Shown: positions 1-64,000 of the stretch, in pieces
Position numbering within the stretch: position 1 is the first letter of the stretch
How the letters are laid out: the number at the start of each line of letters is the position of its first letter
NCBI RefSeq assembly: GCF_025273675.1
Contig: NZ_CP045809.1
Coordinates: 496,001 to 560,000 of the forward strand
Direction of reading: 5' to 3'
DNA length: 64,000 nt
From: Gordonia pseudamarae
Lineage (GTDB): Bacteria; Actinomycetota; Actinomycetes; Mycobacteriales; Mycobacteriaceae
The notes under the pieces: model-generated
What the model was told of the DNA's origin: nothing
What the model saw: only the letters and a program-made list of their open reading frames with translations
Databases searched by the model: none
Position numbers and translations under genes: made by a program

Positions 1-461
1 ACCGCGCCGAAGCTCGGGCGCAGCCGGATCAGGGTTTCGACGATCTCGTCGGGATCCTTCGTGTCGAGCACGATCGGGATGGAGTTGAGTCCGGCGAACG
101 AACGGAACAGCGCCGATTTGCCCTCCATCACCGGCAGCGATGCGCGCGGACCGATATCGCCGAGCCCGAGCACCGCCGAACCGTCGCTGACGACGGCCAC
201 CAGGCGCTCGGTCCAGGTGTACTTGTTGACGAGTTCGGTCTCGGCGGCGATGGCGCGCGAGACCTGCGCGACACCGGGGGTGTAGGCGATCGACAGGTCA
301 CGCTGGGTGTCGATCGGCGACCGCAGTTCGACGGACAGTTTGCCGCCGACATGCGCGAGGAAGATCTCGTCGTCGGTGATGGGCAGTTCGGCGATCGTCG
401 GCTGCCCAGGGTTGCCGGTTGTGCCTTCTTGCGCAGAGTTGTTGCTGGCCGTGCTGGTCAC
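1..461 (-). CDS. NAD(P)-dependent malic enzyme, N-terminal part (runs off left edge)
   Basis: Malic enzymes oxidatively decarboxylate malate to pyruvate and CO2 in the cytoplasm, linking the TCA cycle to gluconeogenesis and NADPH supply. The visible 153 residues carry the conserved N-terminal stretch LSIAYTPGVAQVSRAIA, then VVSDGSAVLGLGDIGP and VMEGKSALFRSFAGL, all typical of the short bacterial malic enzymes. The GTG start at 461 is chosen because GGGAGGA lies just upstream and the family signature begins about 45 residues later. The first 30 or so residues are low-complexity and probably disordered. The NAD(P)-binding domain lies outside the window, so cofactor preference cannot be judged. 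It is divergent from the GntR gene across 286 bp. Confidence 0.88.
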   Translation of the reverse strand, partial: MTSTASNNSAQEGTTGNPGQPTIAELPITDDEIFLAHVGGKLSVELRSPIDTQRDLSIAYTPGVAQVSRAIAAETELVNKYTWTERLVAVVSDGSAVLGLGDIGPRASLPVMEGKSALFRSFAGLNSIPIVLDTKDPDEIVETLIRLRPSFGA

Positions 462-734
462 GGTGGTCCTCCCTCAAGGTCCGGTGTGCACCGGACTACT
501 GTTCTCGCCCCTGGTTGGGCCCGGGGCCGAGTCTGTCAGTGCGCGATGACGGCTGTGCTGCGGACTTCTCGCATTGCCGCTGGTCGCGTGTGCGTTCGAG
601 CGTGCGTGAGCTCGCATGGTGTGCGTCCACACATGTGATGTGTGTCGCGCCGCGGCTGTGATTATCGCACTTCTACCAGCTCCGGTGTGAAGGCGTCCCG
701 GCATTCGCGGTGGCACACGCACCCCCCGGTCATC

Positions 735-740
735 TAGGAT
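735..740 (+). promoter_or_regulatory. Leaderless-type -10 (TAGGAT) for the GntR gene
   Basis: TAGGAT ends 7 nt before the GTG at 748, and there is no Shine-Dalgarno sequence. Transcription is therefore inferred to start at the start codon. The overlapping segment GATACAACTTGTGTC is an imperfect inverted repeat (ATACAA/TTGTGT) and could be an autoregulatory GntR operator. Confidence 0.55.
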
Positions 741-747
741 ACAACTT

Positions 748-1422
748 GTGTCTAAGGCAAACGGGTCGATGTCCGCGGCCGAGCGTGTGTACCGCGAGGT
801 AAAAGAATCCATCCTGCTCAATGAGATCACCGGCGGTGAGCTGCTCAGCGAGGGTGAGATCGCCACGCGGTACAGCGTGAGCCGTACCCCGGTCCGCGAG
901 GCATTCCTGCGGCTGGAGTCGGAGGGCTGGATGAAGCTGTATCCCAAACGGGGTGCGCTGGTGCAGCCGATCGCCGACGACGAGGTGGCCGAAGTCATCG
1001 AGGCACGCATCCTGCTCGAAGGCCACGCCGTACGCGCCATCGCCGGCGATCCGGCGGCGATCGAGGCGCTCGTGGCGGCGCTGCGCGGCAACCTCGACGA
1101 CCATCGCGGTATCGACCCCACCGACGTCGCCGGCTTCGCCAAGGTCGACGCCCAGTTCCATCAGCTGATCGCCGCGGCCGGCCGCAACCGGCTCCTCACC
1201 GGCTTCTACACCAGTCTCGGTGAGCGGCACCGGCGGATGACCACTACCAGCGTGCACCGCCGGACGGGCACATCGCAGCGCATCCTCGACGACCACCATG
1301 AGCTGATCGAGGCGATCGCCGCGGCCGAGCCCGAACACTTCATCGCCGCACTCGACAGACATCTGCTCGCCGTCCACGGCGTCGCAACAGGAACCGGTAC
1401 CCGATCAGGAGAACCACGGTGA
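748..1422 (+). CDS. GntR-family (FadR/FCD subfamily) transcriptional regulator
   Basis: This 224-residue protein has an N-terminal winged helix (about 10-75; SEGEIATRYSVSRTPVREAF is the recognition region) followed by an all-helical FCD-type ligand domain with metal-ligand-like histidines (FHQLIA and the ERHRR...HHEL region). FCD regulators usually sense small carboxylic acids. The stop overlaps the start of the MFS gene (GTGA, 1419-1422), so the two are translationally coupled and the regulator very probably controls that transporter. An imperfect inverted repeat sits over the promoter and start codon, consistent with autoregulation. The effector cannot be told from sequence. Confidence 0.88.
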   Translation: MSKANGSMSAAERVYREVKESILLNEITGGELLSEGEIATRYSVSRTPVREAFLRLESEGWMKLYPKRGALVQPIADDEVAEVIEARILLEGHAVRAIAGDPAAIEALVAALRGNLDDHRGIDPTDVAGFAKVDAQFHQLIAAAGRNRLLTGFYTSLGERHRRMTTTSVHRRTGTSQRILDDHHELIEAIAAAEPEHFIAALDRHLLAVHGVATGTGTRSGEPR

Positions 1423-2675
1423 GCGCGTCAACCGAAATACGGACCCCCGCCACGACCGGCACCGGCCGCTGGATCCCGGTGTCGCTGGCGGTGTTCGCCT
1501 CGGCCTGGGGCGGCAACGAGTTCACCCCGCTGCTGGTGATGTACCGCCAGGACGGTTCGCTGTCCGAGGTCGCCGTCGATGCTCTGCTGTTCACCTACGT
1601 GCTCGGCATCGTCCCCACACTGCTCATCGGCGGCCCGCTCTCGGATCGGCTGGGCCGGCGGCCGCTGATGTTCCCGGCGCCGATCTTTGCCGCCCTCGGC
1701 TCGCTGCTGCTGGCACTCGGCTCCGACTCGATGACCATGATGTCGCTGGGCCGGGTGTTCAGCGGTGTCGCGCTGGGTCTGTCGATGGCCGTCGGCGGCA
1801 GCTGGATCGCCGAGATCTCCCGCCGCGAGGGCTCCGCCAACTGGGCCGCCGCCCGCGCCGCGATGAGCCTGACCGCGGGTTTCGGCATCGGCGCCGGGCT
1901 GGCCGCGGTGCTCGCGCAGTGGGCGCCATGGCCCACCGTGCTCTCCTACGCGGTCAACATCGCGCTGGCCGTGGTGGCGCTGGCGCTGTTGCCGCGCGCC
2001 CCCGAAACCCGCGAACGCGCCGCGCGGCCGGGCAGACTGATCGACGACCTGAAGATCTCGGGACTCACCCACCCCCGGTTCCTGTTCATCGTGCTGCCGG
2101 TCGCGCCGTGGGTGTTCGGTGCTTGCGCATCGGCGTACGCGATCATCCCGGCACTCATGAGTGATGAGGTCTCGGGTGCACCCATCGCGTTCGCCGGGCT
2201 ATGCTGCCTGCTCGGGCTCAGCGCCGGTTTCGGGATTCAGCTCGTCGGGCGCCGCATCAACCGGCCCGGCACGGTCCGTGGCGCGGGTATCGCACTGATC
2301 CTGGTGGCCGCGGGCATGGGCCTGGCGATGCTGACCGCCTCCACGTTGTCGATCCCGATCGCGCTGGTCGCCGCGGCGGTGCTGGGTTGCGGGTACGGCA
2401 TGGCGGTCCTGTCGGGACTGCTGGAGGTGCAACGGTTGGCCACCTCGGACAATCTGGCCGGACTCACCGCAGTGTTCTACTCGGCCACCTACCTTGGTTT
2501 CGCGATGCCGATGGTCCTGGCCTTCATCTCCGAGAAGTGGCCGTCGGTCACCTATCCGATGATGTTCGGTGTCGGGCTGGTCGCGGCCCTGACCTGCCTG
2601 ATCGTGATCGTTACCGCGCATCGGCTCAACCCGGCGGGCGTTTCGGCCGACGACCGCGCGCCTGCGGCGGAGTAG
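1419..2675 (+). CDS. Major facilitator superfamily transporter
   Basis: A 418-residue integral membrane protein with about 12 hydrophobic segments. The cytoplasmic loop motif GPLSDRLGRRPLM (about 67-79) is MFS motif A, between TM2 and TM3. There is a central loop near residues 190-210 (RAPETRERAARPGRL). The length is normal for a single MFS carrier. The start overlaps the GntR stop by 4 bp, so it is expressed with its regulator. The substrate is unknown: the family includes drug exporters and metabolite importers, and the tight pairing with an FCD-type regulator slightly favours a small organic acid or a xenobiotic. Confidence 0.88.
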   Translation: MSASTEIRTPATTGTGRWIPVSLAVFASAWGGNEFTPLLVMYRQDGSLSEVAVDALLFTYVLGIVPTLLIGGPLSDRLGRRPLMFPAPIFAALGSLLLALGSDSMTMMSLGRVFSGVALGLSMAVGGSWIAEISRREGSANWAAARAAMSLTAGFGIGAGLAAVLAQWAPWPTVLSYAVNIALAVVALALLPRAPETRERAARPGRLIDDLKISGLTHPRFLFIVLPVAPWVFGACASAYAIIPALMSDEVSGAPIAFAGLCCLLGLSAGFGIQLVGRRINRPGTVRGAGIALILVAAGMGLAMLTASTLSIPIALVAAAVLGCGYGMAVLSGLLEVQRLATSDNLAGLTAVFYSATYLGFAMPMVLAFISEKWPSVTYPMMFGVGLVAALTCLIVIVTAHRLNPAGVSADDRAPAAE

Positions 2676-2815
2676 CCTTCGGTAGCCGGCAGGCCTCCGG
2701 CCACCGGTGACGTTCGTGGTGGCGACAGGTGTCGTCGGCGACGGTCGCGATGACGCGGTGATCCGGGCAGCGGATACCGCGGCCGAGGACGGTCACGGCG
2801 GGACGAGACCTGCGA

Positions 2816-3835
<1,020 letters not shown>

Positions 3836-3842
3836 GCCGTCC

Positions 3843-3848
3843 ACACTA
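3843..3848 (-). promoter_or_regulatory. Leaderless-type -10 (TAGTGT) for galE
   Basis: Read on the minus strand, TAGTGT is followed by GGACGGC (7 nt) and then the galE ATG. There is no ribosome-binding site, so a leaderless transcript is inferred. Confidence 0.5.
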
Positions 3849-3978
3849 GGGCTCGTGGCTGAGGACGAGCCGCACGTCTGCTGTGATGTGAGTGACCGTC
3901 GTCGTGGTATCCGATGCCGGTCGCCGGCCTGATTCATCGCAACCTCGTGCGTCCCGGCCACGGAAGCACCAGGCAGGT

Positions 3979-5007
<1,029 letters not shown>

Positions 5008-5075
5008 TCACCCGTGCCGCGCTCGTCCGTACCGTGCTCGCGCCCAGGGTACTGATGGCCGATCGGCCGATGCCC

Positions 5076-5081
5076 TACGCT
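5076..5081 (+). promoter_or_regulatory. Leaderless-type -10 (TACGCT) for rmlA
   Basis: TACGCT, then 7 nt (GGCCCTC), then the GTG start of rmlA at 5089. No Shine-Dalgarno sequence is present in the spacer. Confidence 0.55.
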
Positions 5082-5088
5082 GGCCCTC

Positions 5089-5964
5089 GTGCGCGGAATC
5101 ATTCTGGCAGGCGGAACCGGATCGAGGCTGCATCCGATCACACAGGGGGTGAGCAAACAGCTCATCCCCGTCTACGACAAACCGATGATCTACTACCCGC
5201 TCGCGACGCTGATGCTGGCCGGGATCCGCGACATCCTGATCATCACCACCCCGCACGACGCGGCCGCGTTCCGGCATCTGCTGGGCACCGGCGACCGGTT
5301 CGGTATCAACCTCTCGTATGTGACACAGCCGTCCCCCGACGGCCTGGCGCAGGCGTTTGTCCTGGGCGCCGACCACATCGGTGACGAGTCGGTGGCATTG
5401 ATCCTCGGCGACAACATCTTCTACGGCCCGGGCCTGGGCAGCCAACTGCGGGGTTTCGACGGACTCGACGGCGGCGCGATCTTCGCCTACTGGGTGGCCG
5501 ATCCGGGCGCCTACGGGGTGGTCGACTTCGACGAACACGGTGTGGCCAGGTCGCTGGAGGAGAAGCCGCGGAATCCGAGGTCGAACTACGCGGTGCCGGG
5601 ACTCTACTTCTACGACAACGACGTGGTCGAGATCGCGCGCGGCCTCACACCCGGCCCGCGTGGCGAATATGAGATCACCGACATCAACTCGCACTATCTG
5701 GAGCGGGGCAAGCTGGCGGTCAAGGTGCTGCCGCGCGGCACCGCGTGGCTCGACACCGGCACCTTCGATTCGATGCTCGATGCCGGCAATTTCGTGCGGA
5801 CGGTGGAGCAGCGGCAGGGTCTGAAGATCGCGGTCCCCGAGGAGATCGCCTGGCGCAGTGGCTTCATCGACGACGACCAGCTGCGCGCACTGGCGCAACC
5901 GTTGCGCAAATCGGGGTACGGCGACTATCTGCTCGAGCTCCTCGGGCGCGGAAAGGGGTTCTGA
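5089..5964 (+). CDS. rmlA: Glucose-1-phosphate thymidylyltransferase
   Basis: RmlA makes dTDP-glucose from dTTP and glucose-1-phosphate, the first step of dTDP-rhamnose synthesis. The 291-residue protein opens [18 protein letters not shown], the nucleotidyltransferase signature GGxGxRL, followed by [27 protein letters not shown] (metal-binding aspartate) and [17 protein letters not shown]. The GTG start at 5089 follows a -10 hexamer at leaderless distance. It overlaps rmlC by one base (TGATG), so the two are an operon. It lies divergent from rmlB, so the three rhamnose genes are split over two transcripts. Confidence 0.95.
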
Positions 5965-6590
5965 TGCGTGTGCGTCCGTTGGCCATTGCCGGGGCGTGGG
6001 AGATAACCCCGGTGCTGCATGGTGATTCGCGGGGATTGTTCACCGAGGCGTTCAAGGCGGAGACACTCGCGGAGGTGATCGGGCATCGGTTCGACCTCGC
6101 CCAGGTCAATCTGTCGGTGTCGGCGGCGGGTGTGCTGCGCGGCATCCACTTCGCCGACGTCCCGCCGGGGCAGGCCAAATACGTCACCTGCCCGTCAGGT
6201 GCGGTTCTCGACGTGATCGTCGACATCCGGGTGGGCTCACCGACATTCGGTGTCCACGACACGGTGCTGCTCGACGACACCGATCGTCGTGCGGTGTACC
6301 TGTCGGAGGGTCTGGGTCACGGATTCTGTTCGCTGGCAGATGGTTCCACGGTCACCTACCTGTGCTCGACCGGCTACAACCCGACGGGCGAGCACGGCAT
6401 CGATCCTCTCGATCCGGCGCTGGGCATCGAGTGGCCCACGACCGCCCACGACGGCACTCCGCTCACCTACTCGCTGTCGGAAAAGGATATCGCGGCACCG
6501 TCTTTGGCCGCTGCGGCGGATTCGGGTCTGCTTCCCTCGTATGCCGAGGTCGCGGATTATCTGCGCTCCCTGGCGCCTACCCCGTCCTGA
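5964..6590 (+). CDS. rmlC: dTDP-4-dehydrorhamnose 3,5-epimerase
   Basis: RmlC epimerises dTDP-4-keto-6-deoxyglucose at C3 and C5, giving the direct precursor of dTDP-rhamnose. The 208-residue cupin has the family motifs DSRGLFTEAF, QVNLSVSAAGVLRGIHF (catalytic histidine in RGIHF), KYVTCPSGAVLDVIVDIR, and the late YLSEGLGHGFCSLADGSTVTY region. The start ATG overlaps the rmlA stop, so translation is coupled. The length is normal for the family. Immediately downstream the plus strand carries no gene; the minus strand carries a GT2 remnant. Confidence 0.94.
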   Translation: MRVRPLAIAGAWEITPVLHGDSRGLFTEAFKAETLAEVIGHRFDLAQVNLSVSAAGVLRGIHFADVPPGQAKYVTCPSGAVLDVIVDIRVGSPTFGVHDTVLLDDTDRRAVYLSEGLGHGFCSLADGSTVTYLCSTGYNPTGEHGIDPLDPALGIEWPTTAHDGTPLTYSLSEKDIAAPSLAAAADSGLLPSYAEVADYLRSLAPTPS

Positions 6591-6606
6591 CCGCCGGGGC
6601 ATTCGG

Positions 6607-6939
6607 TCATTCACGCCGATGACCATCGGACGACCCGTCGCCGCGGCATCGCGATCGGCATCCCAAGGCAGCCCTCGCGCTCGCCGCACCACGGCGATCA
6701 ACACCAAGGATGCGGCGCCGGCCGACCATCGCCTCGACGTCCTCAACCCGATGCTGTCCGTCGGCGTCGAAGGTCACGAAGTACCGTTCCCATGGTATGG
6801 CCCGCGCGTATTCGACGCCGGTCTGGATGGCGGCGCCCTGGCCGAGGTTGACCGGGTGGTGCACGATCCGCACGCCGGGCGCCGCCGGCCGGGCCGCGCG
6901 GAGCTGTTCGGCCGTTCCGTCGGTGCCGTCGTCGACGCC
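6607..6939 (-). pseudogene. Decayed GT2 (dolichol-phosphate-mannose synthase-like) glycosyltransferase remnant
   Basis: One minus-strand frame reads VDDGTDGTAEQ, HHPVNLGQGAAIQTGVEYA and RYFVTFDADGQHRVEDVEAM, the core of a GT2 nucleotide-sugar-binding domain (the DADGQ motif binds metal). Everything N-terminal of the VDDG motif is lost: a TAG lies upstream in frame, there is no start, and a serine is missing from the usual DDGSTDGT. After VEAMV the similarity stops abruptly. Only about 75 of an expected 230-330 residues remain. The gene is therefore truncated at both ends, a leftover of the same polysaccharide cluster as rmlA and rmlC. Confidence 0.72.
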
Positions 6940-6991
6940 ACGCCCGTACCTGTTGTCATGTGCCGGAGACCGGGCGATTTCGGTGAGCCAC

Positions 6992-6997
6992 TAGGCT
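6992..6997 (+). promoter_or_regulatory. Leaderless-type -10 (TAGGCT) for the GT2 gene
   Basis: TAGGCT, then 6 nt (GGGCTG), then the GTG at 7004. No Shine-Dalgarno sequence is present. Confidence 0.5.
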
Positions 6998-7003
6998 GGG
7001 CTG

Positions 7004-7846
7004 GTGCTGGTCGACGTCATGATGCCGTTCTATGGCGACTTCACACACTTTCGGCAGGCTCTGCTCAGCGTTCTGCATCAGCGGCACCGCGATTTCCGCG
7101 TGACCGTGGTCGATGACTGCTATCCCGACGACGCCCCGTGGCGATGGGCCGAATCGTTGGGCGATGATCGGGTCAGATATCTGCGCAACGACACCAATCT
7201 GGGGGTCAACGCCAACGTCCGGCGGTGCGTGGACCTGGTCACCGCCGACTATTTCGTGGTGATGGGCTGCGACGACGCGATGTATCCGGGCTATCTGTCC
7301 CGGGTGGTGGAGTTGGCCGGGATCTATCCGCGGGCGGCGGTGATAGCGCCGGGCGTGCAGGTCATCGACGGCACCGGACTGGTGCGGCGACCGCTCGTCG
7401 ACCGGGCCAAACACCTGCTGGCGCCCAAGGAGAAAACGGTCTTGTCGGGGCAGGATCTGGCGGTGAGCGTGCTGCGCGGCAACTGGACGTACTTTCCGTC
7501 GTTGCTATGGCGCACCGAGGCGGTCCGGGCGGTCGGCGAGTCCGGGTTCCGGCCGGGTCTGGATGTGGTGCTCGATCTGGCCCTGCTGCTGGACCTGACG
7601 GTCGACGGTGGGGCGCTGGTGTACGACCCGCGCGTGGTGTTCTCCTACCGGAGGCATGCGGCGTCGGTGGGTTCGGTGCCGGCCGTCGACGGCGGCCGGT
7701 TCGCGGAGGAGTCGGAGTTCTTTGCGGCGGCCGCCCGGCGTTGCGCGGGTCTGGGCTGGTCGCGGGCGGAGCGGGCGGCGAAGATGCATCTCACCTCGCG
7801 TCTGCATCATGGCCTGGCCCGGGTGCGGGCCGTCGGGCGCGGCTGA
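7004..7846 (+). CDS. GT2-family glycosyltransferase
   Basis: A 280-residue single-domain GT-A glycosyltransferase. The start VDVMMPFYGDFTHFRQALLSVL and VTVVDDCYPDD are the usual GT2 opening strands. YFVVMGCDDAMYPGYL carries the DD metal and nucleotide site. SYRRHAASVGSV near residue 215 resembles the late histidine region seen in rhamnosyl- and galactosyl-type GT2 enzymes. No membrane segment is seen, so it probably acts at the cytoplasmic face on a lipid-linked acceptor. Its placement beside rmlA-rmlC suggests an L-rhamnosyl donor, but this is inference. Both neighbours on the opposite strand are broken polysaccharide genes, so this may be the last working member of the locus. Confidence 0.82.
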   Translation: MLVDVMMPFYGDFTHFRQALLSVLHQRHRDFRVTVVDDCYPDDAPWRWAESLGDDRVRYLRNDTNLGVNANVRRCVDLVTADYFVVMGCDDAMYPGYLSRVVELAGIYPRAAVIAPGVQVIDGTGLVRRPLVDRAKHLLAPKEKTVLSGQDLAVSVLRGNWTYFPSLLWRTEAVRAVGESGFRPGLDVVLDLALLLDLTVDGGALVYDPRVVFSYRRHAASVGSVPAVDGGRFAEESEFFAAAARRCAGLGWSRAERAAKMHLTSRLHHGLARVRAVGRG

Positions 7847-8085
7847 GCTGGGCCAGATGTATCGCGACCCCGCCGAGCGGGCCGACGATCAGGGCCAGCG
7901 TCACCCGCGTGACATGTCCGTCGGGCAGGGCGAGCAGCGGCGTCCGCCCAGAACGCCGCGAACGTCCCGTACCCGGTGGCCCCGAGATCGCGGGCGGCCA
8001 GCAGCAGAACGAGGTAGCCGGACGCGGCGGCCACGACTGTCGCGGCCGTCACCTTCCCCATCGCGGTCTTCCCCATCGCGGTCAT
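7791..8085 (-). pseudogene. Internally deleted, frameshifted polysaccharide flippase (Wzx-like) remnant
   Basis: From ATG 8085 the frame encodes KVTAATVVAAASGYLVLLLA then RDLGATGYGTFAAFWA, a typical first transmembrane segment of Wzx/MATE-type oligosaccharide flippases. The sequence then jumps by a frame to TPLLALPDGHVTRVTLALIV and GPLGGVAIHLAQLSRARRPA, which looks like a last transmembrane segment plus tail, ending at TGA 7793-7791. About 90 codons remain of a normal 400-480. A large internal deletion with a 1-nt frameshift explains this. The start also contains a 15-bp tandem duplication (codons T-A-M-G-K twice). The 3' end overlaps the convergent GT2 gene by 56 bp. Confidence 0.6.
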
Positions 8086-8110
8086 GCGACGAACGCGACC
8101 CCTCCGGGTC

Positions 8111-9472
8111 TTACGTGCCGGTACCGGGGTACGGCGGAACGGCGGGGGTGAACAGCCATTGCCGCCAGAGCTCGCCGAGTGGCTCGGTGGTGTAGTTGGC
8201 GGCCAGCGAGATGAAGTCCTCGGTGGTGGCGGTGCCGTAGCGGTACTTCTCGGTCCAGCGCCGGATGAGGGCGAAGAAGTTGCCGTCGCCGATCCGCAGG
8301 CGCAGCGCGTGCAGGGTGATGGCACCCCGCTTGTACACCCAGTCGTCGAACATCTTGGCCGGGGTGGGGTCGGCGAGCGGGACGCGCACCGGCGTCGCGC
8401 GCAGTTTCTGGTAGTACCTGCGGGCGCATTCGTCGGCGGACGGGCCGCCCGAACGCTGGCTCCACAGCCATTCGGCGTAGCAGGCGAAACCTTCGTGCAG
8501 CCAGATGTCGCGCCAGCGTTCCAGGGTCACCGAGTTGCCGAACCACTGGTGGGCCAACTCGTGCGCCACGAGCCGTTCGGCGTCCCCGCTGCCGTCGCAG
8601 TGATTGGCTCCGAATGTCGAAAAGCTCTGTGCCTCAATGGGGATGTCCAGCTCGTCATCGGTGACGAGCACGGTGTACCCGGGAAAGGGGTACGGTCCGA
8701 ACATCTCGCTGAACGCGTCGATCATGTCGAGCTGGCGGTCGAAGTCGACCTCGAAGTTGCGGCTCAGTCTCGGCGGGAGGACCGCACGTACCGGGAAAGG
8801 CTTCTGCCGCAGGCTGATCTGCTTGTAATGCCCGATCTGTACCGATGCCAGGTAGGTCGACATCGGTTCGACCTGCTGATACACCCAGGTGGTGCGCGAG
8901 CCGTGTACCCGCTTGTCTACGAGTGTCCCGTTGGCCAGTGCGTAGTACGGGCTGTCGGTGGTGACCGAGATCCGGTACGGCGCCTTGCAGCTGGGGTGGT
9001 CGTCGCACGGGAACCAGGACGCCGCGCCGTTGGGCTGGTTGGCGCACAGTGAACCGTCGGTGAGCTCTTCCCAGCCGACCTCGCCCCAGGCGCCGCTGAT
9101 CGGCTTGGGCGATCCGGTGTAGCGCACCGCGACGGTCATCGCGCCGCCGGGCGGGATCATCTCGGCGGGGGTGATGGCGAGTTTGCCACTGCGGTGGGTG
9201 TAGCGAGTACGTTTGCCGTTGACGCCGACCCGGCTCACCCGCATGGTGCCGGCCAGGTCGAGGGTGAACCGGCGCAGATCCTGGAACGATGTCGCGGTGA
9301 GCGTGGCGGTGGCGTCGAGCCGGTTGCTGGTGACCTTGTACTCGAGTTCGAGGTCGTAGCGCAGTACCCGGAACCCGAGATTCCCGTTGCGTGGCAGATA
9401 GGGGTCGATTGCGTCCGACGGTGCTCCCAGGAGTGGCATGCGGGGTGCTCGTCGGCCCGACTTACCCGGCAC
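8111..9472 (-). CDS. M1-family zinc metallopeptidase (short aminopeptidase N-like)
   Basis: This 453-residue protein contains VAHELAHQWFGN (H304, E305, H308) and, 19 residues after H308, LHEGFACYAE (E327), the complete HExxH-x18-E zinc site of family M1. An N-terminal beta-rich domain (about 30-210) precedes it, and the catalytic half ends near residue 450. The C-terminal helical domain of full-length PepN is absent, as is usual for this short actinobacterial group. The exopeptidase GAMEN position reads IEAQS, so aminopeptidase specificity may differ. GTG 9472 is chosen because AGGAG stands 6 nt upstream; the ATG at 9439 is a possible later start. No signal peptide is evident. Confidence 0.85.
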   Translation of the reverse strand: MPGKSGRRAPRMPLLGAPSDAIDPYLPRNGNLGFRVLRYDLELEYKVTSNRLDATATLTATSFQDLRRFTLDLAGTMRVSRVGVNGKRTRYTHRSGKLAITPAEMIPPGGAMTVAVRYTGSPKPISGAWGEVGWEELTDGSLCANQPNGAASWFPCDDHPSCKAPYRISVTTDSPYYALANGTLVDKRVHGSRTTWVYQQVEPMSTYLASVQIGHYKQISLRQKPFPVRAVLPPRLSRNFEVDFDRQLDMIDAFSEMFGPYPFPGYTVLVTDDELDIPIEAQSFSTFGANHCDGSGDAERLVAHELAHQWFGNSVTLERWRDIWLHEGFACYAEWLWSQRSGGPSADECARRYYQKLRATPVRVPLADPTPAKMFDDWVYKRGAITLHALRLRIGDGNFFALIRRWTEKYRYGTATTEDFISLAANYTTEPLGELWRQWLFTPAVPPYPGTGT

Positions 9473-9571
9473 GCAACGCTCCTTCGCTGTTCGTTCTGGT
9501 TCAGGCACTTACCCGCCGTCGGGCCGTGCGGTCACCCACGTTACCCGCACCTCGGCTCCGGCACTGGGTAT

Positions 9572-9679
9572 GGGGATGCCGGGGCGAGCGGAGCGACGGG
9601 GGATGCCGGGGCGAGCGGAGCGACGGGGGATGCCGGGGCGAGCGGAGCGACGGGGGATACCGGGACGAGCGGGACGCTG
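9572..9679. repeat. 27-bp tandem repeat array, 4 units (array A)
   Basis: Three exact or near-exact 27-bp units followed by one diverged unit; the shared core is GGCGAGCGGAGCGACGG. It lies between the M1 peptidase and doxX genes. The same core, with a different outer half, forms array B at 10264-10371, and a single copy is at 60538-60562. One plus frame would give a Gly-Ala-Ser repeat, but no start or coding context supports translation. The rest of 9473-9825 shows nothing recognisable. Confidence 0.88.
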
Positions 9680-9825
9680 GGAATGTTCGGGCGCGGGCTG
9701 ACGCGCGGTGCTGTGCCGTATAAGTTGGTCCCCGAGCACCGGAGGGGTCACATGCGTGTGATCCGGGTGCGTGTGGCTGGGTCGGCGGATCGTCGACCTC
9801 TGTAGTTGCCGAGTGGAGGGGCCGC

Positions 9826-10239
9826 ATGGTCAAGGGGATCAACGGATACGCACATCTGGTCACACGCCTGATCCTGGGATTCATCTTTGTGATGCACGGC
9901 TGGCAGAAGGTGTTCGAGACCGGAACAGACCGGGTGGCACAGGATTTCGACGCGATGGGCGTCCCGTGGCCCGAGATCGCGGCGCAGTACGCGGCGTGGG
10001 TGGAGTTGCTCGGCGGTGTGGCGGTGGCGCTCGGGCTGTTGTTGCCGGTCGCGTGCGTGCTGCTGATCGTCGATATGGCGGGTGCGATCTACTTCGCTCA
10101 CCTCGACGCCGGTTTCTGGACCTCGCAGGGTGGCTATGAGCTTCCGCTGGCGTTGATCGCGGGTCTGGCCGCGGTCGGTTTCGCGCAGGCGGGCACGCTG
10201 GCCGTCGACCACTTCGTCTACAAGAAGGTAAAGAGCTGA
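9826..10239 (+). CDS. DoxX-family membrane protein
   Basis: A 137-residue protein with four hydrophobic segments (roughly 10-28, 58-76, 78-96 and 108-126). LILGFIFVMHGWQKVFE and WVELLGGVAVALGLLLPVAC are the standard DoxX pattern. In mycobacteria a DoxX protein associates with superoxide dismutase and a thiosulfate sulfurtransferase at the membrane in redox defence; that role is known for the family, not shown here. GGAGGGG lies before the ATG. The gene stands alone, flanked on both sides by related 27-bp repeat arrays. Confidence 0.85.
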   Translation: MVKGINGYAHLVTRLILGFIFVMHGWQKVFETGTDRVAQDFDAMGVPWPEIAAQYAAWVELLGGVAVALGLLLPVACVLLIVDMAGAIYFAHLDAGFWTSQGGYELPLALIAGLAAVGFAQAGTLAVDHFVYKKVKS

Positions 10240-10263
10240 CCGGTGCCGTCGTCGGTCGTCGCC

Positions 10264-10371
10264 GGGTGAGCGGAGCGACGGGGGGTGTCCGGGTGAGCGG
10301 AGCGACGGGGGGTGTCCGGGTGAGCGGAGCGACGGGGGGTGTCCGGGTGAGCGGAGCGACGGGGGACATCC
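10264..10371. repeat. 27-bp tandem repeat array, 4 units (array B)
   Basis: Exactly 108 bp made of four 27-bp units beginning GGGTGAGCGGAGCGACGGGG; the first three are identical and the last differs at its end. It lies between doxX and the 3' end of eccA and ends 4 bp before the eccA stop codon. It shares the GAGCGGAGCGACGGGGG core with array A. Confidence 0.9.
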
Positions 10372-10374
10372 GGG

Positions 10375-12081
10375 TCAGCGCAGCGCGCCCGCCGCGGCCC
10401 GGATGTCGTCGGAGGTGATGGTGGTCAGTTCCTCGGCGTCGGGTGCTTGACCGTCGATGTCGGCGAACAGGCGCAGGTCGCGGTGCCGGGAGGCGCTCTC
10501 GATGAGGTTGCGCACGAAGCGGGCGTTGCCGAACGAGGGGTCTTTGAGGCGGCCCTGGGCGTCGAGTACGGCGAGCACGTTCTCCAGGACGCCGTAGGCG
10601 TTGCGGGTGAGCCGGTCGCCCGACGACGCGGCCATCGAGTCGGCGATCTTGATCAGGTCGGTCGCCGTGTACGAGGCGAAGTCGATGGTGGTGGTGAAGC
10701 GTGAGCGCAGTCCGGGGTTGGAGTCGAGGAAGCGCTGCATGGGTTCGGGGTAGCCGGCGGCGATCACCACGAACCGGTCGCGGTCGTCCTCCATCCGTTT
10801 GAGGATGGTGTCGATGGCTTCGGTGCCGTACGGGTCACCGTCGGTGAAGCCCTCGGTGTGCAGGGCGTATGCCTCGTCGATGAACAGCACCCCGCCCATC
10901 GCCTCGTCGAGTTTGGCTTTGGTCCGGGCGACGGTGTGCCCGTGGTACTGCCCGATGAGGCCGGATCGGTCCACTTCGACAACGTGCCCGCCGTCGAGGA
11001 TGCCGAGTGCCTTGTAGAGGCGGGCGATGATGCGGGCGATGGTGGTCTTGCCGGTACCGGGTGGGCCGGTGAACACGAAGTGTTCGGTCATCCGGGGTTG
11101 GGGTAGGCCCGCGTCGCGGCGGGCGATCTGGGCGCGGGTCTGCGCCATGATGATCATGACCTGGCGTTTGATGGACTGCTGCCCGACCTGGCTGTTGAGG
11201 TCGGCGAGCACTGCTTCGAGTGTGTCGCCGGCGCCGGTTTGTCGGGCTTCGGTGTCGGGTTGTCCGGTGTTTTCGTCGGTGGGGGCGGGCGGTCCGGGTG
11301 CGTCGGAGACGGCCGCCGCGGCCCGGGTGACGGTGATCCGGGGTGCCGACTCGCGCCCGGCCATCGCCTCCTTGAGGCCGGGCAGGTCGGGCCGCAGCGC
11401 GAACGCGTGATGGAAGTCGTTCATCGCCGCGTCCTCGGTGTCTTCGGCGCGGGCGATCAGGCCGCGCACCAGCAGGGCCTCGGCGTGGATCTGCGGCAGG
11501 AACTCCTGCTCGAGCAGCGAGGTCAGATAGCCTTTGGCCGGGGCCATCGCGCCGACCTCGGCCAGCAGGATCGCGCTCAGCAGCCGCGCCGACGCGTCGA
11601 GGTACTTGTCGTGGCCCATCACCCCGCGCAGTGCGGTGATGGCGTTGTCGCGGTCGCCGGTGACGTAGGCGTGGTAGCCGCGCAGGTAGATACCCTGCTC
11701 GGTGTCGGCGGCGATCCGGCCGATGGCGGTGTACGCGAGGTTGTGTTCCTTGTTGTTCAGGTGCGACGCGGCGATCGCCGACCACAGGTCGGTGTGATTG
11801 CGCAGCCGGTAGGTGACGTACGGGCCGATCACGAACCGGGAGTCGAGGCTGACCCGGGTACGCCGACGTTCCTCGCCGAAGCGGTGTTCGTACCGGGCCA
11901 TCTGCTCGAGTGCCTCGTCGGAGCGATGCGAGAGCGCGTGCAAGCCGAGCCAGCCGTCGGCCATACCCTCATCAAGGGTGACAGCGTGTTCGAATTGCAT
12001 CGTGGCCGACGCGGTGCGCCCCGAGCGGTACGCCTGCGCCCCGGCCAGCCATGCCGTTCGTGCCCGGCCCTGATCGCGCAT
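10375..12081 (-). CDS. eccA: EccA-like AAA+ ATPase of type VII (ESX) secretion
   Basis: EccA proteins are cytoplasmic AAA+ ATPases that support export of ESX and PE/PPE substrates. The 568-residue product has the EccA layout: an N-terminal TPR-type helical domain (about 1-245), a Pro/Thr-rich linker (about 246-285) and a CbxX/CfqX-type AAA domain with Walker A GPPGTGKTT (339-347), Walker B GVLFIDEAYAL and a sensor region RDRFVVIAAGYPE. ATG 12081 is chosen because the TPR domain begins there. No other ESX genes (eccB to eccE, mycP, esxA/B) are in the window, so this copy is an orphan. It could serve a distant ESX locus. Confidence 0.85.
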   Translation of the reverse strand: MRDQGRARTAWLAGAQAYRSGRTASATMQFEHAVTLDEGMADGWLGLHALSHRSDEALEQMARYEHRFGEERRRTRVSLDSRFVIGPYVTYRLRNHTDLWSAIAASHLNNKEHNLAYTAIGRIAADTEQGIYLRGYHAYVTGDRDNAITALRGVMGHDKYLDASARLLSAILLAEVGAMAPAKGYLTSLLEQEFLPQIHAEALLVRGLIARAEDTEDAAMNDFHHAFALRPDLPGLKEAMAGRESAPRITVTRAAAAVSDAPGPPAPTDENTGQPDTEARQTGAGDTLEAVLADLNSQVGQQSIKRQVMIIMAQTRAQIARRDAGLPQPRMTEHFVFTGPPGTGKTTIARIIARLYKALGILDGGHVVEVDRSGLIGQYHGHTVARTKAKLDEAMGGVLFIDEAYALHTEGFTDGDPYGTEAIDTILKRMEDDRDRFVVIAAGYPEPMQRFLDSNPGLRSRFTTTIDFASYTATDLIKIADSMAASSGDRLTRNAYGVLENVLAVLDAQGRLKDPSFGNARFVRNLIESASRHRDLRLFADIDGQAPDAEELTTITSDDIRAAAGALR

Positions 12082-12242
12082 GTGCGTACCGGCCCCCTTC
12101 CTGAACGTGTGGCAGCTGTGGTCAATGTAGGCCACTGGTGCGGGACACGAAACTCCACACGCCGCGTGTTAAGCAGCATCTCAGCCGGGTTCCATGTACT
12201 CCTGACGCTGGTCTGGATGAAATACGATCGCCCTTCGGGGAG

Positions 12243-12276
12243 CTATTTGATCTAGATTGACTTCTGGATCAAATAG
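12243..12276. promoter_or_regulatory. Perfect 10-bp inverted repeat in the fic promoter, probable operator
   Basis: CTATTTGATC (12243-12252) and GATCAAATAG (12267-12276) are perfect inverted arms around a 14-nt AT-rich spacer. The right arm abuts the fic ribosome-binding site GAGGAGGG. The Fic protein carries a C-terminal winged helix, so autoregulation through this site is the simplest reading. A stem-loop in the mRNA leader is the alternative. Confidence 0.6.
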
Positions 12277-12289
12277 AGGAGGGTGGTAG

Positions 12290-13492
12290 GTGGCCTATCG
12301 CACACTGAAGGCAGTTTTTCACATCAAGGATCGGGCTGCCGCCGACGCCGAGGAGACGGCACGCCGGAGCTCGCCCGCCACCATCACCTGGGATTTCTCC
12401 ATCGGCGACCACGCGATGTTCTGTCTCGTGACACCGGAGATCGCGGTGCTCATCGAGCGTGTCATGTCTCTGGAGTCGACGATCCGCGGTCGGTGGTCGG
12501 CGCTGCCGGGTGTGGCTCGCGCGCACTACCTCGACTCGATGATCGTCGAGGAGATCCAGGCCACCAACGAGATCGAGGCCGTTCATTCGTCGCGCCAGGA
12601 AATCACTGAGGCACTCGATGCACTCAGGGAGGACGACACAATCGGAACTCGAAGGTTCAAGGAGGTGGCCCGCCTCTACTTGAGTCTCGGGGACGAGTCG
12701 GTGACCAGTCCGAGTGACCTGGATGACCTCCGGTCGATGTACGACTCGGTGACCGCCGGTGAGGTACGTGAGGAGGACGCGCCCGACGGCGAGCGATTCC
12801 GGAAAGGCCCGGTCACGGTCACCTCGGGTCAGAAGGCCGTGCACTCGGGGGTCGTTCCCGAATCGGCGATCAACGCAGGTCTGACAACCATGCTCGAACA
12901 GTCTCGTGACGACGAGATTCCGCAGCTCGTCCGTGCCGTGGTCGCCCACTTCATCTTCGAAAATGTCCACCCGTTCTACGACGGCAACGGCAGGACTGGC
13001 CGCTTCCTGCTGGCTGTCGAACTCAGTCGGTCGCTGACGCCGATCGCCTGGCTGTCTTTGTCGGCGACGATCGCCGATGACAAGGACCGCTACTATCGCG
13101 CGTTCGCCGACGCCGAGAATCCTCTCAACCGTGGCGACATCACCCCCTTCGTGGTGACGATGTTGGAGATCATCGCGTCGGCGCAGAGCCGCCTGGACTC
13201 TGATCTCGTCGACCGACTGACCAGGTTGCGTATGCTTTCCGATGTCATCGCCGAGCAGGTACCCGGCGACGATCCCACCAGGGACATCGTGTACATGGTC
13301 GGTCAGGGTGTCCTGTTCGGTCCGGGCGGCACGATCACGTTGGACGAGATCGCCAACGCGTCGGGGAAGTCGAAACAGTTCATCCGCAAACGAATCCAGG
13401 CCCCGATCGACGACGGCATCATCGAGACTGTCTCGCGCCGCCCCCTCCGATTCCGCCTGTCGGCACGCTGGCGGAACGAAGTAGGTATCTGA
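12290..13492 (+). CDS. Fic-domain protein with C-terminal winged helix (class II, putative AMPylator)
   Basis: Fic enzymes usually transfer AMP from ATP to hydroxyl side chains of target proteins. The 400-residue product has the complete active site HPFYDGNGRTGR (H227 is the catalytic base). N-terminal to it is an autoinhibitory-helix motif, TNEIEA (92-97), close to the canonical (S/T)xxxE(G/N) but with Ala last. The C-terminal 60 residues (TLDEIANASGKSKQFIRKRI and the following strand region) read as a winged helix-turn-helix. GTG 12290 is chosen because GAGGAGGG lies 6-7 nt upstream. A 10-bp inverted repeat overlaps the leader. No FicA-type partner is seen; a decayed YefM-YoeB pair follows. 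Confidence 0.87.
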   Translation: MAYRTLKAVFHIKDRAAADAEETARRSSPATITWDFSIGDHAMFCLVTPEIAVLIERVMSLESTIRGRWSALPGVARAHYLDSMIVEEIQATNEIEAVHSSRQEITEALDALREDDTIGTRRFKEVARLYLSLGDESVTSPSDLDDLRSMYDSVTAGEVREEDAPDGERFRKGPVTVTSGQKAVHSGVVPESAINAGLTTMLEQSRDDEIPQLVRAVVAHFIFENVHPFYDGNGRTGRFLLAVELSRSLTPIAWLSLSATIADDKDRYYRAFADAENPLNRGDITPFVVTMLEIIASAQSRLDSDLVDRLTRLRMLSDVIAEQVPGDDPTRDIVYMVGQGVLFGPGGTITLDEIANASGKSKQFIRKRIQAPIDDGIIETVSRRPLRFRLSARWRNEVGI

Positions 13493-13556
13493 TTTCCCGC
13501 TTTCCTGATGGCATGGCGAAGGTGGCCGCTCAGAGTCGTTTCGGGCGGGGTTGTAA

Positions 13557-13745
13557 CCCGCGGCCGATGTAGAGATCACCTCCAAGCGCGGCAACGCGGT
13601 GCTGATGTCGCTCGCGCAGTACGAGGCGCTGCAGGAGACGGCGTACCTGTTGCGTTCGCCCGCGAACGCACGGCGTCTGCTGGAGTCGATGGTGCAGGCC
13701 GAAGCCGGTCAACTCGTCGAGCATGAGCTGGATACCGACGACTGA
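13557..13745 (+). pseudogene. 5'-truncated YefM/Phd-family antitoxin
   Basis: An open frame starting just after a TAA (13554-13556) encodes EITSKRGNAVLMS, YEALQETAYLLRSPANARRL and a C-terminal tail ending EHELDTDD. These are the middle and toxin-binding tail of a YefM/RelJ antitoxin. The 25-35 residues of the N-terminal DNA-binding beta-sheet domain that should precede EITS are missing, and no start codon exists before GTG 13599 or ATG 13605. A roughly 46-residue tail could still be made. The stop overlaps the toxin ATG (TGATG), the normal coupling of such operons. Confidence 0.75.
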
Positions 13746-14002
13746 TGCGTCTGGTCTTCACGCCGCGTGGCTGGGAGGACTGCACCCACTGGCAGACCGC
13801 CGATCGGCAGAAGCTCACACGGATCAATCGGCTGATCACCGAGACCCTGCGCGAACCATCCGGCGGTATCGGAAAACCGGAACCCCTGCGTCAGGCGCTC
13901 ACCGGCCTGTGGTCACGCCGTATCGACGACGAGCATCGTCTCGTCTACCAGGTCGACGGCGACGACCTGATCATCCTCAAGGCCCGCTACCAGTACGAAT
14001 GA
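13745..14002 (+). CDS. yoeB: YoeB/Txe-family mRNA-interferase toxin with altered active-site histidine
   Basis: YoeB toxins bind the ribosomal A site and cut mRNA. The 85-residue protein matches the family end to end, including GIGKPEPLRQALTGLWSRRI and DDEHRLVYQV; Glu46 and Arg65 are present. The canonical C-terminal RYHY reads RYQY followed by an extra Glu, so the catalytic His at position 83 is Gln (codon CAG, one base from CAC) while Tyr84 is kept. In E. coli YoeB, His83 takes part in catalysis, so activity is probably reduced or lost. The gene follows the antitoxin remnant with TGATG overlap. Confidence 0.82.
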   Translation: MRLVFTPRGWEDCTHWQTADRQKLTRINRLITETLREPSGGIGKPEPLRQALTGLWSRRIDDEHRLVYQVDGDDLIILKARYQYE

Positions 14003-14009
14003 CTCCCGC

Positions 14010-14025
14010 GTCGCAGGTCTGCGAC
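14010..14025 (+). terminator. Short inverted repeat downstream of the toxin gene
   Basis: GTCGCAG-GT-CTGCGAC, with 7-bp perfect arms, begins 8 nt after the yoeB stop. It has no T-run. It may be a weak terminator. Confidence 0.35.
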
Positions 14026-14118
14026 ATGGGAACGTCAGGGGTCTGTGCGCATCGCTGCGACGGGGATGGCCAGCGCGCGACGGCGGCTCGTCAGTGTTGA
14101 CCGGGTGCTTGCGGGCAG

Positions 14119-14514
14119 TCACGACGCGGTGAACCCGCTGATCTCGAAGCCGATGACGATTGCGGCAACCGCGATTCCCACAGGTACTGCGGCGAACAGG
14201 TACCCGTGCCCGAGGGATCGGTATCGCCTGTTGAGCAGGAGTAGCAGGCCGGGTGCCGCCACGGCGGCGATCGAGACGGCCCAAGATGCCCAATACCCCA
14301 ATGAGGCATTGGCCGCGTTATATCCAGGCGAGCCGGGTCGCAGGCTTGGACCCACGATATCGAGTGCGCCCTGGGTACGGAGCGTGACCGGTGCGTAGAC
14401 CGCGATTGCGACTGCAAGTCCGATCCCGAGCCCTGCGACGAACAGCCAGAGCAGTCGGTCATCCGAGGTGCTGTTCGTCTGCCCGGTGTCTCTTCGGCTG
14501 GGAGACAACGTCAT
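14119..14514 (-). CDS. Small integral membrane protein of unknown function
   Basis: A 131-residue protein with three hydrophobic segments, about 22-40, 74-93 and 106-126, and a short charged, Ser/Thr-rich cytoplasmic N-terminus. A loop of about 30 residues (TLRTQGALDIVGPSLRPGSP) separates TM1 from TM2. I recognise no family motif. ATG 14514 is preceded by GAGGT at about 7 nt. It lies just downstream of the large NRPS gene on the same strand, 160 bp away, but nothing beyond position links them. GC content is slightly lower than in the neighbours. Confidence 0.6.
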   Translation of the reverse strand: MTLSPSRRDTGQTNSTSDDRLLWLFVAGLGIGLAVAIAVYAPVTLRTQGALDIVGPSLRPGSPGYNAANASLGYWASWAVSIAAVAAPGLLLLLNRRYRSLGHGYLFAAVPVGIAVAAIVIGFEISGFTAS

Positions 14515-14673
14515 CGGGTTACCTCGGCTTCCGTGTTCGTTTCATCGGCGCGCGATCGCTCGGCGAACGGATTCATCCCGATTGTCGGCGAGAATCTGTA
14601 TCAGCGGAGTGACATTGCTATCAGACTTGCCGACGCCATTGTCGCGCGAATCGTTGACAGGACGCGGCAGCGG

Positions 14674-17600
14674 CTAACCCGACCAGGGGGCGATCGGATT
14701 GCCCTGCCAGCGGGTGTGGGCGGGGACTACGTCGCCGCGCATCACCAGCGACGCCGGGCCGACGGTTGCGGACTCGCCGAGGCCCGATGCGGGGAGGGCC
14801 ACACAGTGCGGACCGAGTGTCGCGCCCGCTTCCAACGTCACGTGGTCCATCGCCATGACACGGTCGTGGAACAGGTGCGTCTGCACGACGCAGCCTCGTT
14901 GCACGGTGGCGCCGTCGCCGAGGGTCACCAGGTCGGCTTCGGGTAGCCAGTACGTCTCGCACCACACGCCGCGGCCGATCTTGGCCCCGAGCATCCGCAG
15001 CCACACATTCAAGATCGGGGTGCCGGTGGCGGCATTGGCGAACCAGGGTGCGGCGACGGTTTCGACGAACGCGTCCGACAGTTCGTTGCGCCACACGAAC
15101 GGACTCCACAGGGGCTGCTCGGACACCGGAATCTTACCGACGACCAGCCACTTCGCGGCCGCGGCGATGCAGCAGGCGGCGGCACCGGCCACCAACAGCA
15201 GCAGTCCGGACACCGCGCCCGCGACGACGATAGTGCTGTGGAAGGCGATGTATTGCAGGCCCAGCAGCATGAAAATTCCGAGCCCGAACGACACCATCAC
15301 CGGGATGAGGCGCAGCGTCTCGATGATCGCGCGGGCCACCTTGAGTTTCGTCGGCGGATCGAAGGTGCGGGAGGTGTCGCCCGATGCGGAGGTGCGCCGC
15401 AGCCGGACGGGCGGGCTGCCCAGCCAGCTCGACCCCGATTTGGCCTTCTCCGGGGTCGCCGACAGCACCGCGACCAGGGAGTTCTTCGGCACCTTACGGC
15501 CGGGGCCGGTGATACCGGAGTTGCCGAGGAAGGAGCGTTTGCCCACCTTGGCGTCGTCGATGTGCAGCCACCCGCCGCCGAGCTCGTAGGAGGCGACCAT
15601 GGTGTCGTCGGCGAGGAAGGCGCCGTCGTCGATGGTGGTGAACTTGGGCAGCACCAGCGCGGTGGAGATCTCGGTGCCTCTGCCCACCTTCGCGCCGAGC
15701 GCCCGGAACCAGACCGGGGTGAGCAGGCTCGCGTACAGCGGGAACAGGTAGGTGCGGGCCGAGTCGAGGAGGCGTTCGGTGAACCACACCTGCCATCCGA
15801 CACGTGAGCGCACCGGGTGATAGCCCTTGGTCATCCCGAGCGAGAGCAGCCGCACCGATATCAGCGTGATCAGTGCGAACACCGCGAGCGAGACGATCGC
15901 GGCGACGGGCAGCAGGATCAGCGCGCGCACCATCACATCGCGCAACCGGTCGGCGTACAGCGCCCACGTGCCGATCACCGCCAGACCCGCGCCGAGGGAG
16001 ATCAGCGGTACCGCGGCCAGGAAGAGCGAGGACAGGATGTACAGCGGCACCCACCAGCTGCGCCGGTCGGGGCGGCGGTCGGGCCACGGATGCGAGGCCT
16101 TGCCCTCCTTCTTGGCCGGGGAGCCGGCCCAGTGCTGGCGGGCCTTGACCTTGCCGAACACCGCGGATCCGGCCGCCACCTCGGCGTCGCGGCCGATCAC
16201 CGAACCGGGCATGAGGGTGGAGCGGGCGCCGATCGTTGCGCCCGGTTTGATCACGATCTCACCGATATGCACCACGTCGCCGTCGATCCACCAGCCGGCC
16301 AGATCCACCTCCGGTTCGATGGACGCGCCGTCGCCGACGGTCAACAGGCCGGTGACCGGCGGGATGGTGTGCAGGTCGACGCCGTGGCCGACGGACGCGC
16401 CGAGTGCCCGGGCCAGATGGATCATCCACGGTGCACCCGACAGGTTGGCGGCACCGCTGGCCTCCAGCAGCCGTTCGGCCACCCACAGCCGGATGTGCAC
16501 ACCGCCGCCACGGGCGTATGCGCCGGGGCCGACACCGTGCAGCAGTGCCCGGACCCCGATCGCGGCGATAACCATCCGGCCGGGCGGGGTGATGAACACG
16601 AGGAAGGCGACGATCACGACCCACCAGTCGGCGGTGACCAGCCAGTCGACGTCGCGGTCGGCGGCGTCGACCACGGCGGCGGCCACGTTGTTGATGACCC
16701 CCAGCCAAGTGGCCCACTGCAACCCGGTCAGCGTGGTCAGTGGCACCGACAGCAGCAGCTGGGCGAGACCGGTGGATCGCGGGGTGGGGCGGACATACCG
16801 TTCCTCGATGACCTGCGGTGTGTGCCTGTCGTCGAGATGCCGGGCCAGCGAGCCGAGCCGTGGATGGTCGTACAGGTCGGCGACGGTCACCTCGGGGTGC
16901 CGGGCGCGGATCGCGGTGACCAGCTGTGCCGCCGACAACGATCCACCGCCCTCGGTGAAGAAGTCGGAGTTCGCATCGCCCACCGGCATACCGAGTACAT
17001 CGGTCCACAGCCCGGCCAGCCACTGTTCGGTCTCGCTCAGGTCGGCGGCGTCGGCGGCGACTCCGGGCAGCGGCCATGGCAGGGCGGCCCGGTCGACCTT
17101 GCCCGAGGTGCGGGTGGGCAGTTCGTCGACGAGCGCCAGGCGCGGCACCATCGGCGCCGGCAGCCGCTCGGCCAGGAGTGTGTGTGCCTGTGTCACGTCG
17201 AAGTCCGGGTCGGTGGACACCAGGTAGCCGACGAGCAGTGAGTTTCCGGTGGCCGACTTGCGCACCGCCACCGCGCCGCCGCCGACACCGGGAAGTTGCT
17301 GCAGCGCATTGTCGATCTCGCCGAGCTCGATACGGCGGCCGCCCACCTTCACCTGGTCGTCGGCGCGGCCCTGGAACAGCAGTCCGTCGGCTTCGAGCCT
17401 CACCAGGTCACCGGACCGGTACGCCCGTTCCCAGCCGAGTGTCGGCATCGGCGCGTACTTCTCGGCGTCCTTGGCCGGATCCAGATAGCGGGCCAGGCCG
17501 ACGCCGCCGATCACCAGTTCGCCGACCTCGCCCTCGGCCACCGGTTGTCCGTCGGCGTCGACGACGGCCAGGTCCCAGCCCTGTAGCGGCAGGCCGATGC

Positions 17601-18543
17601 GCACCGGGCCGGTGCCGTCGAGAAGGGCCCCGCACGCGACGACGGTCGCCTCGGTGGGGCCGTAGGTGTTCCACACCTCGCGGCCGTCGACGGCCAGTCG
17701 TTCACCCAGTTCGGGCGGGCAGGCCTCACCGCCGAAGATCAACAGCCGCACCGCTTCGAGTGCCTCCGGCGGCCACAGTGAGGCCAGTGTCGGAACCGTG
17801 GAGACCACGTTGATCTGCCGTTGCACCAGCCAGGGGCCCAGGTCCATGCCGCTGCGGACCAGGGCTCGCGGCGCCGGTACCAGGCACGCGCCGCTGCGCC
17901 AGGCCAGCCACATCTCCTCGCACGAGGCATCGAACGCCACCGACAGCCCGGCCAGCACCCGATCGCCGGGTGCGAGTGGATCGCCGCGCAGGAACAGTCG
18001 CGCCTCGGCGTCGACGAACGCGGCCGCGTTGCGGTGGGTGACCGCCACGCCCTTGGGGGTGCCGGTGGAGCCGGAGGTGAAGATGATCCACGCGTCGTCG
18101 GTGATATCCGGGCGGCCGTCGCCGGTGTTCGCGGCGCCGGTGGTGTTCGCGCCGGGCAGGTTCTCGATGCCGTCCGCTGTGATGATCGCGTCGACGCCGG
18201 CCTCACCGAAGACCAGGGTCGCGCGTTCCTCCGGGTCGTCCGCGTCGACCGGTACATACGCGGCCCCGGCGTAGATGGTGCCCAGGATCGCGATGTACAG
18301 GTCCCGCGAACCCGACGGCATCCGGATCCCGACCCGGCCGCCGCGCGGCACACCCGCGTCCCGCAGCCGGGATGCGGTGCGGCGTACGATGGCCAGCAGT
18401 TCGCGGTAGCTCAGTGTGGTGTCGCCGTCGTCGATGGCAGGGGCGTCGGGAAAGCTCTTGGCGGTCGCGTCCAGGACGTCGCACAACGTGCGTGGCGGGC
18501 TCGCCTGTCCGGACAGCAGATAGTGCTCCGGAATATGGTTCAT
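14674..18543 (-). CDS. Pls-like membrane NRPS: adenylation, carrier, then transmembrane and left-handed beta-helix modules
   Basis: The 1289-residue protein starts with a full adenylation domain: FTSGSTGTPKG (155-165), NTYGPTE (292-298), YRSGDL (375-380), GRADDQVKVGGRRIELGEI (392-410) and Lys482. A carrier domain follows, with Ser535 in FFTEGGGSL as the phosphopantetheine site. The remaining 700 residues alternate hydrophobic segments with three soluble hexapeptide-type blocks (about 740-840, 970-1060 and 1190-1285). There is no condensation or thioesterase domain. This layout and length match the epsilon-poly-L-lysine synthetase (Pls) family, in which the membrane half polymerises an amino acid. 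The amino acid used here was not deduced. The gene diverges from an alpha/beta hydrolase. Confidence 0.85.
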   Translation of the reverse strand: MNHIPEHYLLSGQASPPRTLCDVLDATAKSFPDAPAIDDGDTTLSYRELLAIVRRTASRLRDAGVPRGGRVGIRMPSGSRDLYIAILGTIYAGAAYVPVDADDPEERATLVFGEAGVDAIITADGIENLPGANTTGAANTGDGRPDITDDAWIIFTSGSTGTPKGVAVTHRNAAAFVDAEARLFLRGDPLAPGDRVLAGLSVAFDASCEEMWLAWRSGACLVPAPRALVRSGMDLGPWLVQRQINVVSTVPTLASLWPPEALEAVRLLIFGGEACPPELGERLAVDGREVWNTYGPTEATVVACGALLDGTGPVRIGLPLQGWDLAVVDADGQPVAEGEVGELVIGGVGLARYLDPAKDAEKYAPMPTLGWERAYRSGDLVRLEADGLLFQGRADDQVKVGGRRIELGEIDNALQQLPGVGGGAVAVRKSATGNSLLVGYLVSTDPDFDVTQAHTLLAERLPAPMVPRLALVDELPTRTSGKVDRAALPWPLPGVAADAADLSETEQWLAGLWTDVLGMPVGDANSDFFTEGGGSLSAAQLVTAIRARHPEVTVADLYDHPRLGSLARHLDDRHTPQVIEERYVRPTPRSTGLAQLLLSVPLTTLTGLQWATWLGVINNVAAAVVDAADRDVDWLVTADWWVVIVAFLVFITPPGRMVIAAIGVRALLHGVGPGAYARGGGVHIRLWVAERLLEASGAANLSGAPWMIHLARALGASVGHGVDLHTIPPVTGLLTVGDGASIEPEVDLAGWWIDGDVVHIGEIVIKPGATIGARSTLMPGSVIGRDAEVAAGSAVFGKVKARQHWAGSPAKKEGKASHPWPDRRPDRRSWWVPLYILSSLFLAAVPLISLGAGLAVIGTWALYADRLRDVMVRALILLPVAAIVSLAVFALITLISVRLLSLGMTKGYHPVRSRVGWQVWFTERLLDSARTYLFPLYASLLTPVWFRALGAKVGRGTEISTALVLPKFTTIDDGAFLADDTMVASYELGGGWLHIDDAKVGKRSFLGNSGITGPGRKVPKNSLVAVLSATPEKAKSGSSWLGSPPVRLRRTSASGDTSRTFDPPTKLKVARAIIETLRLIPVMVSFGLGIFMLLGLQYIAFHSTIVVAGAVSGLLLLVAGAAACCIAAAAKWLVVGKIPVSEQPLWSPFVWRNELSDAFVETVAAPWFANAATGTPILNVWLRMLGAKIGRGVWCETYWLPEADLVTLGDGATVQRGCVVQTHLFHDRVMAMDHVTLEAGATLGPHCVALPASGLGESATVGPASLVMRGDVVPAHTRWQGNPIAPWSG

Positions 18544-18741
18544 GCATCGCCGCCGTTCGTCACCAGGAGAGAATATCGCCCGTCAGGTCCCGGCGGGGAC
18601 CATGCCATCGAGTGTTCACCCACCGGTTTCTCGGCGGGCCGCGACATCCGGGCGGCCACGGCGTGTAGGTTCGGCGTCGGGGGTGTGCGGGACATGTCCA
18701 CCGCACGATCGAGACGGCCCGCGCAGCCGGGCGAGAGGACG

Positions 18742-19716
18742 ATGATGTCGATCACCCGTCACCGGCATTCGAGCCTGCGCTCCTATGTCATGTTCGTCTT
18801 CCTGCGCCTCACCTTGCGGCCGCTGCTCGCGTTGTGGCCGCTGACCGCCGCCGGGATGTCGATCCTGCCCAGGCTCGACGCGAAGATCACCGAGAAGGCC
18901 CCGATGCCGCGTGGGGTGGTGCACGAGTGGGTGACCCTGGGCGGGCGCCGCACCGAACTGTCGATGCCCGCCGGTCCGAGCCGCGGCGGCACCGACACCG
19001 CGATCCTGTACCTGCACGGCGGTGCGTTCATCGTCGCCGGGATCGGCACCCATCGCGCTATCACCGGGAAGCTGGCCCGCGGCACCGGACTGCCGGTGTT
19101 CGCTCTTGAATACCGGCAGCTTCCCGGGGTGGGGGTGGGCACCTCGGTGGCCGACGCCCTCGACGCCTACCGCGAGTTGCTCACCGAACGCGGTTTCCGG
19201 CGGATCGTCCTCGCCGGTGATTCCGCGGGCGGTTTTCTGTGCGGCAAGGTGATCGAGTTGGCCACTGGTGCCGGGTTGCCGTCGCCGACCGCGTGGATCG
19301 GCTATTCGCCGTGGCTCGATCTGGACGCCGGCAGCAACCCCGACCGGTCGAGCCGCGCCGATTCGTACTTGCCGATCCGCAAGATGCGCAGGCTGGTGCC
19401 GCTGCTGGAGCGGGGGCCGGTGGCGCTGGCCGGTGCCCGCAGTATCGTCGACGTCGACCCGCTGGTCTTCCCGCCGACGATCCTGATCACCGCCGAGGCC
19501 GAACTGCTCGAACCGGATGCGATCACACTCGCCGAACGCCTGATGACCGCGGACGTCGAGGTGCAGTTGCACAGTTATGCCTGGCAGGTGCACGCCTTCC
19601 CGATGCTGCTCGACCAGCCGCAGTCGCGGGAGGCGATACGCCTGACCGCCGAGTTCGCGACGGCGGCGGTCCGGGCGGCTGAGGTCGCCGATGGCCGGGA
19701 TGAACAGGCCGGCTGA
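18742..19716 (+). CDS. Alpha/beta hydrolase of the HSL/esterase type
   Basis: A roughly 324-residue esterase or lipase. YLHGGAFIVAG carries the HGG oxyanion-hole motif of hormone-sensitive-lipase-like enzymes, LAGDSAGGFL the nucleophile serine, and the late YAWQVHAFPM region the catalytic histidine. A hydrophobic N-terminal segment near 14-40 may anchor it in the membrane. Two adjacent ATGs exist: 18742 and 18745; AGAGG is 3 nt from the first and 6 nt from the second, so the second may be used. The DUF202 gene starts inside its 3' end, so the two are co-transcribed. It is divergent from the Pls-like gene, which could mean a shared function. Confidence 0.85.
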   Translation: MMSITRHRHSSLRSYVMFVFLRLTLRPLLALWPLTAAGMSILPRLDAKITEKAPMPRGVVHEWVTLGGRRTELSMPAGPSRGGTDTAILYLHGGAFIVAGIGTHRAITGKLARGTGLPVFALEYRQLPGVGVGTSVADALDAYRELLTERGFRRIVLAGDSAGGFLCGKVIELATGAGLPSPTAWIGYSPWLDLDAGSNPDRSSRADSYLPIRKMRRLVPLLERGPVALAGARSIVDVDPLVFPPTILITAEAELLEPDAITLAERLMTADVEVQLHSYAWQVHAFPMLLDQPQSREAIRLTAEFATAAVRAAEVADGRDEQAG

Positions 19717-20062
19717 CCGGTCCGGACCACCGCCGGGCAGCGTCGACGCCCGGTTCACCCTCGCCGCTGAGCGCACGGTTCTGGCGTGGGTGCGTACCGC
19801 GCTCGGGTTCATCGCCGCGGGCGTGGCGATCGTGTACGTGGCACCGAGCGGTGATGCCGAGTGGCTGGACGCGGCGATCGGTGTCCTGATGGTGGTGGTG
19901 GGCGCGACCATCGCGGTGACCGGTGGCTATCGGTGGCGGCGCACGATGACGGTGTTGCGTGAGGGCGGTGACATGCCGGGGCCGTCGGCGGTGCTGGTGG
20001 TGGTCGCTGCGATAGTGGTGGTGTCCATTGTCGTCGCCGCCATTCTGGCGACCCGGATATGA
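19691..20062 (+). CDS. DUF202 (YidH-type) membrane protein
   Basis: A 123-residue protein with the DUF202 pattern: LAAERTVLAWVRTALGFIAAG near the N-terminus, then three hydrophobic segments (about 38-52, 61-80 and 100-120). The family is widespread and of unknown biochemical role. It overlaps the hydrolase gene by 26 bp, and its stop lies just before the acyl-CoA dehydrogenase, so it sits inside a four-gene run that ends with the small acidic-tailed membrane protein. Confidence 0.8.
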   Translation: MAGMNRPADRSGPPPGSVDARFTLAAERTVLAWVRTALGFIAAGVAIVYVAPSGDAEWLDAAIGVLMVVVGATIAVTGGYRWRRTMTVLREGGDMPGPSAVLVVVAAIVVVSIVVAAILATRI

Positions 20063-20082
20063 ACCCGATCCAGGAGGAACCG

Positions 20083-21273
20083 ATGAGCACCGCCCCGCGC
20101 AGTGTCGCCGACCTGTTCGCCTTCGACACCCTGACCGACGACGAGGAGCGCGCGATCGCCGCGACCGTCGCCGACTTCGGCGCCAAACGGCTGCGGCCGC
20201 ATGTGGCGGGGTGGTTCGAGGACGGCACCCTGCCCGCTCGCGACCTGGCCCTGGAACTGGGCGAGCTGGGCGTGTTCGGGATGCACCTGACGGGATACGG
20301 CTGCGCCGGCACCTCGGCCGTCAGCTACGGCCTGGCATGTCTGGAGTTGGAGGCCGTCGACAGCGGTCTGCGCAGTTTCGTGTCGGTGCAGGGGTCCCTC
20401 GCCATGTTCGCGATTCACGCGTTCGGCTCCGACGAACAACGGCAGGAGTGGCTGCCGCGGATGGCCGCGGGCCGGGCGATCGGTTGTTTCGGCCTCACCG
20501 AACCGGATTTCGGTTCCAATCCGGCGGGCATGCGCACCGCGGCGAAACGTGACGGTGACGACTGGATTCTCAACGGTGCCAAGATGTGGATCACCAACGC
20601 ACCTGTCGCCGATGTCGCGGTGGTGTGGGCCAAGACCGATCTGGCCGAGGGTGCGCGCGGGGTGCGCGGATTCGTCGTGCCCACCGACATCCCCGGTTTC
20701 AGCGCGCCCGAGATCAAGCACAAGATGTCGCTGCGGGCGTCGATCACCGGTGAGATCGTGTTGGAGGACGTGCGGCTGCCCGCGTCGGCGATGCTGCCCG
20801 GGGTGGAGGGGTTGAGAGGTCCGCTGAGCTGCCTGAACGAGGCCCGGTTCGGCATCGTGTTCGGCGCGATCGGCGCCGCCCGGGACTGCCTGCAGACCGC
20901 GATCGAGTACGCCGGCACCCGTGAGGTCTTCGACAAGCCGCTCGCCGGGTACCAGCTCACCCAGGCCAAGATCGCCGACATGGCCCTGGAGGTGGGTAAG
21001 GGTTTCCTGCTCGCGATGCATCTGGGGCGCCGCAAGGATGCGGGCGAGATCGCTCCCGAGCAGGTCAGCCTCGGCAAGCTCAACAACGTCCGCGAGGCTA
21101 TCGAGATTGCCCGAGAGTGCCGAACCATCTTGGGTGCCAACGGAATCACCCTGGAGTATCCGGTGATCCGGCATGCCAACAATCTCGAATCCGTACTCAC
21201 CTATGAGGGGACCAGCGAAATGCACCAGCTGATGATCGGCAAGGCGTTGACCGGATGGGATGCGTTCCGGTGA
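20083..21273 (+). CDS. gcdH: Acyl-CoA dehydrogenase, glutaryl-CoA dehydrogenase-like
   Basis: Flavin enzymes of this group oxidise acyl-CoAs; glutaryl-CoA dehydrogenase also decarboxylates to crotonyl-CoA in lysine and tryptophan breakdown. The 396-residue product has GCFGLTEPDFGSNPAGM (FAD and substrate loop), WITNAPVADVAVVWAKT, and LTYEGTSEMHQLMIGKALTG with the catalytic Glu in YEGT. VIRHANNLESVLTYEGT matches glutaryl-CoA dehydrogenases better than medium-chain enzymes. ATG 20083 is chosen because AGGAGG (20072-20077) sits between it and an earlier in-frame ATG at 20059. The stop overlaps the next gene (GTGA). Confidence 0.8.
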   Translation: MSTAPRSVADLFAFDTLTDDEERAIAATVADFGAKRLRPHVAGWFEDGTLPARDLALELGELGVFGMHLTGYGCAGTSAVSYGLACLELEAVDSGLRSFVSVQGSLAMFAIHAFGSDEQRQEWLPRMAAGRAIGCFGLTEPDFGSNPAGMRTAAKRDGDDWILNGAKMWITNAPVADVAVVWAKTDLAEGARGVRGFVVPTDIPGFSAPEIKHKMSLRASITGEIVLEDVRLPASAMLPGVEGLRGPLSCLNEARFGIVFGAIGAARDCLQTAIEYAGTREVFDKPLAGYQLTQAKIADMALEVGKGFLLAMHLGRRKDAGEIAPEQVSLGKLNNVREAIEIARECRTILGANGITLEYPVIRHANNLESVLTYEGTSEMHQLMIGKALTGWDAFR

Positions 21274-21542
21274 CCTATTCGGAGATGCAGCGCACCGCTG
21301 CGGGTGTGTCGATGGCGATGACGGTGGTCGGCTCGATCATCCTGATCGGCTGCGTGGGCTATCTGTCGATCGGCTGGTTCGTCGACGGCCGGTGGGGCTG
21401 GGGTCTGGTGGGGATCGCGATGATCCTGGTGAACCTGGCGATGGTGTTCTTGCAGTTCCGCAAACGTAGACTCGCCCCCGCCCCGCCGCTCCGGAAAGCG
21501 CCCCCCGGTCGCGGCGACGATGACGACGAAGACGACGACTGA
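21270..21542 (+). CDS. Small membrane protein with polyacidic tail
   Basis: A 90-residue protein from GTG 21270, which overlaps the dehydrogenase stop by 4 bp. Two hydrophobic segments (about 16-36 and 45-62) are followed by a basic patch FRKRRL, a Pro-rich stretch and a C-terminal run of nine residues of which eight are Asp and one Glu-rich (GDDDDEDDD). No family is recognised. It is the last gene of the run that starts with the alpha/beta hydrolase. Confidence 0.65.
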   Translation: MTYSEMQRTAAGVSMAMTVVGSIILIGCVGYLSIGWFVDGRWGWGLVGIAMILVNLAMVFLQFRKRRLAPAPPLRKAPPGRGDDDDEDDD

Positions 21543-21582
21543 CCGCGCACCCACCACGGTAATTGTGAAAAAGCACAAGCTC

Positions 21583-21618
21583 CGGCCGATATATTGTGGG
21601 GATCGGCCGATGATTGTG
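21583..21618 (+). promoter_or_regulatory. Direct repeats upstream of alkB
   Basis: CGGCCGAT followed closely by ATTGTG occurs at 21583-21598 and again at 21604-21618, 21 bp apart (two helical turns). A third ATTGTG lies at 21562-21567. The first repeat contains TATATT, a possible -10. Side-by-side sites on one DNA face suggest an activator or repressor dimer pair. Confidence 0.5.
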
Positions 21619-21636
21619 ACGTAGATCCCTGCCACG

Positions 21637-21659
21637 ATGACAACATCGAACGTTGTCAT
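21637..21659. promoter_or_regulatory. Perfect palindrome before alkB (probable TetR-type operator)
   Basis: ATGACAAC and GTTGTCAT, perfect 8-bp arms around 7 nt, lie 8 bp before the alkB ribosome-binding site GAGGGAG. Size and spacing suit a TetR-type repressor. No tetR gene is adjacent; the nearest regulator is the convergent PucR-family gene. Confidence 0.6.
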
Positions 21660-21682
21660 TGTTTGTGAGGGAGATGCCGATC

Positions 21683-23125
21683 ATGAGTCTGGAAGCCAGC
21701 GGTGCCGTCGCGGACGGCACCACCGAGAAATGGCGGGACCGCAAACGCTATCTCTGGCTGATGGGGCTGGTCGTCCCGTCGCTCGCGTTCCTCGCGATGG
21801 GCCTGTACGCGCTCACCGACCTGGGGGTGTTCCTGTGGACGGGCCCGATCGTCGTCTTCGTCATCGTGCCGCTCACCGATCTGCTCGTCGGTGTCGACTC
21901 GTCCAACCCGCCCGACGAGATGATCGAGGAACTGGAGAACGACAAATACTACCGGTACGTCACCTTCGCCTTCCTTCCGCTGCAGTATGCCGGCTTCGTC
22001 GTCGCGATGTACCTGATCGGCACCGCCGACTGGCCCGTCGTCGACAAGATCGGCCTGGCCGTCTCCGTCGGCCTGGTCGGCGGTATCGCCATCAACACCG
22101 CCCACGAACTCGGCCATAAACGGGAGAAGGAAGAACGCTGGCTCGGCAAGATCGCGCTCGCCCAGACCGCCTACGGCCACTTCTTCATCGAACACAACCG
22201 TGGCCATCACACCCGGGTCTCCACTCCCGAGGATCCGGCGTCCTCGCGAATCGGCGAAAGCTTCTACCGGTTCTGGCCGCGCACCGTCGCCGGTTCGCTG
22301 CGCAGCGCGTGGAACAGTGAGAAGAAGCGTTTCGAACGCAAACAGACCCATCCGTTCCACTGGGGCAACGACGTTCTCAACGCCTGGGCGATGACCGTGG
22401 TGCTGTTCGCGGCCGTCATCGCGATCTCCGGTGTCGGGGTGATCCCGTACCTGATCCTGCAGGCCGCCGTCGGATTCTCGCTGCTCGAGGTGGTCAACTA
22501 CATGGAGCACTACGGCATGCTGCGGCAGAAGACGCGCACCGGTCGCTACGAGCGTGTTCTTCCGTCGCACTCGTGGAACTCCAACAACATCGCCACCAAT
22601 ATCCTGCTGTACCACCTGCAGCGGCACAGCGACCACCACGCCAACCCCACCCGCCGCTACCAGACACTGCGCGACTACCAGGAGTCACCGACCCTGCCCA
22701 CCGGCTACGCCGGGATGATCGTGCTCGCGCTGATTCCGCCGATCTGGCGCAGGGTGATGGACCCGCGCGTGGTCGCCCACTTCGACGGGGACGTGCGCCT
22801 GGCCAACGTCCAGCCCGGCGCACTCGACAAGCTGATGGCCACGTTCCCGCCTCCGGGAGCGGCGATCGACGTGCAGAAGGACGATGTCACCAGGCAGGTG
22901 TACGCCACCGAGGTGATGGCCGCCCGTTGCCCCGGTTGCGGGTACACCTACGAGGTGGCCTCCGGAGACGAGGCCGAAGGCTTCGCCGCCGGTACCGCCT
23001 GGGCCGAGATCCCCGACGACTGGTGCTGCCCGGACTGCGGAGTCCGCGAAAAGGTGGATTTCAACCCAGTTCGGACTTCTCCCCCCGGGGGGCGGGTCGG
23101 GTCGCCGGGAAACGCGTCCAGGTAG
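21683..23125 (+). CDS. alkB: Alkane 1-monooxygenase fused to rubredoxin
   Basis: AlkB is a membrane di-iron enzyme that hydroxylates the terminal carbon of n-alkanes; rubredoxin feeds it electrons. The 480-residue protein has about six membrane segments, then the four histidine motifs HELGHK (141-146), EHNRGHH (170-176), NYMEHYG (272-278) and LQRHSDHHANP (312-322). A linker of about 90 residues leads to a rubredoxin domain with Cys416, Cys419, Cys449 and Cys452 (CPGCGYTYE and CCPDCG). Fusions of this kind are known in some Dietzia, Gordonia and related alkane degraders. ATG 21683 has GAGGGAG 9 nt upstream. The 3' end overlaps the opposite-strand PucR gene by 178 bp. Confidence 0.95.
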   Translation: MSLEASGAVADGTTEKWRDRKRYLWLMGLVVPSLAFLAMGLYALTDLGVFLWTGPIVVFVIVPLTDLLVGVDSSNPPDEMIEELENDKYYRYVTFAFLPLQYAGFVVAMYLIGTADWPVVDKIGLAVSVGLVGGIAINTAHELGHKREKEERWLGKIALAQTAYGHFFIEHNRGHHTRVSTPEDPASSRIGESFYRFWPRTVAGSLRSAWNSEKKRFERKQTHPFHWGNDVLNAWAMTVVLFAAVIAISGVGVIPYLILQAAVGFSLLEVVNYMEHYGMLRQKTRTGRYERVLPSHSWNSNNIATNILLYHLQRHSDHHANPTRRYQTLRDYQESPTLPTGYAGMIVLALIPPIWRRVMDPRVVAHFDGDVRLANVQPGALDKLMATFPPPGAAIDVQKDDVTRQVYATEVMAARCPGCGYTYEVASGDEAEGFAAGTAWAEIPDDWCCPDCGVREKVDFNPVRTSPPGGRVGSPGNASR

Positions 23126-24312
23126 TCGATAGCCAGCAGCAGATCACCCGCTCCGGACCGGAGCGGGTGATCGAGCATCCGCTCGGCCTGCTGGACCCGG
23201 TACCGGACGGTGTTCTTGTGCACCCCGAGCCGGGCCGCGACGGCGTCGGCGGATTCGGTGGAGGTGAGCACGACCCGCATCGTCTCGCGCAGTTGCCGAT
23301 GGTCGGGGTCCGCGAGCGGGCCGAGGGTGCTCAGGGCGAACCGGGTGGCGGCGTCGTGGTCGAGGGCCAGCAGAGTCAGTGCCGCGACCCGGCGATACAC
23401 GGTGACCGCGGTGGTGCGCGACGGCGATAGCGCCACCCGCTGCGCTGCCCGCGCATCCTTGTGTGCCGCAATGAATCCAGCCATGCCGGAGGCGGGGCCG
23501 CCGACGGTCAGGCGGACGGTGGCGGCGTCGATGCCGAGGCTGCCGGAGTCGAGCGACTCGAGCAGCGCGCCGGCTGTGTCCGGCGTGTGGATCCAGCCCC
23601 ACAGTTCCCGGCCGCCCGGCCGTACGAGGGTCGGTGCCGCACCGTGCACCGCCGCCGACACCGCGGTGATGGCGGCCTCGAGTCGTTCGATCGCGTCGGT
23701 GGTGAGGGCGTGCGCGATGATCGCCACGTGCGACACCCCGGCGAGGTGGTGGCCGCCGAGTTCGGCGGACAGCTCCGCCGCACCGATCTCCTTGCCGGAG
23801 AGCACATCCGCGACCAACTCGTGTCGGCGGGTGTCGCCGCGTCGGCGGATTCGGTTGAACTCCTCCTGATACACCGCCACCGACAACTCGATCGATGCGG
23901 TGAACCAGCGAGAAGCCTTGGTCCAGAACCAGATCAGCAGGGTGGTGTGGTCCAGGTCGCCGGGCGCGCCGGCCACCACGCCCACCGCGAAATCCCACGA
24001 CGCGGTCTGTGCGGCCTGATAGATCATCAACAGTACCGGCAGATCGAGATGGTGGCCGGCCAACTGCACCGCGAGCCGGTGTGCGGCGGGTACGAGTTCG
24101 GTGATGCCGTGGTCGTTGGTGCTCACCTCGCCGAGGAACGCCCGCCAATGCTCCTCGATCGCCTCGATGATCGTGGCCCACACATCGTCGGGCAGGCGCC
24201 CGGTCCGGGTGCCGATCACTTCGGCGGTGCGATGGACGAACGCGGCGATCTCGGCCGGATCCTCTTGCGCGGCGGTGAATTCGGTGAGCCACTCGATTGA
24301 TCGGGAGGTCAT
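22948..24312 (-). CDS. PucR-family transcriptional regulator
   Basis: A 454-residue regulator. The C-terminal region has the PucR helix-turn-helix (HTH_30) signature: LRETMRVVLTSTESADAVAA followed by RLGVHKNTVRYRVQQAERML. The N-terminal 150 residues are helical and the middle resembles a GGDEF-like PucR fold. It begins at ATG 24312, overlapping the tag stop (ATGA), so it is translated with tag. The last 40 residues are antisense to the rubredoxin domain of alkB and have no family counterpart, so the natural end may once have been near 23125. Its position makes it a candidate regulator of alkB, which is an inference. Confidence 0.82.
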   Translation of the reverse strand: MTSRSIEWLTEFTAAQEDPAEIAAFVHRTAEVIGTRTGRLPDDVWATIIEAIEEHWRAFLGEVSTNDHGITELVPAAHRLAVQLAGHHLDLPVLLMIYQAAQTASWDFAVGVVAGAPGDLDHTTLLIWFWTKASRWFTASIELSVAVYQEEFNRIRRRGDTRRHELVADVLSGKEIGAAELSAELGGHHLAGVSHVAIIAHALTTDAIERLEAAITAVSAAVHGAAPTLVRPGGRELWGWIHTPDTAGALLESLDSGSLGIDAATVRLTVGGPASGMAGFIAAHKDARAAQRVALSPSRTTAVTVYRRVAALTLLALDHDAATRFALSTLGPLADPDHRQLRETMRVVLTSTESADAVAARLGVHKNTVRYRVQQAERMLDHPLRSGAGDLLLAIDYLDAFPGDPTRPPGGEVRTGLKSTFSRTPQSGQHQSSGISAQAVPAAKPSASSPEATS

Positions 24313-24944
24313 GGTGGGCTCAACGGTACCCCGGCCGGCGGTTTCGGGCGGGAGAACTGTTCGCGGGCGCGGGCGACCGGCTCGTAGGTGAGGCAGCCGG
24401 GCGCGTGGTCGTTGACTACGCCCATCGACTGCATGAACGCGTACATCGTGGTGGGTCCGACGAACTTCCAGCCGCGCTTCTTCAGCGCCGTGGACAGCGC
24501 CACCGACTCGGGCGTGATCGACACCGGTTCGGCCGTCGGATCCGCGGCGACCTCGGGCTCGAACCGCCACACGAAGGCGGCGAGCGATCCGGCCTCGTCG
24601 ATGAGTTCGAGAGCACGGGCGGCATTGTTGATCGCGGCGTTGATCTTGCCTCGGTGCCGGATGATGCCCGCGTCACCGAGCAGCCGCTCCACCTCGTGCT
24701 CGCCGAACCCGGCGACGGTGGGTATGTCGAATCCGGCGAACGCGGCCCGGAAGTTGTCGCGTTTGAGCAGGATGGTGCGCCAGGACAAGCCGGACTGGAA
24801 ACCTTCGAGGCAGATCTTCTCGAACAACCGGACGTCATCGCCGACGGGGAAACCCCACTCGGTGTCGTGGTAGCCGGTTTCCGGTTCGCGGGCGGCCCAC
24901 GAGCAGCGCGGCACGCCGTCGGCGGCGGGGGACAACGCATTCAC
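24309..24944 (-). CDS. tag: DNA-3-methyladenine glycosylase I
   Basis: Tag excises 3-methyladenine from alkylated DNA. The 211-residue protein follows the family closely: RCSWAAREPETGYHDTEWG (zinc-ligand Cys and His), LFEKICLEGFQSGLSWRTIL, GIIRHRGKINAAINNA, LKKRGWKFVGPTTMYAFMQS and the late VNDHAPGC with the remaining zinc ligands. GTG 24944 is chosen because GGAG lies 7 nt upstream. Its stop overlaps the PucR start by 4 bp (ATGA), an unusual pairing of a repair enzyme with a PucR regulator in one operon. Confidence 0.93.
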   Translation of the reverse strand: MNALSPAADGVPRCSWAAREPETGYHDTEWGFPVGDDVRLFEKICLEGFQSGLSWRTILLKRDNFRAAFAGFDIPTVAGFGEHEVERLLGDAGIIRHRGKINAAINNAARALELIDEAGSLAAFVWRFEPEVAADPTAEPVSITPESVALSTALKKRGWKFVGPTTMYAFMQSMGVVNDHAPGCLTYEPVARAREQFSRPKPPAGVPLSPP

Positions 24945-25201
24945 GGCAGAACTCCTCGTGTCGGCAACGGTCGAATACTTGTTCGACGCTAGTGGGTGGC
25001 GCCGAGTCCGCGCAACGGTGGTGTCCACGGGTCGTGTGGTGTGGTCCCCGGTGCGGTGTGATCCTGATGACAGCCGATGCCGCTCGCCGGGTACGTTGGT
25101 GAGCGAGTGCTCGCTCGGGCCGTGGTCGGGAACCGGCCGCCCGGTGCGGGCCGGCAGGTGGCAGAGCATTGCCGCGTCGGGACCGGTGTGAAGGAGAAGC
25201 A

Positions 25202-26218
25202 GTGGCACAACAACTCAAGCTCGGATTCAAGGCGTCTGCCGAGCAGTTCGACCCGCGCGAGTTGGTGGAGATCGCGGTCGCCGCCGAACGGGCGGGTATG
25301 GATTCGGTCGCGGTGAGCGATCACTTCCAGCCGTGGCGGCACAACGGCGGTCACGCACCGTTCTCACTGGCCTGGATGGCCGCGGTCGGTGAGCGCACCG
25401 AGCGCGTGCAGATCGGCACCTCGGTGATGACTCCCACCTTCCGCTATAACCCGGCCGTCATCGCCCAGGCCTTCGCCACCATGGCCTGCCTGTATCCCGG
25501 GCGCATCATGCTCGGTGTCGGCACCGGTGAGGCGCTCAACGAGTACGCCACCGGCTTTCAGGGCGAGTGGCCCGAGTTCAAGGAACGCTTCGCCCGGCTG
25601 CGCGAGTCGATCGCGCTGATGCGTGAGCTGTGGACCGGCGAGGAGGTCAACTTCGACGGCGAGTACTACACGACGCAGGGCGCCTACATGTACGACATCC
25701 CCGAGAAGCCCGTCCCCGTGTACGTGGCGGCGGGTGGTCCGGTGGTCGCCCGTTACGCGGGCCGCGCCGGGGACGGCTTCATCTGCACCTCCGGCAAGGG
25801 CGCCGAGTTGTACACGGACAAGCTCATCCCGGCCGTCAAGGAGGGCGCGGAGAAGGTCGGCCGCAACGCCGACGACATCGACCGGATGATCGAGATCAAG
25901 ATCTCCTACGACCCCGATCCCGAACTGGCGCTGGAAAACACCCGATTCTGGGCACCGCTGTCGCTGACCCCGGAACAGAAGCACAGCGTCAACAGCTCCA
26001 CCGAGATGGAACGCCTCGCGGACGAGCTGCCCATCGAGCAGGTCGCCAAGCGCTGGATCGTCGCCTCCGACCCCGACGAGGCGGTCGAGAAGGTCAGGTT
26101 CTACACCGACGCCGGACTCAACCACCTGGTGTTCCACGCGCCCGGCCACGACCAGCGGCGTTTCCTCGACAACTTCGCCCGTGATCTCGAACCACGCCTG
26201 CGTACGCTGGCCGTCTAG
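25202..26218 (+). CDS. fgd: F420-dependent glucose-6-phosphate dehydrogenase
   Basis: Fgd oxidises glucose-6-phosphate to 6-phosphogluconolactone and reduces cofactor F420, the main F420H2 source in mycobacteria and relatives. The 338-residue TIM-barrel protein has the active-site residues of Fgd1 shifted by one: His41 and Trp45 in SDHFQPW, and Glu110 in [17 protein letters not shown] 25202 has AAGGAG 5 nt upstream. The gene order fgd, pta, ackA is the same as in M. tuberculosis Rv0407-Rv0409. A dispersed repeat pair follows the stop. Confidence 0.95.
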
Positions 26219-26225
26219 AACCTCC

Positions 26226-26320
26226 CTTCTCCGCCGGTTGAGGTGCGAGGTCGCCCGGCGACCGAATCTCCCGCCGGTTGAGGTGCGAGGTCGCCCGGCG
26301 ACCGAGCCTCGAAACCCCGC
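26226..26320. repeat. Dispersed intergenic repeat (family R), two tandem copies
   Basis: Two copies of GCCGGTTGAGGTGCGAGGTC with a short GC hairpin (GTCGCCCGGCGAC), the second followed by GAGCCTCGAAACCCCGC. It lies between fgd and pta. Related copies are at 29821-29900, 35683-35775 and 40390-40540. Confidence 0.75.
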
Positions 26321-26432
26321 ACGATGACCTCGTCATCCAGCCGGGGCCGGGTTGCTCGCCGGGCGGCCCGGCTCACCTCGGCCGGTCGTCGGCCGCCCAG
26401 GGAGTCGTATCGCACCGGCCGACCGGGGAGGT

Positions 26433-26438
26433 TAGGGT
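26433..26438 (+). promoter_or_regulatory. Leaderless-type -10 (TAGGGT) for pta
   Basis: TAGGGT, then 7 nt (TTAGCGC), then the pta ATG at 26446. No Shine-Dalgarno sequence is present. Confidence 0.55.
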
Positions 26439-26445
26439 TTAGCGC

Positions 26446-28578
26446 ATGGGACAGTCGCCGACGCCTGATTCAGAGTCTTCCTGCAAGAGTATCTACGTGG
26501 CTTCGGCCGAGGGGGACACCGGGAAGTCGGCGATCGCCCTCGGGCTCCTCGCGCTCCTGACCGCCACGAGCGGCCGGGTCGGGGTGTTCCGGCCTATTTC
26601 GGCGGCCGCCGCCGACGGTGAACGCGACCGGATCCTCGAACTGCTGATGGAGTACTCCTCGGCCGACCTCGCCTACGAGGAATGCCTCGGTGTCACCTAC
26701 GACGAGGTGCACGCGGACCCGGATGCCGCGGTCGCCGAGATCGTCGCCCGCTTCCATGCCGTCGAGGCGCAGTGCGACGCGGTGCTGATTCTCGGCTCGG
26801 ACTACACCGACATCGGTAATCCGTCGGAACTGTCGTTCAACGCTCGTGTCGCTGCCAACCTGTCGGCGCCGGTGGTACTGGCGTTGAGGGCCGTCGATCA
26901 GACCCCCGCGAGCCTGCGTGCCCATGCCGAACTGCTGATCGGCGAGATCGCCGCCGCGCATGCCAGCACCGCCGTGCTCATCGCCAACCGGTGCGATCCG
27001 GCGCAGCTCAAACACTATGCAGCCGAACTGTCGACGACGGGGGTCCCGTCGTGGGCGTTGCCCGAGGACCCGATTCTGGTGGCGCCCACCATGGGTGAGT
27101 TGCAGGAGTCTCTCGGCGCCGACCTGTACAGCGGTGATCCCGAACTTCTCGACCGTGAGGCGCTGCGGGTGATGGTCGGCGGCATGACCGTCGAGCACAT
27201 CCTGGAACGCATCACCGATTCCACGGTGGTGATCACTCCGGCCGACCGCTCCGACGTCCTGTTGTCTCTCGTCAATGCCAATGTCGCACATGGATTTCCG
27301 AGGCTTACCGGCATAATTCTCAACGGCGGCCTGCGGCCGCATCCGATGATCGACAGCCTCGTCAAGGGTCTGCGCTCCACGCTCCCGATCATCGCGTGCG
27401 AGCAGGGCACCTACGAGACGGCCCGCACGGCCGCGCACACCCGGGGGCGGGTGAGTCGACTGTCGGCCCGCAAGATCGAGGCCGCGATCACCTTGCTCGA
27501 ACGGCACATCGACGCGGCCGAGCTGATGAAGCCGCTCGACGTACCGCTCGCCGAGGTGGTCACCCCGCAGATGTTCGAGTACAAGCTGATCGCCCGCGCC
27601 CGTGCCGATCAGCGGCACATCGTGCTGCCCGAGGGCAACGACGACCGCATCTTGCGTGCCGCCGGGTTGCTGATGCGCCGTGGTGTCGCCCGGCTGACGG
27701 TGCTCGGTGATCCGGCGATGGTTGCCGCGCGCGCCGCCGAACTCGGCATCGATGTCGACGGCATCGACATCATCAACCCGCTCGATTCCGATCTTGTCGA
27801 CGAATTCGCCGACCTCTATCACCAATTGCGTAAGCACAAGGGCATCGATGCGGAGGCGGCCCGCGACATCGTCCGCGACGTCTCGTATTTCGGCACGATG
27901 ATGGTGCACACGGGCAGGGCCGACGGGATGGTGTCGGGGGCCGCGCACACCACCGCGCACACCATCCGTCCGTCATTCGAGATCATCAAGACCAAGCCGG
28001 GCGTGTCGACGGTGTCGAGCGTGTTCTTCATGTGTCTGGCCGATCAGGTGCTCGCGTTCGGTGACTGCGCGGTGGTGCCCGATCCCAGTGACGAACAACT
28101 CGCCGACATCGCGATCTCGTCGTCGGAGACGGCGGCGGCGTTCGGTATCGATCCGCGGGTGGCGATGCTGTCGTATTCGACAGGCCGGTCCGGGTCGGGC
28201 GCGGACGTCGACAAGGTGCGGGTGGCCACCGGGCTGGTGCGTGAGCGCCGACCGGATCTGTTGGTGGAGGGCCCGATTCAGTACGATGCGGCGGTCGAAC
28301 CGTCGGTGGCCGCTACCAAGATGCCTGACTCCCCGGTCGCGGGCAAGGCGACGGTGCTGATATTCCCGGACCTGAACACCGGCAACAACACCTACAAGGC
28401 GGTCCAGCGCAGCGCGGGTGCGGTGGCGATCGGTCCGGTGCTCCAGGGCCTCAACAAGCCGATCAACGACCTTTCCCGCGGCGCATTGGTGTCCGACATC
28501 GTCAACACCGTGGCGATCACCGCGATTCAGGCCCAGAAGATTGAGGTGCAGTCCACCGCGAAGGGTGATGCCATATGA
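26446..28578 (+). CDS. pta: Phosphate acetyltransferase
   Basis: Pta converts acetyl-CoA and phosphate to acetyl phosphate. The 710-residue protein is the long form: an N-terminal BioD/DRTGG-like regulatory half (about 1-370; IYVASAEGDTGKSAIALGLL near the start) and a C-terminal catalytic half from about 375 (RQHIVLPEGNDDRILRAAGL, GTMMVHTGRADGMVSGAAHT, SYSTGRSGSGADVDKV, FPDLNTGNNTYKAVQR). The ackA start overlaps its stop (ATGA), so the two form the acetate operon. A leaderless -10 precedes it. Confidence 0.96.
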   Translation: MGQSPTPDSESSCKSIYVASAEGDTGKSAIALGLLALLTATSGRVGVFRPISAAAADGERDRILELLMEYSSADLAYEECLGVTYDEVHADPDAAVAEIVARFHAVEAQCDAVLILGSDYTDIGNPSELSFNARVAANLSAPVVLALRAVDQTPASLRAHAELLIGEIAAAHASTAVLIANRCDPAQLKHYAAELSTTGVPSWALPEDPILVAPTMGELQESLGADLYSGDPELLDREALRVMVGGMTVEHILERITDSTVVITPADRSDVLLSLVNANVAHGFPRLTGIILNGGLRPHPMIDSLVKGLRSTLPIIACEQGTYETARTAAHTRGRVSRLSARKIEAAITLLERHIDAAELMKPLDVPLAEVVTPQMFEYKLIARARADQRHIVLPEGNDDRILRAAGLLMRRGVARLTVLGDPAMVAARAAELGIDVDGIDIINPLDSDLVDEFADLYHQLRKHKGIDAEAARDIVRDVSYFGTMMVHTGRADGMVSGAAHTTAHTIRPSFEIIKTKPGVSTVSSVFFMCLADQVLAFGDCAVVPDPSDEQLADIAISSSETAAAFGIDPRVAMLSYSTGRSGSGADVDKVRVATGLVRERRPDLLVEGPIQYDAAVEPSVAATKMPDSPVAGKATVLIFPDLNTGNNTYKAVQRSAGAVAIGPVLQGLNKPINDLSRGALVSDIVNTVAITAIQAQKIEVQSTAKGDAI

Positions 28579-29777
28579 GTGTTCCCGGTTCGGTTCTGGT
28601 TCTCAACGCGGGTTCGTCGTCGCTGAAGTACCAACTGGTGCACCCCGATACCGGGGTGGTGACCGCCGAAGGGCTGTGTGAGCGGATCGGTGACACCGGC
28701 TCGTCGATCACCCATGAGCTCAATGGTGTCGAGGTCACCGAGCGGATCTTGCTACCCGACCACAGAGCGGCCTTCGAGCGGGTCGCCGCGCTGTTCGCCG
28801 AGGACGGGATCGACCTGGCGACAGCGGGTTTGCGTGCCGTCGGGCATCGCGTGGTGCACGGCGGGCGTACCTTCTTTCTGCCGACATTGATCACCGAGCA
28901 CGTGATGAGCGAGATCGAACGCATCTCCAGCCTTGCGCCGCTGCACAATCCGGCCAACCTGGTCGGAATCCGGGCGGCGGCGGAGTTGCTTCCGGACGTG
29001 TCCGCGGTGGCCGTGTTCGACACCGCGTTCTTTCACGGTCTGCCCGATGCCGCCGCCACCTACGCGATCGACCGTGGTGTGGCGAGTCTGCACGCGATCC
29101 GCCGCTACGGTTTTCACGGCACCAGCCACGAGTACGTGTCGGCGAAGGCCGCGGAGTTTCTCGGCAGGCCCTACGGTGAGGTGAATCAGATCGTGCTGCA
29201 CCTCGGTAACGGCGCCTCGGCCTCTGCGATCCGCGGCGGGGTGCCGATCGACACCTCGATGGGGATGACGCCGCTGCAGGGTCTGGTGATGGGAACCCGC
29301 AGCGGCGACATCGATCCGGGCGTCGTCATGCATCTGCACCGGGTGGTCAAACTGTCCGCCGACCAGATCGACGCCCTGCTCAACAAGCAGTCCGGCCTCA
29401 AAGGCATGTGCGGCGAGGGCGACTTCCGTTCGGTCACCGAGCTGATCGAGCAGGGCGACGCCTCGGCCAAGCTGGCCTACGACGTCTATGTGCACCGGCT
29501 GCGCCACTACCTCGGCGCTTACCTGCTGGAACTGGGCAGCCTCGACGCCATCTGTTTCACCGCCGGTGTCGGGGAGAATGCCGCCGGCCTGCGCGCCGAC
29601 ACCCTGGCCGGTCTGGAGAACTTCGGGATCATCGTCGATCCCGAGCGAAACACGATGCGCTCCAAAGAGGTCCGACGCATCTCCGCCGACGGTAGCCGCG
29701 TGGAGGTGCTGGTGGTCCCCACCAACGAAGAACTCGCCATCGCCCGGCAGGCCGCCCAGGTCGTAGCCGAAAGCTGA
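28575..29777 (+). CDS. ackA: Acetate kinase
   Basis: AckA interconverts acetyl phosphate and acetate with ADP/ATP. The 400-residue protein begins VLVLNAGSSSLKYQL (ASKHA phosphate-binding loop) and contains AVGHRVVHGG, FDTAFFHGLP with the catalytic Asp, YGFHGTSHEYV, LHLGNGASASAI, and FTAGVGENAAGLR. The length is typical. It is coupled to pta by ATGA overlap. Together they give acetate overflow or acetate assimilation. Confidence 0.97.
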   Translation: MSVPGSVLVLNAGSSSLKYQLVHPDTGVVTAEGLCERIGDTGSSITHELNGVEVTERILLPDHRAAFERVAALFAEDGIDLATAGLRAVGHRVVHGGRTFFLPTLITEHVMSEIERISSLAPLHNPANLVGIRAAAELLPDVSAVAVFDTAFFHGLPDAAATYAIDRGVASLHAIRRYGFHGTSHEYVSAKAAEFLGRPYGEVNQIVLHLGNGASASAIRGGVPIDTSMGMTPLQGLVMGTRSGDIDPGVVMHLHRVVKLSADQIDALLNKQSGLKGMCGEGDFRSVTELIEQGDASAKLAYDVYVHRLRHYLGAYLLELGSLDAICFTAGVGENAAGLRADTLAGLENFGIIVDPERNTMRSKEVRRISADGSRVEVLVVPTNEELAIARQAAQVVAES

Positions 29778-29820
29778 CCACCCCCCTTCGCCGGGTTCGC
29801 CATCCTCACCCGCACACCCA

Positions 29821-29900
29821 TTCGCCGGTTGAGGTGCGAGCCTGCGAGCCTCGAAACCTGGTGAGAAGACATTGTTTCCCGCCAGGTTCCAGGCTCATTC
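29821..29900. repeat. Dispersed intergenic repeat (family R)
   Basis: CGCCGGTTGAGGTGCGAG, then GAGCCTCGAAACCTGG, then an inverted partial copy (CCAGGTTCCAGGCTCATTCG) after about 20 nt. It lies between the convergent ackA and pknG genes and could fold as a long stem-loop acting as a bidirectional terminator. Confidence 0.7.
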
Positions 29901-29942
29901 GATCACCCCACGCCTCGCCGGCGGCCCGGTACGGCCGAGATA

Positions 29943-32615
<2,673 letters not shown>

Positions 32616-33593
32616 TCAGTCCCGGTATCGGGGGACGGGTGGATAGCCGGGTCCGAGGATCGACAGCCATCGGTCGTACATCCGCTGCCACTGTCCCGAC
32701 GTGCGCAGATCTTCGATGACGCCGTTGACGAACCGGACCAGATCATTGTGTCCTTTCGCGATTCCCACGGCATAGTTTTCCTCACCGAGGCTCGGTCCGA
32801 CCACCTCGACCCACGGGTCCTGTTCGGCCAGACCGGCCAGGATCGCGTCGTCGGTGCTGACGGCGTCGATCTGCCCCTGCTGCAACATCACCAGACAGTC
32901 GGCCCAGGTGCTGGTGGTGGTGATCCGGGCGCTCGGCACGATCGACTGGAGCCTGCCGATGGAGGTGACGCCGCGGGCGGCGCACACCCGTTTGCCGGCC
33001 AGGTCGTCGGCGTCCTCGATACCCGCATTGCGTTGGGCCAGAATGCGCTGCGTGGCCACGTAGTACGGGGCGGAGAAGGCCACGTCCTGGCGGCGGTCGC
33101 AGGTGATGGACATGGTTTTGACCACGACGTCGACGTATCCGGCCTGCAGCGCGGCGATCCGTTCGCCGGAGGTGAGCACCCGGAACTCGATCTGGTTGGG
33201 ATCGTTGAAGATCGCGCGGGCGATTGCGCGGGCCAACTCGACGTCGAAGCCCTTGATGTCGCCGGTGATGGTGTCGCGGAAACTGAACAGATTGCTGCCG
33301 ATGTCGAGGCCGACGATGAGCCGTCCGCGCGCGAAGATGTCGGCCATCGTGGAACGGGCGGGCATCTTCCGCGGTGGGGGCAGCGTGCCGGGCCGCAGGC
33401 TCACCAGGGCGTCACAGTCGTCGGAGTCGGGGGCGGGTTCGACCCCGGTCTGCGAGGTCGCCCCGGGTGGGGTGGGTATCGCGGCGGTCGCGCTCGGCGG
33501 CGGCGATTCCGGGGCCGGGTATCCGGCGCACGCGGTTGCCGTGATCGCCGCGGCGGCGATCACGGCGATGGCGGTGACAATCCTGGAGGTCAT
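32616..33593 (-). CDS. glnH: GlnH amino-acid-binding lipoprotein
   Basis: A 325-residue solute-binding protein with a hydrophobic leader ending TATAC, a slightly non-standard lipobox, followed by a Pro/Thr-rich linker and a family 3 binding domain (FSFRDTITGDIKGFDVELAR, ISAPYY-type region YVATQRILAQRN, GENYAVGIAKGH). In mycobacteria GlnH senses aspartate or glutamate outside the cell and signals through GlnX to PknG. ATG 33593 overlaps the glnX stop (ATGA). The upstream in-frame extension is a shadow of glnX on the same strand and is rejected. Confidence 0.9.
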   Translation of the reverse strand: MTSRIVTAIAVIAAAAITATACAGYPAPESPPPSATAAIPTPPGATSQTGVEPAPDSDDCDALVSLRPGTLPPPRKMPARSTMADIFARGRLIVGLDIGSNLFSFRDTITGDIKGFDVELARAIARAIFNDPNQIEFRVLTSGERIAALQAGYVDVVVKTMSITCDRRQDVAFSAPYYVATQRILAQRNAGIEDADDLAGKRVCAARGVTSIGRLQSIVPSARITTTSTWADCLVMLQQGQIDAVSTDDAILAGLAEQDPWVEVVGPSLGEENYAVGIAKGHNDLVRFVNGVIEDLRTSGQWQRMYDRWLSILGPGYPPVPRYRD

Positions 33594-35017
33594 CGGTACT
33601 CCCTGATGCGGGGCAGCAGCCCGCCGATGACGGCGAGCGCGGCGAAACAGGTGATGACGAAGATGCCGGTACCGGTGTATCCGATGACGCGCTGTGCGGT
33701 GTTGATGTCGGTGCGGAACGATTCGCGGGTGGCGGTGATCGCGGTGACGAGTTCGGCGTCGAGGGCGGCGTACCGTTGCGCCGACGCCCCGGTGCCGATG
33801 ATCTTCTGCGCGTCGGAGAAGTCGCCGTTCTGGATGGCGGCGCGCGCGTCGTCGTCGGCGGCGGTCCACTGGTGCAGCAGGTTTTTGGCGGTGTCGAGCT
33901 GATCGGAGGTCACGGCGGCGTCGTCGTCGAGGTTGGTCTGCACCTTGCTCAGGGTGCGGTAGATCTGCAAGGTGGCCAGGGTGAAGGTGCGTTCGAGTCC
34001 GGCCTGGTCGCCGCGCCGCACGAACGACAGGGTTTCGGCCGATCGCGCCTGCTGGGTGAGGATGCGCGCAGAGGTCAGATCCCGCAGCGGATTGGCGCCG
34101 TTGTCGCGGGCGCTGTGGGTGATGGCCACCGAGGTGAGTCCGGAGGCGAGCAACCAGACCGATCCGATGAGGATCGCCGCGAGCGCCGCGAGGATGCCGA
34201 CGTTGAATCTGCGCCGGGTCCGCCGGGCCAGGTAGCGGGCGGTGGCCAGGAGCGTGCCGATGATCACCGCGAGCGCCGCATACACCGCCCATGGCGGTGT
34301 CGACAGGGTTTGTTGCGGGTCGGAGATGGCCGCGGATCTGCGGTCGTACAGCCGTTGCGCCGCCGGGAGGATCTGATTCTGCATCAGTGTCGAGGCGACG
34401 CCCAGATAGGCCGACCCGACCGGATTGCCGAGCCGGTTGTTGGTGCGCGCGGTTTCCACCAGGCCGGTGTAGAGGGGGATGTTCTTGGCGAGGGTCTCGA
34501 CATCACGGCGGGTTTCGGCGAACTCGGCGGCCGAAGTCGCCTTGGACTTCTCCATCAGGTTGCCCGATGCGGTGATCAGGGATGTCGCGGCGGTCGCGAT
34601 GGCGTCGGCGTAGCGGGTACGCAGCGCGGGGGATTCGAGGCCACCCGATAGGAACGCCCCGTTCGCGGAGGCGTCGGCGATCGACAGCGAACTGTAGAGC
34701 ACCTGGGCGGATTCGGCGAGCGGTTCGGTGCGGTCGACCATCTGCCGCAACGTGCTGGTGCGGCTGTCGAGCACACTCGAGGCGTACCAGCCGGTGATCA
34801 CCAGCGTCAGCGACAGCAGGACCATGATCGCGACCAGCTTGCCGGGGGAGGTGCCCGCGTAGTGGCGTAGCGTGACGAGCGGTGGCTGGGTGCGGGTTTC
34901 GGACAGTTCGCGACGTTCGGCGAGAGCCTGGCGCAGTGGCGGCAGCGTGCTACCGGACCGTCCGGCCCGACCTGCGCGGGTGACGGCGCTGCGCACGGGG
35001 GATGCGTGGCCGGTCAC
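33590..35017 (-). CDS. glnX: GlnX-like membrane sensor protein (Rv0412c-type)
   Basis: A 475-residue protein with four hydrophobic segments: about 62-82, 252-270, 286-306 and a last one near 440-465. Two extracytoplasmic helical domains lie between them (about 85-245 and 310-435), a layout like chemoreceptor-type sensors. It is first in the operon glnX-glnH-pknG, with ATGA overlap to glnH. In mycobacteria GlnX is the membrane link between the GlnH binding protein and PknG. GTG 35017 is chosen because GGAGG lies 7 nt upstream; the longer frame upstream has no support. Confidence 0.85.
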   Translation of the reverse strand: MTGHASPVRSAVTRAGRAGRSGSTLPPLRQALAERRELSETRTQPPLVTLRHYAGTSPGKLVAIMVLLSLTLVITGWYASSVLDSRTSTLRQMVDRTEPLAESAQVLYSSLSIADASANGAFLSGGLESPALRTRYADAIATAATSLITASGNLMEKSKATSAAEFAETRRDVETLAKNIPLYTGLVETARTNNRLGNPVGSAYLGVASTLMQNQILPAAQRLYDRRSAAISDPQQTLSTPPWAVYAALAVIIGTLLATARYLARRTRRRFNVGILAALAAILIGSVWLLASGLTSVAITHSARDNGANPLRDLTSARILTQQARSAETLSFVRRGDQAGLERTFTLATLQIYRTLSKVQTNLDDDAAVTSDQLDTAKNLLHQWTAADDDARAAIQNGDFSDAQKIIGTGASAQRYAALDAELVTAITATRESFRTDINTAQRVIGYTGTGIFVITCFAALAVIGGLLPRIREYR

Positions 35018-35197
35018 CGTTAGGCCTCCTACCCGAGCGGGAAACTCTGCGGTCTCCACCCTAGTCGTGCGCAACCCGGTTTGGAGTCTGGCCCACCGGA
35101 CGTATGTCACATACGGTGGAAATAGTGACCGATCGTCGGCTGTCGGCGGTCGGGTCGGTACGACGGTGCCGATTTCTCGGCGGGGCAAGGAGACGAT

Positions 35198-35686
35198 GTG
35201 CGCGGAGACGGTGACGGTTGGGTGATCGATCCCGACGGTGCCCGGTATTGGGGGGTGCATGGTGCCGCCGGTCTGCTGCTGCTGGCGCCGCTGCCCGACG
35301 GCAATACCGGGGTACTGCTGCAGCATCGTGCGGTGTGGTCACATCAGGGCGGTACCTGGGCGCTGCCGGGCGGAGCCCGGGACTCGCACGAGAGCGCCAT
35401 TGACACCGCCATCCGCGAGGCCGACGAGGAGGCCGGTATCGGTGGCAACGACCTGCGGGTGTTGTCGGCGTTCGTCACCCACAGCGCCCCGAGTGGCTGG
35501 ACCTACACCACGGTGATCGCCGAGGTCGACGAGCCGGTGCGCACGGTCGCCAACGGCGAGTCCACCGAATTGCGCTGGGTCAGCATCGCCGACGTCGAGC
35601 ACATGCCCCTGCACCCGGCCTTCGAAACCAGCTGGCCCCGACTCAAAGACCACCTCACCGACCAGGCCGCCCGCCCCGCAGGCTGA
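35198..35686 (+). CDS. mutT3: NUDIX hydrolase (MutT3-like)
   Basis: A 162-residue NUDIX protein. The signature GGARDSHESAIDTAIREADE followed by EAGI fits Gx5Ex7REUxEExGU exactly. The preceding strands (GVLLQHRAVWSHQGGTWALP) are normal. GTG 35198 has AAGGAG about 5 nt upstream. The position between glnX and thiE corresponds to M. tuberculosis Rv0413 (mutT3), which hydrolyses oxidised nucleotides and related pyrophosphates; the substrate here is inferred from position only. A dispersed repeat starts within its last codons. Confidence 0.88.
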   Translation: MRGDGDGWVIDPDGARYWGVHGAAGLLLLAPLPDGNTGVLLQHRAVWSHQGGTWALPGGARDSHESAIDTAIREADEEAGIGGNDLRVLSAFVTHSAPSGWTYTTVIAEVDEPVRTVANGESTELRWVSIADVEHMPLHPAFETSWPRLKDHLTDQAARPAG

Positions 35687-35775
35687 GGTGCGAGGAGCGC
35701 AAGCGACGAGCCTCGAAACCCCGCGAGATGACAATGCTGTCGTGCGCGGTTTCGAGGCTCATCGCATCTCAACCA
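35683..35775. repeat. Dispersed intergenic repeat (family R), inverted pair
   Basis: GCTGAGGTGCGAG ... GAGCCTCGAAACCCCGCG, then about 20 nt, then the inverted copy GCGGTTTCGAGGCTCATCGC ... TCTCAACCAGCGG. It fills the gap between the convergent mutT3 and LeuA-domain genes and reaches the stop codons of both. Confidence 0.75.
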
Positions 35776-36140
35776 GCGGTATGTAGGCGGTTTGCTCCGT
35801 TCACCAGGGCGTTGACGTTGGCGTCGTCGCCGGTGCGGCCGGTGCCGTAGGCCCAGCGCCGGGTGCCGTTGTGCTCGCACAGCAGATACGTGGCGAAGGC
35901 GTTGTCGGTGCGGCGCTGACGAAGCTCGACGATGGCCACGGGTGCGCCGATGTCGTGCAGGATCGAGGTCATGGCACCGACGGGGCCGGTCGCGGTGGCG
36001 TGCAATGACAGCAGGTCGTCGTCGACGACGAGGGTGGCGCGGCAGTCGATCATGTCGCCGCGGGCGGGGCTGGTGTGGAAGGCGTCGAGCCGGATGTGGC
36101 CGTCGCCGGTGTAGTGGTCGGTGAAGTCTTTCCAGGTCAT
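35769..36140 (-). CDS. Stand-alone LeuA regulatory (dimer) domain protein
   Basis: The 123-residue protein lines up with the C-terminal leucine-binding regulatory domain of 2-isopropylmalate synthase: LLSLHATATGPVGAMTSILH matches the GxGNGPxxAxxxAL segment, VAIVELRQRRTDNAFATYLL the following strand, and RWAYGTGRTGDDANVNALVN the WGVGxxxxxTxASxxAxxSAxNR end. There is no TIM-barrel catalytic domain. ATG 36140 is preceded by GAGGAGG. About 180-220 nt upstream lies a leader ORF with leucine codons and alternative stem-loops, as in leuA attenuators. A leucine sensor or a partner that modulates LeuA by mixed dimers is inferred; no function is proven. Confidence 0.7.
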   Translation of the reverse strand: MTWKDFTDHYTGDGHIRLDAFHTSPARGDMIDCRATLVVDDDLLSLHATATGPVGAMTSILHDIGAPVAIVELRQRRTDNAFATYLLCEHNGTRRWAYGTGRTGDDANVNALVNGANRLHTAG

Positions 36141-36288
36141 GGTGGATGCCTCCTCTCGGATACCGGGCGGCAGGGGGCTGATGGCGTGCCGTCCGGTGGG
36201 ACGAGGCGAGCATGGCCGGGTGGGGTGAACTGCATGCATCGAATGTGCTCATTTCGGTCGAAATCGGGTGACCGACTCGGGTGCGCGC

Positions 36289-36313
36289 ACCGACCCCGCA
36301 GCGGGGGGTCGGT
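36289..36313 (-). terminator. Attenuator terminator stem-loop
   Basis: On the minus-strand transcript ACCGACCCC pairs perfectly with GGGGTCGGT (9 bp, 7-nt loop) shortly after the leader-peptide stop. No U-run follows, which is common in actinobacteria. Confidence 0.6.
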
Positions 36314-36334
36314 CGAGATCAGACCCCGCTGCGG
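36296..36334 (-). promoter_or_regulatory. Alternative antiterminator pairing
   Basis: Bases 36334-36322 (CCGCAGCGGGGTC in the RNA sense) can pair with 36310-36296 (GACCCCCCGCTGCGG), giving 11+2 bp with a 2-nt bulge. This uses bases also needed for the terminator, so the two structures are mutually exclusive. The leader stop codon lies directly after the 5' strand. Confidence 0.6.
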
Positions 36335-36366
36335 CGGGCTACCAGAAGCGCACGTGTCTTGAGCAC
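36319..36366 (-). CDS. Leader peptide with leucine codons (leuL-like)
   Basis: GTG 36366 opens a 15-codon frame reading V-L-K-T-R-A-L-L-V-A-R-R-S-G-V and ending at TGA 36321-36319. It has three Leu codons (CTC, CTT, CTG), two adjacent. A TACCCT -10 lies 7 nt upstream, so the peptide would start a leaderless transcript. Placement just before mutually exclusive hairpins matches a ribosome-stalling leucine attenuator. It is too short for ordinary ORF finding, and translation is inferred. Confidence 0.6.
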   Translation of the reverse strand: MLKTRALLVARRSGV

Positions 36367-36373
36367 GGAGTCG

Positions 36374-36379
36374 AGGGTA
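36374..36379 (-). promoter_or_regulatory. Leaderless-type -10 (TACCCT) for the leader peptide
   Basis: Read on the minus strand, TACCCT is followed by CGACTCC (7 nt) and the leader GTG. Confidence 0.5.
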
Positions 36380-36395
36380 CACCCTCACCATGGTC

Positions 36396-36417
36396 GAGTG
36401 TGAAAGTTTTCACACTC
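36396..36417. promoter_or_regulatory. Perfect 22-bp palindrome, probable operator
   Basis: Arms GAGTGTGAAA and TTTCACACTC are perfect (10 bp) around GT. The centre is about 40 bp upstream of the inferred leader-peptide transcription start, over the -35 region, and 4 bp beyond the thiE stop codon. It is a strong candidate repressor or activator site for the LeuA-domain gene. Confidence 0.6.
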
Positions 36418-36420
36418 GCG

Positions 36421-37149
36421 TCAGCGACCTGCGGTGATGCCTTCTGCTCGGATTCCGGTGCCTCCGGGGGTTCCGGTGCCCGCGGGGATGCCCGCCACCA
36501 GGGCGCGGGCGGCGGCCTCGGGGTCGTCGGCGGCGGTGATGGCCCGCACCACGACGATCCGGCTCGCCCCGGCATCGGTGACCTCGGGCAGCCGCCGCGC
36601 GTCGATCCCGCCGATTGCGAACCACGGCTTTGCCGGGTCGCCCGCGGCCACCTGGCGCACGAGGTCGAGGCCGGGTGCTGTCCGGCCGGGTTTGGTGGGA
36701 GTCGGCCAGCACGGTCCGACGCAGAAGTAGTCGACGTCCCGGTCGGCGGCCGCGGCGACGGCCTGGACCTCGTCGTGGGTGGACTGCCCGATGACGACGT
36801 CCTCGCCGACGATCTCGCGTGCCTGCGCAGGGGTCAGGTCGCCCTGTCCTACGTGCAGGACGTCGGCGCCGGACAGCCGGGCGAGGTCGGCGCGGTCGTT
36901 GACCGACAGCAGCGCCCCGGCCGCGTGTGTGATCTCCCGCAGGCGGGCGAGGACGGCGAGTTCCTCGGCCGCTTCGAGGGCGCCGAATTCGCGTTCGCCC
37001 GCCGATCCCTTGTCGCGCAGTTGCACGATGTCGACACCACCGGCGACCGCCCGGGCGACGAACTCGTCGAGGTCGCCGAGTTCGCGGCGGGCATCGGTGC
37101 ACAGGTACAGGCGAGCGTCCGCGAGTCGGTCGTGGATGTGGCTCGTCAT
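36421..37149 (-). CDS. thiE: Thiamine-phosphate synthase
   Basis: ThiE joins HMP-pyrophosphate and thiazole phosphate to give thiamine phosphate. The 242-residue TIM barrel contains [21 protein letters not shown] (pyrophosphate and HMP site), [57 protein letters not shown] and WFAIGGID. The C-terminal 30 residues are a Gly/Thr-rich extension without family counterpart. ATG 37149 overlaps the aldo/keto reductase stop (ATGA), so thiE is read from that gene's promoter and not from the TPP riboswitch, which faces the other way. Confidence 0.93.
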
Positions 37150-38114
37150 GAGGCGTACGTGGTGTAGCCCTGGCCCGAGCCGGGGGTGACGATGTCGTCG
37201 AGCTCGGCCAGGTCCTCGGCACTCGGATCCCATTGTGCCGCCAGCATATTCGCGTCGATCTGGTCGGGACGGGTGGCGCCGGAGATCACCGATCCGACGG
37301 CCGGCTGGGCGAGCAGGCCGCCGATGGCCACGTCCAGCAGGCCGATACCGCGGTCATCGGCGAACTTCTGCAGTCCTTCGACGATGTCGAAGTCGGCGCC
37401 GTCGTACCGGAACGTCTCGGTGGCCAGCCGCGTGCCCTCGGCGGGTGCCCGGTCACGCTTGTACTTGCCGGTGAGCAGACCGTAGGCGAGCGGAAAGTAC
37501 GGCAGCAGGCTGATGCCGAAGGTCTCCAGAGCCGGTACCAACTCCGCTTCGGCACTCCGGTTGTACAGCGAGTACTCGTTCTGCGCGGTGATGAAGTGGG
37601 GTGCGCCGAGCGACTCGGCGAGCCAGTCCGCGTTCACCACCTCCCAGGCCGTCATGTTCGACGACCCGATGTAGCGGACCTTGCCCGCGGTCACCAGATC
37701 GGAGAGCGCGTCGAGGGTTTCCTCCAGCGGCGTCACCCGGTCGGGGGTGTGCAACTGGTAGAGGTCGATGTAGTCGGTGCCGAGTCTGCGCAGACTGCCC
37801 TCGACGGCCCGGGCGATGTAGCCGCGGCTGCCGCGCACGCCGAAGTCCTCGCCGTACAGGCCGCCGGTGTCCATGCCGAACTTGGTGGCGATGACGACCT
37901 CGTCGCGCCGCCCGCCGAGCGCCTTGCCGAGCATCTGCTCGCTCACACCGGAGCTGTAACTGTCGGCGGTGTCGAAGAAGTTGATCCCGGCGTCGATGGC
38001 GGCGTCGATGACCTTGCCGGTGGCCTTCTGGTCGATGCGTTTACCGAAGGCGTTGCAGCCCACGCCGACCGAGGAGACGATGAGCCCGCTGGTGCCGAGA
38101 GGTTGGTAGCGCAT
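37146..38114 (-). CDS. Aldo/keto reductase
   Basis: A 322-residue NAD(P)H-dependent reductase of the AKR superfamily. The catalytic tetrad is visible: Asp in [11 protein letters not shown], Tyr in SYSSG, Lys in IATKFGM and His in [24 protein letters not shown] and [10 protein letters not shown] are the family signatures. It starts at ATG 38114 behind a leaderless-type -10, and ends overlapping thiE (ATGA). Its physiological carbonyl substrate is unknown. Coupling to thiE could mean only shared transcription. Confidence 0.9.
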
Positions 38115-38121
38115 GGCCCCG

Positions 38122-38127
38122 ACGGTA
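38122..38127 (-). promoter_or_regulatory. Leaderless-type -10 (TACCGT) for the aldo/keto reductase-thiE operon
   Basis: Minus strand: TACCGT, 7 nt (CGGGGCC), ATG 38114. It lies 30 bp from the divergent thi promoter. Confidence 0.5.
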
Positions 38128-38156
38128 CTCCCTCGGTATCCGATGACCGCGTCCTC

Positions 38157-38162
38157 TACCCT
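38157..38162 (+). promoter_or_regulatory. Likely -10 (TACCCT) of the thiOSG transcript
   Basis: TACCCT precedes the TPP riboswitch. Transcription would start near 38169, giving a leader of about 100 nt that begins just before the aptamer. Confidence 0.45.
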
Positions 38163-38175
38163 GGATCGAGGAAGA

Positions 38176-38263
38176 CACGGGAGCCCGCGGGATCGTCGGG
38201 CTGAGAGTGCGGGGCGCCCCCGCGGACCGTCACACCTGATCCGGGTAATGCCGGCGCAGGAAG
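38176..38263 (+). ncRNA. TPP riboswitch
   Basis: The THI-box elements are present in order: GGGAGCCCG, GGGCTGAGAGTGCGG with the CUGAGA core, and CACACCTGATCCGGGTAATG then CCGGCGCAGGAAGG. The thiO ribosome-binding site (AGGAAGG, ending 7 nt before the GTG) is part of the 3' end of the aptamer, so thiamine pyrophosphate binding should block translation of thiO and the coupled thiS and thiG. Confidence 0.95.
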
Positions 38264-38270
38264 GACTGTT

Positions 38271-39368
38271 GTGGCAGAAGACAATATCGTGTCAGGCGAC
38301 GATGGTGGGGCACGCCCGCGGTCCGATCGCGCCACGCTGACGGTGGTCGGCGGCGGCGTGATCGGGTTGTGCTGCGCGCTGGCCGCCGCCGACGCGGGGT
38401 GGCGGGTGACGGTACTGACCGACCCGGACGCACCGCGCGCGGCCGACGTGGCCGGCGGGATGCTCGGCTCTCTCGGCGAGGGACATCCCGGTGAGGATGT
38501 GCTGCTGGAGATCACCGCTGACTCGGTGCGCCGCTGGCCGGCGCTGCTCGCCCGGCTGGCCGATCCGGCGATCGTGGTGGCCACCGATTCGCTGTTCGTC
38601 GGGGTGACGTCCGCGGATGTGGCGGTCCTGGCGCAGCTCGCCCGGTTCGTGTGGTCCGGGCCGGTCGGCTCCGAGACTGTCGAGAGATCGGTGTTGCGGC
38701 AGGTGGGCGGTCGCGAGATCCGGGATCTGGAACCGGCTCTCGGCCCGCGCCCGGTCGGCGGCTTCCTCGCCTCGGGGGAGGGGGCCGTCGACAACCGGAT
38801 GCTTCTGCGGGCCCTGGAATCTGCGCTGGTGGAGCGCGGCGGAGTGGTGTGTGCGCGGCGGGTCGACTCGCCGGCCGGACTGGACGGCGACCGGATTCTT
38901 GTCGCGGCCGGTCTTGGGACATCGAAACTTGTTTCCGGCGTAGACCTTTACGCGGCAAAGGGGGAGATTCTGCGGTTGACGGCGAACGCCTGGTCGGTAC
39001 CCGGGCCCCGCCACGTGGTGCGAGCGCGGGTCGGCGACCGGATGGTGTACCTGGTGCCGCGAAGCGGTGGCATCGTGATCGGTGCGACGCAATACGAGCC
39101 GATCGACGCCGCGGACAGGGCGCCCCGGGTCTCCGGGGTGGCCGATCTGCTGGCCGACGCGCTGGAGGTGATGCCGGGACTGCGGACCTACGACCTGGCC
39201 GAGGTGAGTGTGGGCATGCGCCCGTGCACCGCCGACGGACTGCCGGTGGTGCGTGCCGTCGACGAACGGGTGATTGTGGCCACCGGTCACGGACGAAACG
39301 GTATTGTGCTGGCGCCGTGGACCTCTCATCGTTTTGTCGAGATCCTCGGGGAATCCTGGGCGGACTGA
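38271..39368 (+). CDS. thiO: Glycine oxidase ThiO
   Basis: ThiO oxidises glycine to dehydroglycine for the thiazole ring of thiamine, with FAD. The 365-residue protein has the N-terminal FAD motif LTVVGGGVIGLCCALAAADA, GGMLGSLGEGHP, the substrate-domain region VPRSGGIVIGATQYEP, and the closing VIVATGHGRNGIVLAPWTS typical of the DAAO/ThiO family. GTG 38271 is directly controlled by the riboswitch. It is the first gene of thiO-thiS-thiG, equal to Rv0415-Rv0417 order. Confidence 0.94.
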   Translation: MAEDNIVSGDDGGARPRSDRATLTVVGGGVIGLCCALAAADAGWRVTVLTDPDAPRAADVAGGMLGSLGEGHPGEDVLLEITADSVRRWPALLARLADPAIVVATDSLFVGVTSADVAVLAQLARFVWSGPVGSETVERSVLRQVGGREIRDLEPALGPRPVGGFLASGEGAVDNRMLLRALESALVERGGVVCARRVDSPAGLDGDRILVAAGLGTSKLVSGVDLYAAKGEILRLTANAWSVPGPRHVVRARVGDRMVYLVPRSGGIVIGATQYEPIDAADRAPRVSGVADLLADALEVMPGLRTYDLAEVSVGMRPCTADGLPVVRAVDERVIVATGHGRNGIVLAPWTSHRFVEILGESWAD

Positions 39369-39387
39369 TGGAAACCGGAGTGAACTG

Positions 39388-40366
<979 letters not shown>

Positions 40367-40389
40367 TCCCCCACTCGACTGCCCTTGCC

Positions 40390-40540
40390 TCACCGGGGGT
40401 TTCGAGGCTCGCAAGCTCGCACCTCAACCGGCGACCATGTTGTTGGTTGAGGTGTGAAGAGCCGCTAGGCGATGAGCCTCGAAACCTGGTGAGGTGGCAG
40501 TGTCGTCGGGGTTTGGAGGCCCGCACCTCGACCGGCGGTG
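40390..40540. repeat. Dispersed intergenic repeat (family R), compound copy
   Basis: GGGTTTCGAGGCTCGCAAGC ... GCACCTCAACCGGCG (inverted orientation), then GGTTGAGGTGTGAAGAG ... GAGCCTCGAAACCTGG (direct), then GGTTTGGAGGCCCGCACCTC (inverted, degraded). It lies between the convergent thiG and SCO6745-like genes. Confidence 0.7.
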
Positions 40541-40545
40541 GGGTG

Positions 40546-41418
40546 CTACTTCTTGCGAGTGCCCGGCAGCACCCCGGCGTCGAGAATCGCTTTGACGTAC
40601 GGCCGTATCCGGTCGAGTGCGTCAATCAATTCCGGTGCCGACCATATGGTTTCGCCGAGTGCATCGGTTTCGGCTTCGATGTCGTCGTAGGTGGCGGCGC
40701 CGTCGGCCGTGAGCCGGTGTGCCACGCCGAGTGCGTTGGGGGTGTCGGTGCGTTCGGCCAGGCCGGCGGCCACCAGGCGGTCGACGGAACGTTCCCAGTC
40801 GTCGTCGGACCAGCCGCGGGTGAACTTGATCATCTCCCGGCCCATGATGCGGCGCTTGACGGTCGGGTCGGGGAGGTCGGCCTCGTGGAAGGTGACCACG
40901 TCGAGGCCGTCGAGGCCGTGGGTCACCAGGGCGGCGATGTGGTTGTCGCCGCGCCATTCTCGCAGGACGGCCACATGCCGCCACAGCCGCAGGTGCGGTG
41001 CCTCGGGTACCGGGCCGGAGGCCCATGCGGCGGCGAGGGGACGTCCACCGAGTGGCAGACGGGTGACGGCCGCCTCGAAGGTGTCGGCCAGTTCGCCGAT
41101 CACCGGCTCGTCGACGCCGTCGCCGATGATGGCGCGCAGTTGTTCATCGAGCATCCGGTAGCGGGCGTCGGACACTGTGTCGAGGCCGACGGCGACGGCG
41201 TCGCGCCAGGCGGGTTCGATGAGGCCGGGGTTGAAGTTGTAGAACGTCGCCGTCACCACCGACGGTGCGCACGGTCCCAGCGGTGCGCCGCGGCCGCCCG
41301 CGTACAGCGCGATGGGGGAGAGCCCGGTCTCGTCGAGGGCGGCTTTCATCCCGGGATTGAAGTAGGCGAGAACGTGGAACGGTTCGAGTGTTTCGTACGC
41401 GGTGCGCGCGGAGTTCAT
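40546..41418 (-). CDS. SCO6745/SalK-like protein of unknown function
   Basis: A 290-residue soluble protein whose opening ARTAYETLEPFHVLAYFNPG and middle LREWRGDNHIAALVTHGLDG match the actinobacterial SCO6745 family as I recall it. The C-terminal half (SDDDWERSVDRLVAAGLAER, HRLTADGAATYDDIEAETD) reads like a winged-helix or MarR-type fold. The biochemical role is unknown. ATG 41418 lies 4 nt after the DMT gene stop, so the two form an operon. A family R repeat abuts its 3' end. Confidence 0.65.
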   Translation of the reverse strand: MNSARTAYETLEPFHVLAYFNPGMKAALDETGLSPIALYAGGRGAPLGPCAPSVVTATFYNFNPGLIEPAWRDAVAVGLDTVSDARYRMLDEQLRAIIGDGVDEPVIGELADTFEAAVTRLPLGGRPLAAAWASGPVPEAPHLRLWRHVAVLREWRGDNHIAALVTHGLDGLDVVTFHEADLPDPTVKRRIMGREMIKFTRGWSDDDWERSVDRLVAAGLAERTDTPNALGVAHRLTADGAATYDDIEAETDALGETIWSAPELIDALDRIRPYVKAILDAGVLPGTRKK

Positions 41419-41422
41419 GGGG

Positions 41423-42415
41423 TCAGTCTGGTCGGTCGGCGGCGGGCGTGTCCACCTTTGCGGACTCACCGGTGTCGGGCGGGTCCTCCCGGCCACGGCG
41501 CCAGCCGCCTTTCATCGGCGGTGCCTCGCCGAAGTGGTCGGGGTCGCCGGAGCCGTACCAGGCCACCAGCACCGCACCGATGACGGCGCCGACGAAACCG
41601 GCGATGGCCACGCCGGCCAGGCTGGCTTTGGCGGTGTCGCCGAGGAACAGCACGCCCACCAGGCTGGGGCCCGCGGTCTCGCCGACGACGAGGACCGCGG
41701 TGACCCCGTTGACGGCGCCCAGTTGCAGGGCGACGGTCTGCACGAAGAAGCCGGTGGCCCCGGCGATGGCGATGGTCCAGGCGGCGGGGTCCTTGATGAG
41801 TGTGACCGGGTCGAACGGGTCGACCCCGTGCAGGACCCGCACGGCGATGGCGATCATGCCGAACAGCAGTCCAGCGCATGCCCCGCCGATGATCGCGGCG
41901 TGTCTGCGGACCTTGTATACCCCGGCGAGCGCGATGACGCACAGTACGGCGGTGGAGATGAACAGCACCCAGTGGAACCGGTCGCTGTCGGAGGTCTGTG
42001 TGTGCGGCGACGAGGAGAACCCGAGCATGCACAGTGACATCACCACCAGCCAGATCGCGATCCAGTCGCGGGTGTGCAGGGCGATGTTGAGCATGATGGT
42101 GCTGAGCAGCGCGGTGACCACCAGGTTGGCCGACACGATGGTCTGGGACAGGAACAGTGGCAGGTAGCGGGCCGCGACGGCGCCGCCGGCGAAGCCGATC
42201 ACCACCAGCATCGTGCCCAGGATGAACGCGGGATCGATGAACGTCGACATTGTCGATTGCAGCGACGGTCCACCCGATGCGGTGGTCTGACCTGCTGCGT
42301 TGCCCTCTTCGCGGGCTTCCTGCGCCACGCGGCGGGCGCCGAGTGCGCGCAGTACCGTCGACATGCCGTAGGCGACCGCGGCCAGGCAGGCCGCGATCAC
42401 GCCGATCACGAACAT
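41423..42415 (-). CDS. DMT/EamA-like integral membrane protein
   Basis: A 330-residue protein with about nine or ten hydrophobic segments over residues 1-290 and a charged, proline-rich cytoplasmic tail of about 40 residues. The repeated halves (N-terminal MSTVLRALGARRVAQ; later GVTAVLVVGETAGPSLVGVL and FLGD) resemble drug/metabolite or NIPA-type transporters. The substrate is not deducible. GGAGG precedes ATG 42415 by 6 nt. It leads the two-gene operon with the SCO6745-like gene and diverges from the ATP-grasp gene. Confidence 0.7.
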   Translation of the reverse strand: MFVIGVIAACLAAVAYGMSTVLRALGARRVAQEAREEGNAAGQTTASGGPSLQSTMSTFIDPAFILGTMLVVIGFAGGAVAARYLPLFLSQTIVSANLVVTALLSTIMLNIALHTRDWIAIWLVVMSLCMLGFSSSPHTQTSDSDRFHWVLFISTAVLCVIALAGVYKVRRHAAIIGGACAGLLFGMIAIAVRVLHGVDPFDPVTLIKDPAAWTIAIAGATGFFVQTVALQLGAVNGVTAVLVVGETAGPSLVGVLFLGDTAKASLAGVAIAGFVGAVIGAVLVAWYGSGDPDHFGEAPPMKGGWRRGREDPPDTGESAKVDTPAADRPD

Positions 42416-42505
42416 CTCGGACCTCCGCTCCGCGTCAAGAGTGTGTAACCGACCTCACCGGACAGGTTATTCCCCGTGCCGGGTGGGTCGGGTATGTGTT
42501 CGGTT

Positions 42506-42511
42506 TAGACT
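42506..42511 (+). promoter_or_regulatory. Leaderless-type -10 (TAGACT) for the ATP-grasp gene
   Basis: TAGACT, 7 nt (CGGTGCC), GTG 42519. No Shine-Dalgarno sequence is present. Confidence 0.55.
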
Positions 42512-42518
42512 CGGTGCC

Positions 42519-43697
42519 GTGACTGAGTCGAGTGGCAAGCACGTACTGATCACCTTCGGCCGATCGTTTCTCACCCTGAACCTTGCCCGGCTGATGTCGG
42601 CGGCCGGACACCGGGTCACGATAGTGGATAGTCTTCCGATTGGGATAACGCGTTTTTCGCATGCCACGTCGGCGTTCTTCCGGGTGCCGTCGCCGAAGTT
42701 CGAGCCGGTGGCCTATTGCCGCAGGCTGGTGCAGATCGCCGTCGACGAGAAGGTCGACATGATCATCCCGATTCACGAGGAAACGGATATCCTGTCGATG
42801 ATGGCGGGGTTGTTCCCGCCCGGTTGTGAGCTGTTCCTGTCGCCGTTCGCCACCGAGAAGCAGTTGCATCAGAAGGCGGAGTTCTCGCGACTGCTGCAGG
42901 AGAAGGGGTTGCCGGGGCTCAAGTACGCCACGCTGTCCTCGCCGGAAGATGTGGCCGCGCTCGATTTCACCACTCCGTTCGCGCTCAAACGGGTGTACTC
43001 GCGTGGGTCGCAGAAGGTGTACAAGGTCGCGCCCGGCGATGACCTGTCCTGGCTGGAGTTCGAGGACGGAAACCCGTGGCTGGCCCAGCAGTGGGCGTCG
43101 GGTGCGAGGTACTGCACCTACTCGGTCTGCCGCGACGGGGAGGTGCTCGCGCACGCCGCCTACCCGGTGGGTTACGCCATCGACGGAAACTCCTGTCTGC
43201 GTTTCGAATCGGTGGGCCATCCGGGAATCCTCAACTGGGTCACCGAGTTCGTGGCAGATGTCGGGTTCACCGGGAATATCGGATTCGACTTCTACGACGA
43301 TCCCGACATCGGCCTGCTCACCATCGAATGCAATCCGCGCGCCACCAGCGGGATCATGCTGTTCGCCGCGCAGGACGGGATCGACCGCGCCTTCTTCGGC
43401 GAGACCACCGAACTGATCACGCCGCGGCCCGATGTCGACAAGATGATCGGCCTGGGCATGCTGTTGTACGGGTGGAGGCGGAAGTCGTTGAACGGAAGGA
43501 AGTTCAGGGACTTCGTCCGCGATTTCCGGCATTCCCACGACGTTGTCTGGGCTTCGGATGACCGCAGGCCGGCGTTGATGTTGCCGCTGGCCTACCTCTA
43601 CATCCTGCGGCACTGCCTCAAGTACAAGGTCGGTCTCGCCGAAGGGTTCATGCACGACCACGAATGGGACGGCAAGGAGATCATCATCGACGGCTGA
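42519..43697 (+). CDS. ATP-grasp family ligase of unknown substrate
   Basis: A 392-residue protein with an N-terminal preATP-grasp Rossmann-like domain (HVLITFGRSFLTLNLARLMS, IIPIHEETDILSMMAG) and an ATP-grasp fold (KQLHQKAEFSRLLQEKG; PFALKRVYSRGSQKVYKV phosphate loop; TGNIGFDFYDD and LLTIECNPRATSG with metal ligands Glu and Asn). The C-terminal 100 residues are basic and hydrophobic (LMLPLAYLYILRHCLKYKVG) and may touch the membrane. Members form amide bonds between a carboxylate and an amine or amino acid. No substrate clue comes from the neighbours. GTG 42519 follows a leaderless -10. Confidence 0.78.
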   Translation: MTESSGKHVLITFGRSFLTLNLARLMSAAGHRVTIVDSLPIGITRFSHATSAFFRVPSPKFEPVAYCRRLVQIAVDEKVDMIIPIHEETDILSMMAGLFPPGCELFLSPFATEKQLHQKAEFSRLLQEKGLPGLKYATLSSPEDVAALDFTTPFALKRVYSRGSQKVYKVAPGDDLSWLEFEDGNPWLAQQWASGARYCTYSVCRDGEVLAHAAYPVGYAIDGNSCLRFESVGHPGILNWVTEFVADVGFTGNIGFDFYDDPDIGLLTIECNPRATSGIMLFAAQDGIDRAFFGETTELITPRPDVDKMIGLGMLLYGWRRKSLNGRKFRDFVRDFRHSHDVVWASDDRRPALMLPLAYLYILRHCLKYKVGLAEGFMHDHEWDGKEIIIDG

Positions 43698-43717
43698 CCC
43701 CGGCGTGTGGCGATCGG

Positions 43718-43753
43718 CCTCGGCCGCTGAACGGATCCGTTCAGCGGCCGAGG
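43718..43753. terminator. Bidirectional terminator, 16-bp perfect palindrome
   Basis: Arms CCTCGGCCGCTGAACG and CGTTCAGCGGCCGAGG pair perfectly around GATC. It sits exactly between the convergent ATP-grasp and racemase-family genes. Confidence 0.8.
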
Positions 43754-43759
43754 TGACTG

Positions 43760-44491
43760 TTACGCGGGAATGGGCTTGTGTGACAGCGGCCAGTTCTCGA
43801 TGTGCCGGGGGGTGGGGGTGGTCGCCGGTGCCGCGGCGCCGATGCCGGTGAGGCCGCGTACCAGTTCGACGGCGGCCCGCACCGGCTCGATCACCGGTAC
43901 GCCCAGTTGTCCGGAGATCTCGGCCGCCAATCCGGTGAAGCCGCCGCAGCCCAGGACGATCGACGCGCAGTGGTGCCGGTGCAGGAGTTCCTGACCGACC
44001 GAGATCACGCGTTCGGCGGTTGCGCGGCGGTCGGCCATCATCTCGGGAACCCCGAGTCCTGCGGCGACGACGGTGTTGCACCGCGGATGCAGACCCAGGG
44101 CGACCAACCGGTCGTCGACGATGGGGATGGCAGCGTGGCTGCTGGTGATGATGCCGTACCGCCGCCCGGTCAGCATCGCCGCCATGGGACCGGACTCTGT
44201 GATGTCGACGACGGGAACCGGCACCACTTCGCGCAGCGCTTCGACGCCGGGCTCGGCGAATCCGGCCATCACGATCCCGTCGATGCCCAGTTGGTCGATG
44301 TCGAGCGTGGCCACCTTGTCGAGAACGGCGGTGGCGCTGAGCTGGGTCTCCCATTCGCCGGCCAGTTCCTCCGGTCCCCAGTCGGGGTTGACGACGAGTA
44401 CCTGGTTGTCACCGAACCATCTGTTCACCCAGTGCTGGACGAGTTCGGTGTTGGCGGTGACGCGGTTCGGATTGATGACAAGCGTTGTCAC
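43760..44491 (-). CDS. Asp/Glu/hydantoin racemase-family protein with one catalytic Cys
   Basis: A 243-residue protein of the Asp/Glu/hydantoin racemase superfamily. TLVINPNRVTANTE, the central IDGIVMAGFAEPGVEALREV and SIVLGCGGFTGLAAEISGQL follow hydantoin and allantoin racemases. Those enzymes use two Cys; here the second is present (Cys182) but the first position is Gly77 (AGFAEPG where ACFGDPG is usual). A single-Cys member may be an isomerase or a decarboxylase of the arylmalonate type. GTG 44491 has GGAG 7 nt upstream. It is the last gene of the minus-strand block with the ABC importer, oxygenase and guanine deaminase, 43 bp after the permease. Confidence 0.78.
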   Translation of the reverse strand: MTTLVINPNRVTANTELVQHWVNRWFGDNQVLVVNPDWGPEELAGEWETQLSATAVLDKVATLDIDQLGIDGIVMAGFAEPGVEALREVVPVPVVDITESGPMAAMLTGRRYGIITSSHAAIPIVDDRLVALGLHPRCNTVVAAGLGVPEMMADRRATAERVISVGQELLHRHHCASIVLGCGGFTGLAAEISGQLGVPVIEPVRAAVELVRGLTGIGAAAPATTPTPRHIENWPLSHKPIPA

Positions 44492-44534
44492 GGTGTGGCT
44501 CCATCGGTAGTGATCGGATGAAAGGGCTTGTGCG

Positions 44535-45599
44535 CTATTGCCTCGCACCGGACAGCTGTTTCGCCGGTTCGGGCCGGGGGGCCGTCGTGGTACCCGGATC
44601 ATCGGTCACACGCGAGCGGGCCTCGCGCCAGGCGTGCAGGCGCGGGATCACGGTGCTGCCGGCCCGGTCCAGTGCTGCCGCCGCGACCAGTGCCAGTCCG
44701 GAGGCGACGGTCTGTACGTACGGGGTGACGTGCAGCAGCACCAGGCCGTTGTTGAGGGTGGCCAGGAAGAGCCATGCGATGAAGACGCCGAACAGGCTGC
44801 CGCGGCCACCGGCGAACGCGACCCCGCCGAGCAGGACGATCGTGAGGGCCTGGAACTCCATGCTTTCGGCGGTGGTCGCCGGTGCCACACCGTTCAGCCT
44901 GGCCATGTACACGATGCCGGCCAGTGAGGCACCGGCCCCGGTGACCACGTACAGGACGAACGGGATCGCCTTGACGCGGATCGCCGACAGGAACGCGGCC
45001 TGGGGGTTGGCGCCGAGCGCGAAGATGTGTCTGCCCCACGGGGTTAGGGTCAGGAATGCGCCGCCGGCGGCGAAACACAGCAGGGCGATCACGGTGGTGA
45101 TCGGGATACCGGCGATATCGCCGGTGCCGATGGACTCGACGAGGGGGCCGATGCCGAAGATCTGGTCCTGTTGCACGATCAGGGTTGCGCCGCGGATGGC
45201 GCCGAGCATTCCGAGGGTCACGATGATCGGGTGCCAGCCCAGGATGACGCACAGGAATCCGTTGACGGCGCCGGCGGCGATTCCCACGCACAGTCCCAGG
45301 GCCAGGCCCGCGGCCTCGGACCAGCCCCACTGGGTGACGCTGATCGCGGTGAGTGTCGCCGACAGCGCCGCGACGGAGCCGACGGAGAAGTCGATGTATC
45401 CGGCGATCACCAGCAGAGTGAACGGGACGACGATGATGCCGAGGGCGGCGGCATTGTCGACGAGCGTCAGGAAGTTTGACGAGGTGGCGAATCGTGATGT
45501 GCGCGAAGCGAAATAGAGCGCGAGGGCGAGCAGCGCGACCACGAGGACCGCGTTGGAGACCGATTGTGGCCTGAGGAATCTGTCAATGTACGTGCGCAT
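44535..45599 (-). CDS. ABC transporter permease, ribose/RbsC type
   Basis: A 354-residue membrane protein with 8-10 hydrophobic segments and the BPD_transp_2 signature ATNPQAA-like GANPQAAFLSAIRVKAIPFV followed by MARLNGVAP. SSNFLTLVDNAAALGIIVVP near residue 40 is also typical of RbsC and other CUT2 permeases. The C-terminal 35 residues are a charged tail. The start ATG at 45599 overlaps the end of the ATPase gene by 17 bp. Only one permease gene is present, so it would act as a homodimer. Confidence 0.9.
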   Translation of the reverse strand: MRTYIDRFLRPQSVSNAVLVVALLALALYFASRTSRFATSSNFLTLVDNAAALGIIVVPFTLLVIAGYIDFSVGSVAALSATLTAISVTQWGWSEAAGLALGLCVGIAAGAVNGFLCVILGWHPIIVTLGMLGAIRGATLIVQQDQIFGIGPLVESIGTGDIAGIPITTVIALLCFAAGGAFLTLTPWGRHIFALGANPQAAFLSAIRVKAIPFVLYVVTGAGASLAGIVYMARLNGVAPATTAESMEFQALTIVLLGGVAFAGGRGSLFGVFIAWLFLATLNNGLVLLHVTPYVQTVASGLALVAAAALDRAGSTVIPRLHAWREARSRVTDDPGTTTAPRPEPAKQLSGARQ

Positions 45600-47196
45600 G
45601 GGAAGCCTCCGCGGTGGACGAGGGTGCCGGGTCTGGCCCGGTGGGAACGGCGGGCGGGGACATTGCCTCGCCGGCGTGGGCGAGTGACAGCAATCGCGAC
45701 TCGGTCAGATCCGGGCCGGTGATCTCGCCCGTCATCCGGCCTCTGGCGAGTACGATCACCCGATCGGCGACGGCTATCAGTTCGTCGGCCTCCGACGAAG
45801 CGAACAGCAGTGCGCCGCCGCCGGCGGCGAATGTGCGCATCGCCGTGTACAGGTCGGCCCGGGCGCCGACGTCGACGCCGTCGGTGGGTTCGTCCAGCAG
45901 GAGCAGCCGGACGGACGCGGCGTTGTTGAGCCAGCGGCCGATCACCAGTTTTTGCTGATTGCCGCCCGAGTACCGGCCCGCTTCGAGGTCGCCCCGGTCG
46001 GGGGAGAGCCGAAGGATCGACACAACGGTGTCGAACATGCCCTGTTCGGTTCTGCGCGAACGGAACACACCCCACCGCGCGGTGGCGGACAGTCGGCCCA
46101 TCGTGACGTTGGACTCGGCGGGCAGCGTCGCGAAGATGCTCTTGCGCAGGCGGTCCGAAGGGACCAGGGCGATGCCGTCGGCCACCGCCTGCGCCGGACT
46201 GCGGTGGCTGACCCTGTTGCCGTCCAGGAGTATGCGGCCCCTGCTCGCGCGGCGGGCGCCGGCGATCGTCTCCAGCAGTTCGGTCCGGCCCGCGCCGACC
46301 AGGCCGAACACCCCGACGATCTCGCCGGGCCGCACCACCAGGTCCACCGGCCCGATGCCCGGCCCGTCGAGGTCGGTGACCTCGAGTACCGCGGGCCCGG
46401 CCGTCGTCGGCGCCGGACGCCGGTCGGCGGGACCGGAGACGGCCTGTCGGGGCCCGACGATCGCGCTGATCATCTCCGCCTCGGTGACGGCCGAGGTGGG
46501 CTTCGACAGAACCACCTGGCCGCCGCGCAGGACGGTGACCCGGTCGGCGAGTTCGAGTGCCTCGGTCATCCGGTGTGTGACGAACAGCAGCGGAAGACCT
46601 TTGTCGCGCAGCAGCCGCATCCTGATCGCCAGTTGCTCGACCTCACGTTCGGTCAGCGATGACGTCGGTTCGTCGAGAATCAGGACGGCGGGATTCTGTG
46701 CGAGCGCCTTGGTGATCTCGATGACCGTCAGGTCGGCGTTGCTCAGTGTGCGCAGGTCGGCGTCGGGGGCGATGTCGGAGCCGAGCTGGTTGAGCAGTTC
46801 GGCGGTCTGCCGCAGTGCCGCACGCCGGTCACGCAGTGGTCCCCGGGCCGGTTCGCGGCCGAGGAAGACGTTGTCGGCGACATCCAGGGTGAGTGCGAGA
46901 CTGGGCGTTTGGTGGATGACCTCGATTCCCGCCTCGCGGGCGCCGCGCGGCGTCATCCCGGTGACGGTCGTACCGAGTACGGAGATCTCGCCGCTGTCGG
47001 GTTGTTCGGCGCCGCTCAGGCATTTGATGACCGTCGACTTGCCCGCCCCGTTCGCCCCGAGCAGGGCGTGGATCTCACCCGGCCGCACTGACAGCTCCAC
47101 CCCACGCAGGACGGGGACGCCGCCGTAGGACTTGTGTATGGCGGATGCGGTCAGCCCGTCGGTGGGCCGTGCCGTGGGGGCATCGACCGCCGTCAT
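45583..47196 (-). CDS. ABC transporter ATPase, double-domain CUT2 (RbsA) type
   Basis: A 537-residue protein made of two nucleotide-binding domains. The first has Walker A LLGANGAGKSTVIKCL, a signature-like TLSNADLTVIEI and Walker B AVLILDEPTSSL. The second begins near 265, with a degenerate Walker A GLVGAGRTELLETI, YSGGNQQKLVIGRWL as signature and LLLLDEPTDGVDVGARADLY. This asymmetry is standard in RbsA and other CUT2 ATPases. ATG 47196 overlaps the binding-protein stop (ATGA). It energises import through the adjacent permease. Confidence 0.93.
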   Translation of the reverse strand: MTAVDAPTARPTDGLTASAIHKSYGGVPVLRGVELSVRPGEIHALLGANGAGKSTVIKCLSGAEQPDSGEISVLGTTVTGMTPRGAREAGIEVIHQTPSLALTLDVADNVFLGREPARGPLRDRRAALRQTAELLNQLGSDIAPDADLRTLSNADLTVIEITKALAQNPAVLILDEPTSSLTEREVEQLAIRMRLLRDKGLPLLFVTHRMTEALELADRVTVLRGGQVVLSKPTSAVTEAEMISAIVGPRQAVSGPADRRPAPTTAGPAVLEVTDLDGPGIGPVDLVVRPGEIVGVFGLVGAGRTELLETIAGARRASRGRILLDGNRVSHRSPAQAVADGIALVPSDRLRKSIFATLPAESNVTMGRLSATARWGVFRSRRTEQGMFDTVVSILRLSPDRGDLEAGRYSGGNQQKLVIGRWLNNAASVRLLLLDEPTDGVDVGARADLYTAMRTFAAGGGALLFASSEADELIAVADRVIVLARGRMTGEITGPDLTESRLLSLAHAGEAMSPPAVPTGPDPAPSSTAEASHAHVH

Positions 47197-48164
47197 TTCC
47201 ACAGGGCCTGCATCTGGGACAATTCGCGGCTGCCGGGGATCACCGGCACGTAGCTGACCCGGTAGACGGACTCGCCGTCGCCGGTGATCGAGTTGATCGC
47301 GGTGGTGATCATGCCGCGTCCGAGCTCGTTGAGGTCCAGGGCCGCCGATCCGCGGTACGCGCCACCGAACCCGATGGCGTCGAGTGCTTCCTTGTTACCG
47401 TCCATGCCGCCGATGAACATGTTCGGGTTTCGCTTGTCGCTCAGTGCTGAATACGCTCCGACACTGGCTGATTCGGATACGGCCAACACGGCGTTGAGCC
47501 CGGGATTTGCCTGCAGCAGGCTCTTGGTGGCGTTGAGTCCCTCGGTCTCGGACAGGGCGTCCTGGCGTGCCACCACCTTCACACCCGGTGCCACCTGCGC
47601 CAGCTTCTCCTCGAGTGCGGCCTGGCGTTCGCGCGACCATTCGGCTTCCTCGTACGTGAGGACGGCGACCTCGCCCTTGCCTTCGAGTTCCCGGTTGAAC
47701 CAATCCCCGGCGAGCTGGGCGAGTTGTTCGCCCGCCGCGCGCTGCTGCATGTCGATCTCACCGGTCTGTGTCTTGAGCGTGGAACCGTAGGTGATCCATT
47801 GGGTTCCGTTCTTGACAACCTCGCCGGCAACACCTTCGAGCACCGTCGCGTCGAGGGCGACGGCCAGGATCGCACCGTACTTCTGGGGGATCCAGGTGCG
47901 GATGGTGCTGACCTGCTTGTCCAGGTCGCTGCCGGGATCGTCGAGGATCAGCTTGTAACCCTGCTTGTCGGCCTCGTCCTGGGCGGCCTTGATCTCCACC
48001 TGCAACGCGGGGGTGCGGGAGAAATTGGGGAAGGAGATGGCGATGGTCTTCTCGTTGCTGCCGGACTCGTCGACCGAACCGCAGGCGGTCAGGCCGAGCA
48101 CGGAGACGGTTGCCAGTGTGGTGGCTGCCGCTAGGCGGCGGACAAGGGTGCGTCTGGTGAGCAT
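47193..48164 (-). CDS. Periplasmic-type substrate-binding lipoprotein (Peripla_BP_4)
   Basis: A 323-residue lipoprotein. A twin-Arg-containing leader ends in LTAC, a good lipobox, with Cys28 as the lipidated residue. The mature part has the family 4 fold: IAISFPNFSRTPALQVEIKA, KLILDDPGSDLDKQVSTIRT, AILAVALDATVLEGVAGEVV and VLAVSESASVGAYSALSDKR. Such proteins usually bind pentoses or hexoses, but some bind nucleosides or autoinducers. Genes for a deaminase, an oxygenase and a racemase-family protein alongside suggest a nitrogen heterocycle instead. AAGGAAG precedes the ATG. It is the first of the three transporter genes. Confidence 0.9.
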   Translation of the reverse strand: MLTRRTLVRRLAAATTLATVSVLGLTACGSVDESGSNEKTIAISFPNFSRTPALQVEIKAAQDEADKQGYKLILDDPGSDLDKQVSTIRTWIPQKYGAILAVALDATVLEGVAGEVVKNGTQWITYGSTLKTQTGEIDMQQRAAGEQLAQLAGDWFNRELEGKGEVAVLTYEEAEWSRERQAALEEKLAQVAPGVKVVARQDALSETEGLNATKSLLQANPGLNAVLAVSESASVGAYSALSDKRNPNMFIGGMDGNKEALDAIGFGGAYRGSAALDLNELGRGMITTAINSITGDGESVYRVSYVPVIPGSRELSQMQALWK

Positions 48165-48245
48165 GTTGGTGGCTACTTCCTTGAGAGGAGTTGCAAGAGC
48201 GGATGTTCGGTGAATCTTTGTCTGTACGTAGGCTTTCGGCGGCGG

Positions 48246-49229
48246 TCAGGTGCTCGCGGCGACCGCGAAGCTGGTATCGGTCTTTCCCCGGACGTTCTCC
48301 CCGGAGGTGATCGGCGGGTAGTGGGCGGGGTTGCCGGCCGAGACGCACGACGGCAACGTCTCGATGACGGCGTCGTAGTTGGGCTGGCAGAAGAACGGCA
48401 GCGACAGTCTGCGCAGGTGCCGGGTCTCCTCGGGTGGATTCTGAACCCGGTGCAGGGTCGATATCCATCGATCATTCGTCCAGCGCGCCATGAGATCTCC
48501 GATGTTCACCACGTACGCACCCGCGATGGCCGGGACGGGGAACCAGGACCCGTTCACCTGAACCTCGAGTCCGCCGACCTCGTCGGGCTGGTACAATAGG
48601 GTGAGTGTCCCGTAGTCGGTGTGTTCGCCGACCCGGAGTTGTCCGGGCAGCGGCTCGGTGGTGATCGGTGGGTAGCAGTTCGCGAAGAGGTTGCTGATCG
48701 GTTTGTCGATCTTGTCCTCGAAGAAGTCCGGCTCGAGATCGAGCGCCTCGGCGAACAGGGACATGATCTCGCGGGCCAGCGCGGCCACCCGCTGATAGTA
48801 CGCGGTCCAGATCCGCTCCATCCCGGGAATCTCCGCCGGCCAGATGTTCGGGTGAAAGTTGTTGCCCGAATTGGATATATCGAAATATGGTTCGTCGGGA
48901 ACATGTGGCATCCCCATGGCGAACAGTTCGACGAGGTCGCCGGGGGTCATCACGCCCCGGGTGCCGGCCAAAGCCCGCGCCCTGGGTGCGATGTAGCCGC
49001 GGCTGCTCGCCGGGTCACCGATGTAGGCGTTCTTCGCCGGCTCGGGGAGGTCGAAGAACGCGTGGGTGACGGACAGGACGTCCGAGAGCAGGTCCGTTTC
49101 GATGCCGTGGTTGATCACGGTGAGGAAGCCGACCTCGCGGTTGGCCCGATCGATCTGCGCTGCGATGGATTTGCGGTTCGATTCGCTCGCCCGGGCGTGG
49201 GCGAGGTCGATCACGGGGATTGCTGTCAT
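48246..49229 (-). CDS. 2-oxoglutarate/Fe(II)-dependent dioxygenase, isopenicillin-N-synthase type
   Basis: A 327-residue double-stranded beta-helix oxygenase. IPVIDLAHARA and GFLTVINHGIETDLLSDVLS form the DIOX_N part. The iron triad is His203 and Asp205 (GEHTDYGTLTLL) with His260 (STLHRVQNPP), and RRLSLPFF (Arg274-x-Ser276) is the 2-oxoglutarate anchor. IPNS-type enzymes of this size hydroxylate small molecules; thymine-7-hydroxylase is one example on a pyrimidine. ATG 49229 is chosen with GAGGAA upstream; the longer frame upstream crosses a CGACGACGATTTCCA-type tandem repeat and looks non-coding. Neighbours are the importer and guanine deaminase. Confidence 0.9.
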   Translation of the reverse strand: MTAIPVIDLAHARASESNRKSIAAQIDRANREVGFLTVINHGIETDLLSDVLSVTHAFFDLPEPAKNAYIGDPASSRGYIAPRARALAGTRGVMTPGDLVELFAMGMPHVPDEPYFDISNSGNNFHPNIWPAEIPGMERIWTAYYQRVAALAREIMSLFAEALDLEPDFFEDKIDKPISNLFANCYPPITTEPLPGQLRVGEHTDYGTLTLLYQPDEVGGLEVQVNGSWFPVPAIAGAYVVNIGDLMARWTNDRWISTLHRVQNPPEETRHLRRLSLPFFCQPNYDAVIETLPSCVSAGNPAHYPPITSGENVRGKTDTSFAVAAST

Positions 49230-49778
49230 GAGTTCATTCCTCGGTGGAGGTCGTCGTCGTGGAAATCGTCGTCGTGGAAAACGCCGTCGTGATGAGGCGT
49301 GTCGTGGTGCGGCGGCGGGGCCGACCACGGGACCCGAAACGATGCCGGTGGCGTGCATGAGTGGATGGATCGCGTGGTTATGACTTCCACTCTGTGGCGC
49401 GGTGTTCGGTCCGTGAGCGCGTGCGGTGACGGAGCGCTGCGGCGGTGGCTACCGGGTTCGGGAACGACTGATCTCGACCGAGAGAATGGCCAGACGCGGG
49501 CGTCGGAGAACGGAGGCGCGGAGGCAGTCGGCGACGGTGAACGTGATCCGTGATCCGGTACCCATCACCTGTCACCACCTTTCGTTGACTTTGCGCGGCG
49601 AACCATCTGGCAGGTCTCAACGTAAGCGAGTGAGGTAACGGGATTGTTTCGCGCGGTTTCCACCGTGAAACGGCAGGCTGTGACGCCTGCCGGGCCGTTG
49701 CGGTGTACCGGACGGTTGAGCCCGGGGCGAGCGGTGGGGGCCAGAGACCAGAGGTCAGAGGCGAGAGGACATGGCGCG
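49230..49778. promoter_or_regulatory. Long intergenic region with palindromes, probable promoter of the oxygenase-transporter operon
   Basis: No gene is seen in these 549 bp. They hold a short tandem repeat of a 15-bp unit (about 49249-49290, GTGGAAATCGTCGTC), and a perfect palindrome at 49671-49692 (CGGCAGGC, TGTGAC, GCCTGCCG). Next to it, at about 49656-49671, is GTTTCCACCGTGAAAC, a 16-bp imperfect palindrome. Read on the minus strand, TACGTT near 49620 could be a -10. The palindromes are candidate operator sites, or the first may terminate guaD. Confidence 0.45.
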
Positions 49779-51179
49779 TTATGCGCGAAGGGGATCCGGT
49801 TCGACGACGCGGGAGCCGCGGACGTAGACCTCGGTGATCGCGGGTTCACGCATGCCCAGCAGGAGGGCGAACAGCAACCGGTCGCGGGCTGATTCATCAT
49901 CGTCTGCGTGAACAGCGTTGGACAGCAATCGTTCCAGGGGTTCCCACCGGGTGGGATCGACCACCAGGAAGTCGGCCTCCTTGCCGGTGTCGAAGTTGCC
50001 GAAACGTGCTTCGGCATCGAGAGCCCTTGCCCCGGATAGGGTTCCGGTGAACAGGAGTTCGGCCGGGTGTAGCGCGACGGCGTCGTCACCGGGTTCGGAC
50101 AGGTGTACCTTGAACGCGCAGCCGAGCACCTGCGGGATCAGCCATTCATCGCCGGCACCCACGTCGGTGCCCGCCGCGACAGTCACGCCGGCTGCGACGG
50201 TACGCCGCCACGGCATCGTTCCCGAACCCAGGAACTGCTGTGACACAGGGCAATGCGCGATCGACGTGCCGGTCTCGGCCATGCGGGTCAGTTCGTCGTC
50301 GGTGCAGTGCACCGCATGCGCCATGATGGTGCGCCGCCCCAGCAGACTCGATCCGCCGACCCGCGATCCGGGCAGGAACCTGCCGTCGTAGGTGTCCAGG
50401 TAGGTCTCGACGGAGAACAGGCGCTTGACCACGTCGATCTCGCCGGTACCGGGCCGGTTGTTCTCATTGAGATGCGAGTGCACGAACACCCCACGTGCGC
50501 GCACATCGTCGTACAGCTCTCCGAGGCCGGCAAGTGTCTCGGTGGACACCGACAGGGTGAACCGGGGCACGATCGCCACCTGCAGCAACGACGAGTCGTC
50601 GCCGTGCCATCGGTCGATCTCGTCGGCGCACAACTCGATCGCCTTGTGCTCCGAGGTCAGCAGCGGCGTGGCCGAGGGCGGTCCCACGGTCTGAATGCCG
50701 CGCCCGCTCACCAGTCGCAGCCCGGCGCGCCGGGTCTGGGTGAACAGGGCGTCCTGGGCGTCGGGAAAGGCCGATCCGAACACCATCGCGGCGGTGGTGC
50801 CCGAGCGGATGCGGGCGGTCACGAAGTCGCGGGCGATGCGGGCGGCGAACTCGGGGTCGGCGAGCCGGGCCTCGGCGGGAAAGATGCACGAGTCGAGCCA
50901 CTCCAACAGCTGTCCACCGCCGTAGGCGTCGAGCGAATAGGTCTGCGGGAAGTGGATGTGGGTGTCGACGAAGCCGGGCAGCAGGAACGATCCGCGGTGG
51001 TCGACCACGGTTCCGGTGTCATCGGTGGGGGCATCCCGGCGCGACCCGCAATAGGTGATCAGACCGGTGTCGTCGACGACCAGCGCGCCGTCGGGGAACG
51101 TTGTCAGTGCCTCACGCGCGCCGGTGACATCGGGGGAACCGGCGATATGGACGATGTGGCCGAGATAGGTGACGCTCAT
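49779..51179 (-). CDS. guaD: Guanine deaminase
   Basis: GuaD hydrolyses guanine to xanthine and ammonia. The 466-residue amidohydrolase has the guanine-deaminase motif LLPGFVDTHIHFPQTYSLDA (His74 and His76 bind zinc), YGGGQLLEWLDSCIFPAEAR, VFVHSHLNENNRPGTGEIDV, TIMAHAVHCTDDELTRMAET, GTSIAHCPVSQQFLGSG and AAGTDVGAGDEWL with the catalytic Asp. ATG 51179 fits the family N-terminus; the reading frame remains open upstream but encodes a regulator-like scrap there. It is first in the co-directional block with the oxygenase and ABC importer. A separate promoter is likely because of the 549-bp gap. Confidence 0.9.
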   Translation of the reverse strand: MSVTYLGHIVHIAGSPDVTGAREALTTFPDGALVVDDTGLITYCGSRRDAPTDDTGTVVDHRGSFLLPGFVDTHIHFPQTYSLDAYGGGQLLEWLDSCIFPAEARLADPEFAARIARDFVTARIRSGTTAAMVFGSAFPDAQDALFTQTRRAGLRLVSGRGIQTVGPPSATPLLTSEHKAIELCADEIDRWHGDDSSLLQVAIVPRFTLSVSTETLAGLGELYDDVRARGVFVHSHLNENNRPGTGEIDVVKRLFSVETYLDTYDGRFLPGSRVGGSSLLGRRTIMAHAVHCTDDELTRMAETGTSIAHCPVSQQFLGSGTMPWRRTVAAGVTVAAGTDVGAGDEWLIPQVLGCAFKVHLSEPGDDAVALHPAELLFTGTLSGARALDAEARFGNFDTGKEADFLVVDPTRWEPLERLLSNAVHADDDESARDRLLFALLLGMREPAITEVYVRGSRVVEPDPLRA

Positions 51180-51230
51180 CGAACAACGAAAACACACCTC
51201 GTTCCCGCCTGCTCGCCGGGAGCCGGGCGA

Positions 51231-51335
51231 CTGCCGGAATCGGTGCCGGATCACAGTTGCGAGGTCGCCCGGGCCGAGTCCGGTCAGCTGCCGGCAGACG
51301 TGTCCGGCGTGTGCGCTGTCGGTGAACCCGGCGGT
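51231..51335 (-). pseudogene. Possible remnant of an AraC-family regulator (C-terminal helix-turn-helix)
   Basis: In the guaD frame upstream of its start, about 35 codons read AGFTDSAHAGHVCRQLTGLG then PGDLATVIRHRF. This resembles the last helix-turn-helix of AraC-type regulators (GFxDxxHxxxxxRxLTGxxPxxL). No N-terminal part and no start is visible, and a stop-free join to guaD exists only by chance. The rest of 51180-51545 shows nothing else. The match is short, so this is tentative. Confidence 0.4.
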
Positions 51336-51545
51336 GTGCGGGACCGGCGCCGCCGGTCGCGGGTATATCGAGATGTGCTCGGCGCGACCTCGACGAGCCC
51401 GGCGCATCGTACCTTTCCGCCGGGTAATCAGCCGATTGGATGACCGCATGTACCCGCGGGTCGGGATTCGGCTGACTACAGTTGGTGTGCGGTCCGCTGA
51501 AAGGTTGGCCGGAGTATCTCGACCGACCTGTGGACGAGGAGAACC

Positions 51546-52856
51546 GTGCCGACCCATGATTGCCCGCCCGTGCCGGTCCCCCCGTCCGGCGGGGCCTGCC
51601 GTCGGCGCGCCCTTCGCCGGGCGGCGGCCTGCGCCCTGACGACGACTGTCATTGCGGCACTGTCCTATGCGCCGGCCATCGCGGTGGGTGGTGGCCCGCG
51701 GGCGGTCGCGGATCTGCTGGCGTCGGGTATCGTCACCGACGGCACGAACCGGGCCAATCAGGTGGGCCCGAGAGCCGACGGGACGGTGATGGTGGTGACG
51801 CCCGGAACCGACGACGGAACCCTCGACGAACGCATCAGGCGAACCGTGGGACAGCGCAAGACGCTGATCGTGGCCTACCCGGAGTCGTTGTGGCCGTTCG
51901 TGGGTGGCAAATCCTCACCCGTGCCGCCGTTGGCCGCCACCTACGACGTGTCCAGATCGGTGGCCGTTCACCGTAATCTCGCGGTGATGCGACGACTTGC
52001 CGGTACGGACACCACGGTGATCTATACCGGCTACTCGCAGGGTGCCGATGCCCTCGGCAACGCCACCGAGAAGGCGATTGCCCAAGGCGTCGATCTGAGC
52101 GACGCGCGGATCGTCCTGGTCGCCGACACCCGCAGCCCGTGGGGGATCAAGGCCGCGGCGGACGGGATTCCCGGCGTTCCGGCCGTACTCAGGCCGTTCG
52201 GCATCACCCCGGACGGGGCCCGTGATCCTGGGCGAAGTGCGGGCGCAGACGTCACCTCGACGATCATCGTCGGCGATCCGGCATCGAACTTCCAGTGGCG
52301 GCCGGATCGTCCGGTGGAGTCGATCCTGGTCAATGGCGCCGGCTTTCTGACCATTCACACCGGTTGGGGTGCACAGACATACGGGGATCTCGACGCGCTG
52401 GGCACTCCCTCCGAGCTGCGCAGCGTCGCCGGCAGTACCCGCTACCGGGTGTACGATGCCCGGCATCCGCTGGCGCTGCTCCGGCAGATGGTGTACAGCC
52501 GGACCGGAATGCGGTACACGACAGACGATCTCACGCGATGGGATGCGGAGGGGGAACGCTTCTTCGCCACCGAGGCCCCGTCGGCGGACAACTCGGCGGT
52601 GCCGGTGACGCGGGTGAACGCTCCGGTGCGGTCGGGCCCGGACAAGTCTCAGGCGAGCACAACCGGCCCGGGACATACGTCAGGCCCGGGGCATACGTCA
52701 GGCCCGGGAGACGGTCCGGCTGCCAAAACGACACCGCGGGCCGCGAAGGTTCGCGGCCCGCGGTCTGTCGATCCGGCGGCTCAGTTCGTGCGGTCGATCA
52801 CCCTCACAGTGGAAGACCTTGTTCGAGAAGGTCGATCGCGTCGAGCAGGGCGGTGA
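51546..52856 (+). CDS. Secreted PE-PPE-domain serine esterase
   Basis: A 436-residue exported protein. An Arg-rich N-terminus (CRRRALRRAAACALTT) and hydrophobic stretch to about 48 form a signal peptide. The rest is a PE-PPE (PF08237-like) alpha/beta hydrolase: VVTPGTDDGTLDERIRR, YPESLWPFVGG, TVIYTGYSQGADALGNATEK with the GxSxG nucleophile, VLVADTRSPWGIKAA and ILVNGAGFLTIHTGWGAQTY. A low-complexity tail has an 18-bp tandem repeat coding for GPGHTS. GAGGAG precedes GTG 51546. The last 30 residues lie across a terminator-like hairpin and overlap tetR by 53 bp, so the present stop may be secondary. Confidence 0.82.
   Translation: MPTHDCPPVPVPPSGGACRRRALRRAAACALTTTVIAALSYAPAIAVGGGPRAVADLLASGIVTDGTNRANQVGPRADGTVMVVTPGTDDGTLDERIRRTVGQRKTLIVAYPESLWPFVGGKSSPVPPLAATYDVSRSVAVHRNLAVMRRLAGTDTTVIYTGYSQGADALGNATEKAIAQGVDLSDARIVLVADTRSPWGIKAAADGIPGVPAVLRPFGITPDGARDPGRSAGADVTSTIIVGDPASNFQWRPDRPVESILVNGAGFLTIHTGWGAQTYGDLDALGTPSELRSVAGSTRYRVYDARHPLALLRQMVYSRTGMRYTTDDLTRWDAEGERFFATEAPSADNSAVPVTRVNAPVRSGPDKSQASTTGPGHTSGPGHTSGPGDGPAAKTTPRAAKVRGPRSVDPAAQFVRSITLTVEDLVREGRSRRAGR
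52733..52764. terminator. 15-bp perfect hairpin, probable tetR terminator
   Basis: ACCGCGGGCCGCGAA pairs perfectly with TTCGCGGCCCGCGGT across GG. It begins 40 bp after the tetR stop (minus strand) and lies inside the 3' end of the PE-PPE ORF. Confidence 0.65.
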
Positions 52857-53475
52857 GTATACTGTCGTCCCAGTGGTCGCCGCGTTCGTTGGCGAGGTGG
52901 AACATCACCCCGCCCACCGCCGCGGCGAACACCCGCAGGCGCGGGTTCTCCGGATCGACCCCCAGGTAGTCGGCCATCATGCCGATGGTGTCGTAGATGG
53001 CACGATCGGACTCCAGCTGCTGGGATACCCGGAGCGTGGGCTCGGTCTGGATCAGCCGCATGCGCTCCGGATTCGACGTCCACGGATCGTTCTTGGCCAG
53101 CAGGTAGATGCTGCGGATGAGTTCCCGGACGAAGTCGAAGTGGCTGAGTCCGGGGGGAATCGCCGCGATGACATCGTTCTTGGCATCGCGCAGGTCGTCG
53201 TTGAGGACCACCTGTTCCTTGGAGGCGAAGTAGCGGAAGAACGTGGTGTGTGAGACCTCCGCCTCCCGGGCGATCTGCTCCACCGTGGTGCGGACATAGG
53301 CCTGTTCCTGGAACAACCGCATCGCCGCTTCGCGGATCGCGTTGCGGGTGCGGATCTTGTGCTTCTCGCGCAATCCGACGGTCCTCCGGTCCTCGCCGGC
53401 GAGGACCGGAGTGGCCGTCGTGTCGTTGTCGGCACGACGGCCACCCTCGGATTCGCGTCGTGGTGACGCTGCCAT
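52804..53475 (-). CDS. TetR-family transcriptional regulator
   Basis: A 223-residue regulator with the TetR DNA-binding domain at about 35-85: RTRNAIREAAMRLFQEQAYV followed by RTTVEQIAREAEVSHTTFFR and YFASKEQV. The C-terminal domain is helical and ends LLDAIDLLEQGLPL. ATG 53475 lies 4 nt after the MMPL stop, so the regulator is second in an operon with the exporter gene and probably represses it. The 5' extension of the frame runs into the MMPL gene and is rejected. Confidence 0.88.
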   Translation of the reverse strand: MAASPRRESEGGRRADNDTTATPVLAGEDRRTVGLREKHKIRTRNAIREAAMRLFQEQAYVRTTVEQIAREAEVSHTTFFRYFASKEQVVLNDDLRDAKNDVIAAIPPGLSHFDFVRELIRSIYLLAKNDPWTSNPERMRLIQTEPTLRVSQQLESDRAIYDTIGMMADYLGVDPENPRLRVFAAAVGGVMFHLANERGDHWDDSILTALLDAIDLLEQGLPL

Positions 53476-53479
53476 CGGA

Positions 53480-55714
53480 CTATGCGGGAGCTCCGGCCTT
53501 CGCCGGCGACGTCTCGTCACCGGGGAGGTTCTCCAGCCCGTTGTTGCGCACCGCGCCGCCCTCGATGTCGAAGTCGACGACCAGCTTGTCCAGCCACTTG
53601 GGCAGGCCCCACGCCCGGTCTCCGAGCAGCGCGATCACCGCGGGCACCACGATCATACGGATGATGATGGCGTCGAAGAAGACCGCGATGGCCATCGCGA
53701 AGCCGAGCATCTTGGAGGTGGTGTCGGGGGCCAGCATGAACGCGGCGAACACGCTGATCATGATGAGCGCGGCCGAGGACACCACGCGGGCACCGTGCCG
53801 GTAGCCGGCGATGATCGCCTCCTTGGCGGTCATACCGTGGATGTATTCCTCACGGACCCTGGTCAGCATGAACACCTGGTAGTCCATGGCCAGACCGAAC
53901 ACCACACCGATGAGGAAGATCGGCAGGAACGACAACAGCGGCATCGTGTCGTCGATCAGGCCGAACCAGCCCTCCTGGAAGACCGCCACGGTCGCACCGA
54001 AGGCGGCGACCACCGAGAAGATGAATCCGATGGTGCCGATCAGCGGAACCCACAGCGAGCGGAACACGCCGACCATGATCAGGAAGGCCAGGCCGACCAC
54101 GACGATCAGGTACGGGATCAGCGCCTTGTCGAGCTTGTCGGACATGTCCGACAGGATCGCGGTCAGACCGCCGACGTGCATGGTGCCGCCCGCCGCCGAG
54201 ACCTCGTTCTTGTAGTCGCGGATCTGTTCCATCAGTTCGTGTGTTTCCTGATCGGACGGACCGCTGTTGGGGATGATCGAGATCAGTGCGGTGTCGGCGC
54301 CCGCGTTCGGGTTCTTCGGATCGGTGCCGTTGCCCACCCAGCTGAGGGTTCTGGCGTTGGCCACGTCGTCGAGCGTCTTGATGTGTGCGACAGCCTTGTC
54401 CGCGGCGGCGGAGACGTCACCGTCGGCGTTGCGGACGGTCACCAGCAGGGGGCCGTTGATGCCCTTGCCGAAGCCTTCGGCGAGCAGGGCCAGCGCCTTG
54501 TTCTCGTCCTGAGTGGTCGTCGACATGCCCAGTTCCATCTTGGACATGGGGATGGCGGCGACGATCAGCAAGGCCAGGCCGGCGATGATGAACGGAATCG
54601 GCTTGGACACGATGGCCCGGCCGAACCGCACACCGTTGGTGTCGGTGTCCTCGGAATCCTCGGCGTGCTTGATCCACGGGATCTTCGGCGTGAACGCGAA
54701 GCGGCCGAACGCGCCGAGCAGTGCCGGGATGAAGGTGATGGCGGCCAGGACGGCGAGGCCGACGGCGATACCGGCACCGGCGCCCATCTGGGTGACGAAC
54801 GGCAGCCCGATCACCATCAGCGCGACGACGGCGATGATCACGGTGAGTCCGGCGAACACGACCGCGGAGCCGGCGGTCCCCACCGCACGCCCCACGGCAT
54901 CCTCTCTGGACCCACCGCGCGCGACCTCGCTTCGGTATCGGGACACGATGAAGAGCGCGTAGTCGATGGACACGGCGATACCGAGCATGGTGACGATGCC
55001 GGTGGCCGACTCGTTGATATCCAGGAACTCGGTGCCCAGCGTGAGCAACATGATGGTGATCACGACGGCGAAGACGCCGGTGATCAGCGGGATGAGCGCG
55101 GCGACGAGGGCGCCGAAGAACACGATCATCACGATGAACGCGACACCGAAGCCGAGCATCTCGGCGGTGCCGCCGTCTTCGGCGACCGACATCAGCGAGC
55201 CGGTGGCCTCCACGTTCAGGCCGCCGACACGGTGTTCGGTGATGATGTCGACGAATGCCTCTTTGTCGGTGATCTCCAGGTCCATGACCTCGGTGGTCTG
55301 TTTGACCTGGATCAGGCCCACCTTGCCGTCCTCGCTGAGGACCTGGGCGGAGGCTTCGCCCGGCACGGACAAGGGGTTGACGATGCTCGCCGCGTCCCTG
55401 AGGTCGGGCAACTGCTTGAGGCTCGTGACGAGTTTGTCGATCTCGGCGGTGTGTTCGGCGAGGCCGTCGGGAGCCTGCACCAGGATGCTGGTGGAGGACT
55501 GCTCCTGCTCCTCGTTGGCCGCCGGGAAGTACTGCTGCATGGTGGTCATCGCGTCGCCGGAGTCGGTGCCGGGCAGCTCGAAGTCCTTGGAGAACTTGGG
55601 CTGAAGGGCACTGACGAGGCTGACGACGAGGACCATCGCCGCCACCCACGCGGCAATCACCCACCACTTGTGTCGAAATGAGAACCGGCCGAGCCGGAAG
55701 AGTAAGGACGCCAT
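53480..55714 (-). CDS. MMPL-family RND transporter
   Basis: A 744-residue transporter with the MMPL plan: TM1 near 15-35, a large extracytoplasmic domain, five TMs (about 185-330), a second TM7 near 370 with another large domain, and a last cluster of TMs (about 540-690). Motifs include GIAVSIDYALFIVSRYRSEV with the Asp-Tyr pair of the proton relay, and FGLAMDYQVFMLTRVREEYI in the second half. In mycobacteria such proteins export lipids or siderophores; in others they export drugs. The start is uncertain: ATG 55714 or 55723. TetR follows in the operon. The cargo is unknown. Confidence 0.88.
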   Translation of the reverse strand: MASLLFRLGRFSFRHKWWVIAAWVAAMVLVVSLVSALQPKFSKDFELPGTDSGDAMTTMQQYFPAANEEQEQSSTSILVQAPDGLAEHTAEIDKLVTSLKQLPDLRDAASIVNPLSVPGEASAQVLSEDGKVGLIQVKQTTEVMDLEITDKEAFVDIITEHRVGGLNVEATGSLMSVAEDGGTAEMLGFGVAFIVMIVFFGALVAALIPLITGVFAVVITIMLLTLGTEFLDINESATGIVTMLGIAVSIDYALFIVSRYRSEVARGGSREDAVGRAVGTAGSAVVFAGLTVIIAVVALMVIGLPFVTQMGAGAGIAVGLAVLAAITFIPALLGAFGRFAFTPKIPWIKHAEDSEDTDTNGVRFGRAIVSKPIPFIIAGLALLIVAAIPMSKMELGMSTTTQDENKALALLAEGFGKGINGPLLVTVRNADGDVSAAADKAVAHIKTLDDVANARTLSWVGNGTDPKNPNAGADTALISIIPNSGPSDQETHELMEQIRDYKNEVSAAGGTMHVGGLTAILSDMSDKLDKALIPYLIVVVGLAFLIMVGVFRSLWVPLIGTIGFIFSVVAAFGATVAVFQEGWFGLIDDTMPLLSFLPIFLIGVVFGLAMDYQVFMLTRVREEYIHGMTAKEAIIAGYRHGARVVSSAALIMISVFAAFMLAPDTTSKMLGFAMAIAVFFDAIIIRMIVVPAVIALLGDRAWGLPKWLDKLVVDFDIEGGAVRNNGLENLPGDETSPAKAGAPA

Positions 55715-56034
55715 GGTCTCCATCCTCGAACTGGATTGGCAATATGTGGCAGTCAATAAAATGTGGAACTGACTACCAGTTTGGTATACGCCCCGAGAAA
55801 CGGCACCGCAACCATCGGGGACATTTGTGTGACGGACGTCACGCAGTCGTGGTGGTGTGACCACGCCAGGGCACAAAGTCCCCATGGCGGTACCGAGATT
55901 GTCGTTCAGCGGTGCGAGCGTGCGTCCAGTGTGCTGGTCGGCGGGCCGCCGACACATCCCCCCGACGTGCTGACCAGAACCCCTGCCTGGGCATGACAAC
56001 GAACCCGGGGCTTCTCGGGATCCGCGACGGAGCG
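55715..56034. promoter_or_regulatory. MMPL promoter region and IS-flanking DNA
   Basis: No gene is seen in these 320 bp. Near 55745-55795, AT-rich DNA carries ATGTGGCAGTCA and ATGTGGAACTGA (similar direct repeats), and the inverted pair AACTG-ACTAC-CAGTT, which are plausible TetR-type sites for the MMPL-tetR operon. Further out are palindromes GTGACG-GA-CGTCAC (about 55828-55841) and CGTGGT...ACCACG. The segment ends at the left inverted repeat of the IS. Confidence 0.4.
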
Positions 56035-57021
56035 CACTAGATGGTTGATTCCTTGAAGGTGCCGTCGGCAACGAGGTAGGCGGAGGGCTTCAAGATCAAT
56101 GTGTGACGAAAGAACTCGAAACCCTCCTGACTGAACTCTATGTCCTCATCGACGACCACGTCGTCGAACCCCGCTCGGGACGCGGCCGGCGCCCGCTGCT
56201 CTCCGATGCCGAACTGCTCACGCTCGCGGTAGCGCAGGTGTTGCTCGGGTTCGACAGTGAACGGCGTTGGATCCGGCACGTCCACGGCAACGAGCAACTG
56301 CGCGCACTGTTCCCGTATCTGCCGGGCCAGTCCGACTACAACAAGCGTGTCAGGGCAGCACGAGGGTTGCTGTGCAAGACAATTCAGGCGGTGGCGCGGC
56401 TCTCACCGTCGTGGTTCGACGACCTGTGGATCACCGACGCCACCCCGGTTCCGTGTGGCATGTCAAGGGAAACGGTCAAGCGGTCCGGCCTGGCCGGGCA
56501 CGCCGGATACGGCTACTGCGCGTCGCACTCGCGTTTCTACTGGGGCTTGAAGTTGTATCTGGTGTGCGCCGGCGACGGGATGCCGATCATGTGGTGCCTG
56601 GCGCATCCGAAGATCGGTGAACGCGAGGTGGTGACCGCGCTGCTCGAACGCGATCACCACCTCATCCGCTCCGGGCAGGTGCTGCTCGCCGACAAGGGCT
56701 TCTCCGGAAAGACGTTCGCTGCCACAACCGCCGCGATGGGCCTGCGGTTGCTGCGCCCGGACCGCAAGGACGAGACCTACCGCAACGGCAACCTCGGCGG
56801 GGTGCGGCAGTGGATCGAATCGGTCAACCAGACCCTCAAAGGGCAGCTCGGCCTGGAGAAACACGGCGGCCGGACCACCCACGGAGTGTTCGCCCGAGTG
56901 AGTCAACGCCTCCTGGCGATGTCCGCCGGCATCTGGCACAACTGGACCACCGGCATCACCACCAAACGATCCCTGATCGCGTACGACCACTGACCGCGTC
57001 CAAGGAATCAACCATCTAGTG
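56035..57021 (+). mobile_element. IS982-family insertion sequence
   Basis: A 987-bp element bounded by perfect inverted repeats of 21 bp (CACTAGATGG... at 56035-56055, its complement at 57001-57021). It carries one transposase gene that fills almost the whole element. No target-site duplication is evident in the flanks (GGAGCG on the left, TCTGGA on the right). The element is intact and may be recent. It lies between the MMPL promoter region and the Gfo/Idh/MocA gene. Confidence 0.92.
56103..56993 (+). CDS. IS982-family transposase
   Basis: A 296-residue DDE transposase. The acidic triad is readable as Asp112 (WITDATPVPC), Asp197 (VLLADKGFSGK) and Glu239 (VRQWIESVNQTLKGQLG). RRPLLSDAELLTLAVAQVLL near residue 30 and the LEKHGGRTTHGVFARVSQRL tail are typical of IS982 enzymes. 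GTG 56103 gives full length. There is no frameshift or internal stop, so it may be active. Confidence 0.94.
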   Translation: MTKELETLLTELYVLIDDHVVEPRSGRGRRPLLSDAELLTLAVAQVLLGFDSERRWIRHVHGNEQLRALFPYLPGQSDYNKRVRAARGLLCKTIQAVARLSPSWFDDLWITDATPVPCGMSRETVKRSGLAGHAGYGYCASHSRFYWGLKLYLVCAGDGMPIMWCLAHPKIGEREVVTALLERDHHLIRSGQVLLADKGFSGKTFAATTAAMGLRLLRPDRKDETYRNGNLGGVRQWIESVNQTLKGQLGLEKHGGRTTHGVFARVSQRLLAMSAGIWHNWTTGITTKRSLIAYDH

Positions 57022-57032
57022 TCTGGACCAAC

Positions 57033-57051
57033 GGCGCCGACCGTCGGCGCC
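57033..57051. promoter_or_regulatory. Perfect 9-bp palindrome between the IS and the oxidoreductase gene
   Basis: GGCGCCGAC-C-GTCGGCGCC. It lies 28 bp before the oxidoreductase ATG and 12 bp after the IS. It could be a terminator or an operator. Confidence 0.35.
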
Positions 57052-57078
57052 GGACCGGATCGCCGCGGGAGGCGCCGC

Positions 57079-58119
57079 ATGGGACTGAAGATCGGTGTGG
57101 CCGGACTCGGCCGGGTCGGTGCCTTTCACCTCGACACGCTGTTGGCCGCCTCGGCGGTCGGGGAGGTGTTCGTCACCGACGTGGTACCGGAGGCGATCGG
57201 ATCGGCCACCGGCCGGTATGCCGGGGTGACCGGATGCGCCGACGTGGACGCGGTGCTGGCCGCGGGCGTCGACGGGCTGGTGATCGCCTCGCCCGCCGCG
57301 GGCCGCGTCATGCCGATCGAGCGATCGGTGGCGGCGGGTGTACCGGTCTTCTGCGAGCCGCCGATCGCGATGTCGTCGGCGGAGTCGGCCGCCGTGCGGG
57401 CCCGGTGTGCCGCGGCGGGGGTACCGGTGGTGGTCGGCCGTCATCGCCGGTTCGATCCGGCGGTCCGCGCCGCACGCGCCGCCGTCTCCGTCGGAGAACT
57501 CGGATTCGTCACCGCGGCCCGATCGACGACGCTGGACCCGGCGCCCCCGCCGATGTCGTCCGTCGCCGGCTCGGGCGGCATCTTCCGTGACTTCGCCGTG
57601 CACGACTTCGACACCCTGTGCTGGGTGGTCGGTGGGGACGTGGTCGAGGTGTACGCGACCGGTGGCAACCAGGGCGACCCGGGGTTCACCGCCAACGACG
57701 ACGTCGACTCGGCCACCGCGATACTCACCTTCGCCTCGGGCGCGATGGGGGTCGTGTCGGTGAGCCGGTACAACGGCCGGGGTCACGACTGCCGACTGGA
57801 GGTGCACGGCAGTACCGATTCGGTCGTGGCGGGCTGGGATCACCGAACCCCGGTGCGAAACCTCGATCCGCGGTGCGCATTTCCGTCGGGAACACCACAC
57901 GGCTCGGACCTCGACCGGTTCGCGCGGGCCCGCCGTCGCGAACTGGGCGAGTTCTGTGCCCTGATCGGCGGGGAGCCCCCGTCCTGGCAATCCCCGTTCG
58001 CGCACTCGCCGTTGTGCTCGGTCGAGGAGGCGCATGAGGTGGCACTGATCGCGGATGCGGCGACTACCTCGCTGCATGAGAAGCGGCCGGTCCGCATCGA
58101 CGAGATCGCCGCGATATAG
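57079..58119 (+). CDS. Gfo/Idh/MocA-family oxidoreductase lacking the EKP lysine
   Basis: A 346-residue NAD(P)-dependent oxidoreductase. LKIGVAGLGRVGAFHLDTLL is the dinucleotide motif, and SGGIFRDFAVHDFDTLCWVV holds the Asp171 and His175 pair as in myo-inositol dehydrogenases. The EKP motif that supplies the catalytic lysine reads CEPPIAMS (Glu93-Pro94-Pro95), so Lys is replaced by Pro. The GGGAGG site lies 6 nt before ATG 57079. It may be inactive in hydride transfer or act by another mechanism. An IS element lies just upstream and has probably replaced its original promoter region. Confidence 0.83.
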   Translation: MGLKIGVAGLGRVGAFHLDTLLAASAVGEVFVTDVVPEAIGSATGRYAGVTGCADVDAVLAAGVDGLVIASPAAGRVMPIERSVAAGVPVFCEPPIAMSSAESAAVRARCAAAGVPVVVGRHRRFDPAVRAARAAVSVGELGFVTAARSTTLDPAPPPMSSVAGSGGIFRDFAVHDFDTLCWVVGGDVVEVYATGGNQGDPGFTANDDVDSATAILTFASGAMGVVSVSRYNGRGHDCRLEVHGSTDSVVAGWDHRTPVRNLDPRCAFPSGTPHGSDLDRFARARRRELGEFCALIGGEPPSWQSPFAHSPLCSVEEAHEVALIADAATTSLHEKRPVRIDEIAAI

Positions 58120-58124
58120 CGATC

Positions 58125-58155
58125 AGGGCGGGGATCGCATCGCGATCCCCGCCCT
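58125..58155. terminator. Bidirectional terminator, 14-bp perfect palindrome
   Basis: AGGGCGGGGATCGC and GCGATCCCCGCCCT pair perfectly around ATC, directly after the oxidoreductase stop and facing the end of the convergent GT39 gene. Confidence 0.75.
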
Positions 58156-58221
58156 GTCCTCATCTTCGGTTGTCCCCGTGATCCTCGGTCGGCTCCGTCA
58201 TCGTCGGTTGACCAGGGCGTG

Positions 58222-60228
58222 TCAGGTGAGCTTGTAGATCGTGGTTCCGCCGACGGTGGTCGCGGTGAAGTTCTCCGCGACCCATTCGGAGATCTCCGAG
58301 TTGCCGCCGGGGCCACCGCCGGTACCGCCGAGGTAGTAGCCGATCTTGCCCTCGGCCACGTAGGCCTTGAACTCGTCGAGGGTCGGGGCGGGATCACCGC
58401 TCCAGCCGCCGATCGCCATGACCGAGGTGCCGGTGGCCAGTTCGATGCCCGACGCCGACTGTGAACCGTTGGTGGCCGCCGACCAGGTGGTGCCCGCCGA
58501 CTTCAGGAGTGCCACCAGTTCGGCGTTCGACGAGATGTCTTCGCCGGGCCCCCCGCGACCGCCCTGGCCCCGTCCGTCGGTGCCCTGTCCGTTCGTGCCC
58601 TGTCCGTTCGTGCCCTGTCCGTTCGTGCCCTGTCCGTTCGTGCCCTGGCCGGGGGCGCCGCCGGGACCACCGGCGCCGGGGCCGCCGAAGCCGCCGCCCA
58701 TGCCGCCGCCGATCGAGGTGCTGACCGCGTTCGGGTTCGAGCCGCCGTGTGATTCGGCTGCGGTGGCGATCGAGAAGGCCGCGGTTCCGCCGAAGCCCGC
58801 GAGCGAGCCTGCGATGAGGGCAGCCGCCACCAGCTTGCGCATACCCAGGGTGCTGCCGATCAGCAGGGCGGCGACCGAGGCCAGTGCCACCACTCCGATT
58901 GCCCAGCGGCACCATTCGGGGCCCCAGCTGTTGCGGTTCAGCAGGACGATCGACCACCAGGCGGCCAGTCCGATCATGCCCGCCATCATCAGGCGGCCGT
59001 CCCAGTGATCGCGCCGACGCCAGGCCAGCACCGCCCCGATGCCCACGAGAGCGCCGACCGCCGGGGCCAGGGCCACCGTGTAGTAGGGGTGGATTGTGCC
59101 GCTCATGAACGAGAACACCAGCGCGGTCACCAGAAGCCAACCGCCCCAGGCGAACACGGCGCCACCCTCGACACGGTTCATGCGTCCGGTGACGTTACCG
59201 AGCTGGTTGACGCTGCGCACACCGACATACGCGGCAAAGACCACCACCAGCAGTGCCGCCGGCAGCAACCAGGAGATCTCGTTACCCATCTCGGAGCTGA
59301 ACAGTCGGTCCAGCCCGGTCGAGCCGCCGAAAGATCCGCCGCCACCGGGGCCGTTGCCCGCGTCGCCACTGATACGGCCGAGACCGTTGTAGCCCAGCAC
59401 CAGGTCCATGAAGCTGTTGTCACTCGACCCGCCGATGTAGGGGCGAGAGGATTCGGGAACGACGATGGTGACCACCACGAACCAGCCGGCACTCACGATC
59501 AGTGCGACGGTCGCGCCCACCAGGTGCAGAATGCGTTTGCCCCAGCCGTTGTCGGCGAACACCAGGTATGCCAGTCCGAAGGCGGGCAGTACCAGCAGGC
59601 CCTGCATCATCTTGGTGAGGAAGGCGAAGCCGAGGGCCACGCCCACCAGCGCCAGCCAGCGTCCGGAGTTGGTGGCGATCGCCCGGACCAGGCAGTAGCC
59701 CGCCGCGGTCATCAGCAGCACCAGCAGCGCATCCGGGTTGTTGAACCGGAACATCAGCGCGGCGGCCGGGGTGAAGGCGAGCACGGCGCCCGCGATGAGG
59801 CCGGCGGCGGTGCCCTGTTTCGGGTCGCTGAAGGTGCGGCGCATCGTCGCGTACAGCAGACCGACGGCGGCCACACCCATCAGCGCCTGCGGCGCCAGTG
59901 CGGCCCAGCTGTTCACGCCGAAGATCCGCATCGACAGGCCCGTCACCCACAGCGAGGCGGGCGGTTTGTCGACGGTGATGAAGTTCGCGGCGTCGAGGGA
60001 ACCGAAGAACCAGGCCCGCCAGCTCTGCGAACCCGCCTGTGCCGCGGCCGCGTAGAAGGTGTTCGCGAAGCCGCTGGCGCTCAGATTCCACAGATAGAGC
60101 ACGGCGGTGGTCGCCAGCAGCCCGCTCAGCGCCCATTTGCTCCACCACAGCGGCCGCCGACGCCTCGTCGCCTCGGGCGGTGGCGTCGGCGTCACCTCCG
60201 GTGCGGACCGGTCGAGTACTGCTGTCAT
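58222..60228 (-). CDS. GT39/ArnT-like membrane glycosyltransferase with Gly-rich insert
   Basis: A 668-residue polytopic protein with 11-13 membrane segments over about 30-475. The first outside loop carries the family pattern (TFYAAAAQAGSQSWRAWFFG, FITVDKPPASLWVTGLSMRI). After the membrane part come a Gly-rich stretch (about 490-560) with five GQGTN/D units coded by a 15-bp tandem repeat, and a small extracytoplasmic domain (VMAIGGWSGDPAPTLDEFKA, TTIYKLT end). Enzymes of this type transfer a sugar from a polyprenyl-phosphate donor outside the membrane. The acceptor is unknown. AGGAGATG precedes ATG 60228. Confidence 0.85.
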   Translation of the reverse strand: MTAVLDRSAPEVTPTPPPEATRRRRPLWWSKWALSGLLATTAVLYLWNLSASGFANTFYAAAAQAGSQSWRAWFFGSLDAANFITVDKPPASLWVTGLSMRIFGVNSWAALAPQALMGVAAVGLLYATMRRTFSDPKQGTAAGLIAGAVLAFTPAAALMFRFNNPDALLVLLMTAAGYCLVRAIATNSGRWLALVGVALGFAFLTKMMQGLLVLPAFGLAYLVFADNGWGKRILHLVGATVALIVSAGWFVVVTIVVPESSRPYIGGSSDNSFMDLVLGYNGLGRISGDAGNGPGGGGSFGGSTGLDRLFSSEMGNEISWLLPAALLVVVFAAYVGVRSVNQLGNVTGRMNRVEGGAVFAWGGWLLVTALVFSFMSGTIHPYYTVALAPAVGALVGIGAVLAWRRRDHWDGRLMMAGMIGLAAWWSIVLLNRNSWGPEWCRWAIGVVALASVAALLIGSTLGMRKLVAAALIAGSLAGFGGTAAFSIATAAESHGGSNPNAVSTSIGGGMGGGFGGPGAGGPGGAPGQGTNGQGTNGQGTNGQGTNGQGTDGRGQGGRGGPGEDISSNAELVALLKSAGTTWSAATNGSQSASGIELATGTSVMAIGGWSGDPAPTLDEFKAYVAEGKIGYYLGGTGGGPGGNSEISEWVAENFTATTVGGTTIYKLT

Positions 60229-60364
60229 GTCTGCATCTCCTCTGTATCTGGTTGACAGCCAGAATGCGTCCGGTCCCTCCGACGGGACTGGACGGACGCT
60301 GGGAGAAACCTGTGAGCGGTGTGCGCTCGCCGCCTGATCCGGGTGCCGGGCGGAGCGTGCCCAC

Positions 60365-60370
60365 TATGCT
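60365..60370 (+). promoter_or_regulatory. Possible leaderless-type -10 (TATGCT)
   Basis: TATGCT, then 8 nt, then the ATG of the 52-residue ORF at 60379. The intervening CGGAGAGC contains GGAG, so a leadered start is not excluded. Confidence 0.35.
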
Positions 60371-60378
60371 CGGAGAGC

Positions 60379-60537
60379 ATGAGCTTCCATGCGTTCGAGC
60401 AGAGTCAGAGACTACGTTTGCTCACCACCGGCGAGACCGGCCAGTTGCTGGGATACCTGCCGTCCGGTCTGCTGAGCGTCCAGCTCACCTCCGGTGGCAT
60501 CGTCGTCGTCGACGAGAAGGACGTCGAGAAGGTGTAG
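60379..60537 (+). CDS. Small conserved-looking protein, 52 residues
   Basis: A short ORF reading MSFHAFEQSQRLRLLTTGET, then alternating strands (GYLPSGLLSVQLTSGGIVVV) and a charged end DEKDVEKV. The pattern suggests a small beta-barrel or SH3-like fold. No membrane segment and no family is recognised. It ends where a single copy of the 27-bp repeat family begins. Coding potential is supported only by codon pattern and the upstream signals. Confidence 0.5.
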   Translation: MSFHAFEQSQRLRLLTTGETGQLLGYLPSGLLSVQLTSGGIVVVDEKDVEKV

Positions 60538-60562
60538 CCGGGGCGAGCGGAGTGACGGGGGA
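60538..60562. repeat. Single diverged unit of the 27-bp repeat family
   Basis: CGGGGCGAGCGGAGTGACGG with the following GGGAATG matches the array A unit (9572-9679) with one change in the core, about 51 kb away. It lies in the gap between two gene ends. Confidence 0.7.
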
Positions 60563-60582
60563 ATGTGCGTCAGGCGCGGCGC

Positions 60583-61224
60583 TCAGGTGAGCGAGTGCCC
60601 GCACTGCCGGCAGAAGATGGCGCCGATCGGGTTGCCGTGTGAACACCCCCGGCAGGCCACCTCCTGGGCGAGCGACGAACCGCACGCGGTGCAGAATCTG
60701 CCGCCGGCCGCGTGGGTGCCGCACGACGGGCAGCGGGTGGACGACTGTTGCCCGAGGTCCACACCGTCGACGAGGTTGACATTGCGCAGGCCCTCACGCA
60801 TCTGATCGCGCCGGGCCTGCGCCTGCAGTTGTGCCAGTTCGTGCGCCTGGTTGGGGGAGCAGCGCACGCACTGGCCGATGGGATCGTTCCAGCATCCGTC
60901 GTCGCACACCCAGTCGCCGCAGCCCCGGCACTGGTGGAAGTGCGGCGACACCTCCTCGACGGCCTTCGTCAGGGCTTTGTCCTTGGCCTCGGAATTGGTG
61001 CTGCGGTCGAGGAGCCGGTCGGCGGCGGAGGTGACCCGGTACATCTTGCCGTAGCCGACGAGGTGGCTGAGGCTGCGGACGAACTTCTGTCCGGTGGCGG
61101 CGATGTCGCGCTGGAAGCCGGACCGGAAGCCGTTGCCGCAGCGTTCGCAGCGGAACTCGAACTGGTAGCCCTCGTTGTTGGACAGGTCACTGTAGTTGCC
61201 GGTGAACGGGATTCTGATCGACAT
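60583..61224 (-). CDS. Zinc-ribbon protein of unknown function
   Basis: A 213-residue cytoplasmic protein with at least five metal-binding pairs: CERCG (26-30 region), CRGCGDWVCDDGC and CVRCS in the centre, CPSCG and CTACG later, and CRGC with CRQCG at the C-terminus. The last 60 residues form a double zinc ribbon (DZR). The N-terminal half (GYQFEFRCERCGNGFRSGFQ) is shared by a group of bacterial hypothetical zinc-ribbon proteins. There is no catalytic motif. It may be an adapter or a nucleic-acid or protein-binding scaffold. It stands alone, convergent with the small 52-residue ORF. Confidence 0.75.
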   Translation of the reverse strand: MSIRIPFTGNYSDLSNNEGYQFEFRCERCGNGFRSGFQRDIAATGQKFVRSLSHLVGYGKMYRVTSAADRLLDRSTNSEAKDKALTKAVEEVSPHFHQCRGCGDWVCDDGCWNDPIGQCVRCSPNQAHELAQLQAQARRDQMREGLRNVNLVDGVDLGQQSSTRCPSCGTHAAGGRFCTACGSSLAQEVACRGCSHGNPIGAIFCRQCGHSLT

Positions 61225-61440
61225 GAGACCTCACGACTGGCTGGAACAGGCTGCAACGGTGTGTGTGTTGACTGAGGATAGCGTCCCCATGGGTGGCTGA
61301 CCACGGGGAACCGGCGCGCTGTCGATCGAACGAAAGACACCGGCGCGGCCGGTGGTCAGAGTGCGGCGTCGTGGCGGTCGGTCGCATCCAGTTGCCGGAG
61401 CTGATTGCCTCGGCGGCCGGTTCCGGGTCCACGTCGGTGA

Positions 61441-62349
61441 CTACCGGCCGGGCGTTCGCTGCGGGCTCGTCACCTCGCGGAGTACCTCGTGGGCTCGGTC
61501 GATGACCGCGTCGGCGGGGTCGTCGAGACGGCGGGCAGCGACGAGGTCGACGCCGGCGGTCGCGGATGTCAGGGGGCGGTAGGTGATGCCGGAGATGCCG
61601 ATCGCCGAGGTGGGTTCGGGCACGAGCGCGACGCCGAGGCCGGCGGCGACGAGGGTGGCCAGTGTCGAGGTCTCGGCGACCTCGTGGCGGATGTGCGGTG
61701 TGAATCCCGCCGCGGCGCAGACCGTGGTGAGGATCGTGTTCATCACCGACCGGCCGCCGCCGGCGTGGGCGACGAAGTACTCGCCACGGAGCCCGGCCAC
61801 GTCGACGGCGTCGAACCGGGTCGCCCGGTGGCCGTCGGGGAGCGCGATCATCAGCCGGTCCGTGCGCAGTTTCTCCACCCGCAGGCCGGGTTGATCGTCG
61901 GTGAGCCGGAGCAGGGCGAGGTCGATGTCGCCGCTGTGGAGCGCGGTGAGCTGGTCGGGTGCGAGCATCTCTCCCCGGATGCTGACCTCCACGTCGGGGA
62001 GCCGGTCGCGGAGCGCGCGCACGAACGTGGGCAGGACGGAGTAGGTGGCCGAGCCGACGCAGCCGATCGATAGTCTGCCGACGCTGCCGTCGGCCACCCG
62101 TTGCGCGTGGAGTCCGGCGGCGTCGACGGCGTCGAGGATGGCGATGGTGTGCGCGAGGTAGTCCACGCCGGCGGGTGTCAGTTCGACCCGGCGTGTGGAT
62201 CGGGTGAGGAGGGTGACGCCCAGTTCCTCCTCGAGGTGCCGGATCTGAGTGGACAGCGGTGGTTGCGCGATGTGCAGACGCGCGGCGGCGCGGCCGAAAT
62301 GCAGTTCCTCGGCAACGGCCCGGAAGTACCGGAGGTGACGCAACTCCAT
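61441..62349 (-). CDS. LysR-family regulator of the pca genes
   Basis: A 302-residue LysR protein. The helix-turn-helix MELRHLRYFRAVAEELHFGR then AAARLHIAQPPLSTQIRHLE closely follows CatR/BenM/PcaQ-type regulators. The effector domain spans about 90-300. It is divergent from pcaF-pcaD across 93 bp, the usual layout for a LysR activator and its target. Its start ATG 62349 has a TATCGT -10 exactly 7 nt upstream. A TGATA/TATCA palindrome of LysR-box size lies between the genes. The ligand is probably a beta-ketoadipate pathway intermediate such as muconate, inferred from context. Confidence 0.88.
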   Translation of the reverse strand: MELRHLRYFRAVAEELHFGRAAARLHIAQPPLSTQIRHLEEELGVTLLTRSTRRVELTPAGVDYLAHTIAILDAVDAAGLHAQRVADGSVGRLSIGCVGSATYSVLPTFVRALRDRLPDVEVSIRGEMLAPDQLTALHSGDIDLALLRLTDDQPGLRVEKLRTDRLMIALPDGHRATRFDAVDVAGLRGEYFVAHAGGGRSVMNTILTTVCAAAGFTPHIRHEVAETSTLATLVAAGLGVALVPEPTSAIGISGITYRPLTSATAGVDLVAARRLDDPADAVIDRAHEVLREVTSPQRTPGR

Positions 62350-62356
62350 ACGGGCG

Positions 62357-62362
62357 ACGATA
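62357..62362 (-). promoter_or_regulatory. Leaderless-type -10 (TATCGT) for the lysR gene
   Basis: Minus strand: TATCGT, 7 nt (CGCCCGT), ATG 62349. Confidence 0.5.
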
Positions 62363-62369
62363 GCCTCAG

Positions 62370-62388
62370 TGATATTCTATAGGTATCA
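62370..62388. promoter_or_regulatory. LysR-box palindrome between lysR and pcaF
   Basis: TGATA and TATCA, perfect 5-bp arms around 9 nt, fit the T-N11-A class of LysR sites. A partly similar ATATAGGTA follows at about 62396. The region is much more AT-rich than the rest of the window. Confidence 0.5.
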
Positions 62389-62430
62389 ATAATCCCGATA
62401 TAGGTACTTCACTATGAAGAATATACTGCC

Positions 62431-62436
62431 TACGCT
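62431..62436 (+). promoter_or_regulatory. Leaderless-type -10 (TACGCT) for pcaF
   Basis: TACGCT, 6 nt (GGGTTT), ATG 62443. No Shine-Dalgarno sequence is present. Confidence 0.5.
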
Positions 62437-62442
62437 GGGTTT

Positions 62443-63666
62443 ATGTCCTCACCTACCGACATCGTCATCTGCTCGCCACTTCGTACGCCCGTGGGGCGCA
62501 TGGGTGGCGCGCTGGCCGCGGTGCCCACCGCCGACCTGGCAACGGGTCTGCTCCGCGAACTGGTCGCACGCACCGGGCTGACCGGCGACGACGTCGATGA
62601 CGTGGTGCTCGGCCAGGGCTACCCGAGCGGTGAATCGCCGGCCATCGGGCGGATCGCGGCACTCGACGCCGGTCTGGGCGAGTCCGTTCCCGGCATGCAG
62701 CTCGATCGTCGCTGCGGGTCGGGCCTGCAGGCGGTCCTGTCCGCGGCCTCGGCCATCGCCTCGGGCGGTGGTGACCTCATCATCGCCGGCGGCGCCGATT
62801 CGATGTCGAACGTCGAGCACTACGCGCTCGGTCTGCGGACCGGTGTGCGGCAGGGCGGGATCGACCTGATGGACCGCCTCGACCGGTCGCGTGCCACCGC
62901 CGGCGGCCGATCGCACCCGATCGGCGGCGGCATGATCGAGACCGCCGAGAATCTCCGGGCCCGGTACGGGATCAGCCGGGAGGCGCAGGACGCGCTCGCG
63001 GTCCGCTCGCACGCACGCGCCGTCGACGCCCAGAAGAACGGACGTTTCGACGACGAGCTCGTCGCGGTGACCATCCCCGGCACGCGCGGGCATCCCGACG
63101 TCGTCGTCGACACCGACGAACATCCCCGCGCCGATATCGATCTCGCCTCGCTGGCCGCGCTGCGGGCGGTCCGTGGCCGAACGGACCCCGAAGCGACTGT
63201 GACAGCCGGCAACTCATCGGGTCAGAACGACGGTGCGGCGCTGTGCGTGGTGACCACCGCCGACGTCGCCGAACGCCGGGGACTGACTCCGCTACTCGCG
63301 CTGCGCGCGTGGGCCGTGACCGGTTGCGCCCCCGAGACGATGGGCATCGGCCCGGTCGGCGCGACGGCGAAAGCCCTTGCGCGGGCGCGGCTGACACTCG
63401 ACGACATGGATGTGATCGAACTGAACGAGGCATTCGCCGTGCAGGTGCTCGCCGTGCTCGCCGAATGGGGTGTCGACGCCGAGGACGAACGACTCAACCC
63501 GAACGGGTCCGGGATATCGCTCGGGCATCCGATCGGGGCCACCGGTGCCCGTATCCTGGCCACCGCGGCCCACGAGGCGAGGCGCCGCGACGCGCGCTAC
63601 GTCCTGGAGACGATGTGCATCGGCGGCGGACAAGGGCTCGCGGCGGTCTTCGAGGCGATCCGATGA
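62443..63666 (+). CDS. pcaF: Beta-ketoadipyl-CoA thiolase (acetyl-CoA acyltransferase)
   Basis: PcaF cleaves beta-ketoadipyl-CoA to succinyl-CoA and acetyl-CoA, the last step of aromatic breakdown by the beta-ketoadipate pathway. The 407-residue thiolase has Cys91 in LDRRCGSGLQ (acyl acceptor), NEAF near residue 325, SLGHPIGATGARI with the active His, and MCIGGGQGLA with the second Cys. The general thiolase role is certain; the PcaF assignment rests on the adjacent pcaD and LysR genes. The stop overlaps the pcaD start (ATGA). Confidence 0.85.
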   Translation: MSSPTDIVICSPLRTPVGRMGGALAAVPTADLATGLLRELVARTGLTGDDVDDVVLGQGYPSGESPAIGRIAALDAGLGESVPGMQLDRRCGSGLQAVLSAASAIASGGGDLIIAGGADSMSNVEHYALGLRTGVRQGGIDLMDRLDRSRATAGGRSHPIGGGMIETAENLRARYGISREAQDALAVRSHARAVDAQKNGRFDDELVAVTIPGTRGHPDVVVDTDEHPRADIDLASLAALRAVRGRTDPEATVTAGNSSGQNDGAALCVVTTADVAERRGLTPLLALRAWAVTGCAPETMGIGPVGATAKALARARLTLDDMDVIELNEAFAVQVLAVLAEWGVDAEDERLNPNGSGISLGHPIGATGARILATAAHEARRRDARYVLETMCIGGGQGLAAVFEAIR

Positions 63667-64000
63667 GCGCCGTGACGGTCGATGCCGTCGTCACCGGACA
63701 TCCCGACGGGCCCACCGTGGTGCTGTCGAACTCGCTCGGCTCGGACCGGCGGATGTGGGACGCCCAGCTCCCCGAACTGGAGAAACACTTCCGCGTCGTC
63801 CGGTACGACACCAGAGGCCACGGACGCTCGCCCGTACCCGACGGGGCCGCCACGATCGACGACCTGGCCGACGACCTGATCGCACTGCTGGACAGGCTCG
63901 ATATCGCCTCGTGCCACCTCGTCGGGCTCTCACTCGGCGGCATGACCGCGATGCGGGTGGCGATGCGCGTCCCCGCGCGGGTCGACCGGATGGTCCTGTT
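63663..64000 (+). CDS. pcaD: 3-oxoadipate enol-lactonase, N-terminal part (runs off right edge)
   Basis: PcaD hydrolyses beta-ketoadipate enol-lactone to beta-ketoadipate. The visible 112 residues show the alpha/beta hydrolase N-terminus: VVLSNSLGSDRRMWDAQLPE (oxyanion region), VRYDTRGHGRS and CHLVGLSLGGMTAMRVAMRV with the nucleophile Ser in GLSLGG. SNSLGSDRRMWDAQL is characteristic of PcaD among related hydrolases. ATG 63663 overlaps the pcaF stop. In many actinobacteria PcaD is fused with PcaC; the 3' part is outside the window, so this cannot be judged. Confidence 0.88.
   Translation, partial: MSAVTVDAVVTGHPDGPTVVLSNSLGSDRRMWDAQLPELEKHFRVVRYDTRGHGRSPVPDGAATIDDLADDLIALLDRLDIASCHLVGLSLGGMTAMRVAMRVPARVDRMVL

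Follow-up and report, generated by a model that had tools for sequence, protein, structure and literature searches.

The locus considered here raises an unusual question: why should a bacterial cell keep a copy of the regulatory domain of 2-isopropylmalate synthase (LeuA) apart from the enzyme, and place it behind an RNA leader resembling that of leuA itself? The gene lies in a window of 64,000 nucleotides of the Gordonia pseudamarae sequence (the whole stretch analysed), and the original prediction described it as a LeuA sensor domain of 123 residues behind a leucine attenuator. Several questions follow. Where does the gene start, and what does it encode? Where does its leader come from? Which amino acid would the leader sense, and at which step would it act? 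What might the free domain do? The reading favoured here, to which as a whole we give a probability of roughly 55%, is that a leuA-type switch gated by leucine or valine controls a free LeuA regulatory domain, which would tune LeuA.

The gene is on the minus strand. Its start had been placed at 36137, but the real start is at 36239, and hence the gene (35769-36239) encodes a protein of 156 amino acids, as supported by the conserved start position, homology searches and a predicted model. This length follows from two kinds of conservation. An in-frame ATG (136 copies) or GTG (9 copies) is found 73-99 nt past the leader stop codon in 145 of 147 copies, L010 and L036 being the exceptions; the count leaves aside four of 151 leaders (L084, L116, L117 and L164) with no resolved gene, for three of which the retrieved stretch stops within about 180 nt. 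At the N-terminus, P24 is invariant in 33 copies and L23 and R28 are nearly so, and all three residues precede the start supposed earlier.

Searched alone, the window protein reaches no Pfam family; it has no match to PF08502 (LeuA_dimer) at E ≤ 0.01 and remains below the Pfam cut-off, so that its membership in the LeuA_dimer domain rests on its relatives. Of 33 family members, 16 match PF08502 at E ≤ 0.01 (best 7.3e-8) and 29 match the NCBIfam LeuA family NF002991 at the same threshold, a search in which one member also matched an unrelated family weakly, which was taken as chance. The window protein itself matches NF002991 weakly (E 0.0013-0.002), at positions 422-550 of 550. Compared with a profile of 19 LeuA C-termini, the family profile aligns across 129 columns at E 2.7e-10 and about 19% identity, and a search of the PDB with the family profile finds Mycobacterium tuberculosis LeuA (E 4.7e-6, both halves aligned), with 1sr9/3fig as the nearest solved structure. 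The claim of a LeuA sensor domain thus holds through the homology of the family to PF08502 and to LeuA C-termini, and fails as far as a PF08502 match of the window protein is concerned. The predicted model (mean pLDDT 89.5) contains two bbba units; the LeuA regulatory domain is described as two bbba units (PMC10464499), and by comparison with that description the arrangement agrees. Like PF08502, therefore, the protein has a predicted bbba-bbba fold in which both halves align; unlike PF08502 in LeuA, it stands alone, shares only this low identity, has a shorter loop at the leucine site and carries some 30-odd N-terminal residues of its own. The catalytic TIM-barrel domain of 2-isopropylmalate synthase is absent from the 156 residues, which only the C-terminal part of NF002991 matches. 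These comparisons establish the stand-alone protein, at the level of homology, as a non-catalytic relative of the LeuA regulatory domain. In LeuA a loop closes over the bound leucine (PMC11057210), and the stretch of the window protein that aligns with this loop is shorter by about four residues. Leucine binding may have been lost, and since the loop at the leucine site is shortened the ligand of the stand-alone protein may differ. Public records name such proteins 'homocitrate synthase', '2-isopropylmalate synthase' or 'hypothetical protein', the first label standing in several mycobacterial records despite the lack of a catalytic domain.

Is the gene still functional? If it were a decaying, functionless remnant of a leuA duplicate, the missing catalytic domain would be explained, and so would the degraded leaders of some copies and the in-frame TAG of one Gordonia copy (G020:C2:304285-304647). 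Against this, dN/dS of the stand-alone gene is 0.09-0.36 in 12 of 12 pairs, and the gene is retained in all 36 same-genus genomes searched and, by a protein-side search, in 52 of 61 genomes of its family, the mycobacteria and their kin. The pseudogene reading is highly improbable and has been rejected for the family as a whole on account of these dN/dS values and this wide retention. When 246 genomes were drawn from the class, 19 of 20 own-family genomes among the matches listed had stand-alone frames; outside the family, the matches listed were full-length LeuA frames except for two shorter ones (291 and 251 aa), which are taken as putative contig ends.

The genes around the stand-alone gene vary. 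Upstream, thiE is found in 22 of the 96 named loci with enough sequence; a NUDIX gene is downstream in 17 of 98, and both are present in 15 of 76. Elsewhere a P450, TauE, a cation ATPase and more are found (ten neighbours at six loci). The idea that the gene belongs with the thiamine genes, by operon or by neighbourhood, was rejected, because thiE is upstream in just those 22 loci and the neighbours vary. A TPP riboswitch at the gathering score (38167-38280, plus strand, 56.1 bits) overlaps, near thiE, the start of an open reading frame at 38271, which we take to be thiO-like. The leader is mostly retained while the neighbourhood changes; the gene relocates yet mostly keeps its leuA-type switch, and this ties it to the metabolism of leucine and valine, not to an operon.

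The leader encodes a peptide of 15 codons, VLKTRALLVARRSGV*, at 36366-36319 of the minus strand (stop codon 36321-36319), with three Leu codons. Its start codon is GTG, and a -10-like hexamer, TACCCT (36379-36374), lies 7 nt ahead of it; both the peptide and the -10 had been predicted and are present. Of 150 leaders, 111 have a TANNNT hexamer that ends 1-8 nt before a start codon, and in 106 of those the distance is 7-8 nt. Because the hexamer is spaced 7 nt from the GTG, translation of the leader likely begins at or near the 5′ end of the RNA, in leaderless fashion. The peptide ending RSGV* is found in 151 of 151 distinct leaders, although the DNA pattern that selected them itself fixes SGV* and two bases of R. 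Five Gordonia loci retrieved by protein miss the exact pattern and stand outside these 151: L008, L012, L027 and L030 have variant leaders, the RSGV* ending being absent from the last three, and L013 is at a contig edge. Degraded leaders with one Val left, or other endings, occur at L320, L321, L325, L326, L027 and L030. A palindrome, GTGTGAAAACTTTCACAC, is located at 36398-36415, between thiE and the leader promoter, and is possibly an operator or the thiE terminator; no other site in the genome matches it with two mismatches or fewer, and in the two closest relatives its arms are retained with changed centres.

Where does this leader come from? The leader of actinobacterial leuA has been described as the LEU element (Seliverstov et al., 2005; PMC1262725). 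leuA of the same genome is preceded by the leader MQRALLLGCRGGV*, after which the motifs are arranged as they are ahead of the stand-alone gene. Among leuA loci, a pattern parsed 40 of 60, leaving the other 20 uncounted and giving 39 distinct leaders for a codon tally and 38 for alignment, of which 31 were used in alignment A1 and 7 with long inserts dropped. The covariance model R1, trained solely on 31 leuA leaders, places its best match in the window at this leader (36273-36360, minus strand; 49.3 bits, E 1.9e-10). The next match in the window, a weak one at 59678-59791 of the minus strand (19.5 bits, E 0.011), is not among the genome-wide matches at E ≤ 0.001. At this threshold the genome has two places only, leuA and the stand-alone gene. 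Searched with R1, all 35 stand-alone loci that were tried also yield the leader (30 retrieved by a DNA pattern sharing the core, 5 by protein). By sequence, this leader (36366-36319) belongs with the LEU element as its paralogue; both leader and domain have homologues at leuA.

Among the 61 family genomes, R1 at E ≤ 0.001 yields 114 matches: 59 at leuA, 13 at a second leuA (leuA2) and 42 at stand-alone genes, the 42 spread over 22 of 31 genera sampled. The leuA and leuA2 elements were assigned by adjacency to LeuA matches; 37 others were retrieved, and five more were known beforehand. All 37 precede a stand-alone gene, and a 38th retrieved stretch proved to be leuA itself. Of the 52 stand-alone genes, 42 have an R1 match at E ≤ 0.001 and 10 do not at that threshold; with filters off, eight of these ten have a weaker match directly upstream (18.2-43.1 bits), most with Val codons, and no LEU element was detected upstream of L322 and L323 (G260 and G277, one genus), where the switch seems to have been lost or replaced. 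The eight weaker matches favour the reading of a leuA-type switch before a free domain about as much as the two missing elements weaken it. In a larger draw, 199 of 201 genomes have at least one LEU element among the matches listed. No Rfam 15 family was at or near its gathering score for the leader. The second leuA, present in thirteen genomes (L303-L315), is full-length and has its own LEU element; in the one genome compared (G096), the leuA2 domain scores 65.4 bits versus 46.3 for that of leuA among the matches listed.

The census bears on the target of the protein. It might act on something other than LeuA, for instance as the regulatory subunit of a different acyltransferase-type enzyme or as an independent sensor of amino acids, a proposal in keeping with the distance from LeuA (about 19% identity over 129 columns, with the shorter loop), with the 'homocitrate synthase' of some database names and with the lack of a constant gene neighbour. 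Among the 114 elements in 61 genomes, however, the switch is common only to leuA and leuA2, and we regard a target outside LeuA as a tentative alternative. For a leuA-type switch before a free regulatory domain, action on LeuA or LeuA2 would be the simplest role, and is a plausible one.

The element in front of the stand-alone gene differs from that of leuA in its candidate control codons. Counted back from the leader stop, codons -9 to -7 are LLL in 37 of 39 leuA leaders and in 11 of 11 parsed leuA2 leaders (in this tally the leuA2 leaders L312 and L313 were unparsed, and L295 and L296 finish in another frame), where stand-alone leaders read LV or LVV. In a set of 180 distinct stand-alone leaders, Val-Val is present in 137; the segment contains one Val or more in 178 and reads LLL in 2. 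Most of the set was selected by a pattern that fixes the stop, the three sense codons before it and two bases of the next codon upstream, which leaves the L/V codons free. The window leader has L-L-V rather than L-V-V in its candidate control codons, CTT CTG GTA (36340-36348). GTA makes up 301 of the 341 Val codons at -11 to -5 of stand-alone leaders and is a rare codon, with 9 of 168 valine codons in six window genes. Alignment of the two classes shows that the LLL run of leuA has become Leu-Val(-Val), and with LLL so rare (2 of 180) the leader is filed as a recoded paralogue of the LEU element. The Leu codons had been expected to be conserved; what relatives keep is not the run but the Val codons. 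Owing to this recoding the leader is not a leucine-run attenuator, and valine shortage is suggested as the cue.

How would the leader act? Two mutually exclusive hairpins had been predicted; both fold at their positions, and both are kept in 27 relatives of other genera. On one side are helix P1 (36334-36324 with 36306-36296) and the pseudoknot helix P2, GACCGAC (36314-36308) with GTCGGTC (36276-36270), both based on alignments A2 and A3. On the other is the alternative hairpin Alt (36289-36313), exclusive of P1 and P2 and based on pairing in relatives. The MFE fold adds helix P0 (36353-36348 with 36286-36281). Compared with shuffles, a stretch of 131 nt has z -2.42 (2 of 200 fold as well) and the 87-nt leader alone z -1.50 (13 of 200). 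Alignment A2 contains 27 of 42 prepared stand-alone leaders, those dropped being mostly types with the basal helix placed elsewhere, and in it the equivalent of P0 pairs the Val codons themselves. Pairing of this Val-codon helix, P1 and P2 reaches 97.7% of 648 cells and drops to 34-50% if the partners are slid; there are 8 double changes, versus 2.6 in shuffles that ignore relatedness (0 of 500 as high). In A3, a hand-picked set of 36 sequences (20 stand-alone and 16 leuA cores, L029 being misaligned at its 3′ end), P1 and P2 are paired in 98.4% of 608 cells, with 34 double changes versus 13.3 (0 of 500), relatedness again being ignored; the largest pairing changes between leuA and stand-alone leaders may be single events. 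Little covariation is seen in the leuA-only alignment (9 double-change cells; shuffles give 7.4, and 138 of 500 reach 9). The Alt helix is paired in 95.7% of 162 cells versus 31-56% slid, with 4 double changes versus 0.9 in shuffles, and in L275, L278 and L284 one position covaries with its partners in both Alt and the pseudoknot, as expected of a real switch. Compensatory changes are thus found in both exclusive foldings, pseudoknot included. A further candidate, hairpin H3 (36275-36270 with 36259-36254, exclusive of P2), just ahead of the gene start, is weakly to moderately supported: of 48 cases 42 could be scored for one variable pair, which fits in 28 and not in the other 14, and the mean energy of the hairpin is -11.5, hardly better than the -10.9 obtained with partners swapped between loci. 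In the 7 of 30 leuA loci that the script parsed (48 of 62 for stand-alone loci), the result for H3 was no better than shuffles.

These foldings bear on the original idea of a plain leucine attenuator, in which shortage of leucine would let RNA polymerase read through an intrinsic terminator into the gene. The three Leu codons and exclusive hairpins of the window, together with the conservation of Alt, agree with it. However, 0 sites for an intrinsic terminator with a U-tract were found in 35700-36500, the Leu run has given way to Val in 178 of 180 leaders, and a pseudoknot placed ahead of the start codon would suit translation control better, so that such an attenuator is quite unlikely. Control at translation start is more likely than termination, given that no terminator with a U-tract was found. 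What survives of the original interpretation is that a leuA-type leader with two exclusive structures precedes a LeuA sensor domain lacking the catalytic part, an arrangement conserved far beyond Gordonia; attenuation at a leucine run and the terminator are abandoned.

Does a ribosome read the element at all? In Streptomyces coelicolor leuA, codon mutations are reported to be at odds with classical attenuation, and Seliverstov et al. (2005; PMC1262725) proposed and argued for a regulatory protein as the reader of the LEU element. The Val codons would then be kept only for pairing. They sit in a helix in A2 (27 leaders), so base pairing could by itself maintain them: in other genera GTAGTTC is matched by GAGCTAC, and at one pair both sides have changed in 4 of 27 sequences. 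The helix of the window is elsewhere, yet Gordonia leaders retain L-V, and the choice between LLL and LV/LVV tracks gene type in the 22 genera with elements at E ≤ 0.001. We therefore consider a protein-read element rather unlikely, and return to a leuA-type switch read by the ribosome.

From these features we infer the ligand, the partner and the direction of control, as follows. A leuA-type ancestor would have lost its catalytic domain while its LEU-element leader was retained. A ribosome would begin the leader at or near the RNA 5′ end and, when charged Val- or Leu-tRNA is short, stall on the L/V codons; P1 and P2 would then form, the gene start would stay open and the regulatory domain would be made. 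A ribosome reaching the leader stop would instead cover GACCGAC, so that GTCGGTC could fold onto the start region as H3 and translation would fall; the second folding state would consist of Alt and of H3 at the gene start. Relatives of the domain in LeuA bind leucine at a dimer interface, and the protein would act in trans on LeuA (or LeuA2) through mixed pairing of regulatory domains. Valine shortage would thereby restrain the drain of 2-ketoisovalerate into leucine. In this most specific form, a balancer of the branch point in which a duplicated leuA switch has been recoded from Leu to Val and valine shortage drives a LeuA-restraining free domain, the scheme is possible but doubtful. If true, it would save 2-ketoisovalerate for valine and pantothenate, and would represent an attenuator whose product is an allosteric domain working in trans. 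A description of the stand-alone gene and its leader was not found in the open-licence literature, and the locus suggests that a regulator yet to be described works where valine and leucine synthesis branch. It also offers a natural pair of homologous RNA switches, LLL before the enzyme and LV/LVV before a free copy of its sensor domain; with different control codons in the paired switches, ribosome stalling at the LEU element becomes directly testable.

IlvN and IlvH are separate regulatory subunits of amino-acid enzymes. HisZ is another such subunit (PMC9734150). The stand-alone protein would resemble them as a non-catalytic partner encoded apart from the enzyme, and differ from them in that LeuA retains its own regulatory domain, so that the stand-alone one would be a second, extra domain. 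The leaderless short reading frame as a sensor is reportedly shared with the polycysteine attenuators of mycobacteria, said to have been described by Canestrari and colleagues in 2020, in which the amino acid is a different one. Like the mycobacterial ilvB/ilvB1 leaders (PMC13236596; PMC1262725), the leader is a short frame with branched-chain codons before a gene of branched-chain amino acids; unlike those, for which a terminator is reported, none was found here, and the RNA is built like the LEU element. With the LEU element as described in PMC1262725 it shares a leader frame ending at the 5′ arm, a pseudoknot of interleaved helices and an alternative hairpin, and it is found by a model trained on leuA leaders. 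It departs from the leuA version in its Leu-Val(-Val) in place of a Leu run and in preceding a gene without a catalytic domain; the base stem between Leu run and Shine-Dalgarno sequence given in that account is not evident by eye here. Finally, MAB_3424c is listed as '(leuA)' with a translated upstream ORF (PMC4974804), while leuA is called MAB_0337c in PMC11057210; from these entries, MAB_3424c might be a leuA paralogue or a stand-alone gene.
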